Virus record (IMG/VR): IMGVR_UViG_3300013115_000245
Span: 1-40,577 of that record
Reading direction: 5' to 3' (one strand)
Length of the DNA stretch: 40,577 nucleotides
DNA from: a virus
Below, piece by piece: positions 1-40,577 of the stretch. The number at the start of each line of letters is the position of its first letter. The first letter of the stretch is position 1. The notes under the pieces were generated by a model. That model saw only the letters and a list, made by a program, of their open reading frames with translations. It ran no database searches and was not told where the DNA came from. The position numbers and the translations under genes are program-made.

Positions 1-1169
1 TCGGTGCATGTGTCTGACAACCATTTTAACGTCAATTCAATCATTTCACTTTGCCAGTGGTTGCGGCGCGAGTTAATCATTTCGTTAAATTGCATATTGT
101 CTTTATCGCCCGCAAGAACGCCTGTGATTTGACCAATTAAAACTGCAACAGGTATTTGAACGCTAGCGCAGTATTCCCACAGCGCATTCATTAGCACATC
201 TTTGTAATTGCTTGGTAGCGGCTTGTTGATCCTGTCAACATCCCAGTTACCAACTACTGCAGCTTTATGCAACCCTTCGCTTAGCTCATCGAATCGTTTG
301 GTTATATCGTTCTTTTCGTCAGGTGATAATGCTTTTTGGGTATTTTGCAATCTCGCAATATAGTTGTCTTTAACTGCTTGCCAAAAACCCTCCGCGCCTG
401 ATGCATTTATTTTCTCAAGGTTTAACAAAGCGTTAAACCCCTGTAAGTTAGAAGGTCTACCATGAATAGTGTCATCGTCTGCGCCTTCTGCAAATATAAT
501 TACTCGGCTAGCGTGCACGGTAAACGACCTGTCTATTTTAGATGTGCCAGCTTCTGTTTTGTCATTGCTGTTATGCTCATTGAAATTATAAGAGCTTGGG
601 TTAGGGTAATTAATATCTGTTACCGGGTAATAGCTTGATGGTTTTAGCTGGTCCTGGTTTACAGGTATAAATCTAACAATATTTTCGGTTGTGATGTTTT
701 CAAGTGGCTTTGACCATGTGCGCTGATCGTTATCATCTGATTGAACTTGAACAATGAAAGCAGAATATTCACCAATTCTATTGCGCCAATCCGCGCCTTT
801 AATACGTTTGAACAGCTTAAATTTTTTAAATAGCTTTTGCGTTTGGCTATCCCAATCGCTTTTATCGTCAGCGTCATCACTATCAGATATAACCGGATAT
901 TCAGCCCATCCGTAATCTACTGGCATCATCACGCCAGCGTAGGCAAAACCGTTACGACTAAACATGTTATAAAGATTGGTAAAGCTAACTTCCGTTGGGT
1001 AGCCTACTTCTTTCCACATATTGGCGTGGTATGTGTTAGCGGTTTTACTTTCGTGGTAAGCCCGACCTACTGCGTCATTTAGCGCATTAGTTACAACTGA
1101 CGTTGCAATGTTATTTGCTATTTGATTGCTTCTTGCTAGTGCTCTTACTAATTTGTTTGGCTTTGTCAT
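1..1169 (-). CDS. Phage portal protein, DUF1073-like (3' end beyond window)
   Basis: The minus strand is open from an ATG at 1169 to the window edge, giving about 389 residues without a stop. The protein begins MTKPNKLVRALARSN and carries features of the DUF1073/phage_portal_3 family: a basic N-terminus, a central region with HASRVIIFAEG, and a late QITGVLAGDKDNMQFNEM segment followed by NSRRNHWQSEM. A portal forms the dodecameric DNA channel at the capsid vertex and docks the terminase. The gene is cut at the window start, so the C-terminus is missing. It lies on the opposite strand from terS/terL and the capsid genes, which is unusual. No strong ribosome binding site precedes the ATG. The family call is from recall of the motif pattern and fits the length. 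Confidence 0.75.
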   Translation of the reverse strand, partial: MTKPNKLVRALARSNQIANNIATSVVTNALNDAVGRAYHESKTANTYHANMWKEVGYPTEVSFTNLYNMFSRNGFAYAGVMMPVDYGWAEYPVISDSDDADDKSDWDSQTQKLFKKFKLFKRIKGADWRNRIGEYSAFIVQVQSDDNDQRTWSKPLENITTENIVRFIPVNQDQLKPSSYYPVTDINYPNPSSYNFNEHNSNDKTEAGTSKIDRSFTVHASRVIIFAEGADDDTIHGRPSNLQGFNALLNLEKINASGAEGFWQAVKDNYIARLQNTQKALSPDEKNDITKRFDELSEGLHKAAVVGNWDVDRINKPLPSNYKDVLMNALWEYCASVQIPVAVLIGQITGVLAGDKDNMQFNEMINSRRNHWQSEMIELTLKWLSDTCT

Positions 1170-1199
1170 GTCGATAGCTTTAAATTTAATACTGATTTG

Positions 1200-1228
1200 A
1201 TTTTAAAGCATGTTGGGTTTTTATACAA
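1200..1228 (-). promoter_or_regulatory. Predicted sigma70-type promoter for the portal gene
   Basis: On the minus strand TTGTAT (1228-1223) and TAAAAT (1205-1200) are separated by 17 bases, about 30 bases upstream of the portal ATG at 1169. The preceding gene group ends at a terminator that overlaps the -35 box. The portal would therefore be transcribed as its own unit. Inference from sequence match only. Confidence 0.45.
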
Positions 1229-1251
1229 AAAAACCGCAATTAAGCGGTTTT
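1227..1251 (-). terminator. Rho-independent terminator after the 1265-1672 gene
   Basis: Perfect 8-bp stem (AAAACCGC / GCGGTTTT) with a six-base loop. Read on the minus strand it runs into seven T residues just after the stop codon at 1265. It ends the minus-strand transcript and separates it from the portal gene. Confidence 0.75.
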
Positions 1252-1264
1252 GATGTTTTCAAAT

Positions 1265-1672
1265 TTATTCCCCTGTCTGTTTTGATTTGATAATAGCTAA
1301 GCAAATTGCCTTGTTTGGGCTAATATCTTCGGTGTGCTCACCCTCACCCCAATACGTTCTTTCTGTTATGTGCTCTTTATCCGCATCATTATTAGAGTGA
1401 TAGTTCCAGCCAATCAGATCGTAATGTTCATACTCGCGGGTAATCTCATATTTGATCATTAATTTAAAACATAAAGCATCGTCCTGTAGTGGGTTGTAAT
1501 TATAATGCGCCACAGGCTCTTTGTAAGAAAATCCCTCACCCAAACAAAACCAAGCGGTCAATGACTTAACCCCGTCTAACTCAACAATCCCAGCTTTATT
1601 AGCCCCTTCAATCAGGGCTATTTTCTGGCAAATTTCCAAGTCAGATAGCTTTTTTAACTCTTTATCAGCCAT
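1265..1672 (-). CDS. Small phage protein, possible phage ABA sandwich domain
   Basis: 135 residues, acidic, no signal peptide or membrane segment. The C-terminal stretch (NKAICLAIIKSK, residues 121-132) resembles the closing helix of the phage 'ABA sandwich' family, whose members end in a similar A-I-C-x-A-hydrophobic pattern after a Trp-rich middle. Residues 86-110 contain several Trp/Tyr as in that family. The match is weak and made by eye. It is the last gene before the terminator at 1227-1251 and follows the 60-residue gene with a 13-base gap. No enzymatic function can be assigned. Confidence 0.55.
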   Translation of the reverse strand: MADKELKKLSDLEICQKIALIEGANKAGIVELDGVKSLTAWFCLGEGFSYKEPVAHYNYNPLQDDALCFKLMIKYEITREYEHYDLIGWNYHSNNDADKEHITERTYWGEGEHTEDISPNKAICLAIIKSKQTGE

Positions 1673-1685
1673 ATCGATTTATTCC

Positions 1686-1868
1686 CTAGTCATTCGTGTT
1701 TGGCATTACAGCTTTATCAAAAGTTGCACCTGCCAAATTAGATACAGTTTCGTTAAAGCCATCGACTTTTAAGTTAGTGCCATCAACACTATAAACGGGA
1801 TAAAAAACATCACCCTCACTATCTAATGACATCCAGTACCATGTATTATCTTCTAGCTTTTCAGACAT
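1686..1868 (-). CDS. Unknown small acidic protein
   Basis: 60 residues beginning MSEKLEDNTWYWM, acidic, with an aromatic-rich first half that could form a small beta fold. Not recognised. It lies between two other small minus-strand genes and is preceded by TAGGGAATAA, a usable ribosome binding site. The same TAGGGAATAA pattern precedes its downstream neighbour at 1672 and a related one precedes the gene at 4745, suggesting a shared leader style in this phage. Confidence 0.55.
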   Translation of the reverse strand: MSEKLEDNTWYWMSLDSEGDVFYPVYSVDGTNLKVDGFNETVSNLAGATFDKAVMPNTND

Positions 1869-1892
1869 TATTTATTCCCTAGTTGTATTTGT

Positions 1893-1938
1893 GTAATAAA
1901 TAAAAACACTCCCGAAATGACTGTGTTATGCGTCTAAG
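1893..1938. repeat. Dispersed 40-bp repeat, copy 1
   Basis: Begins GTAATAAAT and ends GTGTTATGCG followed by GTCTAA. The same start and end, with the same 40-base length, occur at 28667-28706 and 40473-40512. The stop codon of the minus-strand gene ending at 1926 lies inside the repeat. The middle is less conserved here than in the other two copies. Confidence 0.6.
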
Positions 1939-2198
1939 TGTTCAAAGTTGCGGTTTGGGTGGTCAATGAAAGCGGCTATTGCTTCACCTAATTTTATCAA
2001 GCAATCGTGTTGATTTTTATCTAACTGCATAACACACTCTTTTTCAATGTGCGTTTTACTAAGTACATTGCACAAAGCCCAAGCTGTATCTCCATCAAGT
2101 TCGATTTTTAATGTACCAACCTTAATATTTGATTCTGTTTTTTCAATAGCGCCTTGCATTTCATCACACTTAATTGCGTTATTGCCTAACCTTTTCAT
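1926..2198 (-). CDS. Unknown small protein
   Basis: 90 residues, soluble, mixed charge, with two Cys near the middle. Residues 23-50 look like a beta-strand followed by a helix (KVGTLKIELDGDTAWALCNVL). Not recognised. The last codons (LDA, stop) are supplied by a dispersed repeat also seen at the end of the partial gene at 40506 (LDI, stop), which suggests the repeat marks the boundary of exchangeable small genes. Confidence 0.55.
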   Translation of the reverse strand: MKRLGNNAIKCDEMQGAIEKTESNIKVGTLKIELDGDTAWALCNVLSKTHIEKECVMQLDKNQHDCLIKLGEAIAAFIDHPNRNFEHLDA

Positions 2199-2231
2199 TT
2201 TTAAACCCTCTCAAAATTTCAATTAAAACGC

Positions 2232-2930
2232 TTAACAACTTCTAAAAATGTTATCTAAGTTACGTGTTAAATCTTCTTCTGACGCACTAAGTATTTTCTT
2301 AAGCAAGCTAATATTAGAAAAGCCAGCCATTTTTACTATTTGCGCGTCTGTCATTGTGCTATTAGCGTTAACCATTCTGATACCAGAATTACGGAACGTC
2401 TTAACTGTAGCGCCCCTAATACTAGTATTAGCTATAAATGAATTAAGCTTTTTATTCATGCTTACAGGGTGCGTTGCAGCTTCACTAGCCTTTCGTTTGG
2501 TTAGCTCATAAGGTGCGAACTTATCGCTAATAAACAATCGCGCTTTAGGGTCGCGCCCCATGTAAGCCAGTTTACCGCTTTCGTACAGCCCGTTATCAAC
2601 CCACCATTGGATCATTCGCTTAAGCACCCGTGCAACAACATCGATAACGATTATTGGGCGCTCATTGCCATCTATAGCAACGTAATCAGGTAGCATAAAT
2701 TCGGGCTTAATATCGCCATTTGGCAACATAACCGTGTCTAGCTCTAGTAAAGTCAACTCATACGGCTTTAAAAAAAGAAACGTTGCAGCGAACAACAAAG
2801 CCCGATTTCTGTAAGCAAAAGGCGGCTGCTCGTTAGCCCTGATGATTTGCTCAAACTCACTAAAATTAAAGTACTTCTCTACTGGCAAAACTGTGTAATC
2901 TTCATCAAATGTATTACTACAGTAATACAA
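2232..2930 (-). CDS. Tyrosine-recombinase-like protein lacking catalytic residues
   Basis: 232 residues from a TTG start; the start is uncertain because no clear ribosome binding site is seen and no ATG lies nearby. The protein follows the tyrosine recombinase catalytic fold: RNRALLFAATFLFLKPYEL (about 42-60) matches the box I region, and VKTFRNSGIRM (about 176-186) plus KMAGFSNISLL (about 200-210) match box II. The first catalytic Arg is Lys, the His of HxxR is Lys, the later His/Trp position is Phe, and no Tyr lies at the nucleophile position. Only the box II Arg remains. It is therefore probably not an active integrase. It might act as a DNA-binding or architectural protein, or be a relic. 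It sits upstream of small genes and downstream of the DUF3987 gene. Confidence 0.6.
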   Translation of the reverse strand: MYYCSNTFDEDYTVLPVEKYFNFSEFEQIIRANEQPPFAYRNRALLFAATFLFLKPYELTLLELDTVMLPNGDIKPEFMLPDYVAIDGNERPIIVIDVVARVLKRMIQWWVDNGLYESGKLAYMGRDPKARLFISDKFAPYELTKRKASEAATHPVSMNKKLNSFIANTSIRGATVKTFRNSGIRMVNANSTMTDAQIVKMAGFSNISLLKKILSASEEDLTRNLDNIFRSC

Positions 2931-3000
2931 TTGTAGCGTATATGAAAGTAAAAACAGCTAGAAGCACTGATTTATTTAGCAATAAGGGAAAGTTGATAAA

Positions 3001-4530
3001 CTAACCCTTCAACTTAGGATTAATATAAACCCTATCATCATGCACGGCGCAATAATTCATTAACTCAAGCGCTGGCAAAACCTCATTGCGTATTTTTTTT
3101 GTAGGACTGCCAACACCTTTAAACGCCTTAAGGTTTTTAACTTCTCTTACTAATGCTGGTATTTTTATAACTGCTCCTTGTTTCTTCTTCTCGAATACGC
3201 GCTTTATCTCTTCAATTTCGGTATTTTTGCCAACGTAACCAAGTGCATCACAAGCTTTAATATAGCCTTTTGATAGCTCTTCAAACAATCCGATAGCCGA
3301 AAACAAATGATGTTCTTCCAGTGTTGTTGACCGATTGCCACCCTCTTTCCAATTGTCAATAACATGCAATATTGTTGCTATTTTCAATATGTGCTTATCT
3401 AACTTTCCGATAAAGCCTTTTAACATTGGATGTGCGTACTTCCCGTTAGGTCCTAAATCAGGCTCTATGCTGTTTCGGTATCCGTTTAATGAGTCCATTA
3501 TCGATTTTGTGAATTTAATAGTTACACTGCATTCGTTTACGATGTTTTTAATCAGCTTTTCGTATTGATCCGACAAATCTCTGTCTTTTGGAATGTAATT
3601 ATTAAAGTCCCTGGTGCCCATTTTTGATGATTCCTTAAGAATCAAAACACGCTCTGATATACCCAGGCCTTCAAGTCCTTTTCGTAATAGCGAGTCTATT
3701 GATTCATCTTGTGCGATAACCGCCATTGAAGCGCGCACATTCATAAATATCGGATCGCTTCCAGCTCGAACTATACTTACTGTTTCATCATCCCACCCAG
3801 ACAAAAACATACTGTTATTGTTCTTTTTACCATCCCCGTATGTATTACCAAGGATAATATTAATCGCATCCGATTCAGCGCTAACAATATTAAACATACC
3901 ACCTTGAGCAGCGGCGCTATCGCGTATTCCCTCGTTTGTACCATCAGTTACAAACGGCTGATAAACAGGACATTCGGTTAATTCTTTTTCAAGCTTTAAA
4001 ATATCGCCTTCAATCTGGTCAATTCCTGCGTCTGGTGTTTTGTCTATTGTTCCTTGAAGTTTTTTAATTTCCCTCTTAAGCCTGGACCGCTTTATTTTAT
4101 TTCTGTCGTTAATGTCAATGTATGCACTTACAATCGCATTAGTGTAGCTGCTATTTATTGATGACTTGCCACTTGATGGAGGCTGTGCTGTTATTACGTA
4201 TAAATTAGCCGTTTTTTTAATACCGTAGTAATCAAACTTAAACGCTTTAGTCATTGCGCTAGCAATTGCGCCCATTCCATGCAAAAAACCTGTAGCCTCT
4301 GGGAACTTTATCGACTGACATATACTTCGATTGAAATCTGCTAACAAGCAACCTTGTCTACTACTGCAAAGTTCGCTAAATCCATCCTCACCATCGACAT
4401 CTGACAGGTTGATATCATTCCACAATATCGGATTGCTTACATTTTGTATGCCAGATGAAAGCGCCACGCTTATCGGTGTCATGCCAAGCTCATTAGCCTG
4501 ATCTATTATCTGCTGAACTGATTTAGTCAT
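3001..4530 (-). CDS. DUF3987 / YfjI-type ATPase, probable replication protein
   Basis: 509 residues. A P-loop variant, PPSSGKS (about 117-123), is followed by a coiled-coil stretch (about 145-190) and a SAES/Asp region at 237-241 that may act as Walker B. The overall pattern matches DUF3987 proteins of phages and satellites, which are thought to act as helicase- or primase-associated ATPases in replication. The C-terminal 90 residues look like a winged-helix domain. It is encoded 2 bases after the small HTH gene and lies close to the AGGGTAA/TTACCCT dyads at 4928-5163, as expected for a replication module. The exact enzymatic role is inferred. Confidence 0.7.
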   Translation of the reverse strand: MTKSVQQIIDQANELGMTPISVALSSGIQNVSNPILWNDINLSDVDGEDGFSELCSSRQGCLLADFNRSICQSIKFPEATGFLHGMGAIASAMTKAFKFDYYGIKKTANLYVITAQPPSSGKSSINSSYTNAIVSAYIDINDRNKIKRSRLKREIKKLQGTIDKTPDAGIDQIEGDILKLEKELTECPVYQPFVTDGTNEGIRDSAAAQGGMFNIVSAESDAINIILGNTYGDGKKNNNSMFLSGWDDETVSIVRAGSDPIFMNVRASMAVIAQDESIDSLLRKGLEGLGISERVLILKESSKMGTRDFNNYIPKDRDLSDQYEKLIKNIVNECSVTIKFTKSIMDSLNGYRNSIEPDLGPNGKYAHPMLKGFIGKLDKHILKIATILHVIDNWKEGGNRSTTLEEHHLFSAIGLFEELSKGYIKACDALGYVGKNTEIEEIKRVFEKKKQGAVIKIPALVREVKNLKAFKGVGSPTKKIRNEVLPALELMNYCAVHDDRVYINPKLKG

Positions 4531-4532
4531 AG

Positions 4533-4745
4533 TTATTCAGCCATGCTATATAGCGTAATTTTCTCTTTTTTCATCCCAATACTGGCAAGCATATTATCAG
4601 TAGGCTCTAGCCTTCCATGCAATACAAACGAAACTGTAGTTTCGCTGTCACCCACTGATTTCGCGTAAGCTTTTTGCGATGCATGATCTTTCTCGATGTG
4701 AGCTTTAAGCTTTTCTATTACTTCTTCTTTGTTGTGTTTGTACAT
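4533..4745 (-). CDS. Small Cro/CI-like helix-turn-helix protein
   Basis: 70 residues. A helix-turn-helix of the XRE/Cro kind spans about residues 23-47 (SQKAYAKSVGDSETTVSFVL), followed by a short dimerisation-like tail. Probably a DNA-binding regulator of this leftward operon. Its ATG at 4745 is preceded by AGGGA and by a good promoter at 4757-4785. The promoter spacer contains TTTA-N8-TAAA, a possible autoregulatory operator. A full CI-type repressor with a peptidase domain is not seen in the window. Confidence 0.65.
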   Translation of the reverse strand: MYKHNKEEVIEKLKAHIEKDHASQKAYAKSVGDSETTVSFVLHGRLEPTDNMLASIGMKKEKITLYSMAE

Positions 4746-4756
4746 TTTATTCCCTT

Positions 4757-4785
4757 GTTATATATATTTACAATGTACTAAACAA
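4757..4785 (-). promoter_or_regulatory. Predicted leftward promoter for the HTH-DUF3987 operon
   Basis: On the minus strand TTGTTT (4785-4780) and TATAAC (4762-4757) are 17 bases apart, with the ATG at 4745 about 12 bases beyond the -10 box. The very short leader still contains an AGGGA ribosome binding site. The transcript start would lie only a few bases before that site, so an alternative upstream promoter is possible. Confidence 0.5.
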
Positions 4786-4927
4786 TAAATCATAATTAAC
4801 ACAAAGACAAGTGCAAATTTAAAATTATTTTTTATTGCTAATTCGCTATTGCTTTCACGTCTGTAAAAGAGTACGTTTAAATTCCTTCCGCAAGAAATAC
4901 CAAATAATCACTTCAAAAGGTCATCAA

Positions 4928-4957
4928 GGTAATGACAGGGTAATGCCGTCTTACCCT
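4928..4957. repeat. Dyad AGGGTAA-N7-TTACCCT, copy 1
   Basis: A perfect inverted repeat (4937-4943 and 4951-4957) with a 7-base spacer TGCCGTC. A further half-site GGTAATG lies 10 bases upstream at 4928. The same dyad with the same spacing recurs at 5123-5143, so it is very likely a binding site for a dimeric protein. Confidence 0.65.
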
Positions 4958-5122
4958 CTACAGGCTATGCCATATCTACGTTTCAGCCAAAAAGGTAAGA
5001 ATGTAAGGCATACATACCCATATACATAAATCTATAAAAAAATAAGAAAAATAAAATATAGTATGTATATATATTACTTTATTACCTTTTATTATTATTC
5101 TCTTATTTTATAAGGCTTACAG

Positions 5123-5163
5123 AGGGTAATATCATCTTACCCTTGCCTTACCCTCCTTACCCT
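5123..5163. repeat. Dyad AGGGTAA-N7-TTACCCT, copy 2, plus two half-sites
   Basis: The inverted repeat occupies 5123-5129 and 5137-5143 with a 7-base spacer TATCATC. Two more TTACCCT half-sites start at 5148 and 5157, 11 and 9 bases on, about one helical turn each. Such phased direct repeats are iteron-like. They lie immediately beside the AT-rich block. Confidence 0.65.
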
Positions 5164-5228
5164 GTTGTGTAAAATTTATTTTATTCTTGTTTTTACTGGT
5201 CAATATGTTAATCTTTATTCATTGACTG

Positions 5229-5267
5229 GCCATTACCGAACGTTCCGTAATTCTGCGGGGTAATGGC
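5229..5267. repeat. Inverted repeat GCCATTACC ... GGTAATGGC
   Basis: Nine-base arms at 5229-5237 and 5259-5267 flank a 21-base loop that includes the 8-base palindrome GAACGTTC (5238-5245). The arms contain the same GGTAAT core as the dyads at 4937 and 5123. It lies just ahead of the tRNA genes and may be an operator or a leader hairpin. Confidence 0.5.
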
Positions 5268-5276
5268 TGGTTTAAT

Positions 5277-5354
5277 CTCTGTGTAATGTCAGTCTGGTAG
5301 ACGGCCTTGTTTGGAACGAGAAGGACGTTGGTTCAAATCCAGCCACAGAGACCA
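5277..5354 (+). tRNA. tRNA-Pro (UGG anticodon)
   Basis: Acceptor stem CTCTGTG/CACAGAG (7 bp), discriminator A and encoded CCA. D-arm TGTC/GACG with AGTCTGGTA loop; three bases join acceptor and D-stem, as in bacterial tRNA-Pro. The anticodon loop is TTTGGAA with anticodon TGG; its stem has four pairs plus one C-A mismatch at the top. T-arm GTTGG/CCAGC with loop TTCAAAT. It decodes CCA (and probably other CCN) codons. Part of a two-tRNA pair ahead of terS. Confidence 0.88.
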
Positions 5355-5358
5355 AATA

Positions 5359-5435
5359 GGTTTGTTAGCTCAGCTGGATAGAGCAATTGCCTTCTAAGCA
5401 ATAGGTCAATGGTTCGAGTCCATTACAAACCGCCA
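5359..5435 (+). tRNA. tRNA-Arg (UCU anticodon)
   Basis: Complete cloverleaf: acceptor GGTTTGT/ACAAACC, D-arm GCTC/GAGC, anticodon stem ATTGC/GCAAT with loop CTTCTAA (anticodon TCT), T-arm AATGG/CCATT with loop TTCGAGT, discriminator G and encoded CCA. It reads AGA/AGG codons, which are frequent in the phage genes here and usually rare in host genes. It begins four bases after the tRNA-Pro CCA. Confidence 0.95.
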
Positions 5436-5464
5436 GTTTTAATTAATTACACAGAGGTTATTAG

Positions 5465-5851
5465 ATGCCAGGTGGTAGACCGACAACTTACACAGAAGAA
5501 ATGCTAAACAAAGCCAAGGAGTATATAAATTCCTATAGCGAACTTGGTGATGTTGTTCCTAGCGTTGTTGGAATGTGCAGGCATATAAACCGTTCAAAAA
5601 CCGTTGTTTATGACTGGTGCAAGGAAGAGGGAAAGGAAGAGTTTGCGGACATCGTAAAGCAAATATCTGAAATTCAAGAGAGTGATTTGATTAACGGCGG
5701 TCTTTCTGGTGTCCATAATCCACAAATTGGAAAAATGATGCTTGCCAAACATGGTTACAGCGATAGAGTTGAGCAATCTCATACCTCACCCGATGGAAGC
5801 ATGACCCCACAGCATCCAACTTATACGATCGTGAAAGATGGCGGCGATTGA
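5465..5851 (+). CDS. terS: Terminase small subunit
   Basis: 128 residues beginning MPGGRPTTYTEEML. It has the N-terminal helix-turn-helix region (about 28-55, VPSVVGMCRHINRSKTVVYDW) and the later GGLSG-x-HNPQIGKMMLAKHGYSDR stretch (about 78-100) of P22 gp3-like small terminases. It recognises the packaging site and loads the large subunit on concatemeric DNA. AGAGG precedes the ATG at a good distance. Its 3' end overlaps the original terL start by 14 bases. The last 17 codons are duplicated at 6801 behind the inserted host DNA. The gene itself is intact. Confidence 0.85.
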   Translation: MPGGRPTTYTEEMLNKAKEYINSYSELGDVVPSVVGMCRHINRSKTVVYDWCKEEGKEEFADIVKQISEIQESDLINGGLSGVHNPQIGKMMLAKHGYSDRVEQSHTSPDGSMTPQHPTYTIVKDGGD

Positions 5852-5912
5852 GAAACCAATAGAAATATTTCCTGCCTTTGCAGACTATCTACAGCCGGCT
5901 AGGTTTAAGGTT
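5798..5912 (+). repeat. 115-bp direct repeat, left copy (terS end / terL start)
   Basis: Identical over all 115 bases to 6801-6915, with both flanks diverging immediately. It covers the last 54 bases of terS and the first 75 bases of terL, which overlap by 14. Perfect identity suggests that the duplication is recent. It bounds the host-derived mltG'-tmk segment. Confidence 0.97.
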
Positions 5913-5915
5913 TAG
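5838..5915 (+). pseudogene. Truncated duplicate of terL (first 25 codons)
   Basis: The first 25 codons of the large terminase gene, ending in KV, followed at the junction with host DNA by an in-frame TAG (5913-5915). It stops just before the region that would encode the Walker A motif. It is the left-hand by-product of the duplication that accompanied the tmk insertion. The intact gene starts at 6841. Confidence 0.9.
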
Positions 5916-6172
5916 GAGACGAGTATCAAGGTGATATTACCCGTGAACATTTAAGACGTCATACGCCGTATAATACCTATCGAATTAAAGGTTTGCCCCC
6001 GACTCCAATTGCCATGCCAGGAGCTGCAGCTATTGAAGCGGCGATTTACCCAGCTACGACAAACTATTATTATTTTGTTGCCAGCGGTGAGGGCGGTCAT
6101 GTATTTTCGGAAACGCTGAAAGCCCATAATTTGGCTGTAAAAGCTTATTTAAAGAAAACTAGGACAAAGTAA
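5909..6172 (+). pseudogene. mltG: 3' fragment of host mltG (endolytic murein transglycosylase)
   Basis: Frame 5909-6172 encodes about 87 residues ending in a TAA two bases before tmk. The sequence matches the C-terminus of MltG/Yce[10 protein letters not shown], then [24 protein letters not shown] and [13 protein letters not shown]. The N-terminal membrane anchor, LysM-like domain and most of the catalytic domain are absent, and there is no start codon in the fragment, so it is not functional. mltG-tmk-holB is a normal chromosomal order in Gammaproteobacteria, so this is a piece of host chromosome. The join shares GGTT with phage sequence. Confidence 0.9.
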
Positions 6173-6800
6173 ACATGAAAAGTCAGTTTATTGTAATCGA
6201 AGGCCTTGAAGGCGCAGGAAAGTCTACCGCTACTAAAGCCATTAAAGATTGGTTAGCAAAGCGCGACATTAGCTATACCACAACACGTGAGCCTGGTGGA
6301 ACACCATTGGCAGAATCATTACGTACTTTGGTAAAACAAGTTCATGAAGAAACGGTTACAGCGGAAGCCGAGCTTTTGATCATGTATGCAAGTCGTGTAC
6401 AACTCATCGAGAATGTTATCAAACCTAATTTATCACAAGGTAATTGGGTTATTGGCGATAGACATGACTTATCATCTAGAGCGTATCAAGGCGGTGGCCG
6501 TGGTATTGCAGATGAGCTAATTGAGCCTATTCGAACCGCAGTATTAAAAGATTTTAAACCTGATTTAACTTTGTACTTAGATATTGATCCTAAAGTTGGC
6601 TTAGCGCGCGCGAGTGCTCGTGGTGAGCTAGACCGCATCGAGCTTGAACAGTTATCGTTTTTTGAACGTACAAGAGAAAAGTATCAAGCGATTGCCGCGC
6701 AGGATGAGTCTATTATCACTATAGATGCAGAGCAATCGATAGATGAAGTCTACAATAACATCACCAACGTTTTAGACAGTTATTATCAAGGTCAATAGTG
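5913..6800 (+). other. Inserted host chromosomal segment (mltG'-tmk)
   Basis: 888 bases between the two copies of the 115-bp repeat that have no counterpart in a normal terS-terL junction. It contains the end of mltG, the complete tmk gene and two bases beyond the tmk stop, so the right boundary falls almost exactly at the end of tmk. No transposase, inverted terminal repeat or integrase site is visible. Microhomology (GGTT) at the left join points to illegitimate recombination. Confidence 0.85.
6175..6798 (+). CDS. tmk: Thymidylate kinase (host-derived)
   Basis: 207 residues, full length for bacterial TMK (E. coli about 213). P-loop GLEGAGKST (10-18), [12 protein letters not shown] (about 35-46), the DRH motif (95-97) followed by [11 protein letters not shown], and an arginine-containing LID region [12 protein letters not shown] (about 145-156). 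It phosphorylates dTMP to dTDP with ATP in the cytoplasm, an obligatory step of dTTP synthesis. It starts two bases after the mltG fragment, as in the host operon, and no new ribosome binding site is evident. In the phage it would be read from the late rightward transcript between terS and terL. All key motifs are intact, so it should be active if expressed. It would supplement the phage dNMP kinase at 29359. Confidence 0.95.
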
Positions 6801-6915
6801 AGCATGACCCCACAGCATCCAACTTATACGATCGTGAAAGATGGCGGCGATTGAGAAACCAATAGAAATATTTCCTGCCTTTGCAGACTATCTACAGCCG
6901 GCTAGGTTTAAGGTT
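6801..6915 (+). repeat. 115-bp direct repeat, right copy
   Basis: Identical to 5798-5912. It restores the end of terS (non-coding here) and the start of terL, including the translation signals GTGAAAG before the ATG at 6841. This makes the insertion non-disruptive for both terminase genes. Confidence 0.97.
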
Positions 6916-8241
6916 GCCTACGGTGGACGAGGGAGCGCAAAGACAAGAACTTTTGTTACCCTTCTTGTAGACAACGTTTTATATTACAAATGGCGAGTTG
7001 TTTGCTTTCGCGAAATAATGAAATCAATCGATGATTCGGTTTATCAAGAGATTGTCGATGAGATCGAAAGGCGAAACTTAACAAAATACTTTAACGTTCT
7101 GCAAACTCAAATTCAGTGCTCATCTGGGGGCGTTTTTAAGTTTGACGGTCTTTATCGTAATCAGCAAAAAATAAAAGGTTACTCTGGTTTTGATTGCGCT
7201 TTTGTCGAAGAGGCGGCAAACGTAACTTCCGACAGCTGGAAGATGTTGATACCAACCTTACGTAAATCAAATTCTGAAATATGGGTTTGTTTCAATCCTG
7301 AGTCCCCATTGGATGACACATATACAAGGTTTGTTAGCCAACGCGTTTATCCAGATTACAAAGACGGTGTTAGATACTGCATATCAAAAAAAATAAACTA
7401 TACAGACAATCCAAAATTCCCTAAAGAGCTTCAAGATGACATGGAGCTTATGCGAGAAAGTGATTATGAGCTTTACCAGCATGTTTACGAAGGTGAGCCA
7501 GTTGCAAATTCGTCACTGGCTATTATCCCTCCTGCTTGGGTCGCTGCATCGATTGATATTCATTTGTTTTTGGGTATTGATGATAGCGGTGATTGCCGCA
7601 TGGGCTTTGATGTCAGTGATGAAGGTGACGATGCAAACGCTACGACAATCAAAAAAGGATGCATTGTAAAGCACATTAAGGAATGGAAGGATAACGACCC
7701 CAACAGCGCTGCTGATCAGGCTTTTGACGATGCTCTTTTACACGGTGTTAGCAATATAGTTTTTGATAGTATTGGTGTTGGGGCCGGGGCTAAGGGCGAG
7801 CTTAGGAGTCGCGTTGCAGGCGTTGAATATAAATCCAAAGTGCCACCAGAAATAATAGGTTTTAACGCTGCTGACGCAGTTGATGATCCTGATGACGAGT
7901 ACCAGCCAGGAAAAACAAACAAGGATATGTTTGCAAATTTAAAAGCTCAATACTGGTGGAGGCTTAGGGATCAGTTTTACAACTCATATAAAGCAAGACA
8001 AGGAAAAGATTTTGATATTGATAACATAATCAGCCTAGACTCATCTTCAATAGAATCTAAATTATTAGACAAGTTGAAAGGAGAATTATCACAACCAAGA
8101 AGGGAATATTTGAGCGGTAAGGTTAGAGTTGAGCCAAAAGATAAAATGAAAAAGCGCGGTGTTAAATCACCTAATCTTGCAGACAGTCTAGTTATGATTG
8201 ATTACTGCGGTTCGCAAATAGACACATCAATACATTTTTAA
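6841..8241 (+). CDS. terL: Terminase large subunit
   Basis: 466 residues, PBSX/Terminase_3 type. Walker A GGRGSAKT (28-35), Walker B CAFVEEA (119-125), coupling region VCFNPESP (about 150-157), and the C-terminal nuclease with GFDVSDEGDD (about 256) and FDSIGVGAG (about 308). The ATPase pumps DNA into the prohead through the portal and the RNase H-like domain cuts the concatemer. Translation was presumably coupled to terS originally (14-base overlap). Here the start is separated from the intact terS by about 990 bases of duplicated and host sequence, so it depends on its own GTGAAAG site. The gene is full length. Confidence 0.93.
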   Translation: MAAIEKPIEIFPAFADYLQPARFKVAYGGRGSAKTRTFVTLLVDNVLYYKWRVVCFREIMKSIDDSVYQEIVDEIERRNLTKYFNVLQTQIQCSSGGVFKFDGLYRNQQKIKGYSGFDCAFVEEAANVTSDSWKMLIPTLRKSNSEIWVCFNPESPLDDTYTRFVSQRVYPDYKDGVRYCISKKINYTDNPKFPKELQDDMELMRESDYELYQHVYEGEPVANSSLAIIPPAWVAASIDIHLFLGIDDSGDCRMGFDVSDEGDDANATTIKKGCIVKHIKEWKDNDPNSAADQAFDDALLHGVSNIVFDSIGVGAGAKGELRSRVAGVEYKSKVPPEIIGFNAADAVDDPDDEYQPGKTNKDMFANLKAQYWWRLRDQFYNSYKARQGKDFDIDNIISLDSSSIESKLLDKLKGELSQPRREYLSGKVRVEPKDKMKKRGVKSPNLADSLVMIDYCGSQIDTSIHF

Positions 8242-8294
8242 AACGTCAAAAGTTAGTTTATACTGTCAAAAAATTATCTTATTGAGTTTGATTA

Positions 8295-10472
8295 ATGACA
8301 TACGTTCCACCAGTCCCAGATTCAAGTATCCCTGTTTTAGAGCAATCAGCTGCTAACATTGATGAGTTCGCAACGGGCGTTAGTGATACCTATACAGATC
8401 GTGGCGGCATTGTTCACAAAACTGTTGAAGGTGTTATCAAAGGCGCAGAGCAAGACATAGCAAGCGCTACAGCCGGACTGATTAGTGATGCTAATGCAAA
8501 AATTGAAGCTGCAATAATAAATGCTGGTTATGTTGTTCAGGGTACTTTCACTACCGGCGCAACATTAACCGAAGCCAATGATGTAATTCAATGGACTACT
8601 GGAGGTGGCGGATCTGGTGAGTATTATCGATGGGGCGGATCCCTTCCTAAAGCTGTTCCTACATTGTCAAACCCAAATACTACCGGTGGGTTTGGCCCGG
8701 AAGCATGGATACTTGCTGTTAGCTCGGAAGGATTGACCCCAAAAGTAATAAATCTTAACACTTTATCGGAAGCTCAAGTTGAGACATCTTTAGTTATTGG
8801 TGACTCTATTAATTTAAAAGAGCGATCAACAGGTAATGGTGGGGGTGCTTTATGGGATGCAGTTGATGATGCTGTTTACCCTTCTAATGGTTTCGATATA
8901 GTCAGCAGTGCTATTGCTGGTATAAATCTTAAATTACGTGTCAATGATGCCGTTTACTCAACAAGCCTCGGTATAACAACAAGCATTGTAGCTGGCGCTG
9001 TATTTGAGAGAGGTGTGGAGCTTGCTAGGTCTTTAAGAGTCCCTTTTGTATTGGATAAAGATTTAACCATTGCAGATAAAACTCCATCCTTAACCCTTGA
9101 GCAAGGCGATCCTATTGTCATTAAAGGATTAGATGATTCCCTAGTAACAATTACAACAAATCAAGCTACAGGCATAAGCATTGCGAGTGCTGATCCTGCT
9201 GTTCGTGGTTGGTTTGAAAAAGTCTTGTTAGAAAACTTTAGAATAGATGGTAATGGTATCACCACTGATACTGGTATAAGTGTTTATGGTGCGGCCTACG
9301 CTAATACACAGATACGCAATATTAGAACGCGAGGTTTTAATATTAACCATCTAGATATTAATCAGTGCTGGGCTATTGAAGTTATTAATAGTCAAATTGG
9401 ATTTGGTACAAACTCACGTACAACCTCTGGCAGTATTGGTATAAACGTTACGAATGCCAATGCGTTTATTTTGCGTGACTCAATTATCAGCTCAATAGGT
9501 CTTGATTTTGACGGAACAGGTATAAAATGCACATCAGCAGAATCAGTATCAATCAATGATAATACCATTGAAAACATGCAGACTTATATCGATATTACAT
9601 CAGGCAGTGGATCCGTTTCTATCGGCTCTGGTGGAACCAACTATTTTGAGAATAGCACCACTGTTCAAGGCCTTATCGACGTAACACAAGCGCCGATTAA
9701 GCTAGGTAGCGCTGGTAAGTTATATAACGCTGATGTATCAAACAACTGGTTTCTTGTTGCCAACAATGCAATTAATGTGGACTTCATTAATGTATCTAAA
9801 GGCCGCTTTAGCCAGAACACTCACAATCCTAACTTTGCCAATGATGGCTATTGGAAAGCGGGACCAAACTCAACTGATATTATTGTTGAAAATAACAAGC
9901 GAATTTTTCTGCCTATCGATGGCGTTAGTGGGGTTACGTCAACCGATGTATTAAACACGTTGAATGCAGCCAATGAATTAGATAAAGATTCGTTATTTTA
10001 TGCAGCCGATCAGTTTATTGTTGATACAACAGAGCCCAACACTCCAACAGCAGGCACAAAAAACGGTGCAACAACTTGGGACTTTGCCGCCGGTCAAGAC
10101 GCAGAAGTAACAACGTTTATAATGCCTCCTCAAAACTGGGGAAAATGCAGAGTTAAGACTTATGGAGTGTATTCAATTGATTCTACTAGTACTGATGATA
10201 TTGTGTTTTTTGCTATCCCTACAGTGATACAAGCGGACGGAACAGAAGTAAATCCAAGCACTATAAGCTTTGTTAAAGACTTATCTACAGTCGTAGCGGC
10301 TGATGCACCTTTCCCTAATACGTTTGCAAACAACTGGATAGTGCAGAGACAAACTCGAGAAGAGGGTGTTAAGCTTCGCTTCAAACGCTCAGGAACCAAT
10401 GTGTCTGATACGTTTGCTGGTGTTGTAACATTTTATGGAATGGTTATAGAAAGAGCTCCTAATATTGTGTAA
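8295..10472 (+). CDS. Tailspike / tail fibre with beta-helix
   Basis: 725 residues. Residues about 75-155 contain YRWGGSLPKAVP, NPNTTGGFG and AWILAV, typical of the particle-binding N-terminal domain of phage tailspikes. Residues about 200-500 are rich in repeated short beta strands and Asn/Gly/Ser turns, as in a right-handed parallel beta-helix of the pectate-lyase kind. The C-terminal 150 residues look like a beta-sandwich. It probably binds, and perhaps cleaves, a surface polysaccharide; no catalytic residues can be named by eye. It is preceded by a TATACT hexamer (8259-8264) but no strong ribosome binding site. Its position between terL and the head genes, where portal would be expected, is odd. 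Confidence 0.8.
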   Translation: MTYVPPVPDSSIPVLEQSAANIDEFATGVSDTYTDRGGIVHKTVEGVIKGAEQDIASATAGLISDANAKIEAAIINAGYVVQGTFTTGATLTEANDVIQWTTGGGGSGEYYRWGGSLPKAVPTLSNPNTTGGFGPEAWILAVSSEGLTPKVINLNTLSEAQVETSLVIGDSINLKERSTGNGGGALWDAVDDAVYPSNGFDIVSSAIAGINLKLRVNDAVYSTSLGITTSIVAGAVFERGVELARSLRVPFVLDKDLTIADKTPSLTLEQGDPIVIKGLDDSLVTITTNQATGISIASADPAVRGWFEKVLLENFRIDGNGITTDTGISVYGAAYANTQIRNIRTRGFNINHLDINQCWAIEVINSQIGFGTNSRTTSGSIGINVTNANAFILRDSIISSIGLDFDGTGIKCTSAESVSINDNTIENMQTYIDITSGSGSVSIGSGGTNYFENSTTVQGLIDVTQAPIKLGSAGKLYNADVSNNWFLVANNAINVDFINVSKGRFSQNTHNPNFANDGYWKAGPNSTDIIVENNKRIFLPIDGVSGVTSTDVLNTLNAANELDKDSLFYAADQFIVDTTEPNTPTAGTKNGATTWDFAAGQDAEVTTFIMPPQNWGKCRVKTYGVYSIDSTSTDDIVFFAIPTVIQADGTEVNPSTISFVKDLSTVVAADAPFPNTFANNWIVQRQTREEGVKLRFKRSGTNVSDTFAGVVTFYGMVIERAPNIV

Positions 10473-10493
10473 GTCATATTTATTTAATATGAC
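10473..10493 (+). terminator. Hairpin directly after the tailspike stop
   Basis: GTCATATT and AATATGAC form a perfect 8-bp stem with a five-base loop, beginning one base after the TAA. There is no T-run, so it is not a canonical intrinsic terminator. It may be a weak attenuator or protect the 3' end of the mRNA. Confidence 0.4.
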
Positions 10494-10548
10494 TGTTACA
10501 AAGAAAGATGCGCAATTAGTTTCTAATAATATTTAACAGGTTTTTCTT

Positions 10549-12015
10549 ATGAAAACAAATAAGATAATTGAAAAGGAAGGTAGGTTTTACGTTACAGGTA
10601 AAGACGGAAAAGGGAACCTTGGCAAAAAAGACGGATACGCAACAAAGGAAGAAGCCGAAAAGCGATTGCGTGAAATCGAGTTTTTTAAAACTCAAGGTAA
10701 TCGAGTTAATGTTCAGCTTTGCACTAATGTTGATAAATCTCAAATTGAAGAAACAACAGATTCGTTTTTGATACGCAAAATACCAATGATGGTTGATGAT
10801 GCTATTATGAACGGTCTTAAGTATCGAAAAAATGATAATGCACAAGGCCTGAAAACATTTGTCAATAAGCAAGTTACACTTGGTCATCCAATGGAAAATA
10901 ACGCATACGTTAGCGCTTCTCATGGGCCAGCTATGATGAATTATTTCTCAGGTGGGTATATTAGCAATACTTACAATATTAATGGTGTTAACTACGCTGA
11001 TATAGAGATTAAAAAACGCACGCTTAAAGCTCAAGATGCTGATGATGGATTTTTCTATAACCAGTTAGAAACAAAGCAGCCTATCGGCGTTTCAACAGGT
11101 CTTTATCTTGAGACTGAAATTGCAAATGAAACGGATGATTTTGACGGGTATGCGGTTAATCAAGTCGGCGATCACTTAGCTATGCTTCACAGCTCAGAGC
11201 CTCCTGCTGGCGGCGATGCTACATTTATGAGATTTAATAGCGAAGACAGCACAACTGCTGATATAGTTGTCAATGTAGATGAAATTATAAAGCTTAAGCA
11301 GTCGGCTAACGAAAAACGCTCCATGTTAGAGTCTGCTATTTACGATTTCTATAAAACATCAATGGGAACCAAAGAATATTACGTTTGGGTTCGTGATTTT
11401 GATGATGACAGCGTTATATTCTCATTTGATGACAAGATGAATATTGCAAGTTACATGATTGATGCAATAGGTAACGTATCTTTATCAGATATTTCGGAAG
11501 TAAAAGAAAAATCAGTTTTTGAGAAAGTAAAGTCAACGTTCTTGGGTGCTGTCAATAAAATATTTGACGGTCAAAATAATGACAGTCATAATGAACAAGA
11601 AGATTTCTTAAACAACAATGAGGACACGTCCATGCGACAAGCCTACATTGACGCACTAACCAAAGCAGGCATTGAGGTTAATAAAGATGCTAGCGATGCG
11701 GATGTGTTGTCACAATATCAAGATCTTTCGGCTAACAAGCTAAAAGGTATGATTAACGAAGCTATGCAGCCGTTTACCGAAAAGCTAGATGTTATCGGTA
11801 ATAAACTTCAGGCAAACGAAGACGCCGCTAAAGCTGATTTGATTGCTAAAGCGATTGCATTCGGCATTAACGAAGATGATGCTAAAGAAATGTCTATTAA
11901 TGCACTTCAAGCAATTGCTGATAAATCTGGCAACCAAATGCAAACCAACGGTGTTAGCAATCAGTATCAACCAAATAACCAGCAAGACGGCTACACAGCT
12001 GAAATGCCTAAATAA
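10549..12015 (+). CDS. DUF2213 head protein (putative prohead protease/scaffold)
   Basis: 488 residues. A short N-terminal beta module (GRFYVTGKDGKGNLGKKDGY followed by a TKEEAEKRL helix, about 11-45) precedes a DUF2213-like region (about 50-235) with VTLGHPMEN, GVSTGLYLE and VGDHLAMLHSSEPPAGGDA. The C-terminal 150 residues are helical and acidic (NKLQANEDAAKADLIAKA), as expected of a scaffold. DUF2213 proteins lie just upstream of cement and capsid genes in related phages and are presumed to act in prohead assembly or maturation. The protease role is inferred; the catalytic residues are not certain. The gene precedes the cement gene by 12 bases. Confidence 0.75.
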   Translation: MKTNKIIEKEGRFYVTGKDGKGNLGKKDGYATKEEAEKRLREIEFFKTQGNRVNVQLCTNVDKSQIEETTDSFLIRKIPMMVDDAIMNGLKYRKNDNAQGLKTFVNKQVTLGHPMENNAYVSASHGPAMMNYFSGGYISNTYNINGVNYADIEIKKRTLKAQDADDGFFYNQLETKQPIGVSTGLYLETEIANETDDFDGYAVNQVGDHLAMLHSSEPPAGGDATFMRFNSEDSTTADIVVNVDEIIKLKQSANEKRSMLESAIYDFYKTSMGTKEYYVWVRDFDDDSVIFSFDDKMNIASYMIDAIGNVSLSDISEVKEKSVFEKVKSTFLGAVNKIFDGQNNDSHNEQEDFLNNNEDTSMRQAYIDALTKAGIEVNKDASDADVLSQYQDLSANKLKGMINEAMQPFTEKLDVIGNKLQANEDAAKADLIAKAIAFGINEDDAKEMSINALQAIADKSGNQMQTNGVSNQYQPNNQQDGYTAEMPK

Positions 12016-12027
12016 GGAGGCTGAGAC

Positions 12028-12465
12028 ATGGCTACAAAAGGTAAACGCTCAATCTTCCAAGATTGTCATTGCTTAAAGGCTCAAGAAGCTAACGCGCTTG
12101 AAGCTGATATTCTTCCTGGTATGCTACTTGCTCGCGGCGCTACTGGATTCAGCAAAAACACAGCGGCAGCAACAGTTACAATTACTCAACCTTTGTTTGC
12201 TGATTACGACCAGTTAGCAGCTGGCACTGTTGATGAAGTTTGGACGCAAAACGAAAACATGGTCGCACGAGTGCCGCAAACTGACGATTATGTTAATGTT
12301 CGCGTTGAAGCAGGCAACAACATTCTATCGATCGGCACTCCATTATCCGCAGGCACAGCTGCAGGTTATTTAAAAATCGCTGTAACTGGCGACAAAGTGC
12401 TGGCTTATGCTAACGAAATTATTAACGTAACAGCTAACGCTTTAGTTAGCGCGAGAGGTGCTTAA
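12028..12465 (+). CDS. Capsid cement / decoration protein
   Basis: 145 residues. The sequence has LPGMLLARGATGF early and a repeated Ala/Val/Thr beta-rich pattern (VRVEAGNNILSIGTPLSAGTAAGYLKIA), like the small structural cement proteins (Gp24-like) encoded immediately before DUF2213-linked capsid genes. Such proteins bind the outside of the expanded capsid and stabilise it. A very strong ribosome binding site, AAGGAGG, precedes the ATG, consistent with high expression. The capsid gene follows after two bases. Confidence 0.75.
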   Translation: MATKGKRSIFQDCHCLKAQEANALEADILPGMLLARGATGFSKNTAAATVTITQPLFADYDQLAAGTVDEVWTQNENMVARVPQTDDYVNVRVEAGNNILSIGTPLSAGTAAGYLKIAVTGDKVLAYANEIINVTANALVSARGA

Positions 12466-12467
12466 TT

Positions 12468-13553
12468 ATGTTTTATGTAAACCAAGCTAATTTAGCGGCT
12501 TACCCAAGTAACGCGCTAGCAATGAATGTTCAATGGTCGAATATTCAGCGTGAGCGACAAGCGATTCAGGGTGATATTGCTAAAGTAAATGATATGTTCG
12601 CAAACGTATCGCAAATGCAAGCCCAATTCGCTGCAAACGATGGTCGAAAGCCATTTGATTTATTCCGCGAGTTTGACAATCAAGTTGTGCAAGAGTATCA
12701 GCTTGATGAAGGTGCTTTTTTACTTAACCGTTTAATGCCTTTGGCTCGTTCAGTTGATATTGGCCGCACTATCTTTGAATATGCTCGTGCATCAGACGTT
12801 GGCAAGTTCCAAACATCAATGACAGGTGAGCATGGTATTGTATTTGACAATCCAGACTACGACACCGACAAAACGTTAATTCCATTTCATGATAATGGAT
12901 TTAAGCGTAACTGGCGCGAATATGAGCAATTAACACTTGAAGGCTTCCAAGATATTATGGTTGGTCAGCAGCAGTCTTTACGTACTCACATTCAAGGTCA
13001 AACATCTTATGTGCTTGATGGCACAAGCTTAGTTGTTGACGGTGTTGGTTGGAATGGTTTCCGCAATGACACTCGCGTTGAGCAAGTTGACTTATCATCA
13101 GATCCGCGCGTTACGTTTGATTTTACTGACACAGCCCAAAGCGGTGAAAACATTCGCAAGGCATTTAAAGCGTTTGTTGATATCATTCGCTTAGAAAACA
13201 AAGTATCCGTTCCTGTAACTTACTTTGTGTCTAACAAAATTTTATCTAACTTTGAAAACTACTTCGGCTTAAATGGTGCTAACGATATTCAAACTACTAA
13301 TACTAGCTTGAAGTCAATCACTGGCGTGGCTGATATTGTTGGTACAAGTGCGTTAACAGGTAATCAAATCTTAGGTATTCCACTTAACAAAAACTTTGTT
13401 GAGCCTGTTGTGGCATTACCAACATCAACGCGAATGCTTAACCGTCAAGATATACGTGACCCTTACTGCTGGGCTATCGAATCAGCATTTGGTATTATGG
13501 TTAAAAATGACTTCGAAGGTCAAAACAAAGGGGCTATTTATGGCGCAAGTTAA
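12468..13553 (+). CDS. Major capsid protein
   Basis: 361 residues in the expected place after scaffold/protease and cement proteins. The N-terminal part is helical (IQRERQAIQGDIAKVNDMFANVSQMQAQF), followed by the DDxL-like FDNQVVQEYQLDEGAFLLNRLMPLARSV region, and the C-terminus has the MLNRQDIRDPYCWAIESAFGI pattern seen in HK97-fold capsids of the group I recall as DUF6260. It forms the icosahedral shell. No cleavable delta domain is obvious, which suggests that the scaffold is a separate protein. The 3' end overlaps the next gene by 14 bases. Confidence 0.82.
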   Translation: MFYVNQANLAAYPSNALAMNVQWSNIQRERQAIQGDIAKVNDMFANVSQMQAQFAANDGRKPFDLFREFDNQVVQEYQLDEGAFLLNRLMPLARSVDIGRTIFEYARASDVGKFQTSMTGEHGIVFDNPDYDTDKTLIPFHDNGFKRNWREYEQLTLEGFQDIMVGQQQSLRTHIQGQTSYVLDGTSLVVDGVGWNGFRNDTRVEQVDLSSDPRVTFDFTDTAQSGENIRKAFKAFVDIIRLENKVSVPVTYFVSNKILSNFENYFGLNGANDIQTTNTSLKSITGVADIVGTSALTGNQILGIPLNKNFVEPVVALPTSTRMLNRQDIRDPYCWAIESAFGIMVKNDFEGQNKGAIYGAS

Positions 13554-13836
13554 TAAGTATACTGTTGTTCTTGGTTCGTGCTCATTTGGTAAGCTTGGCG
13601 ATATTGTTTTAGCTAAAGATTTGCCAAAAGGCGCGTTTAAAGTTGACGAAGACAACAAGCCAACGAACGAGCTAACAGATCGAGCAGCGTTAATGCTTAA
13701 GCCTTATATTGCTCCTGCCAACGCTGGCGATAATGACGCTTTAGAAGCTGAAAACGCAGAGCTTAAAAAGAAAATCGCAGCGCTGACTAAAGAAAACAAA
13801 ACTTTAGTTGCAAACGCTGGCGATAATGCAAAATAA
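13540..13836 (+). CDS. Small coiled-coil virion-associated protein
   Basis: 98 residues starting MAQVNKYTVVLGS; this ATG overlaps the end of the capsid gene, and the longer frame upstream is only an overlap with that gene. Residues 1-57 look like a small beta/alpha module (YTVVLGSCSFGKLGDIVLA). Residues 68-90 form a heptad-type coiled coil, and the hexapeptide ANAGDN occurs on both sides of it (60-65 and 91-96). The position directly after the capsid gene suggests a head-associated role. Not recognised. Confidence 0.7.
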   Translation: MAQVNKYTVVLGSCSFGKLGDIVLAKDLPKGAFKVDEDNKPTNELTDRAALMLKPYIAPANAGDNDALEAENAELKKKIAALTKENKTLVANAGDNAK

Positions 13837-13920
13837 AGCTAAAATTAATTCGAGCATATAAATTAACCAGCCGGTAACGGCCTTAGTTTTTTAATTGTTG
13901 CTTAGTTAATAAAACATAAC

Positions 13921-13948
13921 AAAAACCCGCTAACTAGGCGGGTTTTTT
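13921..13948. terminator. Bidirectional intrinsic terminator
   Basis: CCCGC/GCGGG stem with a seven-base loop, flanked by AAAAA on the left and TTTTTT on the right. It ends the rightward capsid transcript, and on the minus strand the leftward transcript of the gene ending at 13953. Confidence 0.85.
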
Positions 13949-13952
13949 ATTT

Positions 13953-14144
13953 CTACTTTGCTCTATCAATCCATATCTTTCTTTGTCTATCCGTTAGCGT
14001 TGTGTAAAACTCAAGACATAAACCACCTTGTATTTTGGTAACTGATCCTCCGTTTTTAATAAAATCATCGACCTGTTTTAATCTTTCATCATGCATTTTG
14101 TTTTTAGCAGCCTTTCCACTGCTTAGTGTTGCGCTTGTTTCCAT
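13953..14144 (-). CDS. Unknown small basic protein
   Basis: 63 residues, basic, with GKAAKNKMHDERLKQVDDFIKNGG and a C-terminal TLTDRQRKIWIDRAK. The pattern suggests two helices around a short beta turn. Not recognised. It is the last gene of the leftward island 16867-13953 and abuts its upstream neighbour with no gap. Confidence 0.55.
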   Translation of the reverse strand: METSATLSSGKAAKNKMHDERLKQVDDFIKNGGSVTKIQGGLCLEFYTTLTDRQRKIWIDRAK

Positions 14145-14381
14145 TTAATCACCCTCGCGGTTAACCTCTTTTAAATCATTAATAACCCATTTAGCGTCAG
14201 ATACTGAACCACCGTGAGCTGTTAACTCATGCGTTACTAATTCTTTAATTGCGCCATTCAACGCCCATGCAATACCGAGGCGAAATGCGTCTGATAACAT
14301 ACTTGGCTTTCCTACTGGTAAATAGTGCGCTTCGAGTCCTGACCGTTCTAACTCGGTTAATGGCTTTCTGTGCATTGTCAT
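14145..14381 (-). CDS. Unknown small protein
   Basis: 78 residues. The central DAFRLGIAWALNGAIKEL (about 30-47) is a probable amphipathic helix. The first residues HRKPLTELERSGLEAHYLPVGKPSMLSD resemble short N-terminal regions found in small phage proteins. Function not recognised. It follows the 286-residue gene by three bases. Confidence 0.55.
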   Translation of the reverse strand: MTMHRKPLTELERSGLEAHYLPVGKPSMLSDAFRLGIAWALNGAIKELVTHELTAHGGSVSDAKWVINDLKEVNREGD

Positions 14382-14384
14382 AAC

Positions 14385-15245
14385 TTACAACTCCCAATTG
14401 TCTAATATACCTGTCACCGTGACCAAGTTGTCACCTTTGAACATGCTTTCAGGGATTTTACTTGATTTAACATCATACCCGTCTGGTATAGCTGCTAATT
14501 GCTCGTCAGTTAGCACCATAAGGTGATTCATGCGGATTTTCTGAACACTGGTGGCGGTGATACTTAGGTTCTCTGGTATTAATTGCCCGTTATGTAAAAT
14601 AACGTCAATACCACTACCGACCAATGACGAATGGTCAATCTTTTTCACTGGTGGGGTGATTGGAAAGCAATTTTTATTAGGTGTTAACTCAGTCGGGTTA
14701 TTAACCCCGTTAGTGTCTTTAGTTGTCCATAAATCATCTGAATCTTTAGGTAACATGATGGTTACAACACCATGATTGATTCTAACACGATGCCCCACAG
14801 CTAACGGCTCTACACCGTCCCAGTCGCGTACTTTAGGGATTGCTGCTTGAAGTTTAGCTATAATCGTTTTATCTTTTGATGCTCTAGCTGGGACACTAAT
14901 AGCAGCCTCAATATCAAAATCATTAATATCGTATACTAACTGCTCGTCTGTTGGTTCTTTCACTGGCTTTTCTCCCGTTTTAATAAAATGTTCAACTTCA
15001 TCAATGGTTAGCTTGATTGCGTCTTTGCCGTAGACATTGGAATTCCTACAGAGGTAGGTATTATTATTACAAGTAACCCCAAAGTAGGTGTAGTTTTGGA
15101 GGTATTTCCTTACTGCGTACTTATGACGTGCGCGACAGCTTTTAATGCCCTCCCCAGTATTCGCCCCATTATCACAAGCCAAATCTAATAAATCCTGTGC
15201 GCGTTGTGGTTCTACGCCTTTTGTTTTGCAGTACCATGGTTTCAT
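14385..15245 (-). CDS. Unknown phage protein (286 residues)
   Basis: Start chosen at MKPWYCKTKG (15245) because GGAGG lies six bases upstream and the ATG overlaps the preceding stop as ATGA; a GTG five codons upstream would lie inside the binding site. The N-terminal 75 residues contain four Cys (C6, C24, C38 and C59 region) with CDNGANTGEGIKSCRARHKYAVRKYLQNY, possibly a small helical domain. The later part has NITATSVQKIRMNH and a C-terminal DGYDVKSSKIPESMF. No known domain can be named. It is part of the leftward island with the AAA ATPase. Confidence 0.6.
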   Translation of the reverse strand: MKPWYCKTKGVEPQRAQDLLDLACDNGANTGEGIKSCRARHKYAVRKYLQNYTYFGVTCNNNTYLCRNSNVYGKDAIKLTIDEVEHFIKTGEKPVKEPTDEQLVYDINDFDIEAAISVPARASKDKTIIAKLQAAIPKVRDWDGVEPLAVGHRVRINHGVVTIMLPKDSDDLWTTKDTNGVNNPTELTPNKNCFPITPPVKKIDHSSLVGSGIDVILHNGQLIPENLSITATSVQKIRMNHLMVLTDEQLAAIPDGYDVKSSKIPESMFKGDNLVTVTGILDNWEL

Positions 15246-15712
15246 GCGGCCTCCTCCCACTTTAAAAACAATTCTTTTAATTCTTGCGTTATTTTCTCCA
15301 TGGCAGCGGACTCAGCGGACCAAGCAGACCAAGCAGCAGACCTAGCAGACCAAGCAGCAGACCAAGCAGCGGACTCAGCGGACGCTAGGTCTTCATTGCT
15401 TATCTCGCCGTTTAACCATTTTCGCTTGGCCTCTATAGCTAATCGAGGCCTTTTGTCGTCAGGGAATTCTTTTTCAAAATTTGACAAACACGACTCAGCC
15501 CAGTCACAACCAAGTAAATGTAATTCTTTCTTTTGCTGCTCGCTAAAAGCCGAGTAATCTTCTGATATGTACCACCAAATATCATCCCATCCGTTTGAGT
15601 CTAGTGCTTGGCTTAATGTCGCAGATTCACCGTTTACTTTAACGAACTTTTTAAATCCATATTCGCAAGCGTCTAATTCTTTTAATCTTTGTTTTGTAAT
15701 TACTGTGTACAT
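15242..15712 (-). CDS. Protein with Ala-Trp-Ser repeats
   Basis: 156 residues. Residues 1-100 are an ordinary soluble domain with several Trp (GWDDIWWYISEDYSAF). Residues about 109-137 are a run of SAAW/SAR/SAE units encoded by imperfect 9-12 base DNA repeats at 15305-15386. The C-terminus is a charged helix (KITQELKELFLKWEE). Similar Ala-Trp/Arg-Ser repeat tracts occur in small phage and immunity-like proteins, but the function is unknown. The tract probably varies in length between relatives. The stop overlaps the next start by four bases. Confidence 0.6.
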   Translation of the reverse strand: MYTVITKQRLKELDACEYGFKKFVKVNGESATLSQALDSNGWDDIWWYISEDYSAFSEQQKKELHLLGCDWAESCLSNFEKEFPDDKRPRLAIEAKRKWLNGEISNEDLASAESAAWSAAWSARSAAWSAWSAESAAMEKITQELKELFLKWEEAA

Positions 15713-15882
15713 ACTTGATAACTCTCCAATGTGAATAAAATGTACACCATGTTGGTGATTGAGCCGATGGTGCCTGTGACGGTTATTACTGATAACCAGT
15801 CTTCACGGGCTTTCATATTAACAAACGTGCACATAATGAATATGAGCAATGTGATAACCACTTTTGCGATTAATATGTTCAT
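15700..15882 (-). CDS. Small membrane protein, two hydrophobic segments
   Basis: Start taken at MNILIAKVV (15882), preceded by GAGGAG; an alternative ATG lies eight codons upstream at 15906, inside the preceding gene. The 60-residue product has hydrophobic segments at about 3-20 and 32-50, so it is likely to be an inner-membrane protein. It overlaps its downstream neighbour by 13 bases. It is not recognised; a lysis-related or superinfection role cannot be judged. Confidence 0.5.
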   Translation of the reverse strand: MNILIAKVVITLLIFIMCTFVNMKAREDWLSVITVTGTIGSITNMVYILFTLESYQVCTQ

Positions 15883-15886
15883 GCTT

Positions 15887-16867
15887 CTAAAACTCCTCAT
15901 TATCAATTTCTGACTCTTGCTGAGCTGGGGTTACTGTTTCTGGTTTAAACTCTTGCGCAGGTTGGAACGGCTTTGCGTCTTGGGGTAGCTCATTAAATTG
16001 ATTGTTTTGTTGATCAATTGCCTTTGCGCTGGCCTCAAAAGAATTCCAATACTGTTTCATTTTTGGAAGAATTGACTTTGGCATTGTTAGCCATTCTTTC
16101 TTTAAGTTATCTGTTCCACCAGTTGAAGCTAACTGCATTTTATTTCGCCAGCTTTCTAGCTCGCTATCAACATCACCAGAATTAACCCAGTCAATAATCC
16201 CTTTCCCCGTTTCAATACCTAAATAATTATTTCCTTCACCAAATATTGGTTTTAGATCTTGAGGTACTTTTAAATGCTGCTGGTTTAATCCTTCATTGAA
16301 CATCATTACGCTCGCGGTCATTTCAAACATAAAATTCTTTTCTTGTATCTCACAAATCCCCATTGAAACAGGCTTTCTAGGATCAGAAAAGTCTGTTTTT
16401 TCCGCGGCTCGAATGCAGCAAATAATATGCATGTCAGATTGAAGCAATACAGACATAAACTTTTTATGCTCTGATTTTGCTAGTTTCCAGTCCGCCATCT
16501 TTTTGCCACGCAATAACGGCGCTTCTGCTATCTCCATGCACCCCTGTTCCCATTCATGACTAACAGAATCAATCACCAACAACTTTACACCTGCATCTTG
16601 GAACTCTTTAATCGCATCGCTATAACGGCTTGGTGAGAAAGGCGCGTACAAGTCACCAATTAAAAACGGCGCGTCAAGCTTGTCTGCATATAGCGAACCG
16701 CGTCTATTTTCAGTATCTAAAAAACCAATCTCGCTAGCGTTTTCAACCATACCTCTTGCAATCTGCAATGCAGTATATGTCTTTCCACTTCCCGATTGTC
16801 CTGCAATGCCGATTACAACTTTAGAGCCAGCTCTTACAGCTTTTCTTATATTTAATATTGACATCAT
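15887..16867 (-). CDS. AAA ATPase, Sak4-like recombination protein
   Basis: 326 residues. Walker A GQSGSGKT (23-30), ENRRGS (about 53-58) and Walker B KLLVIDSVSHEW (about 94-105) fit the AAA_24 'phage nucleotide-binding' family, RecA-fold ATPases that include Sak4 single-strand annealing proteins. The C-terminal 90 residues are Gln/Pro-rich and end in an acidic tail (ESEIDNEEF), which could bind a partner such as an SSB. It probably works with the RecE-like exonuclease at 30961, though the two genes are far apart. AGGAAT lies just before the ATG. First gene of the leftward island. Confidence 0.8.
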   Translation of the reverse strand: MMSILNIRKAVRAGSKVVIGIAGQSGSGKTYTALQIARGMVENASEIGFLDTENRRGSLYADKLDAPFLIGDLYAPFSPSRYSDAIKEFQDAGVKLLVIDSVSHEWEQGCMEIAEAPLLRGKKMADWKLAKSEHKKFMSVLLQSDMHIICCIRAAEKTDFSDPRKPVSMGICEIQEKNFMFEMTASVMMFNEGLNQQHLKVPQDLKPIFGEGNNYLGIETGKGIIDWVNSGDVDSELESWRNKMQLASTGGTDNLKKEWLTMPKSILPKMKQYWNSFEASAKAIDQQNNQFNELPQDAKPFQPAQEFKPETVTPAQQESEIDNEEF

Positions 16868-16986
16868 TATTCCTGTTAATTAATAAATCGACAATTATAA
16901 TATGTCATAACATTAATGTTTGCAAATAGTTTGAATAAGTTTTTTATATGTTCGATAATTAAACAAATTACATAGGAAATATAGAC
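16868..16986. promoter_or_regulatory. Divergent promoter region
   Basis: This 119-base AT-rich gap separates the leftward island from the rightward virion genes. On the minus strand a TATAAT hexamer at 16899-16894 lies 27 bases upstream of the ATPase ATG, without a clear -35 box. On the plus strand a better promoter is present at 16931-16959. Confidence 0.5.
16931..16959 (+). promoter_or_regulatory. Predicted rightward promoter for the tail/lysis block
   Basis: TTGAAT (16931-16936) and GATAAT (16954-16959) are separated by 17 bases, 28 bases ahead of the ATG at 16987. AGGAA before that ATG is a suitable ribosome binding site. It would restart rightward transcription after the inverted island. 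Confidence 0.55.
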
Positions 16987-17256
16987 ATGGCTGATACATT
17001 ACCAGATATTCCGCTACCAGCTAACACATGGGTTGATTTGTACGCAGCGTCACTGATAACCCCTGGAACTAGAATTATAGCCAGCAACAAAGGCGCTTCC
17101 ACTATAACACTTGCCACATTAGCTACAGAGCCAACTACTTTAGATGGTGCTCCTTTAGCTAAAGACAAAGACAGAATTAATGAATCAGGAGATTCTGGCG
17201 CCTGGGCTTACTCAAGTAATGTTAGAGGTTTAGTTAATGTAAGGATTGCACCGTAA
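16987..17256 (+). CDS. Small virion-type protein
   Basis: 89 residues, starting MADTLPDIPLPANTWVDLYAAS and ending with a GDSGAWAYSSNVRGLVNVRI-like beta pattern. This fold, a small beta barrel with a Gly-Asp-x-Gly-Ala-Trp motif, is familiar from short phage structural proteins encoded near capsid or tail genes. The exact role is unknown. First gene after the rightward promoter; its stop overlaps the next ATG by one base. Confidence 0.65.
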   Translation: MADTLPDIPLPANTWVDLYAASLITPGTRIIASNKGASTITLATLATEPTTLDGAPLAKDKDRINESGDSGAWAYSSNVRGLVNVRIAP

Positions 17257-17801
17257 TGGCATGGTTTGAATACGACCCAGCATCATCAACCGCATCATTA
17301 AGTCCATCAAAAGTACTGATTGATGAGGGAAGTGTAGCCGATCAGAACCCAAGCGGACTTAATGCCCCTTTGGTTATAACTTGGGGCAATGTAGCTGATG
17401 TGGTAACTCCTGACGCTATATTAAGAACAGACGGCACACTAGAGTTGTTATCCAGCAAGGTTTATGGCGTTTTATTTGATTTGCAGTACGGTCGAAATGG
17501 TGGCGGTGGGCAGTCTAGATTGTGGTTTACATCAAGAATTAGTTTTGGTGGTGCTCCATTTGTCTATGTTCCATTTTCAATAGTTGAGTACATAGAAAAC
17601 GCAAATGATATTAAATCATTAAACAGACTTGTTAACTTTGAGGTAGACTCTCTTGTTGCTCCGTTGCCGTGGATTGTTGAGATTCAATTAATAAGGGATT
17701 CTAGCGGCAATAACTCAGGTGGATTAGAGGCTCTATCGTCATCTTTAGCAGGTGTTCCAGATGCTGCATCAGCTAGAATAGCTATTAATACTTATGAGTG
17801 A
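17256..17801 (+). CDS. Putative structural protein
   Basis: 181 residues, rich in beta-strand patterns (VYGVLFDLQYGRNGGGGQSRLWFTSRI), no membrane segment. It starts at ATG in a TAATG overlap with the previous gene, so the two are translationally coupled. Not recognised; probably a virion accessory or receptor-interacting protein judging by neighbours and composition. Confidence 0.6.
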   Translation: MAWFEYDPASSTASLSPSKVLIDEGSVADQNPSGLNAPLVITWGNVADVVTPDAILRTDGTLELLSSKVYGVLFDLQYGRNGGGGQSRLWFTSRISFGGAPFVYVPFSIVEYIENANDIKSLNRLVNFEVDSLVAPLPWIVEIQLIRDSSGNNSGGLEALSSSLAGVPDAASARIAINTYE

Positions 17802-17807
17802 TGCAAA

Positions 17808-18065
17808 ATGATTGAGCACTTAAACGAAAAAGTTACATGTATAACAAAATCATTTAATAATACAAAAGTATCTGATTTTCTAGCTGAAAGGCCTACGATT
17901 AAAGATGATATTTTCGGTGAAACGCCAGATGCAACATTAAGCGCTGACTTAATAGTGTACATGGAATCAGATCCCGATATCCCTTATACAGAAATGAGTC
18001 CAAACGACAAAGACAAAGATTTTATTTTAAACATCATTAAGTCAAAGTTATGGGCCGCGCTGTAA
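17808..18065 (+). CDS. Unknown small acidic protein
   Basis: 85 residues, acidic, beginning MIEHLNEKVTCITK and ending KSKLWAAL. No membrane segment or known motif. It lies between the structural gene and the holin, with its stop overlapping the holin ATG as TAATG. Confidence 0.55.
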   Translation: MIEHLNEKVTCITKSFNNTKVSDFLAERPTIKDDIFGETPDATLSADLIVYMESDPDIPYTEMSPNDKDKDFILNIIKSKLWAAL

Positions 18066-18592
18066 TGGGCTGGAAGAGAATATTAGGAGGGATAGCGCCA
18101 ACTCTGGCTACTGCATTGGGCGGACCAATGGCTGGCGCTGCTACTAAATTTATTGCATCTGAGTTTTTAGGTGATGAAAACGTTCCTGAAAGCGAAGTTG
18201 CCAAGTTTGTTGAAAACGCCAACCCTGATCAGCTTGCTAAGATAAAAGAAATTGACAATAATTTTGAAGTAAAAATGAAAGAGCTTGGTGTTGATATAGC
18301 AAAGCTTAATGTTGATGATAGAAAAAGCGCAAGGGAATTAGCAAAGGCTAATATGTGGCCTCAAATAATCTTGAGTTTTGTTTTTATTAAAGGTTATTTT
18401 GCGTTAATAGCTTTAATGTTTACTGGTTATATTGAACTAAATGAAACTATTAGAGATATGGCTATGATTTTGATTGGTGTGCTATCTGGCGGAGTTCCAA
18501 TGATTTTGCGATTTTGGTTCGGTGGATCGCTTCAGGATGAGCAGAATCAGCATAGGTTATATAATGCAAACCCAAATGACTTATTTAAATGA
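18065..18592 (+). CDS. Holin, 3-TM (GTA-type) family
   Basis: 175 residues from the ATG in the TAATG overlap; another ATG five codons upstream (18050) would also work. Segments: a Gly/Ala-rich N-terminal helix (RILGGIAPTLATALGGPMAG), a charged middle with DDRKSARELAKANMWP (about 88-103), then two transmembrane helices (about 104-126 and 135-155) and a soluble tail. This is the signature of the 3-TM holin family first described in gene transfer agents. Holins open the inner membrane at a set time and release the endolysin. The endolysin lies far away at 30348. A terminator follows at 18666. Confidence 0.8.
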   Translation: MGWKRILGGIAPTLATALGGPMAGAATKFIASEFLGDENVPESEVAKFVENANPDQLAKIKEIDNNFEVKMKELGVDIAKLNVDDRKSARELAKANMWPQIILSFVFIKGYFALIALMFTGYIELNETIRDMAMILIGVLSGGVPMILRFWFGGSLQDEQNQHRLYNANPNDLFK

Positions 18593-18665
18593 TTCAGTTG
18601 ACACAAACAAGAAAGTAAATTAATTTGTAACTGAGTTATCAACTCCATTATTCCTTAATGTTTTT

Positions 18666-18692
18666 GGCCGTCATTTTAGACGGTCTTTTTTT
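18666..18692 (+). terminator. Rho-independent terminator after the holin
   Basis: GGCCGTC and GACGGTC form a seven-base stem (one G-T pair) with a six-base loop, followed by a T-rich run to 18692. It lies 74 bases after the holin stop and would divide the rightward block, at least partly. Confidence 0.7.
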
Positions 18693-18714
18693 GTCAAATA
18701 ATCAGGAGCAGTAT

Positions 18715-18864
18715 ATGCCAGGTCCACGTGATCCAGGTCGCAAAGCGATGTTAATTAGTATTGATGAGCAAATTGAGTCTACAGAAAAATATCTAGCAGA
18801 TTTAAAAGCTCAGAAAGAAGCTTTAGAAGCAGAGCAAGCAAGTGAAGAAGCTGATACCGAATAA
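18715..18864 (+). CDS. Small coiled-coil protein
   Basis: 49 residues from ATG 18715, chosen because AGGAG ends six bases upstream; the open frame extends further 5' but through the terminator. It starts MPGPRDPGRKAM and continues as one heptad-rich acidic helix to EEADTE. Too short to assign; could be a small structural or regulatory peptide. Overlaps the next gene by 23 bases. Confidence 0.6.
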   Translation: MPGPRDPGRKAMLISIDEQIESTEKYLADLKAQKEALEAEQASEEADTE

Positions 18865-19378
18865 AGTTAAATTTGGTGTAAGCTTGGCAGTAGCGACTAG
18901 TTTTGCTACTGCTTTTATTGTTGCTGACTTATTTTATAAAATACTGCCTGATGGTTCTTATCAACTTAAAACATCGAGAGAGATATATTTTTTCTACCTT
19001 TCATCTATTTGGCTTTTAATTAGCATATTTACCACGTTAATTTTTACAGACAAGTCTCACGGTTTTGTGAGAAATATCCCCTTATTTTTGCTGTCACTTA
19101 TGGCTATAATAAATGCAGGCCTATTAACATGCATGATTAACATTCCTTTGTACGATGCAATAAAACACTTTTATTGGTACAATAAATATAACTGGAATGA
19201 TTTTTATATGCTTGTAGAGGTTGCTTTGTTGCTTTTTACTTTTTTTATCGACATTTTTGCTAGTTTTATTGGGTCGATTAAGGCTACATGGAATGACTTT
19301 AAAATACGTACTTATACTAATCGTTCTATTTTCCGCATCTATTTTTATGCTTGCTTGCGTAATGTTGGGGTGTTTTAA
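18842..19378 (+). CDS. Membrane protein with about four hydrophobic segments
   Basis: 178 residues from a GTG start inside the preceding gene. Hydrophobic segments lie at about 10-33, 49-67, 78-100 and 122-145. Not recognised. Its place just after the holin suggests a role in lysis or in modifying the cell envelope, but that is inference. The C-terminus ends two bases before the next ATG. The start is uncertain because no clear ribosome binding site is visible. Confidence 0.55.
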   Translation: MKKLIPNKVKFGVSLAVATSFATAFIVADLFYKILPDGSYQLKTSREIYFFYLSSIWLLISIFTTLIFTDKSHGFVRNIPLFLLSLMAIINAGLLTCMINIPLYDAIKHFYWYNKYNWNDFYMLVEVALLLFTFFIDIFASFIGSIKATWNDFKIRTYTNRSIFRIYFYACLRNVGVF

Positions 19379-19442
19379 GTATGAGCGAGAGTGTGGAAAC
19401 GAAAGTAGCGAGGCTAGAAGAGAAACACCAAAGCCTGGATGA
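19293..19442 (+). CDS. Possible small lipoprotein in an alternative frame
   Basis: 49 residues overlapping the ends of two other genes in a different frame. It has a short basic start, a hydrophobic stretch, and MLAC (residues 19-22), which fits a lipobox, then a polar, charged tail ending in Pro-Lys-Pro-Gly. This resembles small outer-membrane spanin subunits (Rz1), which are often embedded in other genes. Equally it may be a chance frame; no ribosome binding site is evident. Confidence 0.25.
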   Translation: MTLKYVLILIVLFSASIFMLACVMLGCFKYERECGNESSEARRETPKPG

Positions 19443-19905
19443 AAAAGTATCATCTGGTTTTGAGCTGCTAGCAAAAGGGCAAAGCGATTTACTTGCTGGC
19501 ATGAAAGAAATGTCATTAAGCATAAAAGATTTTGCCGAAACGATGTCTGAAACATCAAACAAAACCGACACCCTGCAAACTGAACTAAATCAAGTCAACG
19601 ATAGATGCACTGCAAATGATGCCAGAATGGATAAGCAATATGAATCTATCAGCAAAGAAATAAAAGACACAAAGTCAATTGCAGTTAAAGCGCTTGAAAA
19701 CTCAAAAGCAGGCGTTGATCTTAAAAAAGGCATGAGCAAGTTATTTGCTTGGTGTGGCGTGGTATTTGCTGGACTTATTACTGTTTTTGCTACTGCTTAC
19801 ATAAACGAAAGATCTTACCAAGAAAGGCAAGACAAGATAAAATTACAGCAGCAAAAAGAGTATAACGATAAAATACTTGAACTTTTAAAAGAGGCTCAAA
19901 AATAA
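19381..19905 (+). CDS. Coiled-coil protein with one membrane segment (lysis-associated?)
   Basis: 174 residues. A long heptad-rich region (about 1-115, starting MSESVETKVARLEEKHQSL) is followed by a single transmembrane segment (about 122-142, FAWCGVVFAGLITVFATAYI) and a charged C-terminal helix. The architecture is reminiscent of XhlA-type haemolysin-like lysis proteins, or of i-spanins with reversed order. Position between the holin and connector genes supports a lysis-accessory role, unproven. The stop overlaps the next start by one base. Confidence 0.6.
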   Translation: MSESVETKVARLEEKHQSLDEKVSSGFELLAKGQSDLLAGMKEMSLSIKDFAETMSETSNKTDTLQTELNQVNDRCTANDARMDKQYESISKEIKDTKSIAVKALENSKAGVDLKKGMSKLFAWCGVVFAGLITVFATAYINERSYQERQDKIKLQQQKEYNDKILELLKEAQK

Positions 19906-20294
19906 TGGCCGTAACTATCACTCCAGAAGACGTTATTGAGTTTTACCCGCCAGCCGCTGACGTTCCAACTAATATTATTGAAGATTATATTTGCTTGGTC
20001 GATCAGGCTGATATGTGTCTAGATGGCGCAGGCGTTGAGGACTGTGTACAGAGATTACTAAAACTAAACGCAGTAGCTTATTTGCTTTGCGCAACTTCTC
20101 AAGCTGGCAATATAAAACAAATGAAAAGCCCAACTGGGGAAAGTGTTACTTTTGTTGATGGCAATAACGTAACTGGCTTAAACTCCAACCAATACGGGCG
20201 CATGTTGCGAATGCTAGATAAAAACGGTTGTATTATCGATATAATTGAAACGCCAGAAAACGAGCGTTTTATTGAAACTGCCGGATCTTGCTAA
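19905..20294 (+). CDS. Head-tail adaptor protein
   Basis: 129 residues, starting MAVTITPEDVIEFYPP, helical throughout, acidic. The length, the start of the connector cluster and the helical MAVT...-x-P-x-D-V-type N-terminus fit the gp6/gp15-like adaptor ring that binds beneath the portal. The order adaptor, stopper, gp10-like, tail terminator, tube is the usual one, which strengthens the call. Confidence 0.65.
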   Translation: MAVTITPEDVIEFYPPAADVPTNIIEDYICLVDQADMCLDGAGVEDCVQRLLKLNAVAYLLCATSQAGNIKQMKSPTGESVTFVDGNNVTGLNSNQYGRMLRMLDKNGCIIDIIETPENERFIETAGSC

Positions 20295-20629
20295 TGTCAC
20301 TCGCTAGAAATTATTTTTACAGACAGTCTAAATTTACCGCTTGGCGAGAGGTCAAGTCATCAAACGGGCGTGATTCTGAATATATTCAGCTAGGCTCTTT
20401 TGATTGCACATGGTCAAATGATGCTGGCACAAAAAAGACAGAAGATGGGCGTGAGTTTATCCCTTCGCTAGCAGTATTTGCCAAAACAGACGAGGTTAAG
20501 CGTGGCGATTTGATAGCGATAGGTGAGTTTGACGATATATTACCAATTGAAAGCGCTCGCGAGGTCATGAAAGTTGAAACAGATCGGCCGCTAATTGGCA
20601 CGCAGGATTACAACTATTATGCCAATTAG
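20294..20629 (+). CDS. Head-tail stopper (head closure) protein
   Basis: Start at the ATG in TAATG (20294), giving 111 residues; a TTG two codons upstream is less likely. The protein is beta-rich (LGSFDCTWSNDAGTKK, VKRGDLIAIGEFDDI), as expected of the head-closure ring placed between adaptor and tail. It contains a PSLAVFAK strand in the middle. The call rests mostly on size, fold pattern and gene order. Confidence 0.6.
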   Translation: MSLARNYFYRQSKFTAWREVKSSNGRDSEYIQLGSFDCTWSNDAGTKKTEDGREFIPSLAVFAKTDEVKRGDLIAIGEFDDILPIESAREVMKVETDRPLIGTQDYNYYAN

Positions 20630-21011
20630 AAAGAATACGCTTGTTAGTGGTACTGAGAAATTTGTACAAAAAACAATAACAAAAGCAAAGCGCGCTTTAA
20701 CTTCATCCTTGATTGTTGCGCTAGACCAAGCTCAGCTTTACACGCCTTTGCACTTTGGGGTGCTTAAAAACTCTCAATTTAGAACCGCACCAAAAATAAC
20801 TGGTGTTAAAATAATGGCTTCTGCTGGTTACGGCGCTGATTATGCGGCCGTTCTTCACGAAAGAACCGATTGGAAATCTAGGCGAGTAGGTGAAAGAGGC
20901 AAGAAAGGCGGTGGCGCAAACATGAGAGCTACTCCTAAGTTCCTTAAACGCGGATTTGATGAAACAAAGTCACTACGCCAACAGGTTATCGCTAAGGAAA
21001 TGAAGATATGA
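20619..21011 (+). CDS. HK97 gp10-like neck/tail component
   Basis: 130 residues starting MPIRKNTLVSG. It is basic, with the family pattern: N-terminal helix, YTPLHFGVLKNSQ (about 45-57), then GYGADYAAVLHERTDW and a C-terminal FLKRGFDETKS-like helix. Members of the gp10 family occupy the neck region and help join tail to head. Its start overlaps the preceding gene by 11 bases and its end overlaps the next by four. Confidence 0.78.
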   Translation: MPIRKNTLVSGTEKFVQKTITKAKRALTSSLIVALDQAQLYTPLHFGVLKNSQFRTAPKITGVKIMASAGYGADYAAVLHERTDWKSRRVGERGKKGGGANMRATPKFLKRGFDETKSLRQQVIAKEMKI

Positions 21012-21406
21012 CACTTCTGGTTGATACAGTTAAAGAATATCTCGAAGCATCAAACATACTTGCCGATTATGAGTATTTATATTTATTTGATGAAAGCGAC
21101 TATAAAAACAGCTTCATCTTTGTTATTAGGCAATTACCAACCGCTAGTGATGATATACATAGTTTAGATGCTGATTTCGAGGTTAGTTTTATTACTACTC
21201 ATAACAAGCAGCCGAACAAAGTTACCCAAGTGTTAACAGACGCAACAAACTTACGCAAGTATATCTTTGAAAATTTTGAATATGATTGTATTATTAACAC
21301 TAGTATATTAAGTGAACCGTCAGGCCCGTTTCATACCGAGTCAGGCAGATCGGTTTATCGCTTTAACTTTCGGGTAGAAACAAACCCCGAACTAATCTAC
21401 GGGTAA
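21008..21406 (+). CDS. Tail terminator protein
   Basis: 132 residues with ATGA overlap to the preceding gene. N-terminal helix (VDTVKEYLEASN), then alternating strands (FIFVIRQLP, FEVSFITTHN) and a helix before a C-terminal strand YRFNFRVETNP. This alpha/beta pattern and position before the tube gene match lambda gpU-like terminators, which cap the tail tube and connect it to the head. Confidence 0.7.
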   Translation: MTLLVDTVKEYLEASNILADYEYLYLFDESDYKNSFIFVIRQLPTASDDIHSLDADFEVSFITTHNKQPNKVTQVLTDATNLRKYIFENFEYDCIINTSILSEPSGPFHTESGRSVYRFNFRVETNPELIYG

Positions 21407-21410
21407 AATT

Positions 21411-21872
21411 ATGGCTTGTGGTCAAAAGGTCGGCAAAAAATGGCTGATGTATTTTTTAATAAGCTCCGACTGTCAAACTATTCCGACTATCGGCGCTATG
21501 AAACGATTGGGCGGTCTTACTACTAAGGGCTGGGAAGATAACGCTAACCCAACAACATCAACGACAGATGCATACGATTATCAGCAAAATTCAAGTACTG
21601 TTTTTAGTTTAAATATTACTGGTACATTAGATTTGTTTGATGATGTAGCACTTAATCAGAAAGAATTCTTTGATTTTGCAGCTAACTTCCGCACTCAAGG
21701 TTATGCAGATCGTAAACTTTGGATTGGCTTGACAGATAGTGAGTCAGAAGAGTTAATTGATTATATGCTAATTGATTCAATTTCTGATACCAGCCCAACA
21801 GACGGCAACCGAACAAAAGATATTTCGCTTAGTCACGGCGGCGAACTAAACCCGAAACATACTTACTTATAA
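21411..21872 (+). CDS. Major tail tube protein
   Basis: 153 residues, beta-rich with LGGLTTKGWEDNANPTTSTT near residues 32-51 and VFSLNITGTLDLF in the middle, like siphophage tube proteins. Hexamers of it stack to form the tail tube around the tape measure. It follows the tail terminator directly, the normal order. Confidence 0.78.
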   Translation: MACGQKVGKKWLMYFLISSDCQTIPTIGAMKRLGGLTTKGWEDNANPTTSTTDAYDYQQNSSTVFSLNITGTLDLFDDVALNQKEFFDFAANFRTQGYADRKLWIGLTDSESEELIDYMLIDSISDTSPTDGNRTKDISLSHGGELNPKHTYL

Positions 21873-21884
21873 GAGGTTGATAGA

Positions 21885-22238
21885 ATGCCTTTAATTGAAG
21901 AAACCACATTGGTACAGGGTCAATCAACCGCTGTAACTGTAACAACACTGGATGCGTCAGATACTTTGGTTTTCAACACCAAGGGTCAGCGATTAACATT
22001 TACTAACCCTACCGGCGGCGCTATTACAGCTAACCTTTTAGGTTCTGGAGTTTCAGGCACCAAACCTTGCTTTGGCGGCGGTGAAGTTGATTTGTCATTA
22101 GGTTTTGATATGGCGATCCCCGCTGGCGATACTGCTGCTGTTGATTTAATTACTGTGCGTGATTATTTAGGCGCTGCAGGCAACACGGTTACTATCACCA
22201 ACGGTTCAGGTCTTGAGGCTACATTAGTAGTTAGCTAA
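21885..22238 (+). CDS. Tail-associated structural protein
   Basis: 117 residues made of Thr/Val/Gly-rich beta strands (TAVTVTTLDASDTLVFNTKG), likely a small beta-sandwich. AGAGG precedes the ATG. It lies between tube and chaperone genes and could decorate the tail tube. Not recognised further. Confidence 0.6.
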   Translation: MPLIEETTLVQGQSTAVTVTTLDASDTLVFNTKGQRLTFTNPTGGAITANLLGSGVSGTKPCFGGGEVDLSLGFDMAIPAGDTAAVDLITVRDYLGAAGNTVTITNGSGLEATLVVS

Positions 22239-22852
22239 TGGTCAATACTGCAATCGGTGAAGCGCAGATTAGATGTAATGATAGGGCCTATTTATTTAGG
22301 CCCTCTTTTTTTGCGCTGTCTAAAATATGTGAAATTCAAGATCCGCTAGAATTACTAAAACGCCTAAATATACTTTACCTGGTTAAAGATAAAGACGTTT
22401 TACATTCTGCTGATGCTATGGCGTGCTGTTTAATTATTTTTCAGTGCTGCTATGTAGGCGAATATGATCAAGATATCTTAATGGATGATATCGGATGCAT
22501 TGTTGAGTCAAAAACCAAAAAAGGTAGATTTTTATTTAAGCAGTCAAATATCCCTCAACATGATCTTATTGTTATATCTAGATACTTGCTAGAAAAGGCG
22601 CTAATTGGGAAACCAAAAGTAGAGCCAAAATATAAAAACAGCAAAGATATAGTTGTTATAGATGCTAATGAATTTGTTGCTTGCGCTGTCGCTCATCTTG
22701 GAATTGACAATAAAGCAGCATGGGATATGACAATGACAGAATTCCAACGAGCGATGGAGAGTAAATTCCCAGATCAGCTAGAAGAAAAGGGTATGACAGA
22801 ATCTGAATATGATAAGATGATTGAAAAAGCAGAGGCTAGAGGTTATCACTAA
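22238..22852 (+). CDS. Tail assembly chaperone (DUF6246-like)
   Basis: 204 residues between the tube gene and tape measure gene, the position of tail assembly chaperones. The C-terminal AAWDMTMTEFQRAMESKFP (about 166-184) is the family's most recognisable part. Helical, with five Cys in the first half. Chaperones coat the tape measure during tail assembly. Many siphophages make two forms by frameshifting; here one uninterrupted frame is seen and no obvious slippery site before the tape measure start, which overlaps by one base. Confidence 0.7.
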   Translation: MVNTAIGEAQIRCNDRAYLFRPSFFALSKICEIQDPLELLKRLNILYLVKDKDVLHSADAMACCLIIFQCCYVGEYDQDILMDDIGCIVESKTKKGRFLFKQSNIPQHDLIVISRYLLEKALIGKPKVEPKYKNSKDIVVIDANEFVACAVAHLGIDNKAAWDMTMTEFQRAMESKFPDQLEEKGMTESEYDKMIEKAEARGYH

Positions 22853-24567
22853 TGACTGAAAAGGTTGGTGGCGTTTCTTATGATGTTGAAATGGACGTTT
22901 CTGAGGTTCTTAAGGCCGACAAGGTTATTGATAAATTTTCTGCAGATGTTGATAAAAATTTAACTAAAACAGATAAGTCACTTCAAAAGCTATCTACTCA
23001 GACAACAAAAACATCTAAAGCCGTATCTGGTAGTTTCTCAAAAATAGGTAGAAACGCTGGCCAAGCTGGTGTGCAAGTTCAGCAATTCATAGGCCAAGTT
23101 CAAGGCGGACAATCTGCCATGCTTGCGCTATCTCAACAAGCTGCAGATTTAGGTATTGTTTTAGGTCTTCCTTTAGCGGGTGCTATTGCTGGCATAACAG
23201 CATCAATCGCTGGCCCGTTATATAGCGCGCTAACAAATGGGTCTGATGCTGTAGAGTCTTTTAAAATTGACATTGATGAATTAACAAAGTCAATGGATGA
23301 GCTGTCAGATCTATCTAAGAACCAAATAGCAGCCGCTATTATTGATGTAAACGAAAACATGGATGAGCTATCTAAGCAAGCTCAATCAACTGGCGATAAC
23401 ATATTCAAGCTTAGCGAGACGTTAGATAAAGGATTTAAAGATACAGCAGGTCGTAGAGAGATAAAACTTACGACGGAAGAAACTGAAGAATTAGAAAAAG
23501 AACTCATTAGAGAACAGGCTACGCTTGATGAATTGAATAGTGAGCTAGAAAAAAACCGCAGTCTACTTATCGAATTAACAACTGGAACGCAAGGGTATAA
23601 AGACGGGACAAAAGAAACGTCTGATGCTATTGATAAGTTGTCACAGTCATTACAGGCGCAAGTTATAGCTCTTGAGCAAGGCGAAGAAGCGGCGTTTAGG
23701 TATGCGACAGCACAGCAGCTTGGATTGACTGCAGCGGAGCAATTGCCAGCAGCTATTGATGAACAAATAAATCAAATATTCTACCTTAAATCAATTCAAG
23801 AGCAGCAGCTTGAAGCTGAACGCAATCTAAGAAAAAGAAACGCAGAAGAGCTAAAGCAGCAGCAAAAACAGCAAATAGATTTAAACAAAGAGCTAGAAAA
23901 AGTTACTGATAGAAGCCTTGACAGAATGGCTAACGGTATAGCTAATGTTATTGTTGAGGGTGGGAGCTTAAATGACATGTTTAGCCAAATAGGTAGAACT
24001 ATTTTGACTGAAACATTAACAGCTCTTATTAGATTTGGTATACAGCAGGGTATAAACGCTGCAATAGCAACATCAACAAGCAACGCTGTAACAGCAAACC
24101 AAGTTGCTAATAATGCAACAATAGCCGCCAGCGCCGCTCCTGCAGCAGCTTTACAGTCAACTGCAACGTTTGGCACTGCGGCAGTTGTTGGTGGAGCAGC
24201 ATTACTTGCAACACTAGCCATTGCAAAAGGTGCTGGACGCAGAACGGGCGGCAATGTTTCAGCTGGTATGATGCATGAAGTTGGTGAGGTTGGTCCAGAG
24301 CTATTAAGCTATGGTAATAAAAATTACCTTATACCTGGAAGAAATGGGTCGATAACACCTACCGATCAAATGGGTGGTGGTAGCAATGTTGATATAACTA
24401 TCATAAATAACACACCAGCTAACGTTAGCGCATCAACTGAAACCAAAAACGGCACTCAGTCTGTAACATTGACAATTGATGATATTGCTAGTGATATAAG
24501 AGGTAGGGGCAAGGTCTTTAACGCTATAACCCAAACAACAACAGCGCAAAACAGAGGCGGGAGATAA
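22852..24567 (+). CDS. Tape measure protein
   Basis: 571 residues. N-terminal coiled-coil (about 20-75), hydrophobic segment LGIVLGLPLAGAIAGITAS (about 99-117), further long helices with many Gln/Glu/Lys (about 200-360), an Ala-rich hydrophobic stretch (about 405-460), and a C-terminal GGNVSAGMMHEVGEVGPELLSYG motif common at the end of phage tape measure proteins. It sets tail length; at about 0.15 nm per residue, this suggests a tail of roughly 85 nm. It may also be ejected into the host membrane. Confidence 0.9.
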   Translation: MTEKVGGVSYDVEMDVSEVLKADKVIDKFSADVDKNLTKTDKSLQKLSTQTTKTSKAVSGSFSKIGRNAGQAGVQVQQFIGQVQGGQSAMLALSQQAADLGIVLGLPLAGAIAGITASIAGPLYSALTNGSDAVESFKIDIDELTKSMDELSDLSKNQIAAAIIDVNENMDELSKQAQSTGDNIFKLSETLDKGFKDTAGRREIKLTTEETEELEKELIREQATLDELNSELEKNRSLLIELTTGTQGYKDGTKETSDAIDKLSQSLQAQVIALEQGEEAAFRYATAQQLGLTAAEQLPAAIDEQINQIFYLKSIQEQQLEAERNLRKRNAEELKQQQKQQIDLNKELEKVTDRSLDRMANGIANVIVEGGSLNDMFSQIGRTILTETLTALIRFGIQQGINAAIATSTSNAVTANQVANNATIAASAAPAAALQSTATFGTAAVVGGAALLATLAIAKGAGRRTGGNVSAGMMHEVGEVGPELLSYGNKNYLIPGRNGSITPTDQMGGGSNVDITIINNTPANVSASTETKNGTQSVTLTIDDIASDIRGRGKVFNAITQTTTAQNRGGR

Positions 24568-25061
24568 TGGCTGAATTGAACTACCCTAGCGCGATCCCAT
24601 TAATGCAGCGTGATAAGGCGCGCAATGAGTCGCAAACATTCATTAACGCTAATCCGGCTGCAGGCGCTCCATTTGTCCAACTTATAACCGAAGATGTTAG
24701 CGCGGAATGGCCGTTTACTGTTCGAATGACAAGAGGTCAAGCGGTTGTTTTCCAGTCCTGGCTAAGAACAGCTGATAGCAACGGAGATAAGCCTATTGAT
24801 GGCGCTTTTTTTGATATGAGCGTGTTGGTTGAATTTGGGCTTGAAACGCAAGAAATTAGATTTCTACAGCAACCGCAAATAACATCAGTACAAGGTAATT
24901 TTTTAACTTACTCTGCTCAATGTATAACTAGGTCGCTTAATCTTGGTTTTGATTCTGATAATTACGAGACCATCAACGATTTAGCCGATTTAACATGCGA
25001 TGGCGATTATTTGGCTGCTGCCGGAAAGCTTGATTATATCGTAACAATGGTATTGCCGTAA
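24567..25061 (+). CDS. Minor tail protein
   Basis: 164 residues, beta-rich, with AEWPFTVRMTRGQAVVFQSWLR (about 50-71) and IRFLQQPQITSVQGNFLTYSAQ. It occupies the place of lambda gpM, or of a distal tail protein, right after the tape measure. One-base overlaps to both neighbours indicate tight coupling. The specific homology is uncertain. Confidence 0.65.
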   Translation: MAELNYPSAIPLMQRDKARNESQTFINANPAAGAPFVQLITEDVSAEWPFTVRMTRGQAVVFQSWLRTADSNGDKPIDGAFFDMSVLVEFGLETQEIRFLQQPQITSVQGNFLTYSAQCITRSLNLGFDSDNYETINDLADLTCDGDYLAAAGKLDYIVTMVLP

Positions 25062-25579
25062 TGACTATTGCAACTGTTGAACAAAGGCAATTTTTCGCAA
25101 CAAAAAAGCGCTTGGTATGGTTTGAAACTATTGAACTGTATCATCCTGATTTAGGGATTCTTAGATACGTACTTAATCAGAAGTTTGACAAGCAATTTAC
25201 ACTTGAAGCAGACGCGCCAAGAAACCCGAGTGAAACGGTAACTTTTAATCCTGTAGCGGCAAACACCACAGATCCAGAATTGACTAGTGGTGTTCTTACA
25301 AGATCATTTCAATTTGAGCGCGTAGGAACCGAGATAAAAGAAAAACTAAAATCTATTGATGCAGATACAGGCGGATACATAAAACAGCTTGAGGTTGTTT
25401 ACAGGCAGTATATAAATAACACCACCGCGCCAGCTAATAACGTTGAATATCTTTTTGGGGGCGTATCTATTGTTGGCGATAGAATCAACTTAACAGCGAG
25501 TGATGATCAGCCTTCTAGCGTTAATGTTGCTATAATTCAAAATATTCAAAATTTACCAGGACTAAAAGGAGTCGTTTAA
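25061..25579 (+). CDS. DUF1833-like minor tail protein
   Basis: 172 residues. The sequence LVWFETIELYHPDLGILRYVLNQ (about 18-40) and a late SSVNVAIIQNIQNL fit the DUF1833 family, tail-tip proteins comparable to lambda gpL. The domain is likely to join the tape-measure end to the central hub. It overlaps the previous gene by one base and the next gene starts immediately after its stop. Confidence 0.72.
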   Translation: MTIATVEQRQFFATKKRLVWFETIELYHPDLGILRYVLNQKFDKQFTLEADAPRNPSETVTFNPVAANTTDPELTSGVLTRSFQFERVGTEIKEKLKSIDADTGGYIKQLEVVYRQYINNTTAPANNVEYLFGGVSIVGDRINLTASDDQPSSVNVAIIQNIQNLPGLKGVV

Positions 25580-26005
25580 ATGCGATGGGATAATTACATA
25601 AATCTAGTGATCGGAAAGCCGTGGGTTAACAGAACAAGAGGGCCTAAAGAATTTGATTGCTATGGATTGTTGATTGACTCATTAGAAAAAGTTAAAAACT
25701 TAAACATACCAGTTGCAGATGGTTATTTTGAATGTGAATCAATAGAATCTGCTGGCAAAACAGAACTTGAAACAGAAAATTGGATCGAAACAACATCTAA
25801 TTTTGCAGATGCATTTGCAGCGTATGATGAAAATAATGATATGTTTCACGTTGGCGCGGTTACTCCGCATGGCTGTTTACATGCGTTTGGTTTGCATGGT
25901 AGCGGTAGCGTTGCACTTCATAAGTTGTCGAAATTAACTAGACTGTTACAATTAAGCAATCCAAAGTTTAAAGAGCTTAAGTTCTACCGCTATGCCAATA
26001 GTTAA
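25580..26005 (+). CDS. NlpC/P60-like cysteine peptidase, tail assembly
   Basis: 141 residues. The FDCYGLL motif places the putative nucleophile at Cys27, and His97/His101 in PHGCLHAF provide a candidate catalytic base, as in NlpC/P60 peptidases encoded between lambda L and J analogues (gpK). It probably helps assemble the tail tip or cuts peptidoglycan during entry. AGGAG precedes the ATG. The 3' end overlaps the J-like gene by 14 bases. Confidence 0.78.
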   Translation: MRWDNYINLVIGKPWVNRTRGPKEFDCYGLLIDSLEKVKNLNIPVADGYFECESIESAGKTELETENWIETTSNFADAFAAYDENNDMFHVGAVTPHGCLHAFGLHGSGSVALHKLSKLTRLLQLSNPKFKELKFYRYANS

Positions 26006-28475
26006 CATTCGCCGTGATGCATTTAACCCAACAAAAGCAGAAACTTATCAAGCAAATTGTGTAAACCTTGCTGACTGGATGACAGAAAATGTCATTGCAA
26101 ATCAAGACGCAAATACTATTCAAGTTGTTCTTAATGGTCACTTACTTTGTGACACTGGCAAGATGCATCAATACCAATGCAACAAGTCTATAGATAGAGT
26201 TCTTTGCGAGCATGACAGTGTTGATATATTGATTATGCCAATGGGTCTTGATCCATTAAGTCTTGTATTAATTGGTGTTGCAATTTCACTTGTGGCTGTT
26301 CAAGCTTTGGTTCCAAAGCCTGACATACCAAATTTGCAAGGACAACAAGCAACAAGCCCCAACAATCAGCTAAAGTCAGCGACCAATGGCTTTAGGATAA
26401 ATCAAGCTATTGCAGATATATACGGACGCAGACGGGTAACACCTGACTTTGCAGCGCCTAGTTATTGGATATACGAAAATAACCAAAAAATAGTTAAAGA
26501 GTTATTTGTTGTTGGTGAGGGTTATTATGATTTCACAGAAGCAAGATTCGGTGAAAGTGAAATATCCGATTTGCCAGATTCAACCGCTACATTCTATGAG
26601 CCTGGTGATTTGTTACCGGCGGACCAAAGAAGGACAGTTGTTGGATCTAACTCAGTGGACGGGCAAGAGCTTATAGCGCCTAACGATCCATCTTTGGTAC
26701 AAGCGGTAAATACTACAATTAACACAGATAGTCAGCTTGAATTTCCAAATACTGATATTGTTTTTGATGAGCTTGGTTTAGGCATCGGCGATGAGTTTAA
26801 TTTAAACTTTGATGCCGGCGCCGGCAATCAGTTCAATGGAACTGTTGAAATAAGCAACATAACAGACACTGGATCTGTATTTGAAGTTGATGTTGTTGGA
26901 ACACCATTTTCGGTTATCACCACTCAACCATCAACCGATAGTGACGCTGTTTTTAGTGTACTGCCTCCTGCTGGTGATGCCTTTGCAAACTGGACTGACT
27001 GGTTTGTTTTGGACGGTTCAAACCTTGATGATATATGGGTTAACTTGCAAGCGCCTCAAGGTCTTGCTGATGAAGACCAAAAAGAAATAAACATCGAGGT
27101 AACAATACAGGCTCGGGAGGTCGATGATGTTGGGCCATTCCAAGAGTTTGATGTAACTTTAACCGGCTCGACAACTCAGCCTCAATTTAGAACTTATGAG
27201 GTAGCGGCAAATATAACGGTACCACCTAACAAGTCAGAAATAAGATTAAGACGTAAAACAGATTTATTCCCAACCGGCTCGCTTCAAAGTGTCAAAATAG
27301 AAGAAGCATGGGCGGTTACTGATTATAGTGACGCTGAACTTGTTAATGATAATTTTAGTATGGCTTACTTAGAACGCCGAGCAACAACTTTATCTTTAGC
27401 GCCTCAATCACCTAAGTTTAATGTTATAGCTCAAAGAAAACTTAGGCTGTTTGATACCGGCAGCGGAACTATCGATCCTACTGAGACAGCGACAAGAAGT
27501 TTTGCAGATGCCGTTTTTCATATTCTTTATTTTAAAATGGGAATACCGCTAAACGCAATCGATACAGAATCGCTTTTTGATATTAGTGATGGTCTTGCTG
27601 AGGATTATCTAGGTTATTTTGATTATTCTTTTGATGACAAAAACATCGATGGAAATCAAAGAATAGTTACCGCTTGCGATGTGGCAAGAGTTTTGCCTTT
27701 TAAATCTGGTGGTAGAATCTGGACTTTCGTTAGAGACGAAGAAAAGCCGGTTAGAAGCGCGCTTCTTAATCGCAGAAACATGCCTCCGCAAGATACTAAT
27801 CAAACATGGTCATTTAGAAAGCCTAGGGACTATGACAGTGTTGCATTAACCTATGTTAATTTTGATGAGAACCAAGAGGTGACAATTTATCGCAGTATCG
27901 ATAATAACGGTGTTATATCTAACACTGCAGGCGTAAATACAAACGAGTTTACTTTATCTGGTTGCGTTGATGAAGACCAAGCAGAAAATAGAATCGACTT
28001 TGAAATACGCAAAATAAAATACCAGCGTATTGCTGCAGATGTTACAGCTATGAATGATGGTCTTTACATTGGTCTTGGTGATAGAGTTGGATGGGCTGAT
28101 ATTAACGATAGTCAAATTTTTGACGGTGAAATATTAGGCGAATCTGGAACAGAATACGACACTAGCGAAGCGTTTAGGCCGGAAGGTGGAGAGACTTATT
28201 ATTGTTATCTTACTGACAATGAAGGCGTACCAACCGCAAGCCCGTTTGTTGTAACTGCAAGATTAGATACTGAATTTGGATTTAGTGGATTAGCTGGTCA
28301 ATCATTCTTGCCGACTGGTAAAGAGCAAATAGGTTCAAGATATATAATAGCCAAGCAATCAGATTTAGATTTAAGTGATTTTACAGTAACAAGCAGAGGT
28401 GGAAGGGACGAGAACGGAAACGTTCAAATAGGTATGGTTAATTACGATCCGCGCGTTTACTCTCAAGATCCTTAA
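25992..28475 (+). CDS. Tail tip hub / host-specificity protein (J-like)
   Basis: 827 residues. Residues 1-80 form a small domain; a hydrophobic segment at about 87-108 (LSLVLIGVAISLVAVQALVPKP) resembles that of tail assembly protein I; then the J-like start NQAIADIYGRRRVTPDF (about 136-152) and hub region. Residues about 210-440 add beta-rich insertions, including SEFE-type strands and a probable carbohydrate-binding-like module. It forms the central tip that contacts the host receptor. It appears to combine I-like and J-like parts in one protein, and no separate I gene is present. It is the last rightward gene; its end overlaps a short leftward gene. Confidence 0.85.
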   Translation: MPIVNIRRDAFNPTKAETYQANCVNLADWMTENVIANQDANTIQVVLNGHLLCDTGKMHQYQCNKSIDRVLCEHDSVDILIMPMGLDPLSLVLIGVAISLVAVQALVPKPDIPNLQGQQATSPNNQLKSATNGFRINQAIADIYGRRRVTPDFAAPSYWIYENNQKIVKELFVVGEGYYDFTEARFGESEISDLPDSTATFYEPGDLLPADQRRTVVGSNSVDGQELIAPNDPSLVQAVNTTINTDSQLEFPNTDIVFDELGLGIGDEFNLNFDAGAGNQFNGTVEISNITDTGSVFEVDVVGTPFSVITTQPSTDSDAVFSVLPPAGDAFANWTDWFVLDGSNLDDIWVNLQAPQGLADEDQKEINIEVTIQAREVDDVGPFQEFDVTLTGSTTQPQFRTYEVAANITVPPNKSEIRLRRKTDLFPTGSLQSVKIEEAWAVTDYSDAELVNDNFSMAYLERRATTLSLAPQSPKFNVIAQRKLRLFDTGSGTIDPTETATRSFADAVFHILYFKMGIPLNAIDTESLFDISDGLAEDYLGYFDYSFDDKNIDGNQRIVTACDVARVLPFKSGGRIWTFVRDEEKPVRSALLNRRNMPPQDTNQTWSFRKPRDYDSVALTYVNFDENQEVTIYRSIDNNGVISNTAGVNTNEFTLSGCVDEDQAENRIDFEIRKIKYQRIAADVTAMNDGLYIGLGDRVGWADINDSQIFDGEILGESGTEYDTSEAFRPEGGETYYCYLTDNEGVPTASPFVVTARLDTEFGFSGLAGQSFLPTGKEQIGSRYIIAKQSDLDLSDFTVTSRGGRDENGNVQIGMVNYDPRVYSQDP

Positions 28476-28611
28476 TTGTATCAATTGCTTCATTAACTGC
28501 TTTAGCAAGTGAGTTACAATCAATATCATCAAGCTTATTAGCGGCAAGTTTTAACTTTGCCGCTAAGCTATCAATTTTGATGTTGTCAATTCCCGATTCG
28601 TCTTTGATCAT
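28438..28611 (-). CDS. Small acidic helical protein
   Basis: 57 residues on the minus strand from an ATG at 28611, starting MIKDESGIDNIKIDSL and continuing as a long amphipathic helix (LAAKLKLAANKLDDID, then AKAVNEAIDTIKDLE). The heptad-like periodicity argues for a real gene. It overlaps the end of the J-like gene by 38 bases in convergent orientation. The ribosome binding site is weak. Not recognised. Confidence 0.5.
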   Translation of the reverse strand: MIKDESGIDNIKIDSLAAKLKLAANKLDDIDCNSLAKAVNEAIDTIKDLESKRADRN

Positions 28612-28635
28612 GGTTTATATGTTGCTTAAGTTTAC

Positions 28636-28706
28636 GTAATAAATAGGAACATTCCGCTATTTATCTGTAATAAATGGGAATGTTCCTGCAATGACAGTGT
28701 TATACG
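28636..28706. repeat. Dispersed repeat, copy 2, forming a long hairpin
   Basis: The full 40-bp repeat (28667-28706) is preceded by a partial copy of its first 20 bases (28636-28655). Together they make an inverted repeat: AGGAACATTCC (28645-28655) pairs perfectly with GGAATGTTCCT (28677-28687), with inner ATTTAT/ATAAAT arms. The element lies just after the stop of the gene ending at 28709. Confidence 0.65.
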
Positions 28707-28708
28707 GT

Positions 28709-29011
28709 TTAGTCCGATATATCATGATCACCATTAATCCACCCGTCATCCCAATCAAAACCTCCACTTTCTACAAGTTCAGCAACATGTTTTACATCAT
28801 CCCAATTAAGATTGTTTTGTGCCCAATCTTCGACTTCATAATCATCTGATTCAAACAAAGGTAAAGTGTCTTCATTTAGGGACTTCTCCACACTAACCCC
28901 GTCTTTAGCTGCATAATACTGCGCTCTATTCTCTGCGATAACTCTCACAGGAACTGCCCATGTTTGACCGTTGCTCATTTTTGTTAAATACTTTTTATCT
29001 AATATACTCAT
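28709..29011 (-). CDS. Unknown acidic phage protein
   Basis: 100 residues. The N-terminal part (YLTKMSNGQTWAVPVRVIAENRAQYYA) looks like a small beta/alpha domain. The C-terminal half is strongly acidic and Trp-rich (NNLNWDDVKHVAEL, then SGGFDWDDGWI). Not recognised; acidic small phage proteins sometimes mimic DNA or inhibit host enzymes, but there is no specific evidence. It is bounded by repeats on both sides (28636-28706 and 29035-29118). Confidence 0.6.
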   Translation of the reverse strand: MSILDKKYLTKMSNGQTWAVPVRVIAENRAQYYAAKDGVSVEKSLNEDTLPLFESDDYEVEDWAQNNLNWDDVKHVAELVESGGFDWDDGWINGDHDISD

Positions 29012-29034
29012 TGCTTTTGCTCCCAGTTATCACC

Positions 29035-29118
29035 GTATAACAACCCATTCTAGCAGACGGTTAAAGTTTGGCTAGCAAGCTCCGCTAAGCTTGCCGCCGC
29101 TAAATTAATGGTTATGTG
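29035..29118. repeat. Imperfect palindrome resembling an integron attC site
   Basis: 84 bases with outer boxes GTATAAC (29035-29041) and GGTTATGTG (29110-29118), inner boxes around TAGCAGACGG and CCGCCGCTA that pair with unpaired extra bases, and a central hairpin GCAAGCT/AGCTTGC. This order of nested, imperfect complementary boxes is typical of attC recombination sites. The preceding leftward gene stops two bases outside it. A simple stable hairpin with no recombination role is the alternative. Confidence 0.45.
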
Positions 29119-29119
29119 G

Positions 29120-29338
29120 CTACAACTTCTCAACCGTAATTCTGTACTCAGGTGTGCCGTCCAGTTTTTGTATTTCAACAGGTTTTCCGAAATTTATTGC
29201 ATGTTCGGCAACAGCGACTAGCGCTTCTATAGTTACATCTTTTTTATTTGCGCCCCACGTTCTACCATCTTTTAACACGCTCCCTGCAAATATAGTTCCA
29301 GTTAACGGGCTGGTAGCAATATGTAAATTATTACTCAT
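29120..29338 (-). CDS. DUF7446-like small phage protein
   Basis: 72 residues starting MSNNLHIATSPLTGTIFAGSVLKDGRTWGANKKDVT. This start is highly reminiscent of a conserved family of small phage proteins (which I recall as DUF7446) with a Leu-His-Ile-Ala-Thr-Ser-Pro-Leu motif and a middle helix ALVAVAEHAINFG. Function unknown. A run of small leftward genes surrounds it, and the attC-like element follows its stop. Confidence 0.65.
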   Translation of the reverse strand: MSNNLHIATSPLTGTIFAGSVLKDGRTWGANKKDVTIEALVAVAEHAINFGKPVEIQKLDGTPEYRITVEKL

Positions 29339-29358
29339 CTTCTTTATTCCCTACTTAT

Positions 29359-29877
29359 TTATTTCATAAAATCAATTAAATCTGCAGCGCTATTTTTTAA
29401 ATCTTCTAGCGTTCCAGCGTTAACAATTGTTCGGTTAATTAAATGTTCGGCTATTCCAGATTCAGAGCTATGTGATCTAACTTTAGCTTTAGTAGGTCTT
29501 TCAATATTAACTACGATACCGCCGTGTTTTCTTATTAACTCAGCCTCATTATTAAATCGAACATCAGTAACGATAAGATCGCTAGTTTCTTCAATTTTCT
29601 TTTCTGCAGCCAATAACCACAAATCAGAGTTAATCGAGTTGCGGCCCCATTCAGTACCTAATGTTTGCATTGCTTTTCGAGGTGAAACACCAAAATAAGG
29701 ATCAACTTCTTCTTTCAGATGACCGTTAACGTGATCGTCTGTCCAACCGAATATTTCACAACAAGCATTTTTTATTGGCAATGCAAAAGCATAAGTTTCA
29801 AATACAATGAAATCGCAAAGCATAAAAGCGAATGTATCTTTTCCGCTACGGGCTTCACCAGTTAAGCCAATTAACAT
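29359..29877 (-). CDS. Deoxynucleoside monophosphate kinase
   Basis: 172 residues. P-loop GEARSGKD (7-14), then a TLGTEWGRNSINSDLWL stretch (about 92-108) and VTDVRFNNEAELIRKHGG (about 120-137), the pattern of phage dNMP kinases such as T4 gp1. It phosphorylates dNMPs, often including modified ones, for phage DNA synthesis. It overlaps its upstream neighbour by seven bases. Its presence matters for interpreting the captured tmk, since the phage already has a kinase acting at this step. Confidence 0.82.
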   Translation of the reverse strand: MLIGLTGEARSGKDTFAFMLCDFIVFETYAFALPIKNACCEIFGWTDDHVNGHLKEEVDPYFGVSPRKAMQTLGTEWGRNSINSDLWLLAAEKKIEETSDLIVTDVRFNNEAELIRKHGGIVVNIERPTKAKVRSHSSESGIAEHLINRTIVNAGTLEDLKNSAADLIDFMK

Positions 29878-30113
29878 ATAAACCTACCTTTGATAGCTTG
29901 ATAAACAGATTTACCGTTAAACAAACGGCGTAAAGAATAAGAACGAACTAACGATATGAATGTATAACAAACGCCAAGACCTATATTTTGCTCAATCGTT
30001 ATAGACCAGCCAAACAAAGGAAAAAGCGTCATATTGGCAATAAAGTTTATCGTAAACCCAACTAAGATATTGGTTAACGCTTCTAGCCAAGAATCAACGC
30101 GCGATTGCTGCAT
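29871..30113 (-). CDS. Small membrane protein (DUF7220-like)
   Basis: 80 residues starting MQQSRVDSWLEALTNILVGF, with two hydrophobic segments (about 9-35 and 43-60) and the basic SLVRSYSLRRLFN motif (about 54-66). This layout is conserved in a common family of small phage membrane proteins. Function unknown. It overlaps the dNMP kinase gene and a 34-residue frame upstream. Confidence 0.65.
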   Translation of the reverse strand: MQQSRVDSWLEALTNILVGFTINFIANMTLFPLFGWSITIEQNIGLGVCYTFISLVRSYSLRRLFNGKSVYQAIKGRFIC

Positions 30114-30198
30114 TAGATTTTATCCCCTTTTCATTCAAAATCAAAACGCCACATAACAACGCAATCATCGCGGACGCAAAAGGTTTAGTTCGTTTCAT
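30094..30198 (-). CDS. Possible 34-residue membrane peptide
   Basis: From an ATG at 30198 the frame encodes a basic start (MKRTKPFAS), one hydrophobic segment (about 8-21, ASAMIALLCGVLIL) and a polar tail. It overlaps the start of the next gene by 20 bases. It could be a small membrane peptide or a signal-peptide-like product. Purine-rich sequence (AGAGAG-like) precedes it. Confidence 0.4.
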   Translation of the reverse strand: MKRTKPFASAMIALLCGVLILNEKGIKSNAAIAR

Positions 30199-30347
30199 TT
30201 TTTTACTCTCTTGTTTAAGTTTAAATTAATTAGTTAACGCGTTCTTGCGCCAGTTATTGCAAAGGTTACTTAAACCTTAATTTCAATTCACCTTCCGGCG
30301 TTATAGATATTTTAGCAGAGCTGTTAACAAAGCTCTTTTCCCATTAA

Positions 30348-30845
30348 CTACCTAAACGCCTCAACCCATCGATTATAATCATCATAATACTCTTGCGCGG
30401 TAGCCTTTCCACCAGCATTCCAAAATGACTTGCAATATTCAGCACAGCTTTCTAGCGTCTTAGGGATCGGGTTTACGTCCATGTGCAGCCGCTTTCTGGC
30501 CATAAATGTTGCGTATTTAAAATCGTAAATCATTCGATTAGCATGTGGATGACAGCTAGAATTACCAAGTTCGTTATCCAAATACTCTTGCTGAGTGATG
30601 ATTTTTAATCTGAACGCATCATTCCAAATGTTATCAGAGTTACGCCAAACATCGTCATGCGTTCTGGTTTCCATTTGATACGGGCCTTTAGCTGGCCCTC
30701 CACCATTCTGAACTACATAAGTGCAGCCCAATGATTCGTGAGCAGCAATCATCGTCATACAAGTTACAACATGGCTATTAAAATTCGCCATACCTGCAAT
30801 AGTATCAATCAAAATTTCTGACTGAAACTGGTTAATATCCATCAT
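30348..30845 (-). CDS. Endolysin (lysozyme / transglycosylase-like)
   Basis: 165 residues. The AAHESLG segment provides a candidate catalytic Glu at about residue 37, followed by NGGGPAKGPYQME (about 47-59), a lysozyme-superfamily glycine-rich loop, and a C-terminal SFWNAGGKATAQEYYDDYNRW. It would cleave the peptidoglycan glycan chain at lysis. No signal peptide is present, so export relies on the holin at 18065. It is encoded in the early leftward block, coupled (ATGA) to a 40-residue membrane protein gene. Confidence 0.75.
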   Translation of the reverse strand: MMDINQFQSEILIDTIAGMANFNSHVVTCMTMIAAHESLGCTYVVQNGGGPAKGPYQMETRTHDDVWRNSDNIWNDAFRLKIITQQEYLDNELGNSSCHPHANRMIYDFKYATFMARKRLHMDVNPIPKTLESCAEYCKSFWNAGGKATAQEYYDDYNRWVEAFR

Positions 30846-30964
30846 TTCAAAAGTTCCTCATAACTTAAGATTTTATAAATTTCGTAAAAATCTACAGCGT
30901 AAGCTATCAATAAGATAGCCGCCGCTGGTAGTATTACGCTTCTAAATAAACGCTTAACAATCAC
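30842..30964 (-). CDS. 40-residue single-TM protein coupled to endolysin
   Basis: GTG start at 30964 overlaps the stop of the exonuclease gene (GTGA), and its stop overlaps the endolysin start (ATGA), so the three genes are coupled. Product: basic N-terminus (MIVKRLFRS), one hydrophobic helix (about 9-24, VILPAAAILLIAYAV), acidic amphipathic tail. The size and location suggest a small holin-like or antiholin-like lysis protein, but that is inference. It is too short for routine gene callers. Confidence 0.65.
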   Translation of the reverse strand: MIVKRLFRSVILPAAAILLIAYAVDFYEIYKILSYEELLK

Positions 30965-31917
30965 TTAACCCACGCTGGCGTTGACAATTCTTTAATTCCG
31001 CCCCCATAAGCATAGTAACCGTTTTCTTCACAATGCTTATATGTCTTAAGCGCTGTAATGTATTCACCACGGCCAATATCGATTTGCTCTTCCGTTAATT
31101 GATACATTTGAGGGATGAACGGTGACCTTTTAGATTGAGCTAACAGTAACGGGTAATTCCCGAAATACTCAATAAAACCAGAATAAGCCATTGCTAATAA
31201 TACGTCATGCTGCAATGCCATTTTAAGCCAATATCCCATACGATGCGCTTGCTTGCCGAATTCTTCTGGGTGAGCGCTGTTCGTTGTTTTATAGTCAATA
31301 ACAACACCACTACTTAAAACATCAGGCTTTATTTTTACTGCATACCAACTACTATCTATTTCAATCTCACAGAAAATTGATACTTCAACATCAGCGCCGT
31401 TGATGTATTTATCATAGCCATTAGCAATAACCGCTGATTTCATTTTGAATAGGTTGTCAAAATCTTTGGCTGACAATCCCGTTTTGCCAGGGTTTTTATC
31501 TGCCTCGATAGATTGCAAATCACGCAAACAAATCATGTTCGGATCGCAATCACTGACAGCTGCATAAAGCGCATTACCTTTAAGTGTTGAATAGCCTTTA
31601 TAACCAACCGATTTTAAATAGGCTTTAACCGCCGTATCAGTAGCAAGTAAATTTTCATTTCCTTCATAATCAACAGCGTCAGGAATACGGTAGTAATCAG
31701 CAGCAAATAAATCAGGCTCAAGTATTGAGGCATGGCCGGCTGTCCCAAATAAAAGCGCTTTGGTTTCTTCTTTCTCGCCATATTTCCATGCTGCGGGACA
31801 GTCATTTAAAATCTGAGTCAATGAAGAACCGCTAATATGATCGGTCTCTTCGTGATATTGCTCATTGGTTATTTCATCACGACTGTAAATTTTTACGTTT
31901 CTAATGTTTGTTATCAT
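30961..31917 (-). CDS. RecE-like PD-(D/E)XK exonuclease
   Basis: 318 residues. The start (ITNEQYHEETDHISGSSL) followed by FGTAGHASILEP (about 57-68), DVEVSIFCE (about 180-188), KIKPDVL (about 198-204) and VIDYKTT (about 210-216) matches the exodeoxyribonuclease VIII/RecE nuclease domain, with His, Asp, Asp and Lys positions present. It digests one strand from DNA ends, producing 3' single strands for annealing. The Sak4-like ATPase at 15887 is the likely partner. Confidence 0.82.
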   Translation of the reverse strand: MITNIRNVKIYSRDEITNEQYHEETDHISGSSLTQILNDCPAAWKYGEKEETKALLFGTAGHASILEPDLFAADYYRIPDAVDYEGNENLLATDTAVKAYLKSVGYKGYSTLKGNALYAAVSDCDPNMICLRDLQSIEADKNPGKTGLSAKDFDNLFKMKSAVIANGYDKYINGADVEVSIFCEIEIDSSWYAVKIKPDVLSSGVVIDYKTTNSAHPEEFGKQAHRMGYWLKMALQHDVLLAMAYSGFIEYFGNYPLLLAQSKRSPFIPQMYQLTEEQIDIGRGEYITALKTYKHCEENGYYAYGGGIKELSTPAWVK

Positions 31918-32041
31918 TTTTATCCTGCTCTATAAACACTGTTATTACTGTTAACCACCAACGGCCATTTTTAAACTGATAATGCGGCCTTCCTTGCACT
32001 GGGTTTCTGCGGTTGACTCTGCCTATTAATTGTTTTTTTGT

Positions 32042-32335
32042 TCACGTCAACAATGCTCCATCTTTATTCAATCCGGCCCAGTTCTTTTCTGGGATGTCTC
32101 GCTTTTGATCTAGCTTCTTACTTTTAATGTAAGCCTCGATATCAATTTTATTTGGTAAGTCAATTTCAGCATAGGCAGATACATTTAATACTTTTCTGTC
32201 CTCGCCTATAAATTCATCGACATATAGAAACTGCTTGAATTCTCCTTCATTGGTAAACGCGATACCAACAGAAAAACAGCTTGGTAATCCATCGATACTT
32301 GGTACTTTAAAGTCTTGAAGTTTCATGTTTATCAT
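32042..32335 (-). CDS. Unknown small protein
   Basis: 97 residues from ATG 32335; a second ATG three codons later (MKLQDFKVPS) could be the real start. Beta-rich middle (FSVGIAFTNEGEFKQFLYVDEF) and a helical, basic C-terminal third. Not recognised. In the same frame, after the TGA at 32042-32044, 46 further sense codons continue to 31903. Confidence 0.55.
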   Translation of the reverse strand: MINMKLQDFKVPSIDGLPSCFSVGIAFTNEGEFKQFLYVDEFIGEDRKVLNVSAYAEIDLPNKIDIEAYIKSKKLDQKRDIPEKNWAGLNKDGALLT

Positions 32336-32377
32336 CCATTATTAACTAACTGAATTAATAATATGACAAGTTATTAA

Positions 32378-32791
32378 TTATTTCAAACAGTTAATAATAA
32401 ATTCTTTTGCAGCATCAGAGCCGTAACAAACCGCAGCTTGACCACCTTGAATTAGAACATCATTAAGAAAACTTATTTGCTCATCGGTTACTGGCGTAGA
32501 TGCCTTTATGCTAGCTCGCTTCATTTCAACCGCAATTAAAATGCCATCGATATATATCAATATATCACTAACGCCTTTTCGCTTACCTTTGCGCCGTTGT
32601 TTTTCGTGGTAAGCGGCTGATTTTGACCTGACCTCATTGACTGTGTGCCAAATGGGATAAATGGGGTAATTGTGCTTAAACCAAGCAACAAATTCTATTT
32701 GCTCGGTATCTTCCTTGCGCGGGGATTTTGGCTGCTCCTTTGCAACCCAGTATTGATATCCGCGTTTATGGATTTTTGTTAGGATTACCAT
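32378..32791 (-). CDS. VRR-NUC domain nuclease
   Basis: 137 residues. QIEFVAWFKHNYP (31-43), the basic RKGKRKGVSD (67-76) and ILIAVEMKRA (84-93) make the VRR-NUC version of the PD-(D/E)XK core, with Asp76, Glu89 and Lys91 as candidate catalytic residues. Phage VRR-NUC proteins are structure-specific or Holliday-junction-type nucleases, usually encoded near helicases, as here. The start overlaps the end of the upstream gene by seven bases. Confidence 0.82.
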   Translation of the reverse strand: MVILTKIHKRGYQYWVAKEQPKSPRKEDTEQIEFVAWFKHNYPIYPIWHTVNEVRSKSAAYHEKQRRKGKRKGVSDILIYIDGILIAVEMKRASIKASTPVTDEQISFLNDVLIQGGQAAVCYGSDAAKEFIINCLK

Positions 32792-33171
32792 TTATCAACA
32801 AGTCTTAAGTCACTATGGTTGCAAGCTGAAACCATAGTTGCGCAGTATTCATTCCAATTAAGCCTAAGCTTATCTGTGCTGTATAAATCCATACGTTTAC
32901 CGTTTGTTCTCTTGTGTACGCTCATGATGCTTTCAGCTTGAACGTCAAAATGGTCATATTTATTATTCCAGCAACCGCAAGCTGTATGTAAACCATTATC
33001 AAATCTCCACACTTTAGGCTTTAATCCGCAACATGGGCAGTTTGACCACTCTTTGCCATCTTCTGGATCTTTGAAAGAGTCAATACAATTGTAATCAGTA
33101 TTAACTTTGTAACCGTGATTATACTTTTGTGTATACGATCCAAAATCGCTATTTATTATTTTCTCAATCAC
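32785..33171 (-). CDS. Zinc-ribbon protein, Lar-like
   Basis: 128 residues. CPCCGLKPKV (about 45-54) followed by CGC at about 65-67 forms a zinc-ribbon-like cysteine set similar to that of Lar-type restriction alleviation proteins and other small phage zinc-binding proteins. The C-terminal half has NWNEYCATM. The function could be antirestriction or DNA binding; the evidence does not separate these. Four-base overlap with the upstream helicase gene. Confidence 0.55.
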   Translation of the reverse strand: MIEKIINSDFGSYTQKYNHGYKVNTDYNCIDSFKDPEDGKEWSNCPCCGLKPKVWRFDNGLHTACGCWNNKYDHFDVQAESIMSVHKRTNGKRMDLYSTDKLRLNWNEYCATMVSACNHSDLRLVDKW

Positions 33172-34967
33172 AACTCAATCACTCCCGTTTCTTTATTACC
33201 CATTAATCTTTTCGTTTTAAACTGTACGCCGTGAACGTTCCAGTAATCCTTATCGTTCTTTCTAGCTGTTATATGTGTTGGCGTATCAAACATTGCGCTT
33301 CCTCTTGCTATCTCAGCACCGTTACGCATCTTGGCAACATGACCGTGAAAACCTTTAGGACAAAACCTGTTTAAGAATTGCTGTTTCCATATACGCTTGG
33401 CGCCATCGCTACCAAAAGGCATGAAAAATAAATTAACTTTGGTTAGCTCTTGCCCTTTATCTTTATCTGGCTGCAAGTAGAAATTAACTATTAAGCCGTT
33501 ATTTCTTGATGGCTTTATTTCCATTTTAATAACTTTAATAAAATCATTTGCAGTGTAATGTTTACCGCTTAGCTTCTCGTTGGGGTCTTTTAGTTGCTCC
33601 CCGCACCCTCGACAATCCCTAGCATTAGGACTGTTATTTGTTCCGCATTTCAAACACTGAATTGGTTCCACAAAGAAAAACTCGCATCGTTCATCTTTAC
33701 TGTTTTGGTCATAGCCAATACAGCGTTTTGCGTACATACTATTTTCAGTCCCGCACTGAGGACATTTTATTAATTCTGACTTTCGTTTTGCTTTTTCTAG
33801 CTGCGCTTCTTCGAGCAATGGATCTTCAAACATTTCCCCCATCACATCCATCGTTCCAGAATAATCCAGAACCAGGTGATCGCTTTTCTCAAAGTCCCCG
33901 TTTGACAATCGCATCCCACGACCAAGCAACTGAGTAAATAATGTTAAACTACCAATTCGCCTTAATATTACACTATTGGCCCAAATAGGTACGTTAACGC
34001 CAGTTGTTAAGCATCCTATCTGCAGCATGTATTTTATCTCACCAGATTTAGCTTTTGCTAGCAGTTCGCCACGCTCTTTGTCTGGCGTTTTTCCAGTTAT
34101 AATCGCCCAAGTTTCACCAATCTCACCTATTTTCTCACCCACTTGTAAACAATGCTTTTCACTGGCGCAAGTCACTAGCGTTGAAAGCCTGTCTTTTGTA
34201 TGAGTAACAAAGTCATTGACTACTTGCGTTGTAAGACAGCTATCTTCGGCTTTGTGCGCCATTTCTTCGAGCTGTTTAGCGCTAAAATCTTTAGTCCCTT
34301 CACGCTCAATGTTATCAAACTCGTGAAAATCATATTCAACATCAGGCACGCCGAATATTGTCGGTACAATAAAGCCGTTGTTGACTAGGTATTCTCTATC
34401 TATATCAATAAGCGACCCTGACCAGAAAGGACCTTTGATTGACTCTATACCCCGATATGGAGAGCCGGTAAATCCAACAAGTGCTAAATTTGGGTTTAAT
34501 GCTTTAAAGTGGTTAATTATCTTGCTGTACTGGCTGCTTCCGCTTTCAATTACTTCTCGCCAGTTAACCATATGACACTCATCGATAAGTATTATATCGG
34601 GTATGAATTCGCTAAATACGCCATCCAGATTATTAGAGCAAGTACCTTCTGTAGAGCAAGCCACATTAAAAACAATTTCTTTCATTCCAGATGAAAACAT
34701 GGAGTTTCTACATTCCATCAGCCAAAGCATTTCAGCGCACTGGTCAACAAGCTCGGTTTGCCTAGCTAGTATCAATACTTTCTTGTTTTTGGCTGATGCA
34801 TAAGCCGCAACAGCGCCAATGATTACCGTTTTACCTGCAGCTACATAAGCATTAACAAAAACAGGATCGAATTTATTTTCTTTCCAGCTTTCACGAATAT
34901 GTTCAATACACCGATTGAATGCAGGCACCTGGTATTCTGGTCTTAATGTTATTTTGCCTATTTGCAC
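33168..34967 (-). CDS. SF2 DEAD/DEAH helicase with zinc ribbons
   Basis: 599 residues. Motif I AAGKT (43-47, shortened P-loop), motif II DECH (129-132), motif III GFTGSPYR (about 163-170), motif VI QLLGRGMR (about 350-357). After the helicase core two zinc-ribbon-like Cys sets (CPQCGTENS, CLKCGTNNS, CRGC, about 394-455) are followed by a C-terminal domain of about 130 residues. It probably unwinds or remodels DNA in replication or recombination. One of two SF2 proteins in the block. Confidence 0.85.
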   Translation of the reverse strand: MQIGKITLRPEYQVPAFNRCIEHIRESWKENKFDPVFVNAYVAAGKTVIIGAVAAYASAKNKKVLILARQTELVDQCAEMLWLMECRNSMFSSGMKEIVFNVACSTEGTCSNNLDGVFSEFIPDIILIDECHMVNWREVIESGSSQYSKIINHFKALNPNLALVGFTGSPYRGIESIKGPFWSGSLIDIDREYLVNNGFIVPTIFGVPDVEYDFHEFDNIEREGTKDFSAKQLEEMAHKAEDSCLTTQVVNDFVTHTKDRLSTLVTCASEKHCLQVGEKIGEIGETWAIITGKTPDKERGELLAKAKSGEIKYMLQIGCLTTGVNVPIWANSVILRRIGSLTLFTQLLGRGMRLSNGDFEKSDHLVLDYSGTMDVMGEMFEDPLLEEAQLEKAKRKSELIKCPQCGTENSMYAKRCIGYDQNSKDERCEFFFVEPIQCLKCGTNNSPNARDCRGCGEQLKDPNEKLSGKHYTANDFIKVIKMEIKPSRNNGLIVNFYLQPDKDKGQELTKVNLFFMPFGSDGAKRIWKQQFLNRFCPKGFHGHVAKMRNGAEIARGSAMFDTPTHITARKNDKDYWNVHGVQFKTKRLMGNKETGVIEL

Positions 34968-34968
34968 A

Positions 34969-35187
34969 TTAACCGCCTGTTAACTTGTTAAGGACTTTGT
35001 TTCTTTCCTCCAAATCAGAAATAACACGGCGTAGGTCATTAATCGTTTTAATGTTGCTCATTATTTCAGTATTAACAGCTCTAAAGATTTGGTCTTTAAC
35101 TGCCTGCTTATCGCATGTTGTTCCGCAGCACATGTCCATAGCTCCAAGCGGGTCTACATGATCAGATGGTTCTTTGGTGTTATTCAC
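34969..35187 (-). CDS. Unknown small protein with Cys motif
   Basis: 72 residues. The N-terminus has AMDMCCGTTCDKQ (16-28), the C-terminal half is a coiled-coil helix (INDLRRVISDLEERNKVLNKL). Could bind a metal, but not recognised. It lies between the helicase gene (one-base gap) and the 151-residue gene (eight-base overlap). Confidence 0.55.
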   Translation of the reverse strand: MNNTKEPSDHVDPLGAMDMCCGTTCDKQAVKDQIFRAVNTEIMSNIKTINDLRRVISDLEERNKVLNKLTGG

Positions 35188-35635
35188 TATCCCATACTCC
35201 TAGTTTATCAAAAATTGCCGCTGTTTCTTCTTCACTAAAATCTCGACCAGTTGCAGAAGCTAGCCAGCAAGCGCCTATTGCTTCGTTATTTTTCTTGAAT
35301 TCTTCAATTATTGATTTATGCGTTTCGTTTAAGAAATCAACTAAATCAGACTGGAAAACCGGCATATCAACAGTAACTAAATCAAACGTCATCCTGCGCT
35401 TTCCATTCTTCTCGTAACCAAAAACACTAAGCATAATCGACCATTTATAGCGAAATTTCTCGATAGCGTTAGCCATTGTTTTAGTTACTTTTAGCTTTTT
35501 TCCTTTCAAGTCAATTAGGTTAATTGGCTGATCTGTGCCATCTGCTATATAACATACGGCCATTTTACTTAATATCGCCTCATTAACTCTTTGCGCGTGT
35601 TTAACTGGGTTAAATTTCTTTTTTCTTTTTTTCAT
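35180..35635 (-). CDS. Unknown protein, 151 residues
   Basis: Start taken at ATG 35635 (MKKRKKKFNPVKHAQ), as the only codon upstream is a weak TTG. Very basic N-terminus, then a mixed alpha/beta body with KRRMTFDLVTVDMP and FLNETHKSIIEEFKKNNEAIG. Not recognised. The composition fits a nucleic-acid-binding accessory factor for the neighbouring helicases. Confidence 0.6.
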   Translation of the reverse strand: MKKRKKKFNPVKHAQRVNEAILSKMAVCYIADGTDQPINLIDLKGKKLKVTKTMANAIEKFRYKWSIMLSVFGYEKNGKRRMTFDLVTVDMPVFQSDLVDFLNETHKSIIEEFKKNNEAIGACWLASATGRDFSEEETAAIFDKLGVWDSE

Positions 35636-35636
35636 T

Positions 35637-37001
35637 TCAAACAAAACTCGGCATACTGGCTTTTAATAATGGCTGGTAGTCTGTTTTTTCGCTTGATGCG
35701 CCTTTGATTTCCTTGCGCATTGCGTCGCCCATAACTTTGATCATCTCAGCTCGCATTAACTTGTCGTTTTCCATTTTGTTTAACATAACGCTGTGGATAC
35801 CAGTTTCTTGCTCAGTCATAAACACCTTAACTTCAACTGGCTTTGCTTGGCCGAATCGCCACTGTCTGCGGACAGCCTGGTAAAACTGCTCAAAGCTATA
35901 AGTAGGTCCTACAAATGCCATTTTGCAGCTTGATTGATAGTTTAATCCAAAGCCTGCGATTGATGCCTTGCTAACCAGTTTAGTGTACTTGCCACTCGCG
36001 AATCCAAGTAATCGATCCTCTTTGTTTTCCGGCTTATCACTGCCTTTAACTTCAACCGCCTCAGTGATTGCCTTAGTTAATAGCTCGCTTTCCTCATTTG
36101 ACTCGGCCCAGATCAAACAAGGCTCATTAAGTGAGTTTACCCATTCTGAACAAGCTATAACCCTATCATGCACACTTGATTTTTTAGCTTGTCGTGCGGC
36201 TGATAGCCCTTGAGCGATATCTGCGAACAACGCATCTTCATTGTGACTATTCAATACAACCTCGCTAATGGTTAGCGGTGGCAAATCGTAATCTGAACCG
36301 TCAAAGCCTAAATCTTTAGGACTTGAGATCACAACCGCCCAGGTCGCTAACCACTCCCAAAACTTTTTAACGCCATGGCCTTTTAATCGCCACTTTTGCG
36401 TCTCGCTGCCATCATGCGTAAAAAACATAGCCAACATTTCAACTTGTGACATTACGCCTAAAAATTCTGCTTGCGTGCCCAGTTCCATAAAATCATTTGG
36501 TGATGGTGTTGCTGTGCAACTCAAGCGGTACGGTATATTTTTAGCAAACTCAGTGAGCTTTTTACGGTATGCGCCTGTTTGTCCTTTTAGAATTGAGCTT
36601 TCATCTAACACAATCCCGGCGTAATCATCAGGGTTGAAGTTATCTAGCATTTCATAGTTGGTTATTACAACCTGCAGCGATCCATCGTATTCACGCATAT
36701 ATCTTGCACCGTTGTAAATACCAAACTTACTCGCCTCGCCCTCGGTTTGCTTGCCAACTGCCAGTGGTGCGAGTAGTAAAACAGGCTTTCCTGTTTCGCT
36801 TATCACTTGGCTGGCCCATTCTAGTTGCATAAACGACTTACCTAGTCCGGTATCAGCAAAAATTGCAGCTTTACCACGCTTACACGCCCAGTTTACGATT
36901 GCTTTTTGGTGCGGTTTTAATCCCTCGTTTAAGTCAACGGGATTAAATCCCGCCGACTCTTTAACAAAAGACTTTTTATTAATAAAGTCTTGATAATTCA
37001 T
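35637..37001 (-). CDS. SNF2-like helicase/translocase
   Basis: 454 residues from ATG 37001, which overlaps the clamp gene stop as TAATG; an open frame continues 22 codons upstream but only over that gene. LKPHQKAIVNWA (28-39), Walker A DTGLGKS (50-56), DESS in place of DEAH (133-136), TATPSPND (163-170), and RRQWRFGQ motif VI (about 390). This is the SNF2/SF2 core without large insertions. It probably translocates on duplex DNA to help replication, repair or recombination. Confidence 0.82.
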   Translation of the reverse strand: MNYQDFINKKSFVKESAGFNPVDLNEGLKPHQKAIVNWACKRGKAAIFADTGLGKSFMQLEWASQVISETGKPVLLLAPLAVGKQTEGEASKFGIYNGARYMREYDGSLQVVITNYEMLDNFNPDDYAGIVLDESSILKGQTGAYRKKLTEFAKNIPYRLSCTATPSPNDFMELGTQAEFLGVMSQVEMLAMFFTHDGSETQKWRLKGHGVKKFWEWLATWAVVISSPKDLGFDGSDYDLPPLTISEVVLNSHNEDALFADIAQGLSAARQAKKSSVHDRVIACSEWVNSLNEPCLIWAESNEESELLTKAITEAVEVKGSDKPENKEDRLLGFASGKYTKLVSKASIAGFGLNYQSSCKMAFVGPTYSFEQFYQAVRRQWRFGQAKPVEVKVFMTEQETGIHSVMLNKMENDKLMRAEMIKVMGDAMRKEIKGASSEKTDYQPLLKASMPSFV

Positions 37002-38029
37002 TAAACTTTCACTCTCATTATGATGTTGTTGATGTTTTCGTCTGAGATAACAAAGCCTCTTTCGCACAGGCCAATTGCTACTTGATCAGGTTCTATACTA
37101 TTAACAGCATCTAAGAGGTACGATGAGTTAGATCCGATTTCGAATCCCTCAATCTCAACCGGCTGCGAGCATTCAAAGCCGATGGTTGACTTGTCTTTTT
37201 GTGTTTTTGATTCGATGTAAGATTCCTTACCAAAGTGTAATAAAATTGACTTTGTTTCAGTGTTTGATGTGATCATCGCTGATTTAATTGCGTCGATAAA
37301 GTCGGCTTTATTAACATCAACTTGATGTTCTTTTTCAAAGATTGCGCGGCGATAATCAACGTACTTTGCATCAATCAACTTACATTTGAATTGCTCGTTA
37401 TCACCGATTAAAGCAATGATATTGTTGTTATAATATGTCGCACCGTCGATTAACGGGGCTTTATTAACAAACTCAATTGGTAATATCAGATCACCATCAC
37501 AATCAAAGTCATGATCGGCCCACGCCATACGATGGCCGTTTGTCGCTACTACATGAGCGTCGCTAATATGTACGCCGTTAAGCATAAATCTAACGTCATT
37601 TTTAGCCGCTGCAAAAGCGACCGATTGAACATCAGTAACCAGATTCATTGATGATGCGCCGAATAATTGCAAATCGTCATCGCTTGGGAATGACGGATAA
37701 ACATCTGCAGGTTGGTAAGCTAGCTTAAACTTACTGCGCCCGCTTTTGATCTCAATTTGCAGATCGCCAACGGTTACTTGCACGTCTTTTTTACATGCGT
37801 TGAATGATTGCAGAAACTTAGTGGCGTCAACCTGAAACGCGCAATCAAGCTCAACTTGCGCCTCGATTGTTTTTGTTAACTCAATCACTGAATCGCCAGC
37901 GGTTAATGTGACTTGGTTGTTTTCTGCTTTAATCAAAACATTCTGGAAAGCGGCAATCGGGCTACGACTAGCCGCTGATTGACATACTTGCTTTATTGCG
38001 TCCGAATTGTCTTTGCTGATAGTAAACAT
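37001..38029 (-). CDS. dnaN: Sliding clamp (DNA polymerase III beta-like)
   Basis: 342 residues, close to the 366 of the bacterial beta clamp. VTLTAGDSVIELTKTI (about 35-50), LAYQPADVYPSFP (about 104-116), and VHISDAHVVATNGHRMAW (about 152-169) correspond to conserved strands of DnaN, with NGHR in the position of the highly conserved TDGHRLA. The clamp encircles DNA and tethers polymerase. No phage DNA polymerase is visible in the window, so it may recruit host polymerase III or other clamp-binding proteins. One-base overlaps with both neighbours. Confidence 0.85.
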   Translation of the reverse strand: MFTISKDNSDAIKQVCQSAASRSPIAAFQNVLIKAENNQVTLTAGDSVIELTKTIEAQVELDCAFQVDATKFLQSFNACKKDVQVTVGDLQIEIKSGRSKFKLAYQPADVYPSFPSDDDLQLFGASSMNLVTDVQSVAFAAAKNDVRFMLNGVHISDAHVVATNGHRMAWADHDFDCDGDLILPIEFVNKAPLIDGATYYNNNIIALIGDNEQFKCKLIDAKYVDYRRAIFEKEHQVDVNKADFIDAIKSAMITSNTETKSILLHFGKESYIESKTQKDKSTIGFECSQPVEIEGFEIGSNSSYLLDAVNSIEPDQVAIGLCERGFVISDENINNIIMRVKV

Positions 38030-39036
38030 TAAAATAATTCCTCTTGAATCTCTTGGTTTTCTGCTTTGTCTAAATTCTTTTTAGCTAACTCAAAGTAGCT
38101 TGATTTTAATTCGGTTCCGATAAACTTACGGCCCATTTGAACAGCAATATAACCCTCACTACCAATGCCTAAAAATGGACTAAAAACAACATCATCAGGC
38201 ATTGACCATAACTGATTACAACGTTCGATAACGTCTAGCTGGAGCGGGCAAATATGGCGCTCGTCGTCATTCTCACGCGCTAATTTGAATTGAAGCGTGT
38301 TTGTTTGGTTGATATCAAACCAAACTGGGCTGGCGTAATGCTGCCACACATCAATGCTTGATCCAGTTGCTCGCTGCTGTACTTTTCGACCATCCTGACG
38401 TTCAAACTCGATAAACTTTTGATCGCTAATCGCGTCTGGTGATTCACGTTTTGTGTACTCGTTTAAATTGGTCTCACCAACGTAATATTTGAACTCACCA
38501 TCGATTGGTTTTTCGTTGCCACCGGGCTTGCGGAAAATAACAACCGTATCAGGAATGCCTTGTCGTGACATTGAGCTGTCTTTTTTAATTGTCGCATGAA
38601 GCAATCCAAGCGCCTTTGTTCGCTGCATAGCTAATACTGGATCTTTCCAAATTGTAACTTCACTGTGATAAACCCAACCAGCTTCAATATGGGCACGAAT
38701 AATCTCACCTCGAAAGTCAAACATACCGATAAAACCATCGCGGCCTTTTGTTGTCGGTAAATTCATACAATGCACAGCCGTTAATCGCCCTGGTTTTGTA
38801 ATGCGCAACTTTTCTTTGATGAGGAATTTGTATTGCTCAAAGAATTCTGAGTGCGTTTTACAGTTGCCCATATCGCGGTCGCTGTTTGAATATGTATATA
38901 AACTAGAAAAAGGAGGCGAGTAAACGCTAAACCCAATACTGTTATCCGGCAGCTGACTGGCCACCTCAACACAATCGGCGTTATAAATATGATAGTTTTC
39001 ACCTTTGCTTTCGTTGATTACTTGCATTGTTGCCAC
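38029..39036 (-). CDS. DNA methyltransferase (N4-cytosine or N6-adenine)
   Basis: 335 residues. Motif IV SPPF (40-43) near the N-terminus and motif I FSPFLGIGSEG (about 287-297) near the C-terminus give the beta-class order IV then I. The SPPF tetrapeptide favours N4-cytosine methylation, although N6-adenine enzymes sometimes have it. It methylates phage DNA, probably as protection from host restriction; no cognate endonuclease is encoded nearby. It overlaps neighbours on both sides. Confidence 0.85.
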   Translation of the reverse strand: MATMQVINESKGENYHIYNADCVEVASQLPDNSIGFSVYSPPFSSLYTYSNSDRDMGNCKTHSEFFEQYKFLIKEKLRITKPGRLTAVHCMNLPTTKGRDGFIGMFDFRGEIIRAHIEAGWVYHSEVTIWKDPVLAMQRTKALGLLHATIKKDSSMSRQGIPDTVVIFRKPGGNEKPIDGEFKYYVGETNLNEYTKRESPDAISDQKFIEFERQDGRKVQQRATGSSIDVWQHYASPVWFDINQTNTLQFKLARENDDERHICPLQLDVIERCNQLWSMPDDVVFSPFLGIGSEGYIAVQMGRKFIGTELKSSYFELAKKNLDKAENQEIQEELF

Positions 39037-39272
39037 TCCAATAAACAGCCTTGATCGTTAACGGGAATATATCGACCTTTTTGACCATTGATAGTTAAAA
39101 TCATTGTTTGCGGCTCAGTTAATGCCAGTTTTTCACCGATTAACGGGCCGTCTTTACATAAATACTTTTGCTTTTTCATTTTTCTTAATTTTCCAGTTGG
39201 TGTTAAACCATGGCTTAAATAATTATTAAACCGCTGCTTCATATTGTTTGGGTTGCCTTTGTAGACGTACAT
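39018..39272 (-). CDS. Unknown small basic protein
   Basis: 84 residues, basic, beginning MYVYKGNPNNMKQRFNNYL, with KLRKMKKQKYLCKDG in the middle and a beta-rich C-terminal half (TMILTINGQKGRYIPV). Not recognised. It is the first gene after the strong promoter at 39300-39328 and is preceded by AGGGG. It overlaps the methyltransferase gene by 19 bases. Confidence 0.6.
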   Translation of the reverse strand: MYVYKGNPNNMKQRFNNYLSHGLTPTGKLRKMKKQKYLCKDGPLIGEKLALTEPQTMILTINGQKGRYIPVNDQGCLLEWQQCK

Positions 39273-39299
39273 TTAAATAGACCCCTGTTTGTTTAATTA

Positions 39300-39328
39300 A
39301 CAATACGGCAATATATTTAAAATGTCAA
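39300..39328 (-). promoter_or_regulatory. Strong predicted early leftward promoter
   Basis: On the minus strand TTGACA (39328-39323, perfect consensus) and TATTGT (39305-39300) are 17 bases apart, 28 bases upstream of the ATG at 39272. It would drive the methyltransferase, clamp, helicase and nuclease genes down to about 30-28 kb. Confidence 0.65.
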
Positions 39329-39332
39329 ACCA

Positions 39333-40076
39333 TTAAGCACAAATTATTTTATGGTGCTTTAGATCATCAATAAGGCATTCATTATCAACGCCATTAAGCG
39401 AAACCATCGCACCCTTAAATAGCGGCTGTGTTTTGCAGTCAATAGCGCATATTCTTAAATTCAGCTCATTAAAAACAACAATAGCCCTAGCTGTTTTTGA
39501 TGATGTTATTTCCTTGGCCTCTTTAACTGTCAAACATAGCCATGTAGTTAAATCTCCACTACCATAAATAAGCCCAGCACCGTATGACATGCCGCCAGCT
39601 AAAAATAAGCCATCTTCGCGCATGGCGTTAACTTTAATAAAATTACCGTTTACCAATGGCTTATATCGCTTGTTATTTTTTATGTGATATCCGTTTTGCT
39701 TTTCTAATCCATCGAAGAATGATTTTGTTTTATCATAGTCTTGCTTGTGATCTACTGGTTCTCTAAATATGGGAATTGATTTTTTAAAGCTGTGATCTAT
39801 ATCTCGGGTTAAATCTTTCTCACCTCCTAATATTTCACAAGCTTCTTTGAAATCAACTCCCTGGTATTCCATAACAAAATCAATAACGCTACCATGAGCG
39901 CCGCAACCAAAGCAGTGATAAAACTGCTTATCTGGCGCTACAGTAAAAGATGGAGACTTTTCGTTATGGAACGGGCAACAAGCTTGGTAATTCCGACCGG
40001 CTTTTTTTAGTGGGACGTATCGATCAATATACTCAACTATGTTATTTCTAGCTTTGATGTCTTCTACGTTGTACAT
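39333..40076 (-). CDS. CHC2 zinc-finger primase-like protein (no TOPRIM)
   Basis: 247 residues. The N-terminal 100 residues are a DnaG-type zinc-binding domain: IVEYIDRYVPLKKAGRNYQA, CPFH (Cys34, His37), SPSFTV, CFGC (Cys55, Cys58), GSVIDFVM. The remainder (about 110-247) lacks the acidic TOPRIM signature and looks like a small separate domain with a VFNELNLRICAIDC core. It may recognise priming sites while another protein, or the host, makes the primer. The gene upstream overlaps it by 13 bases. Confidence 0.8.
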   Translation of the reverse strand: MYNVEDIKARNNIVEYIDRYVPLKKAGRNYQACCPFHNEKSPSFTVAPDKQFYHCFGCGAHGSVIDFVMEYQGVDFKEACEILGGEKDLTRDIDHSFKKSIPIFREPVDHKQDYDKTKSFFDGLEKQNGYHIKNNKRYKPLVNGNFIKVNAMREDGLFLAGGMSYGAGLIYGSGDLTTWLCLTVKEAKEITSSKTARAIVVFNELNLRICAIDCKTQPLFKGAMVSLNGVDNECLIDDLKHHKIICA

Positions 40077-40192
40077 GATTTAACCTTGACACCTGTTCTA
40101 TCAAAACAGCTGGCTATAACTTCATCTTTGCAGAATGGACTTAAGACAGTAAATTCAACACCATTAGCTAATATTATTTTATAAGCCGTCAT
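40064..40192 (-). CDS. Small protein overlapping primase start
   Basis: 42 residues from ATG 40192: MTAYKIILANGVEFTVLSPF then CKDEVIASCFDRTG and a basic tail. The pattern (strand, turn, strand, helix) looks like a genuine mini-protein, and it fills the gap between two genes with 13-14 base overlaps on each side. Not recognised. Confidence 0.6.
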   Translation of the reverse strand: MTAYKIILANGVEFTVLSPFCKDEVIASCFDRTGVKVKSCTT

Positions 40193-40430
40193 AGATTTTA
40201 TCCCAGAAGAACTTTTCAATAAATTCTAAGGTCTGTTGACAAATTAGAAATCTAACATCTATTCCATCAACCGTAATTTCAATTAAATCAAACTCACCTG
40301 GCTCTGCAGGTTCACAATCTTCCGGAGCTAAATGTGTAATAGCTGCTTTAGGTTCTGTGTAATTAGCTTCAACATCGCAAGTTATAAAACTTTCACCTAG
40401 CGTTAACTCTATTTCGAATGATGTTTTCAT
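40179..40430 (-). CDS. Conserved-looking small phage protein
   Basis: 83 residues, acidic: MKTSFEIELTLGESFITCDVEANY, then EDCEPAEPGEFDLIEITVDG and a C-terminal helix LEFIEKFFWDKIY. The Cys-Glu-Pro-Ala-Glu-Pro-Gly-Glu turn followed by a strand is familiar from small phage proteins of unknown role. GAAAGG precedes the ATG. Confidence 0.6.
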   Translation of the reverse strand: MKTSFEIELTLGESFITCDVEANYTEPKAAITHLAPEDCEPAEPGEFDLIEITVDGIDVRFLICQQTLEFIEKFFWDKIYDGL

Positions 40431-40472
40431 TTTTTGTTACCTTTCAATCATTCCTGATTTTGCTCATATATC

Positions 40473-40518
40473 GTAATAAATGGGAACATTCCTGCAATGA
40501 CAGTGTTATATGTCTAAT
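40473..40518. repeat. Dispersed 40-bp repeat, copy 3
   Basis: GTAATAAATGGGAACATTCC at the left, GTGTTATATG followed by GTCTAA at the right. It is nearly identical to the copy at 28667-28706 (differences confined to a few bases). The stop of the partial leftward gene at 40506 lies within it, as in copy 1. Confidence 0.65.
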
Positions 40519-40577
40519 TCCTTAATATCCCCATTAAATCTCCAAAATCCTTGCAATTGATCAAACCAAATATCAAG
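40506..40577 (-). CDS. C-terminal end of a leftward gene (5' end beyond window)
   Basis: The last 23 codons of a gene entering from the right edge, ending in FNGDIKELDI and a TAA inside the dispersed repeat. The residues DIWFDQLQGFWRF look protein-like. Too short to identify. Confidence 0.45.
   Translation of the reverse strand, partial: LDIWFDQLQGFWRFNGDIKELDI

Follow-up and report, generated by a model that had tools for sequence, protein, structure and literature searches.

Gene organization around a repeat-bearing intergenic gap

The window (the whole stretch of DNA analyzed) is a 40,577-bp viral record, from a marine phage, in which the segment up to 4745 and that at 28.7–40 kb are occupied by leftward genes, while most genes at 5.4–28.5 kb run rightward. 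At 4746–5276, a gap separates a leftward gene pair, encoding a small HTH-like protein and a DUF3987 protein, from a rightward run that opens with two tRNA genes (Pro-like, 5277–5351; Arg, 5359–5435) and continues with the small terminase gene. The first of these tRNA-like genes has an Rfam match of 45.6 bits and no ARAGORN call, and its Pro(TGG) anticodon was read by eye. GC skew, which a first-pass annotation of this DNA had put forward as a check for an origin, did not discriminate: its switch near 5 kb coincides with the change in gene orientation, and leftward genes at 14.4–16.9 kb invert it as well, so skew was not used as evidence and the switch was rejected as an origin signal.

The same annotation had described the leftward neighbors as a Cro-like protein and a DUF3987 replication-type ATPase. 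The second assignment is firm, with matches to Pfam DUF3987 (PF13148; 123.7 bits, cut-off 27) and to phrog_2373 (E = 1.6e-121, residues 3–509), and with DUF3987 the sole hit of a Pfam scan at E ≤ 0.01. This protein carries a Walker A motif at residue 116 (QPPSSGKS), belongs to a family earlier predicted to be helicases (PMC5862659), and is matched by 1151 of 50,697 phage records. The “Cro-like” label holds less well, as the 70-aa protein is HTH-like with weak profile matches only and found no match among phage records. Further replication genes of the phage include a sliding clamp and a CHC2 primase-like protein, the latter likely the partner of the helicase at the fork (Table 1); no DNA polymerase was noted among the ORFs read, part of which were profiled.

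Table 1 Features of the predicted origin and of associated replication genes (strand “.”, unstranded)
Feature	Position	Strand	Basis or remark
Predicted replication origin, non-coding	4746–5276	.	GGGTAA excess; region upstream of helicase repeat-rich in relatives
Degenerate half-site GGTAA	4928		Beside dyad 1
Dyad 1, AGGGTAA-TGCCGTC-TTACCCT; iterons 4938 (+) and 4951 (−)	4937–4957	.	Exact match
AT-rich block, predicted DNA unwinding element	5020–5113	.	89% AT over 90 bp
Dyad 2, AGGGTAA-TATCATC-TTACCCT; iterons 5124 (+) and 5137 (−)	5123–5143	.	Exact match
Two direct iterons TTACCC, at 5148 and 5157	5148–5163	−	11 and 9 nt from neighbors
Inverted repeat GCCATTACC/GGTAATGGC with one GGGTAA (5258)	5229–5267	.	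Hairpin just upstream of tRNA genes
Small 70-aa HTH-like gene separating the origin from the helicase	4533–4745	−	Weak profile matches only
DUF3987/phrog_2373 helicase, 509 aa, predicted initiator helicase	3001–4530	−	Profile matches; model
Helicase C-terminal winged helix (residues 432–509), predicted iteron-binding domain	3004–3237	−	Model
Sliding clamp of the phage (DNA polymerase III beta family)	37001–38029	−	No DNA polymerase noted among ORFs read
DnaG-type CHC2 zinc-ribbon primase-like protein, 247 aa	39333–40076	−	Profile match

Several other features of the window were recorded. A leftward gene (2232–2930) encodes a protein of 232 aa whose sequence gives the impression of a highly diverged tyrosine recombinase and which matched neither a phage record nor, at usable E-values, any Pfam or PHROG profile. 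A 115-bp exact direct repeat (5798–5912 and 6801–6915) extends from the end of terS into the start of terL, and its copies enclose an 888-bp insert in which a complete thymidylate kinase gene accompanies the 3′ end of a bacterial mltG (YceG) gene. This arrangement (5798–6915) recurs in an identical contig (L007), while a near-identical one (L008) has a single repeat copy and lacks the insert, which could reflect either an assembly chimera or the genuine acquisition of host DNA. Finally, a 49-bp element occurs twice with 90% identity, and the copy at 28656–28704 folds as a long hairpin around GGAACATTCC, whereas that at 40462–40510 does not.

Dyads, half-sites and an AT-rich block within the gap

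The feature that first drew attention to the gap, a pair of dyads (AGGGTAA-N7-TTACCCT) with identical 7-base spacing and 186 bp apart, was reproduced exactly, and the dyad is absent from the rest of the window. When spacers of 3–12 nt were scanned, AGGGTAA/TTACCCT was the sole repeated perfect 7-bp dyad in the window, and none of 40 shuffles contained a pair of perfect dyads within 500 bp of each other with at least three G/C in the arm. A looser version of the pattern (up to three mismatches) is unremarkable by itself, since two or more matches also arose in 32 of 100 shuffles. The half-sites are enriched as well: the 531-bp gap contains seven copies of GGGTAA, where the remainder of the window would predict 0.21 (P-value of 3e-9, Poisson), and six of the nine copies of AGGGTAA in the window. 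Of the additional half-sites reported at about one helical turn from the dyads, the two on the right are exact TTACCC, whereas the one on the left retains GGTAA only. Iteron spacings in the window are 9 and 11 nt (helix-phased).

Between the dyads lies the most AT-rich 90-mer of the window, with a runner-up elsewhere at 82% AT, in agreement with the earlier description of an extremely AT-rich stretch. The inverted repeat at the right edge of the gap, also described before, exists and is predicted by folding to form a strong hairpin (−22.8 kcal/mol); whether it belongs to the origin is uncertain. A 48-nt hairpin (5225–5272) stops right before the tRNA-like gene, and a search of the gap for a terminator found none. 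Collectively, the gap displays what is expected of an iteron origin, namely a repeat cluster, helical phasing, an AT-rich element and a candidate initiator gene close by.

Repeat arrays upstream of DUF3987 helicases in other loci

The close relatives of this phage in IMG/VR are two near-identical contigs only, and are thus uninformative on conservation. For the wider comparison, six DUF3987 helicases were aligned and 80 IMG/VR loci were fetched, from which we retained a non-redundant set of 38 (helicase identity below 80%). A first count of 6-mers in the non-coding gaps of the fetched loci had shown that G-run words recur in the gap immediately preceding the helicase. In the non-redundant set, 12 of 24 helicase-adjacent gaps reached P ≤ 0.01, compared to 3 of 52 other gaps, and these three exceptions (in L013, L014 and L030) are themselves repeat-bearing gaps within the helicase neighborhood. 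An automatic test on fixed 1.4-kb segments upstream of the helicase, which involves no choice of gap or motif, found a 6-mer present at least seven times in 17 of 38 upstream segments as opposed to 3 of 186 control segments (P-value of 2e-12, Fisher test). Furthermore, neighboring copies on the same strand were spaced by 8–11 or 19–22 nt in 45 of 61 cases (24 of 101 in controls; P-value of 5e-10), and in a position-blind scan, 19 of the 38 loci had their best array 250–1100 bp upstream of the helicase.

Bacterial genomes, considered as an independent source, yielded only one relative, and new viral loci therefore served as the held-out set (20 usable loci from three scans seeded by other helicase clades). 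Here, the 6-mer repeat test was positive in 5 of 20 loci compared to 1 of 66 controls (P-value of 0.002), and the phasing test in 18 of 26 spacings compared to 6 of 32 (P-value of 1.5e-4). The array effect thus replicates but is weaker and concerns a smaller share of loci. It is not universal: by the automatic test, about half of the 38 helicase loci show no array, and an array was seen in only a quarter of the held-out loci.

In most relatives the repeats lie on both sides of an AT-rich block, either as direct repeats with a spacing of one helical turn or as single sites oriented toward that block; the per-locus motifs used for this comparison of layout were picked by hand, while the three statistical scans were automatic. 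The dyad symmetry stressed in the first-pass annotation is therefore not what most relatives display. One locus (L088) has a GGGAAA-rich gap downstream of its helicase, outside the upstream region searched. These tests count repeats, and homology of the arrays lies beyond them; the motifs have drifted too far for alignment to show common descent. In one close pair of loci, the helicases are 72% identical, with changes in the winged-helix recognition region among others, and the iterons differ (CGGTAA in L034, 4563–5234; TGTAGC in L071, 4772–5351). Such a difference would need fast co-evolution and counts against the origin reading.

Predicted fold of the DUF3987 helicase

We modelled the helicase with AlphaFold2 on 46 sequences (mean pLDDT 89.5). 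The predicted core resembles MCM ATPases (Z of about 17, rmsd 3.7 over ~270 residues; Foldseek E of 1e-6, probability 1.0). A separate model of the last 78 residues on their own (pLDDT 82.5) shows a winged helix, for which the winged helix of MCM4 was the best match (Z of 10.6, rmsd 1.7 over 69 residues). The protein is thus predicted to consist of an MCM-like AAA+ core followed by a C-terminal winged helix, its likely DNA-binding domain. N-terminal to the matched core there are just some 57 residues, which the model renders as short helices; this leaves no room for the large N-terminal domain of MCM proteins, and we therefore call the helicase “MCM-like” rather than a member of the MCM family. 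A search of solved structures by sequence with the helicase profile returned no match, and neither SaPI Rep nor Cch was among the fold-search matches listed, an absence to which we attach no weight.

Which protein reads the repeats, and alternative readings of the gap

The first-pass annotation had left two functions side by side, an iteron origin or a two-operator loop, and had suggested looking for the dyad in related phages. The half-site recurs in several of them: GGGTAA is the top 6-mer both in the window and in four relatives (L024, L037, L060 and L087) with helicases 32–36% identical to that of the window. The gene between repeats and helicase is, by comparison, variable: that of the window is XRE-like, those of L024 and L060 are of Cro/YdaS type, that of L087 is CopG-like, and those of L037 and L043 match no DNA-binding family. 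Since GGGTAA is kept while this small gene changes family, the motif is not tied to the small protein, and the HTH protein is probably not the main binder. Sequence comparison thus points to the DUF3987 protein, rather than the 70-residue HTH protein, as probably the main binder of the repeats.

These observations also bear on the operator half of the earlier proposal, in which the 70-residue Cro-like protein would bind the dyads and control divergent transcription, perhaps by looping. The two-fold symmetry of the sites, the adjoining HTH gene and the divergent gene order are what such an array would have, and promoter-like hexamers occur near the HTH gene (8, not well above a shuffle mean of 4.1, sd 2.1). 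Across relatives, however, the site motif does not follow the repressor gene as expected of a Cro-type operator: GGGTAA persists beside a CopG-like small gene (L087) and beside small genes that match no DNA-binding family (L037, L043), and it is lacking in L020, whose Cro/YdaS gene is of the kind found in L024 and L060. Many sites, moreover, are arranged as direct repeats with a one-turn spacing across a very AT-rich block. Relatives hence favor the origin, and we consider an operator array quite improbable as the main function of the gap. Alternatively, the gap could be an origin at which a different protein, of phage or host, reads the repeats and the DUF3987 helicase is only loaded. The product of the small gene is often a DNA-binding protein, and helicase binding is deduced from comparison, both of which would accommodate this; the changing family of the small gene beside a constant GGGTAA speaks against a phage-encoded reader of that kind, and DnaA boxes show no enrichment (3 across 23 origin regions compared to 1.8 expected; the gap of the window has one, at 5166), which led us to reject a DnaA-box origin for the DUF3987 family. 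A separate reader is accordingly judged unlikely.

The geometry of 7-bp arms around a 7-bp spacer also recalls core sites of a tyrosine recombinase, for which the gene at 2232–2930 would be the candidate. Its resemblance to such enzymes is a sequence impression without a profile match, the two spacers differ (TGCCGTC and TATCATC), and recombination would leave the arrays in relatives unexplained, making this reading extremely improbable.

A comparison among phages related by terminase bears on the same question. The terminase places this phage near the Pseudoalteromonas phages XCL1123, H103, C7 and H40/1. XCL1123 has the same order of a 72-aa gene, a 509-aa DUF3987 homologue and then a 534-bp gap, in which GGGGC-type repeats surround an AT-rich stretch, while H103, C7 and H40/1, with no DUF3987 match in the 25 kb examined, carry other replication proteins and have different repeats in the corresponding gap. 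It would thus seem that the repeat sequence follows the replication protein and not the terminase. The origin-like gap of phage C7 (L011, 8790–9300) contains four exact DnaA-box-like TTWTNCACA sequences compared to 0.06 expected from shuffles, and C7 may thus use host DnaA, unlike the DUF3987 phages.

Proposed mechanism and implications

Taken together, we consider it quite probable, on the strength of sequence comparison, that 4746–5276 is an iteron-type replication origin of the phage read by the adjacent DUF3987 helicase. In the mechanism we propose, the C-terminal winged helix of the helicase would bind the iterons, such that copies stack on one face of the DNA helix on each side of the AT block and two hexamers assemble; the AT block would then melt and the helicase load without a separate loader. 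Phage primase and clamp would subsequently recruit a polymerase, probably that of the host given that none was noted among the ORFs read. Binding at the iterons would probably also damp transcription of the helicase operon.

A broader proposal, which we hold to be about as likely to be right as wrong, is that DUF3987 phages share an undescribed class of origin, in which an MCM-like self-loading helicase reads G-run iterons by its own winged helix, lineage-private iterons co-evolve with that winged helix, and origin and helicase travel as an exchangeable cassette. The candidate locus offers a concrete and cheap test of how and where replication starts in DUF3987 phages. It suggests that the helicase combines origin binding and loading in a single protein, and it ties a phage replication module to MCM-like rings. 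Drifting phased iterons would furthermore constitute a natural data set for joint change of a winged helix and its DNA site, and are candidate sites for exploitation by satellites or defence systems.

Comparison with known replicons

In the open-access papers searched, none was found that places the origin of a DUF3987 phage. Among phages that carry such a helicase, gp49 of Pantoea phage AAS23 contains DUF3987, and the authors describing that phage could not name its origin-binding protein (PMC8004638); for phage TLS, gp58 was named as helicase, and no origin repeats were found anywhere in the genome (PMC11447400). T1-like phages encode homologues of the helicase studied here; unlike in the window, their loci have no array next to it, and most of those analyzed are without a clear array. 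In AAS23, itself T1-like, repeated TTTGCGGTAG surrounds an AT-rich block (L014, 416–907) within a divergent gap about 3 kb upstream of the DUF3987 helicase, where the early operon leading to this gene starts.

New here are the predicted MCM-like fold of the DUF3987 helicase and its proposed pairing with an origin. The predicted AAA+ core and C-terminal winged helix are alike in fold to those of MCM replicative helicases, which differ by their large N-terminal domain, and the iteron-specific binding is our proposal for the phage protein. In staphylococcal SCCmec elements, the C-terminal domain of the Cch2 helicase binds short direct repeats of a putative origin beside its operon in vitro (PMC7581432), a likeness to the arrangement predicted here; Cch2 differs in being a D5-like helicase with only three iterons of another sequence, on an island rather than a phage.

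A close parallel is the Rep-ori system of the Staphylococcus aureus pathogenicity islands SaPIbov1 and SaPI5, where a self-loading initiator helicase acts at a multi-iteron origin adjoining its own gene. The SaPI origin likewise has an AT-rich region between iteron sets. The two systems differ in helicase family, which is DUF927 in SaPIbov1 and D5/Primase_C-term in SaPI5 as opposed to DUF3987 here, so that the phage protein does not fall within the SaPI family, and in placement, the SaPI origin lying downstream of rep whereas that of these lytic phages lies upstream with a small gene in between. As the C-terminal domain of SaPI Rep recognizes the iteron origin (PMC7581432), the system in the window would, by analogy, work like the SaPI origin/Rep pair, with another helicase family and another host range.
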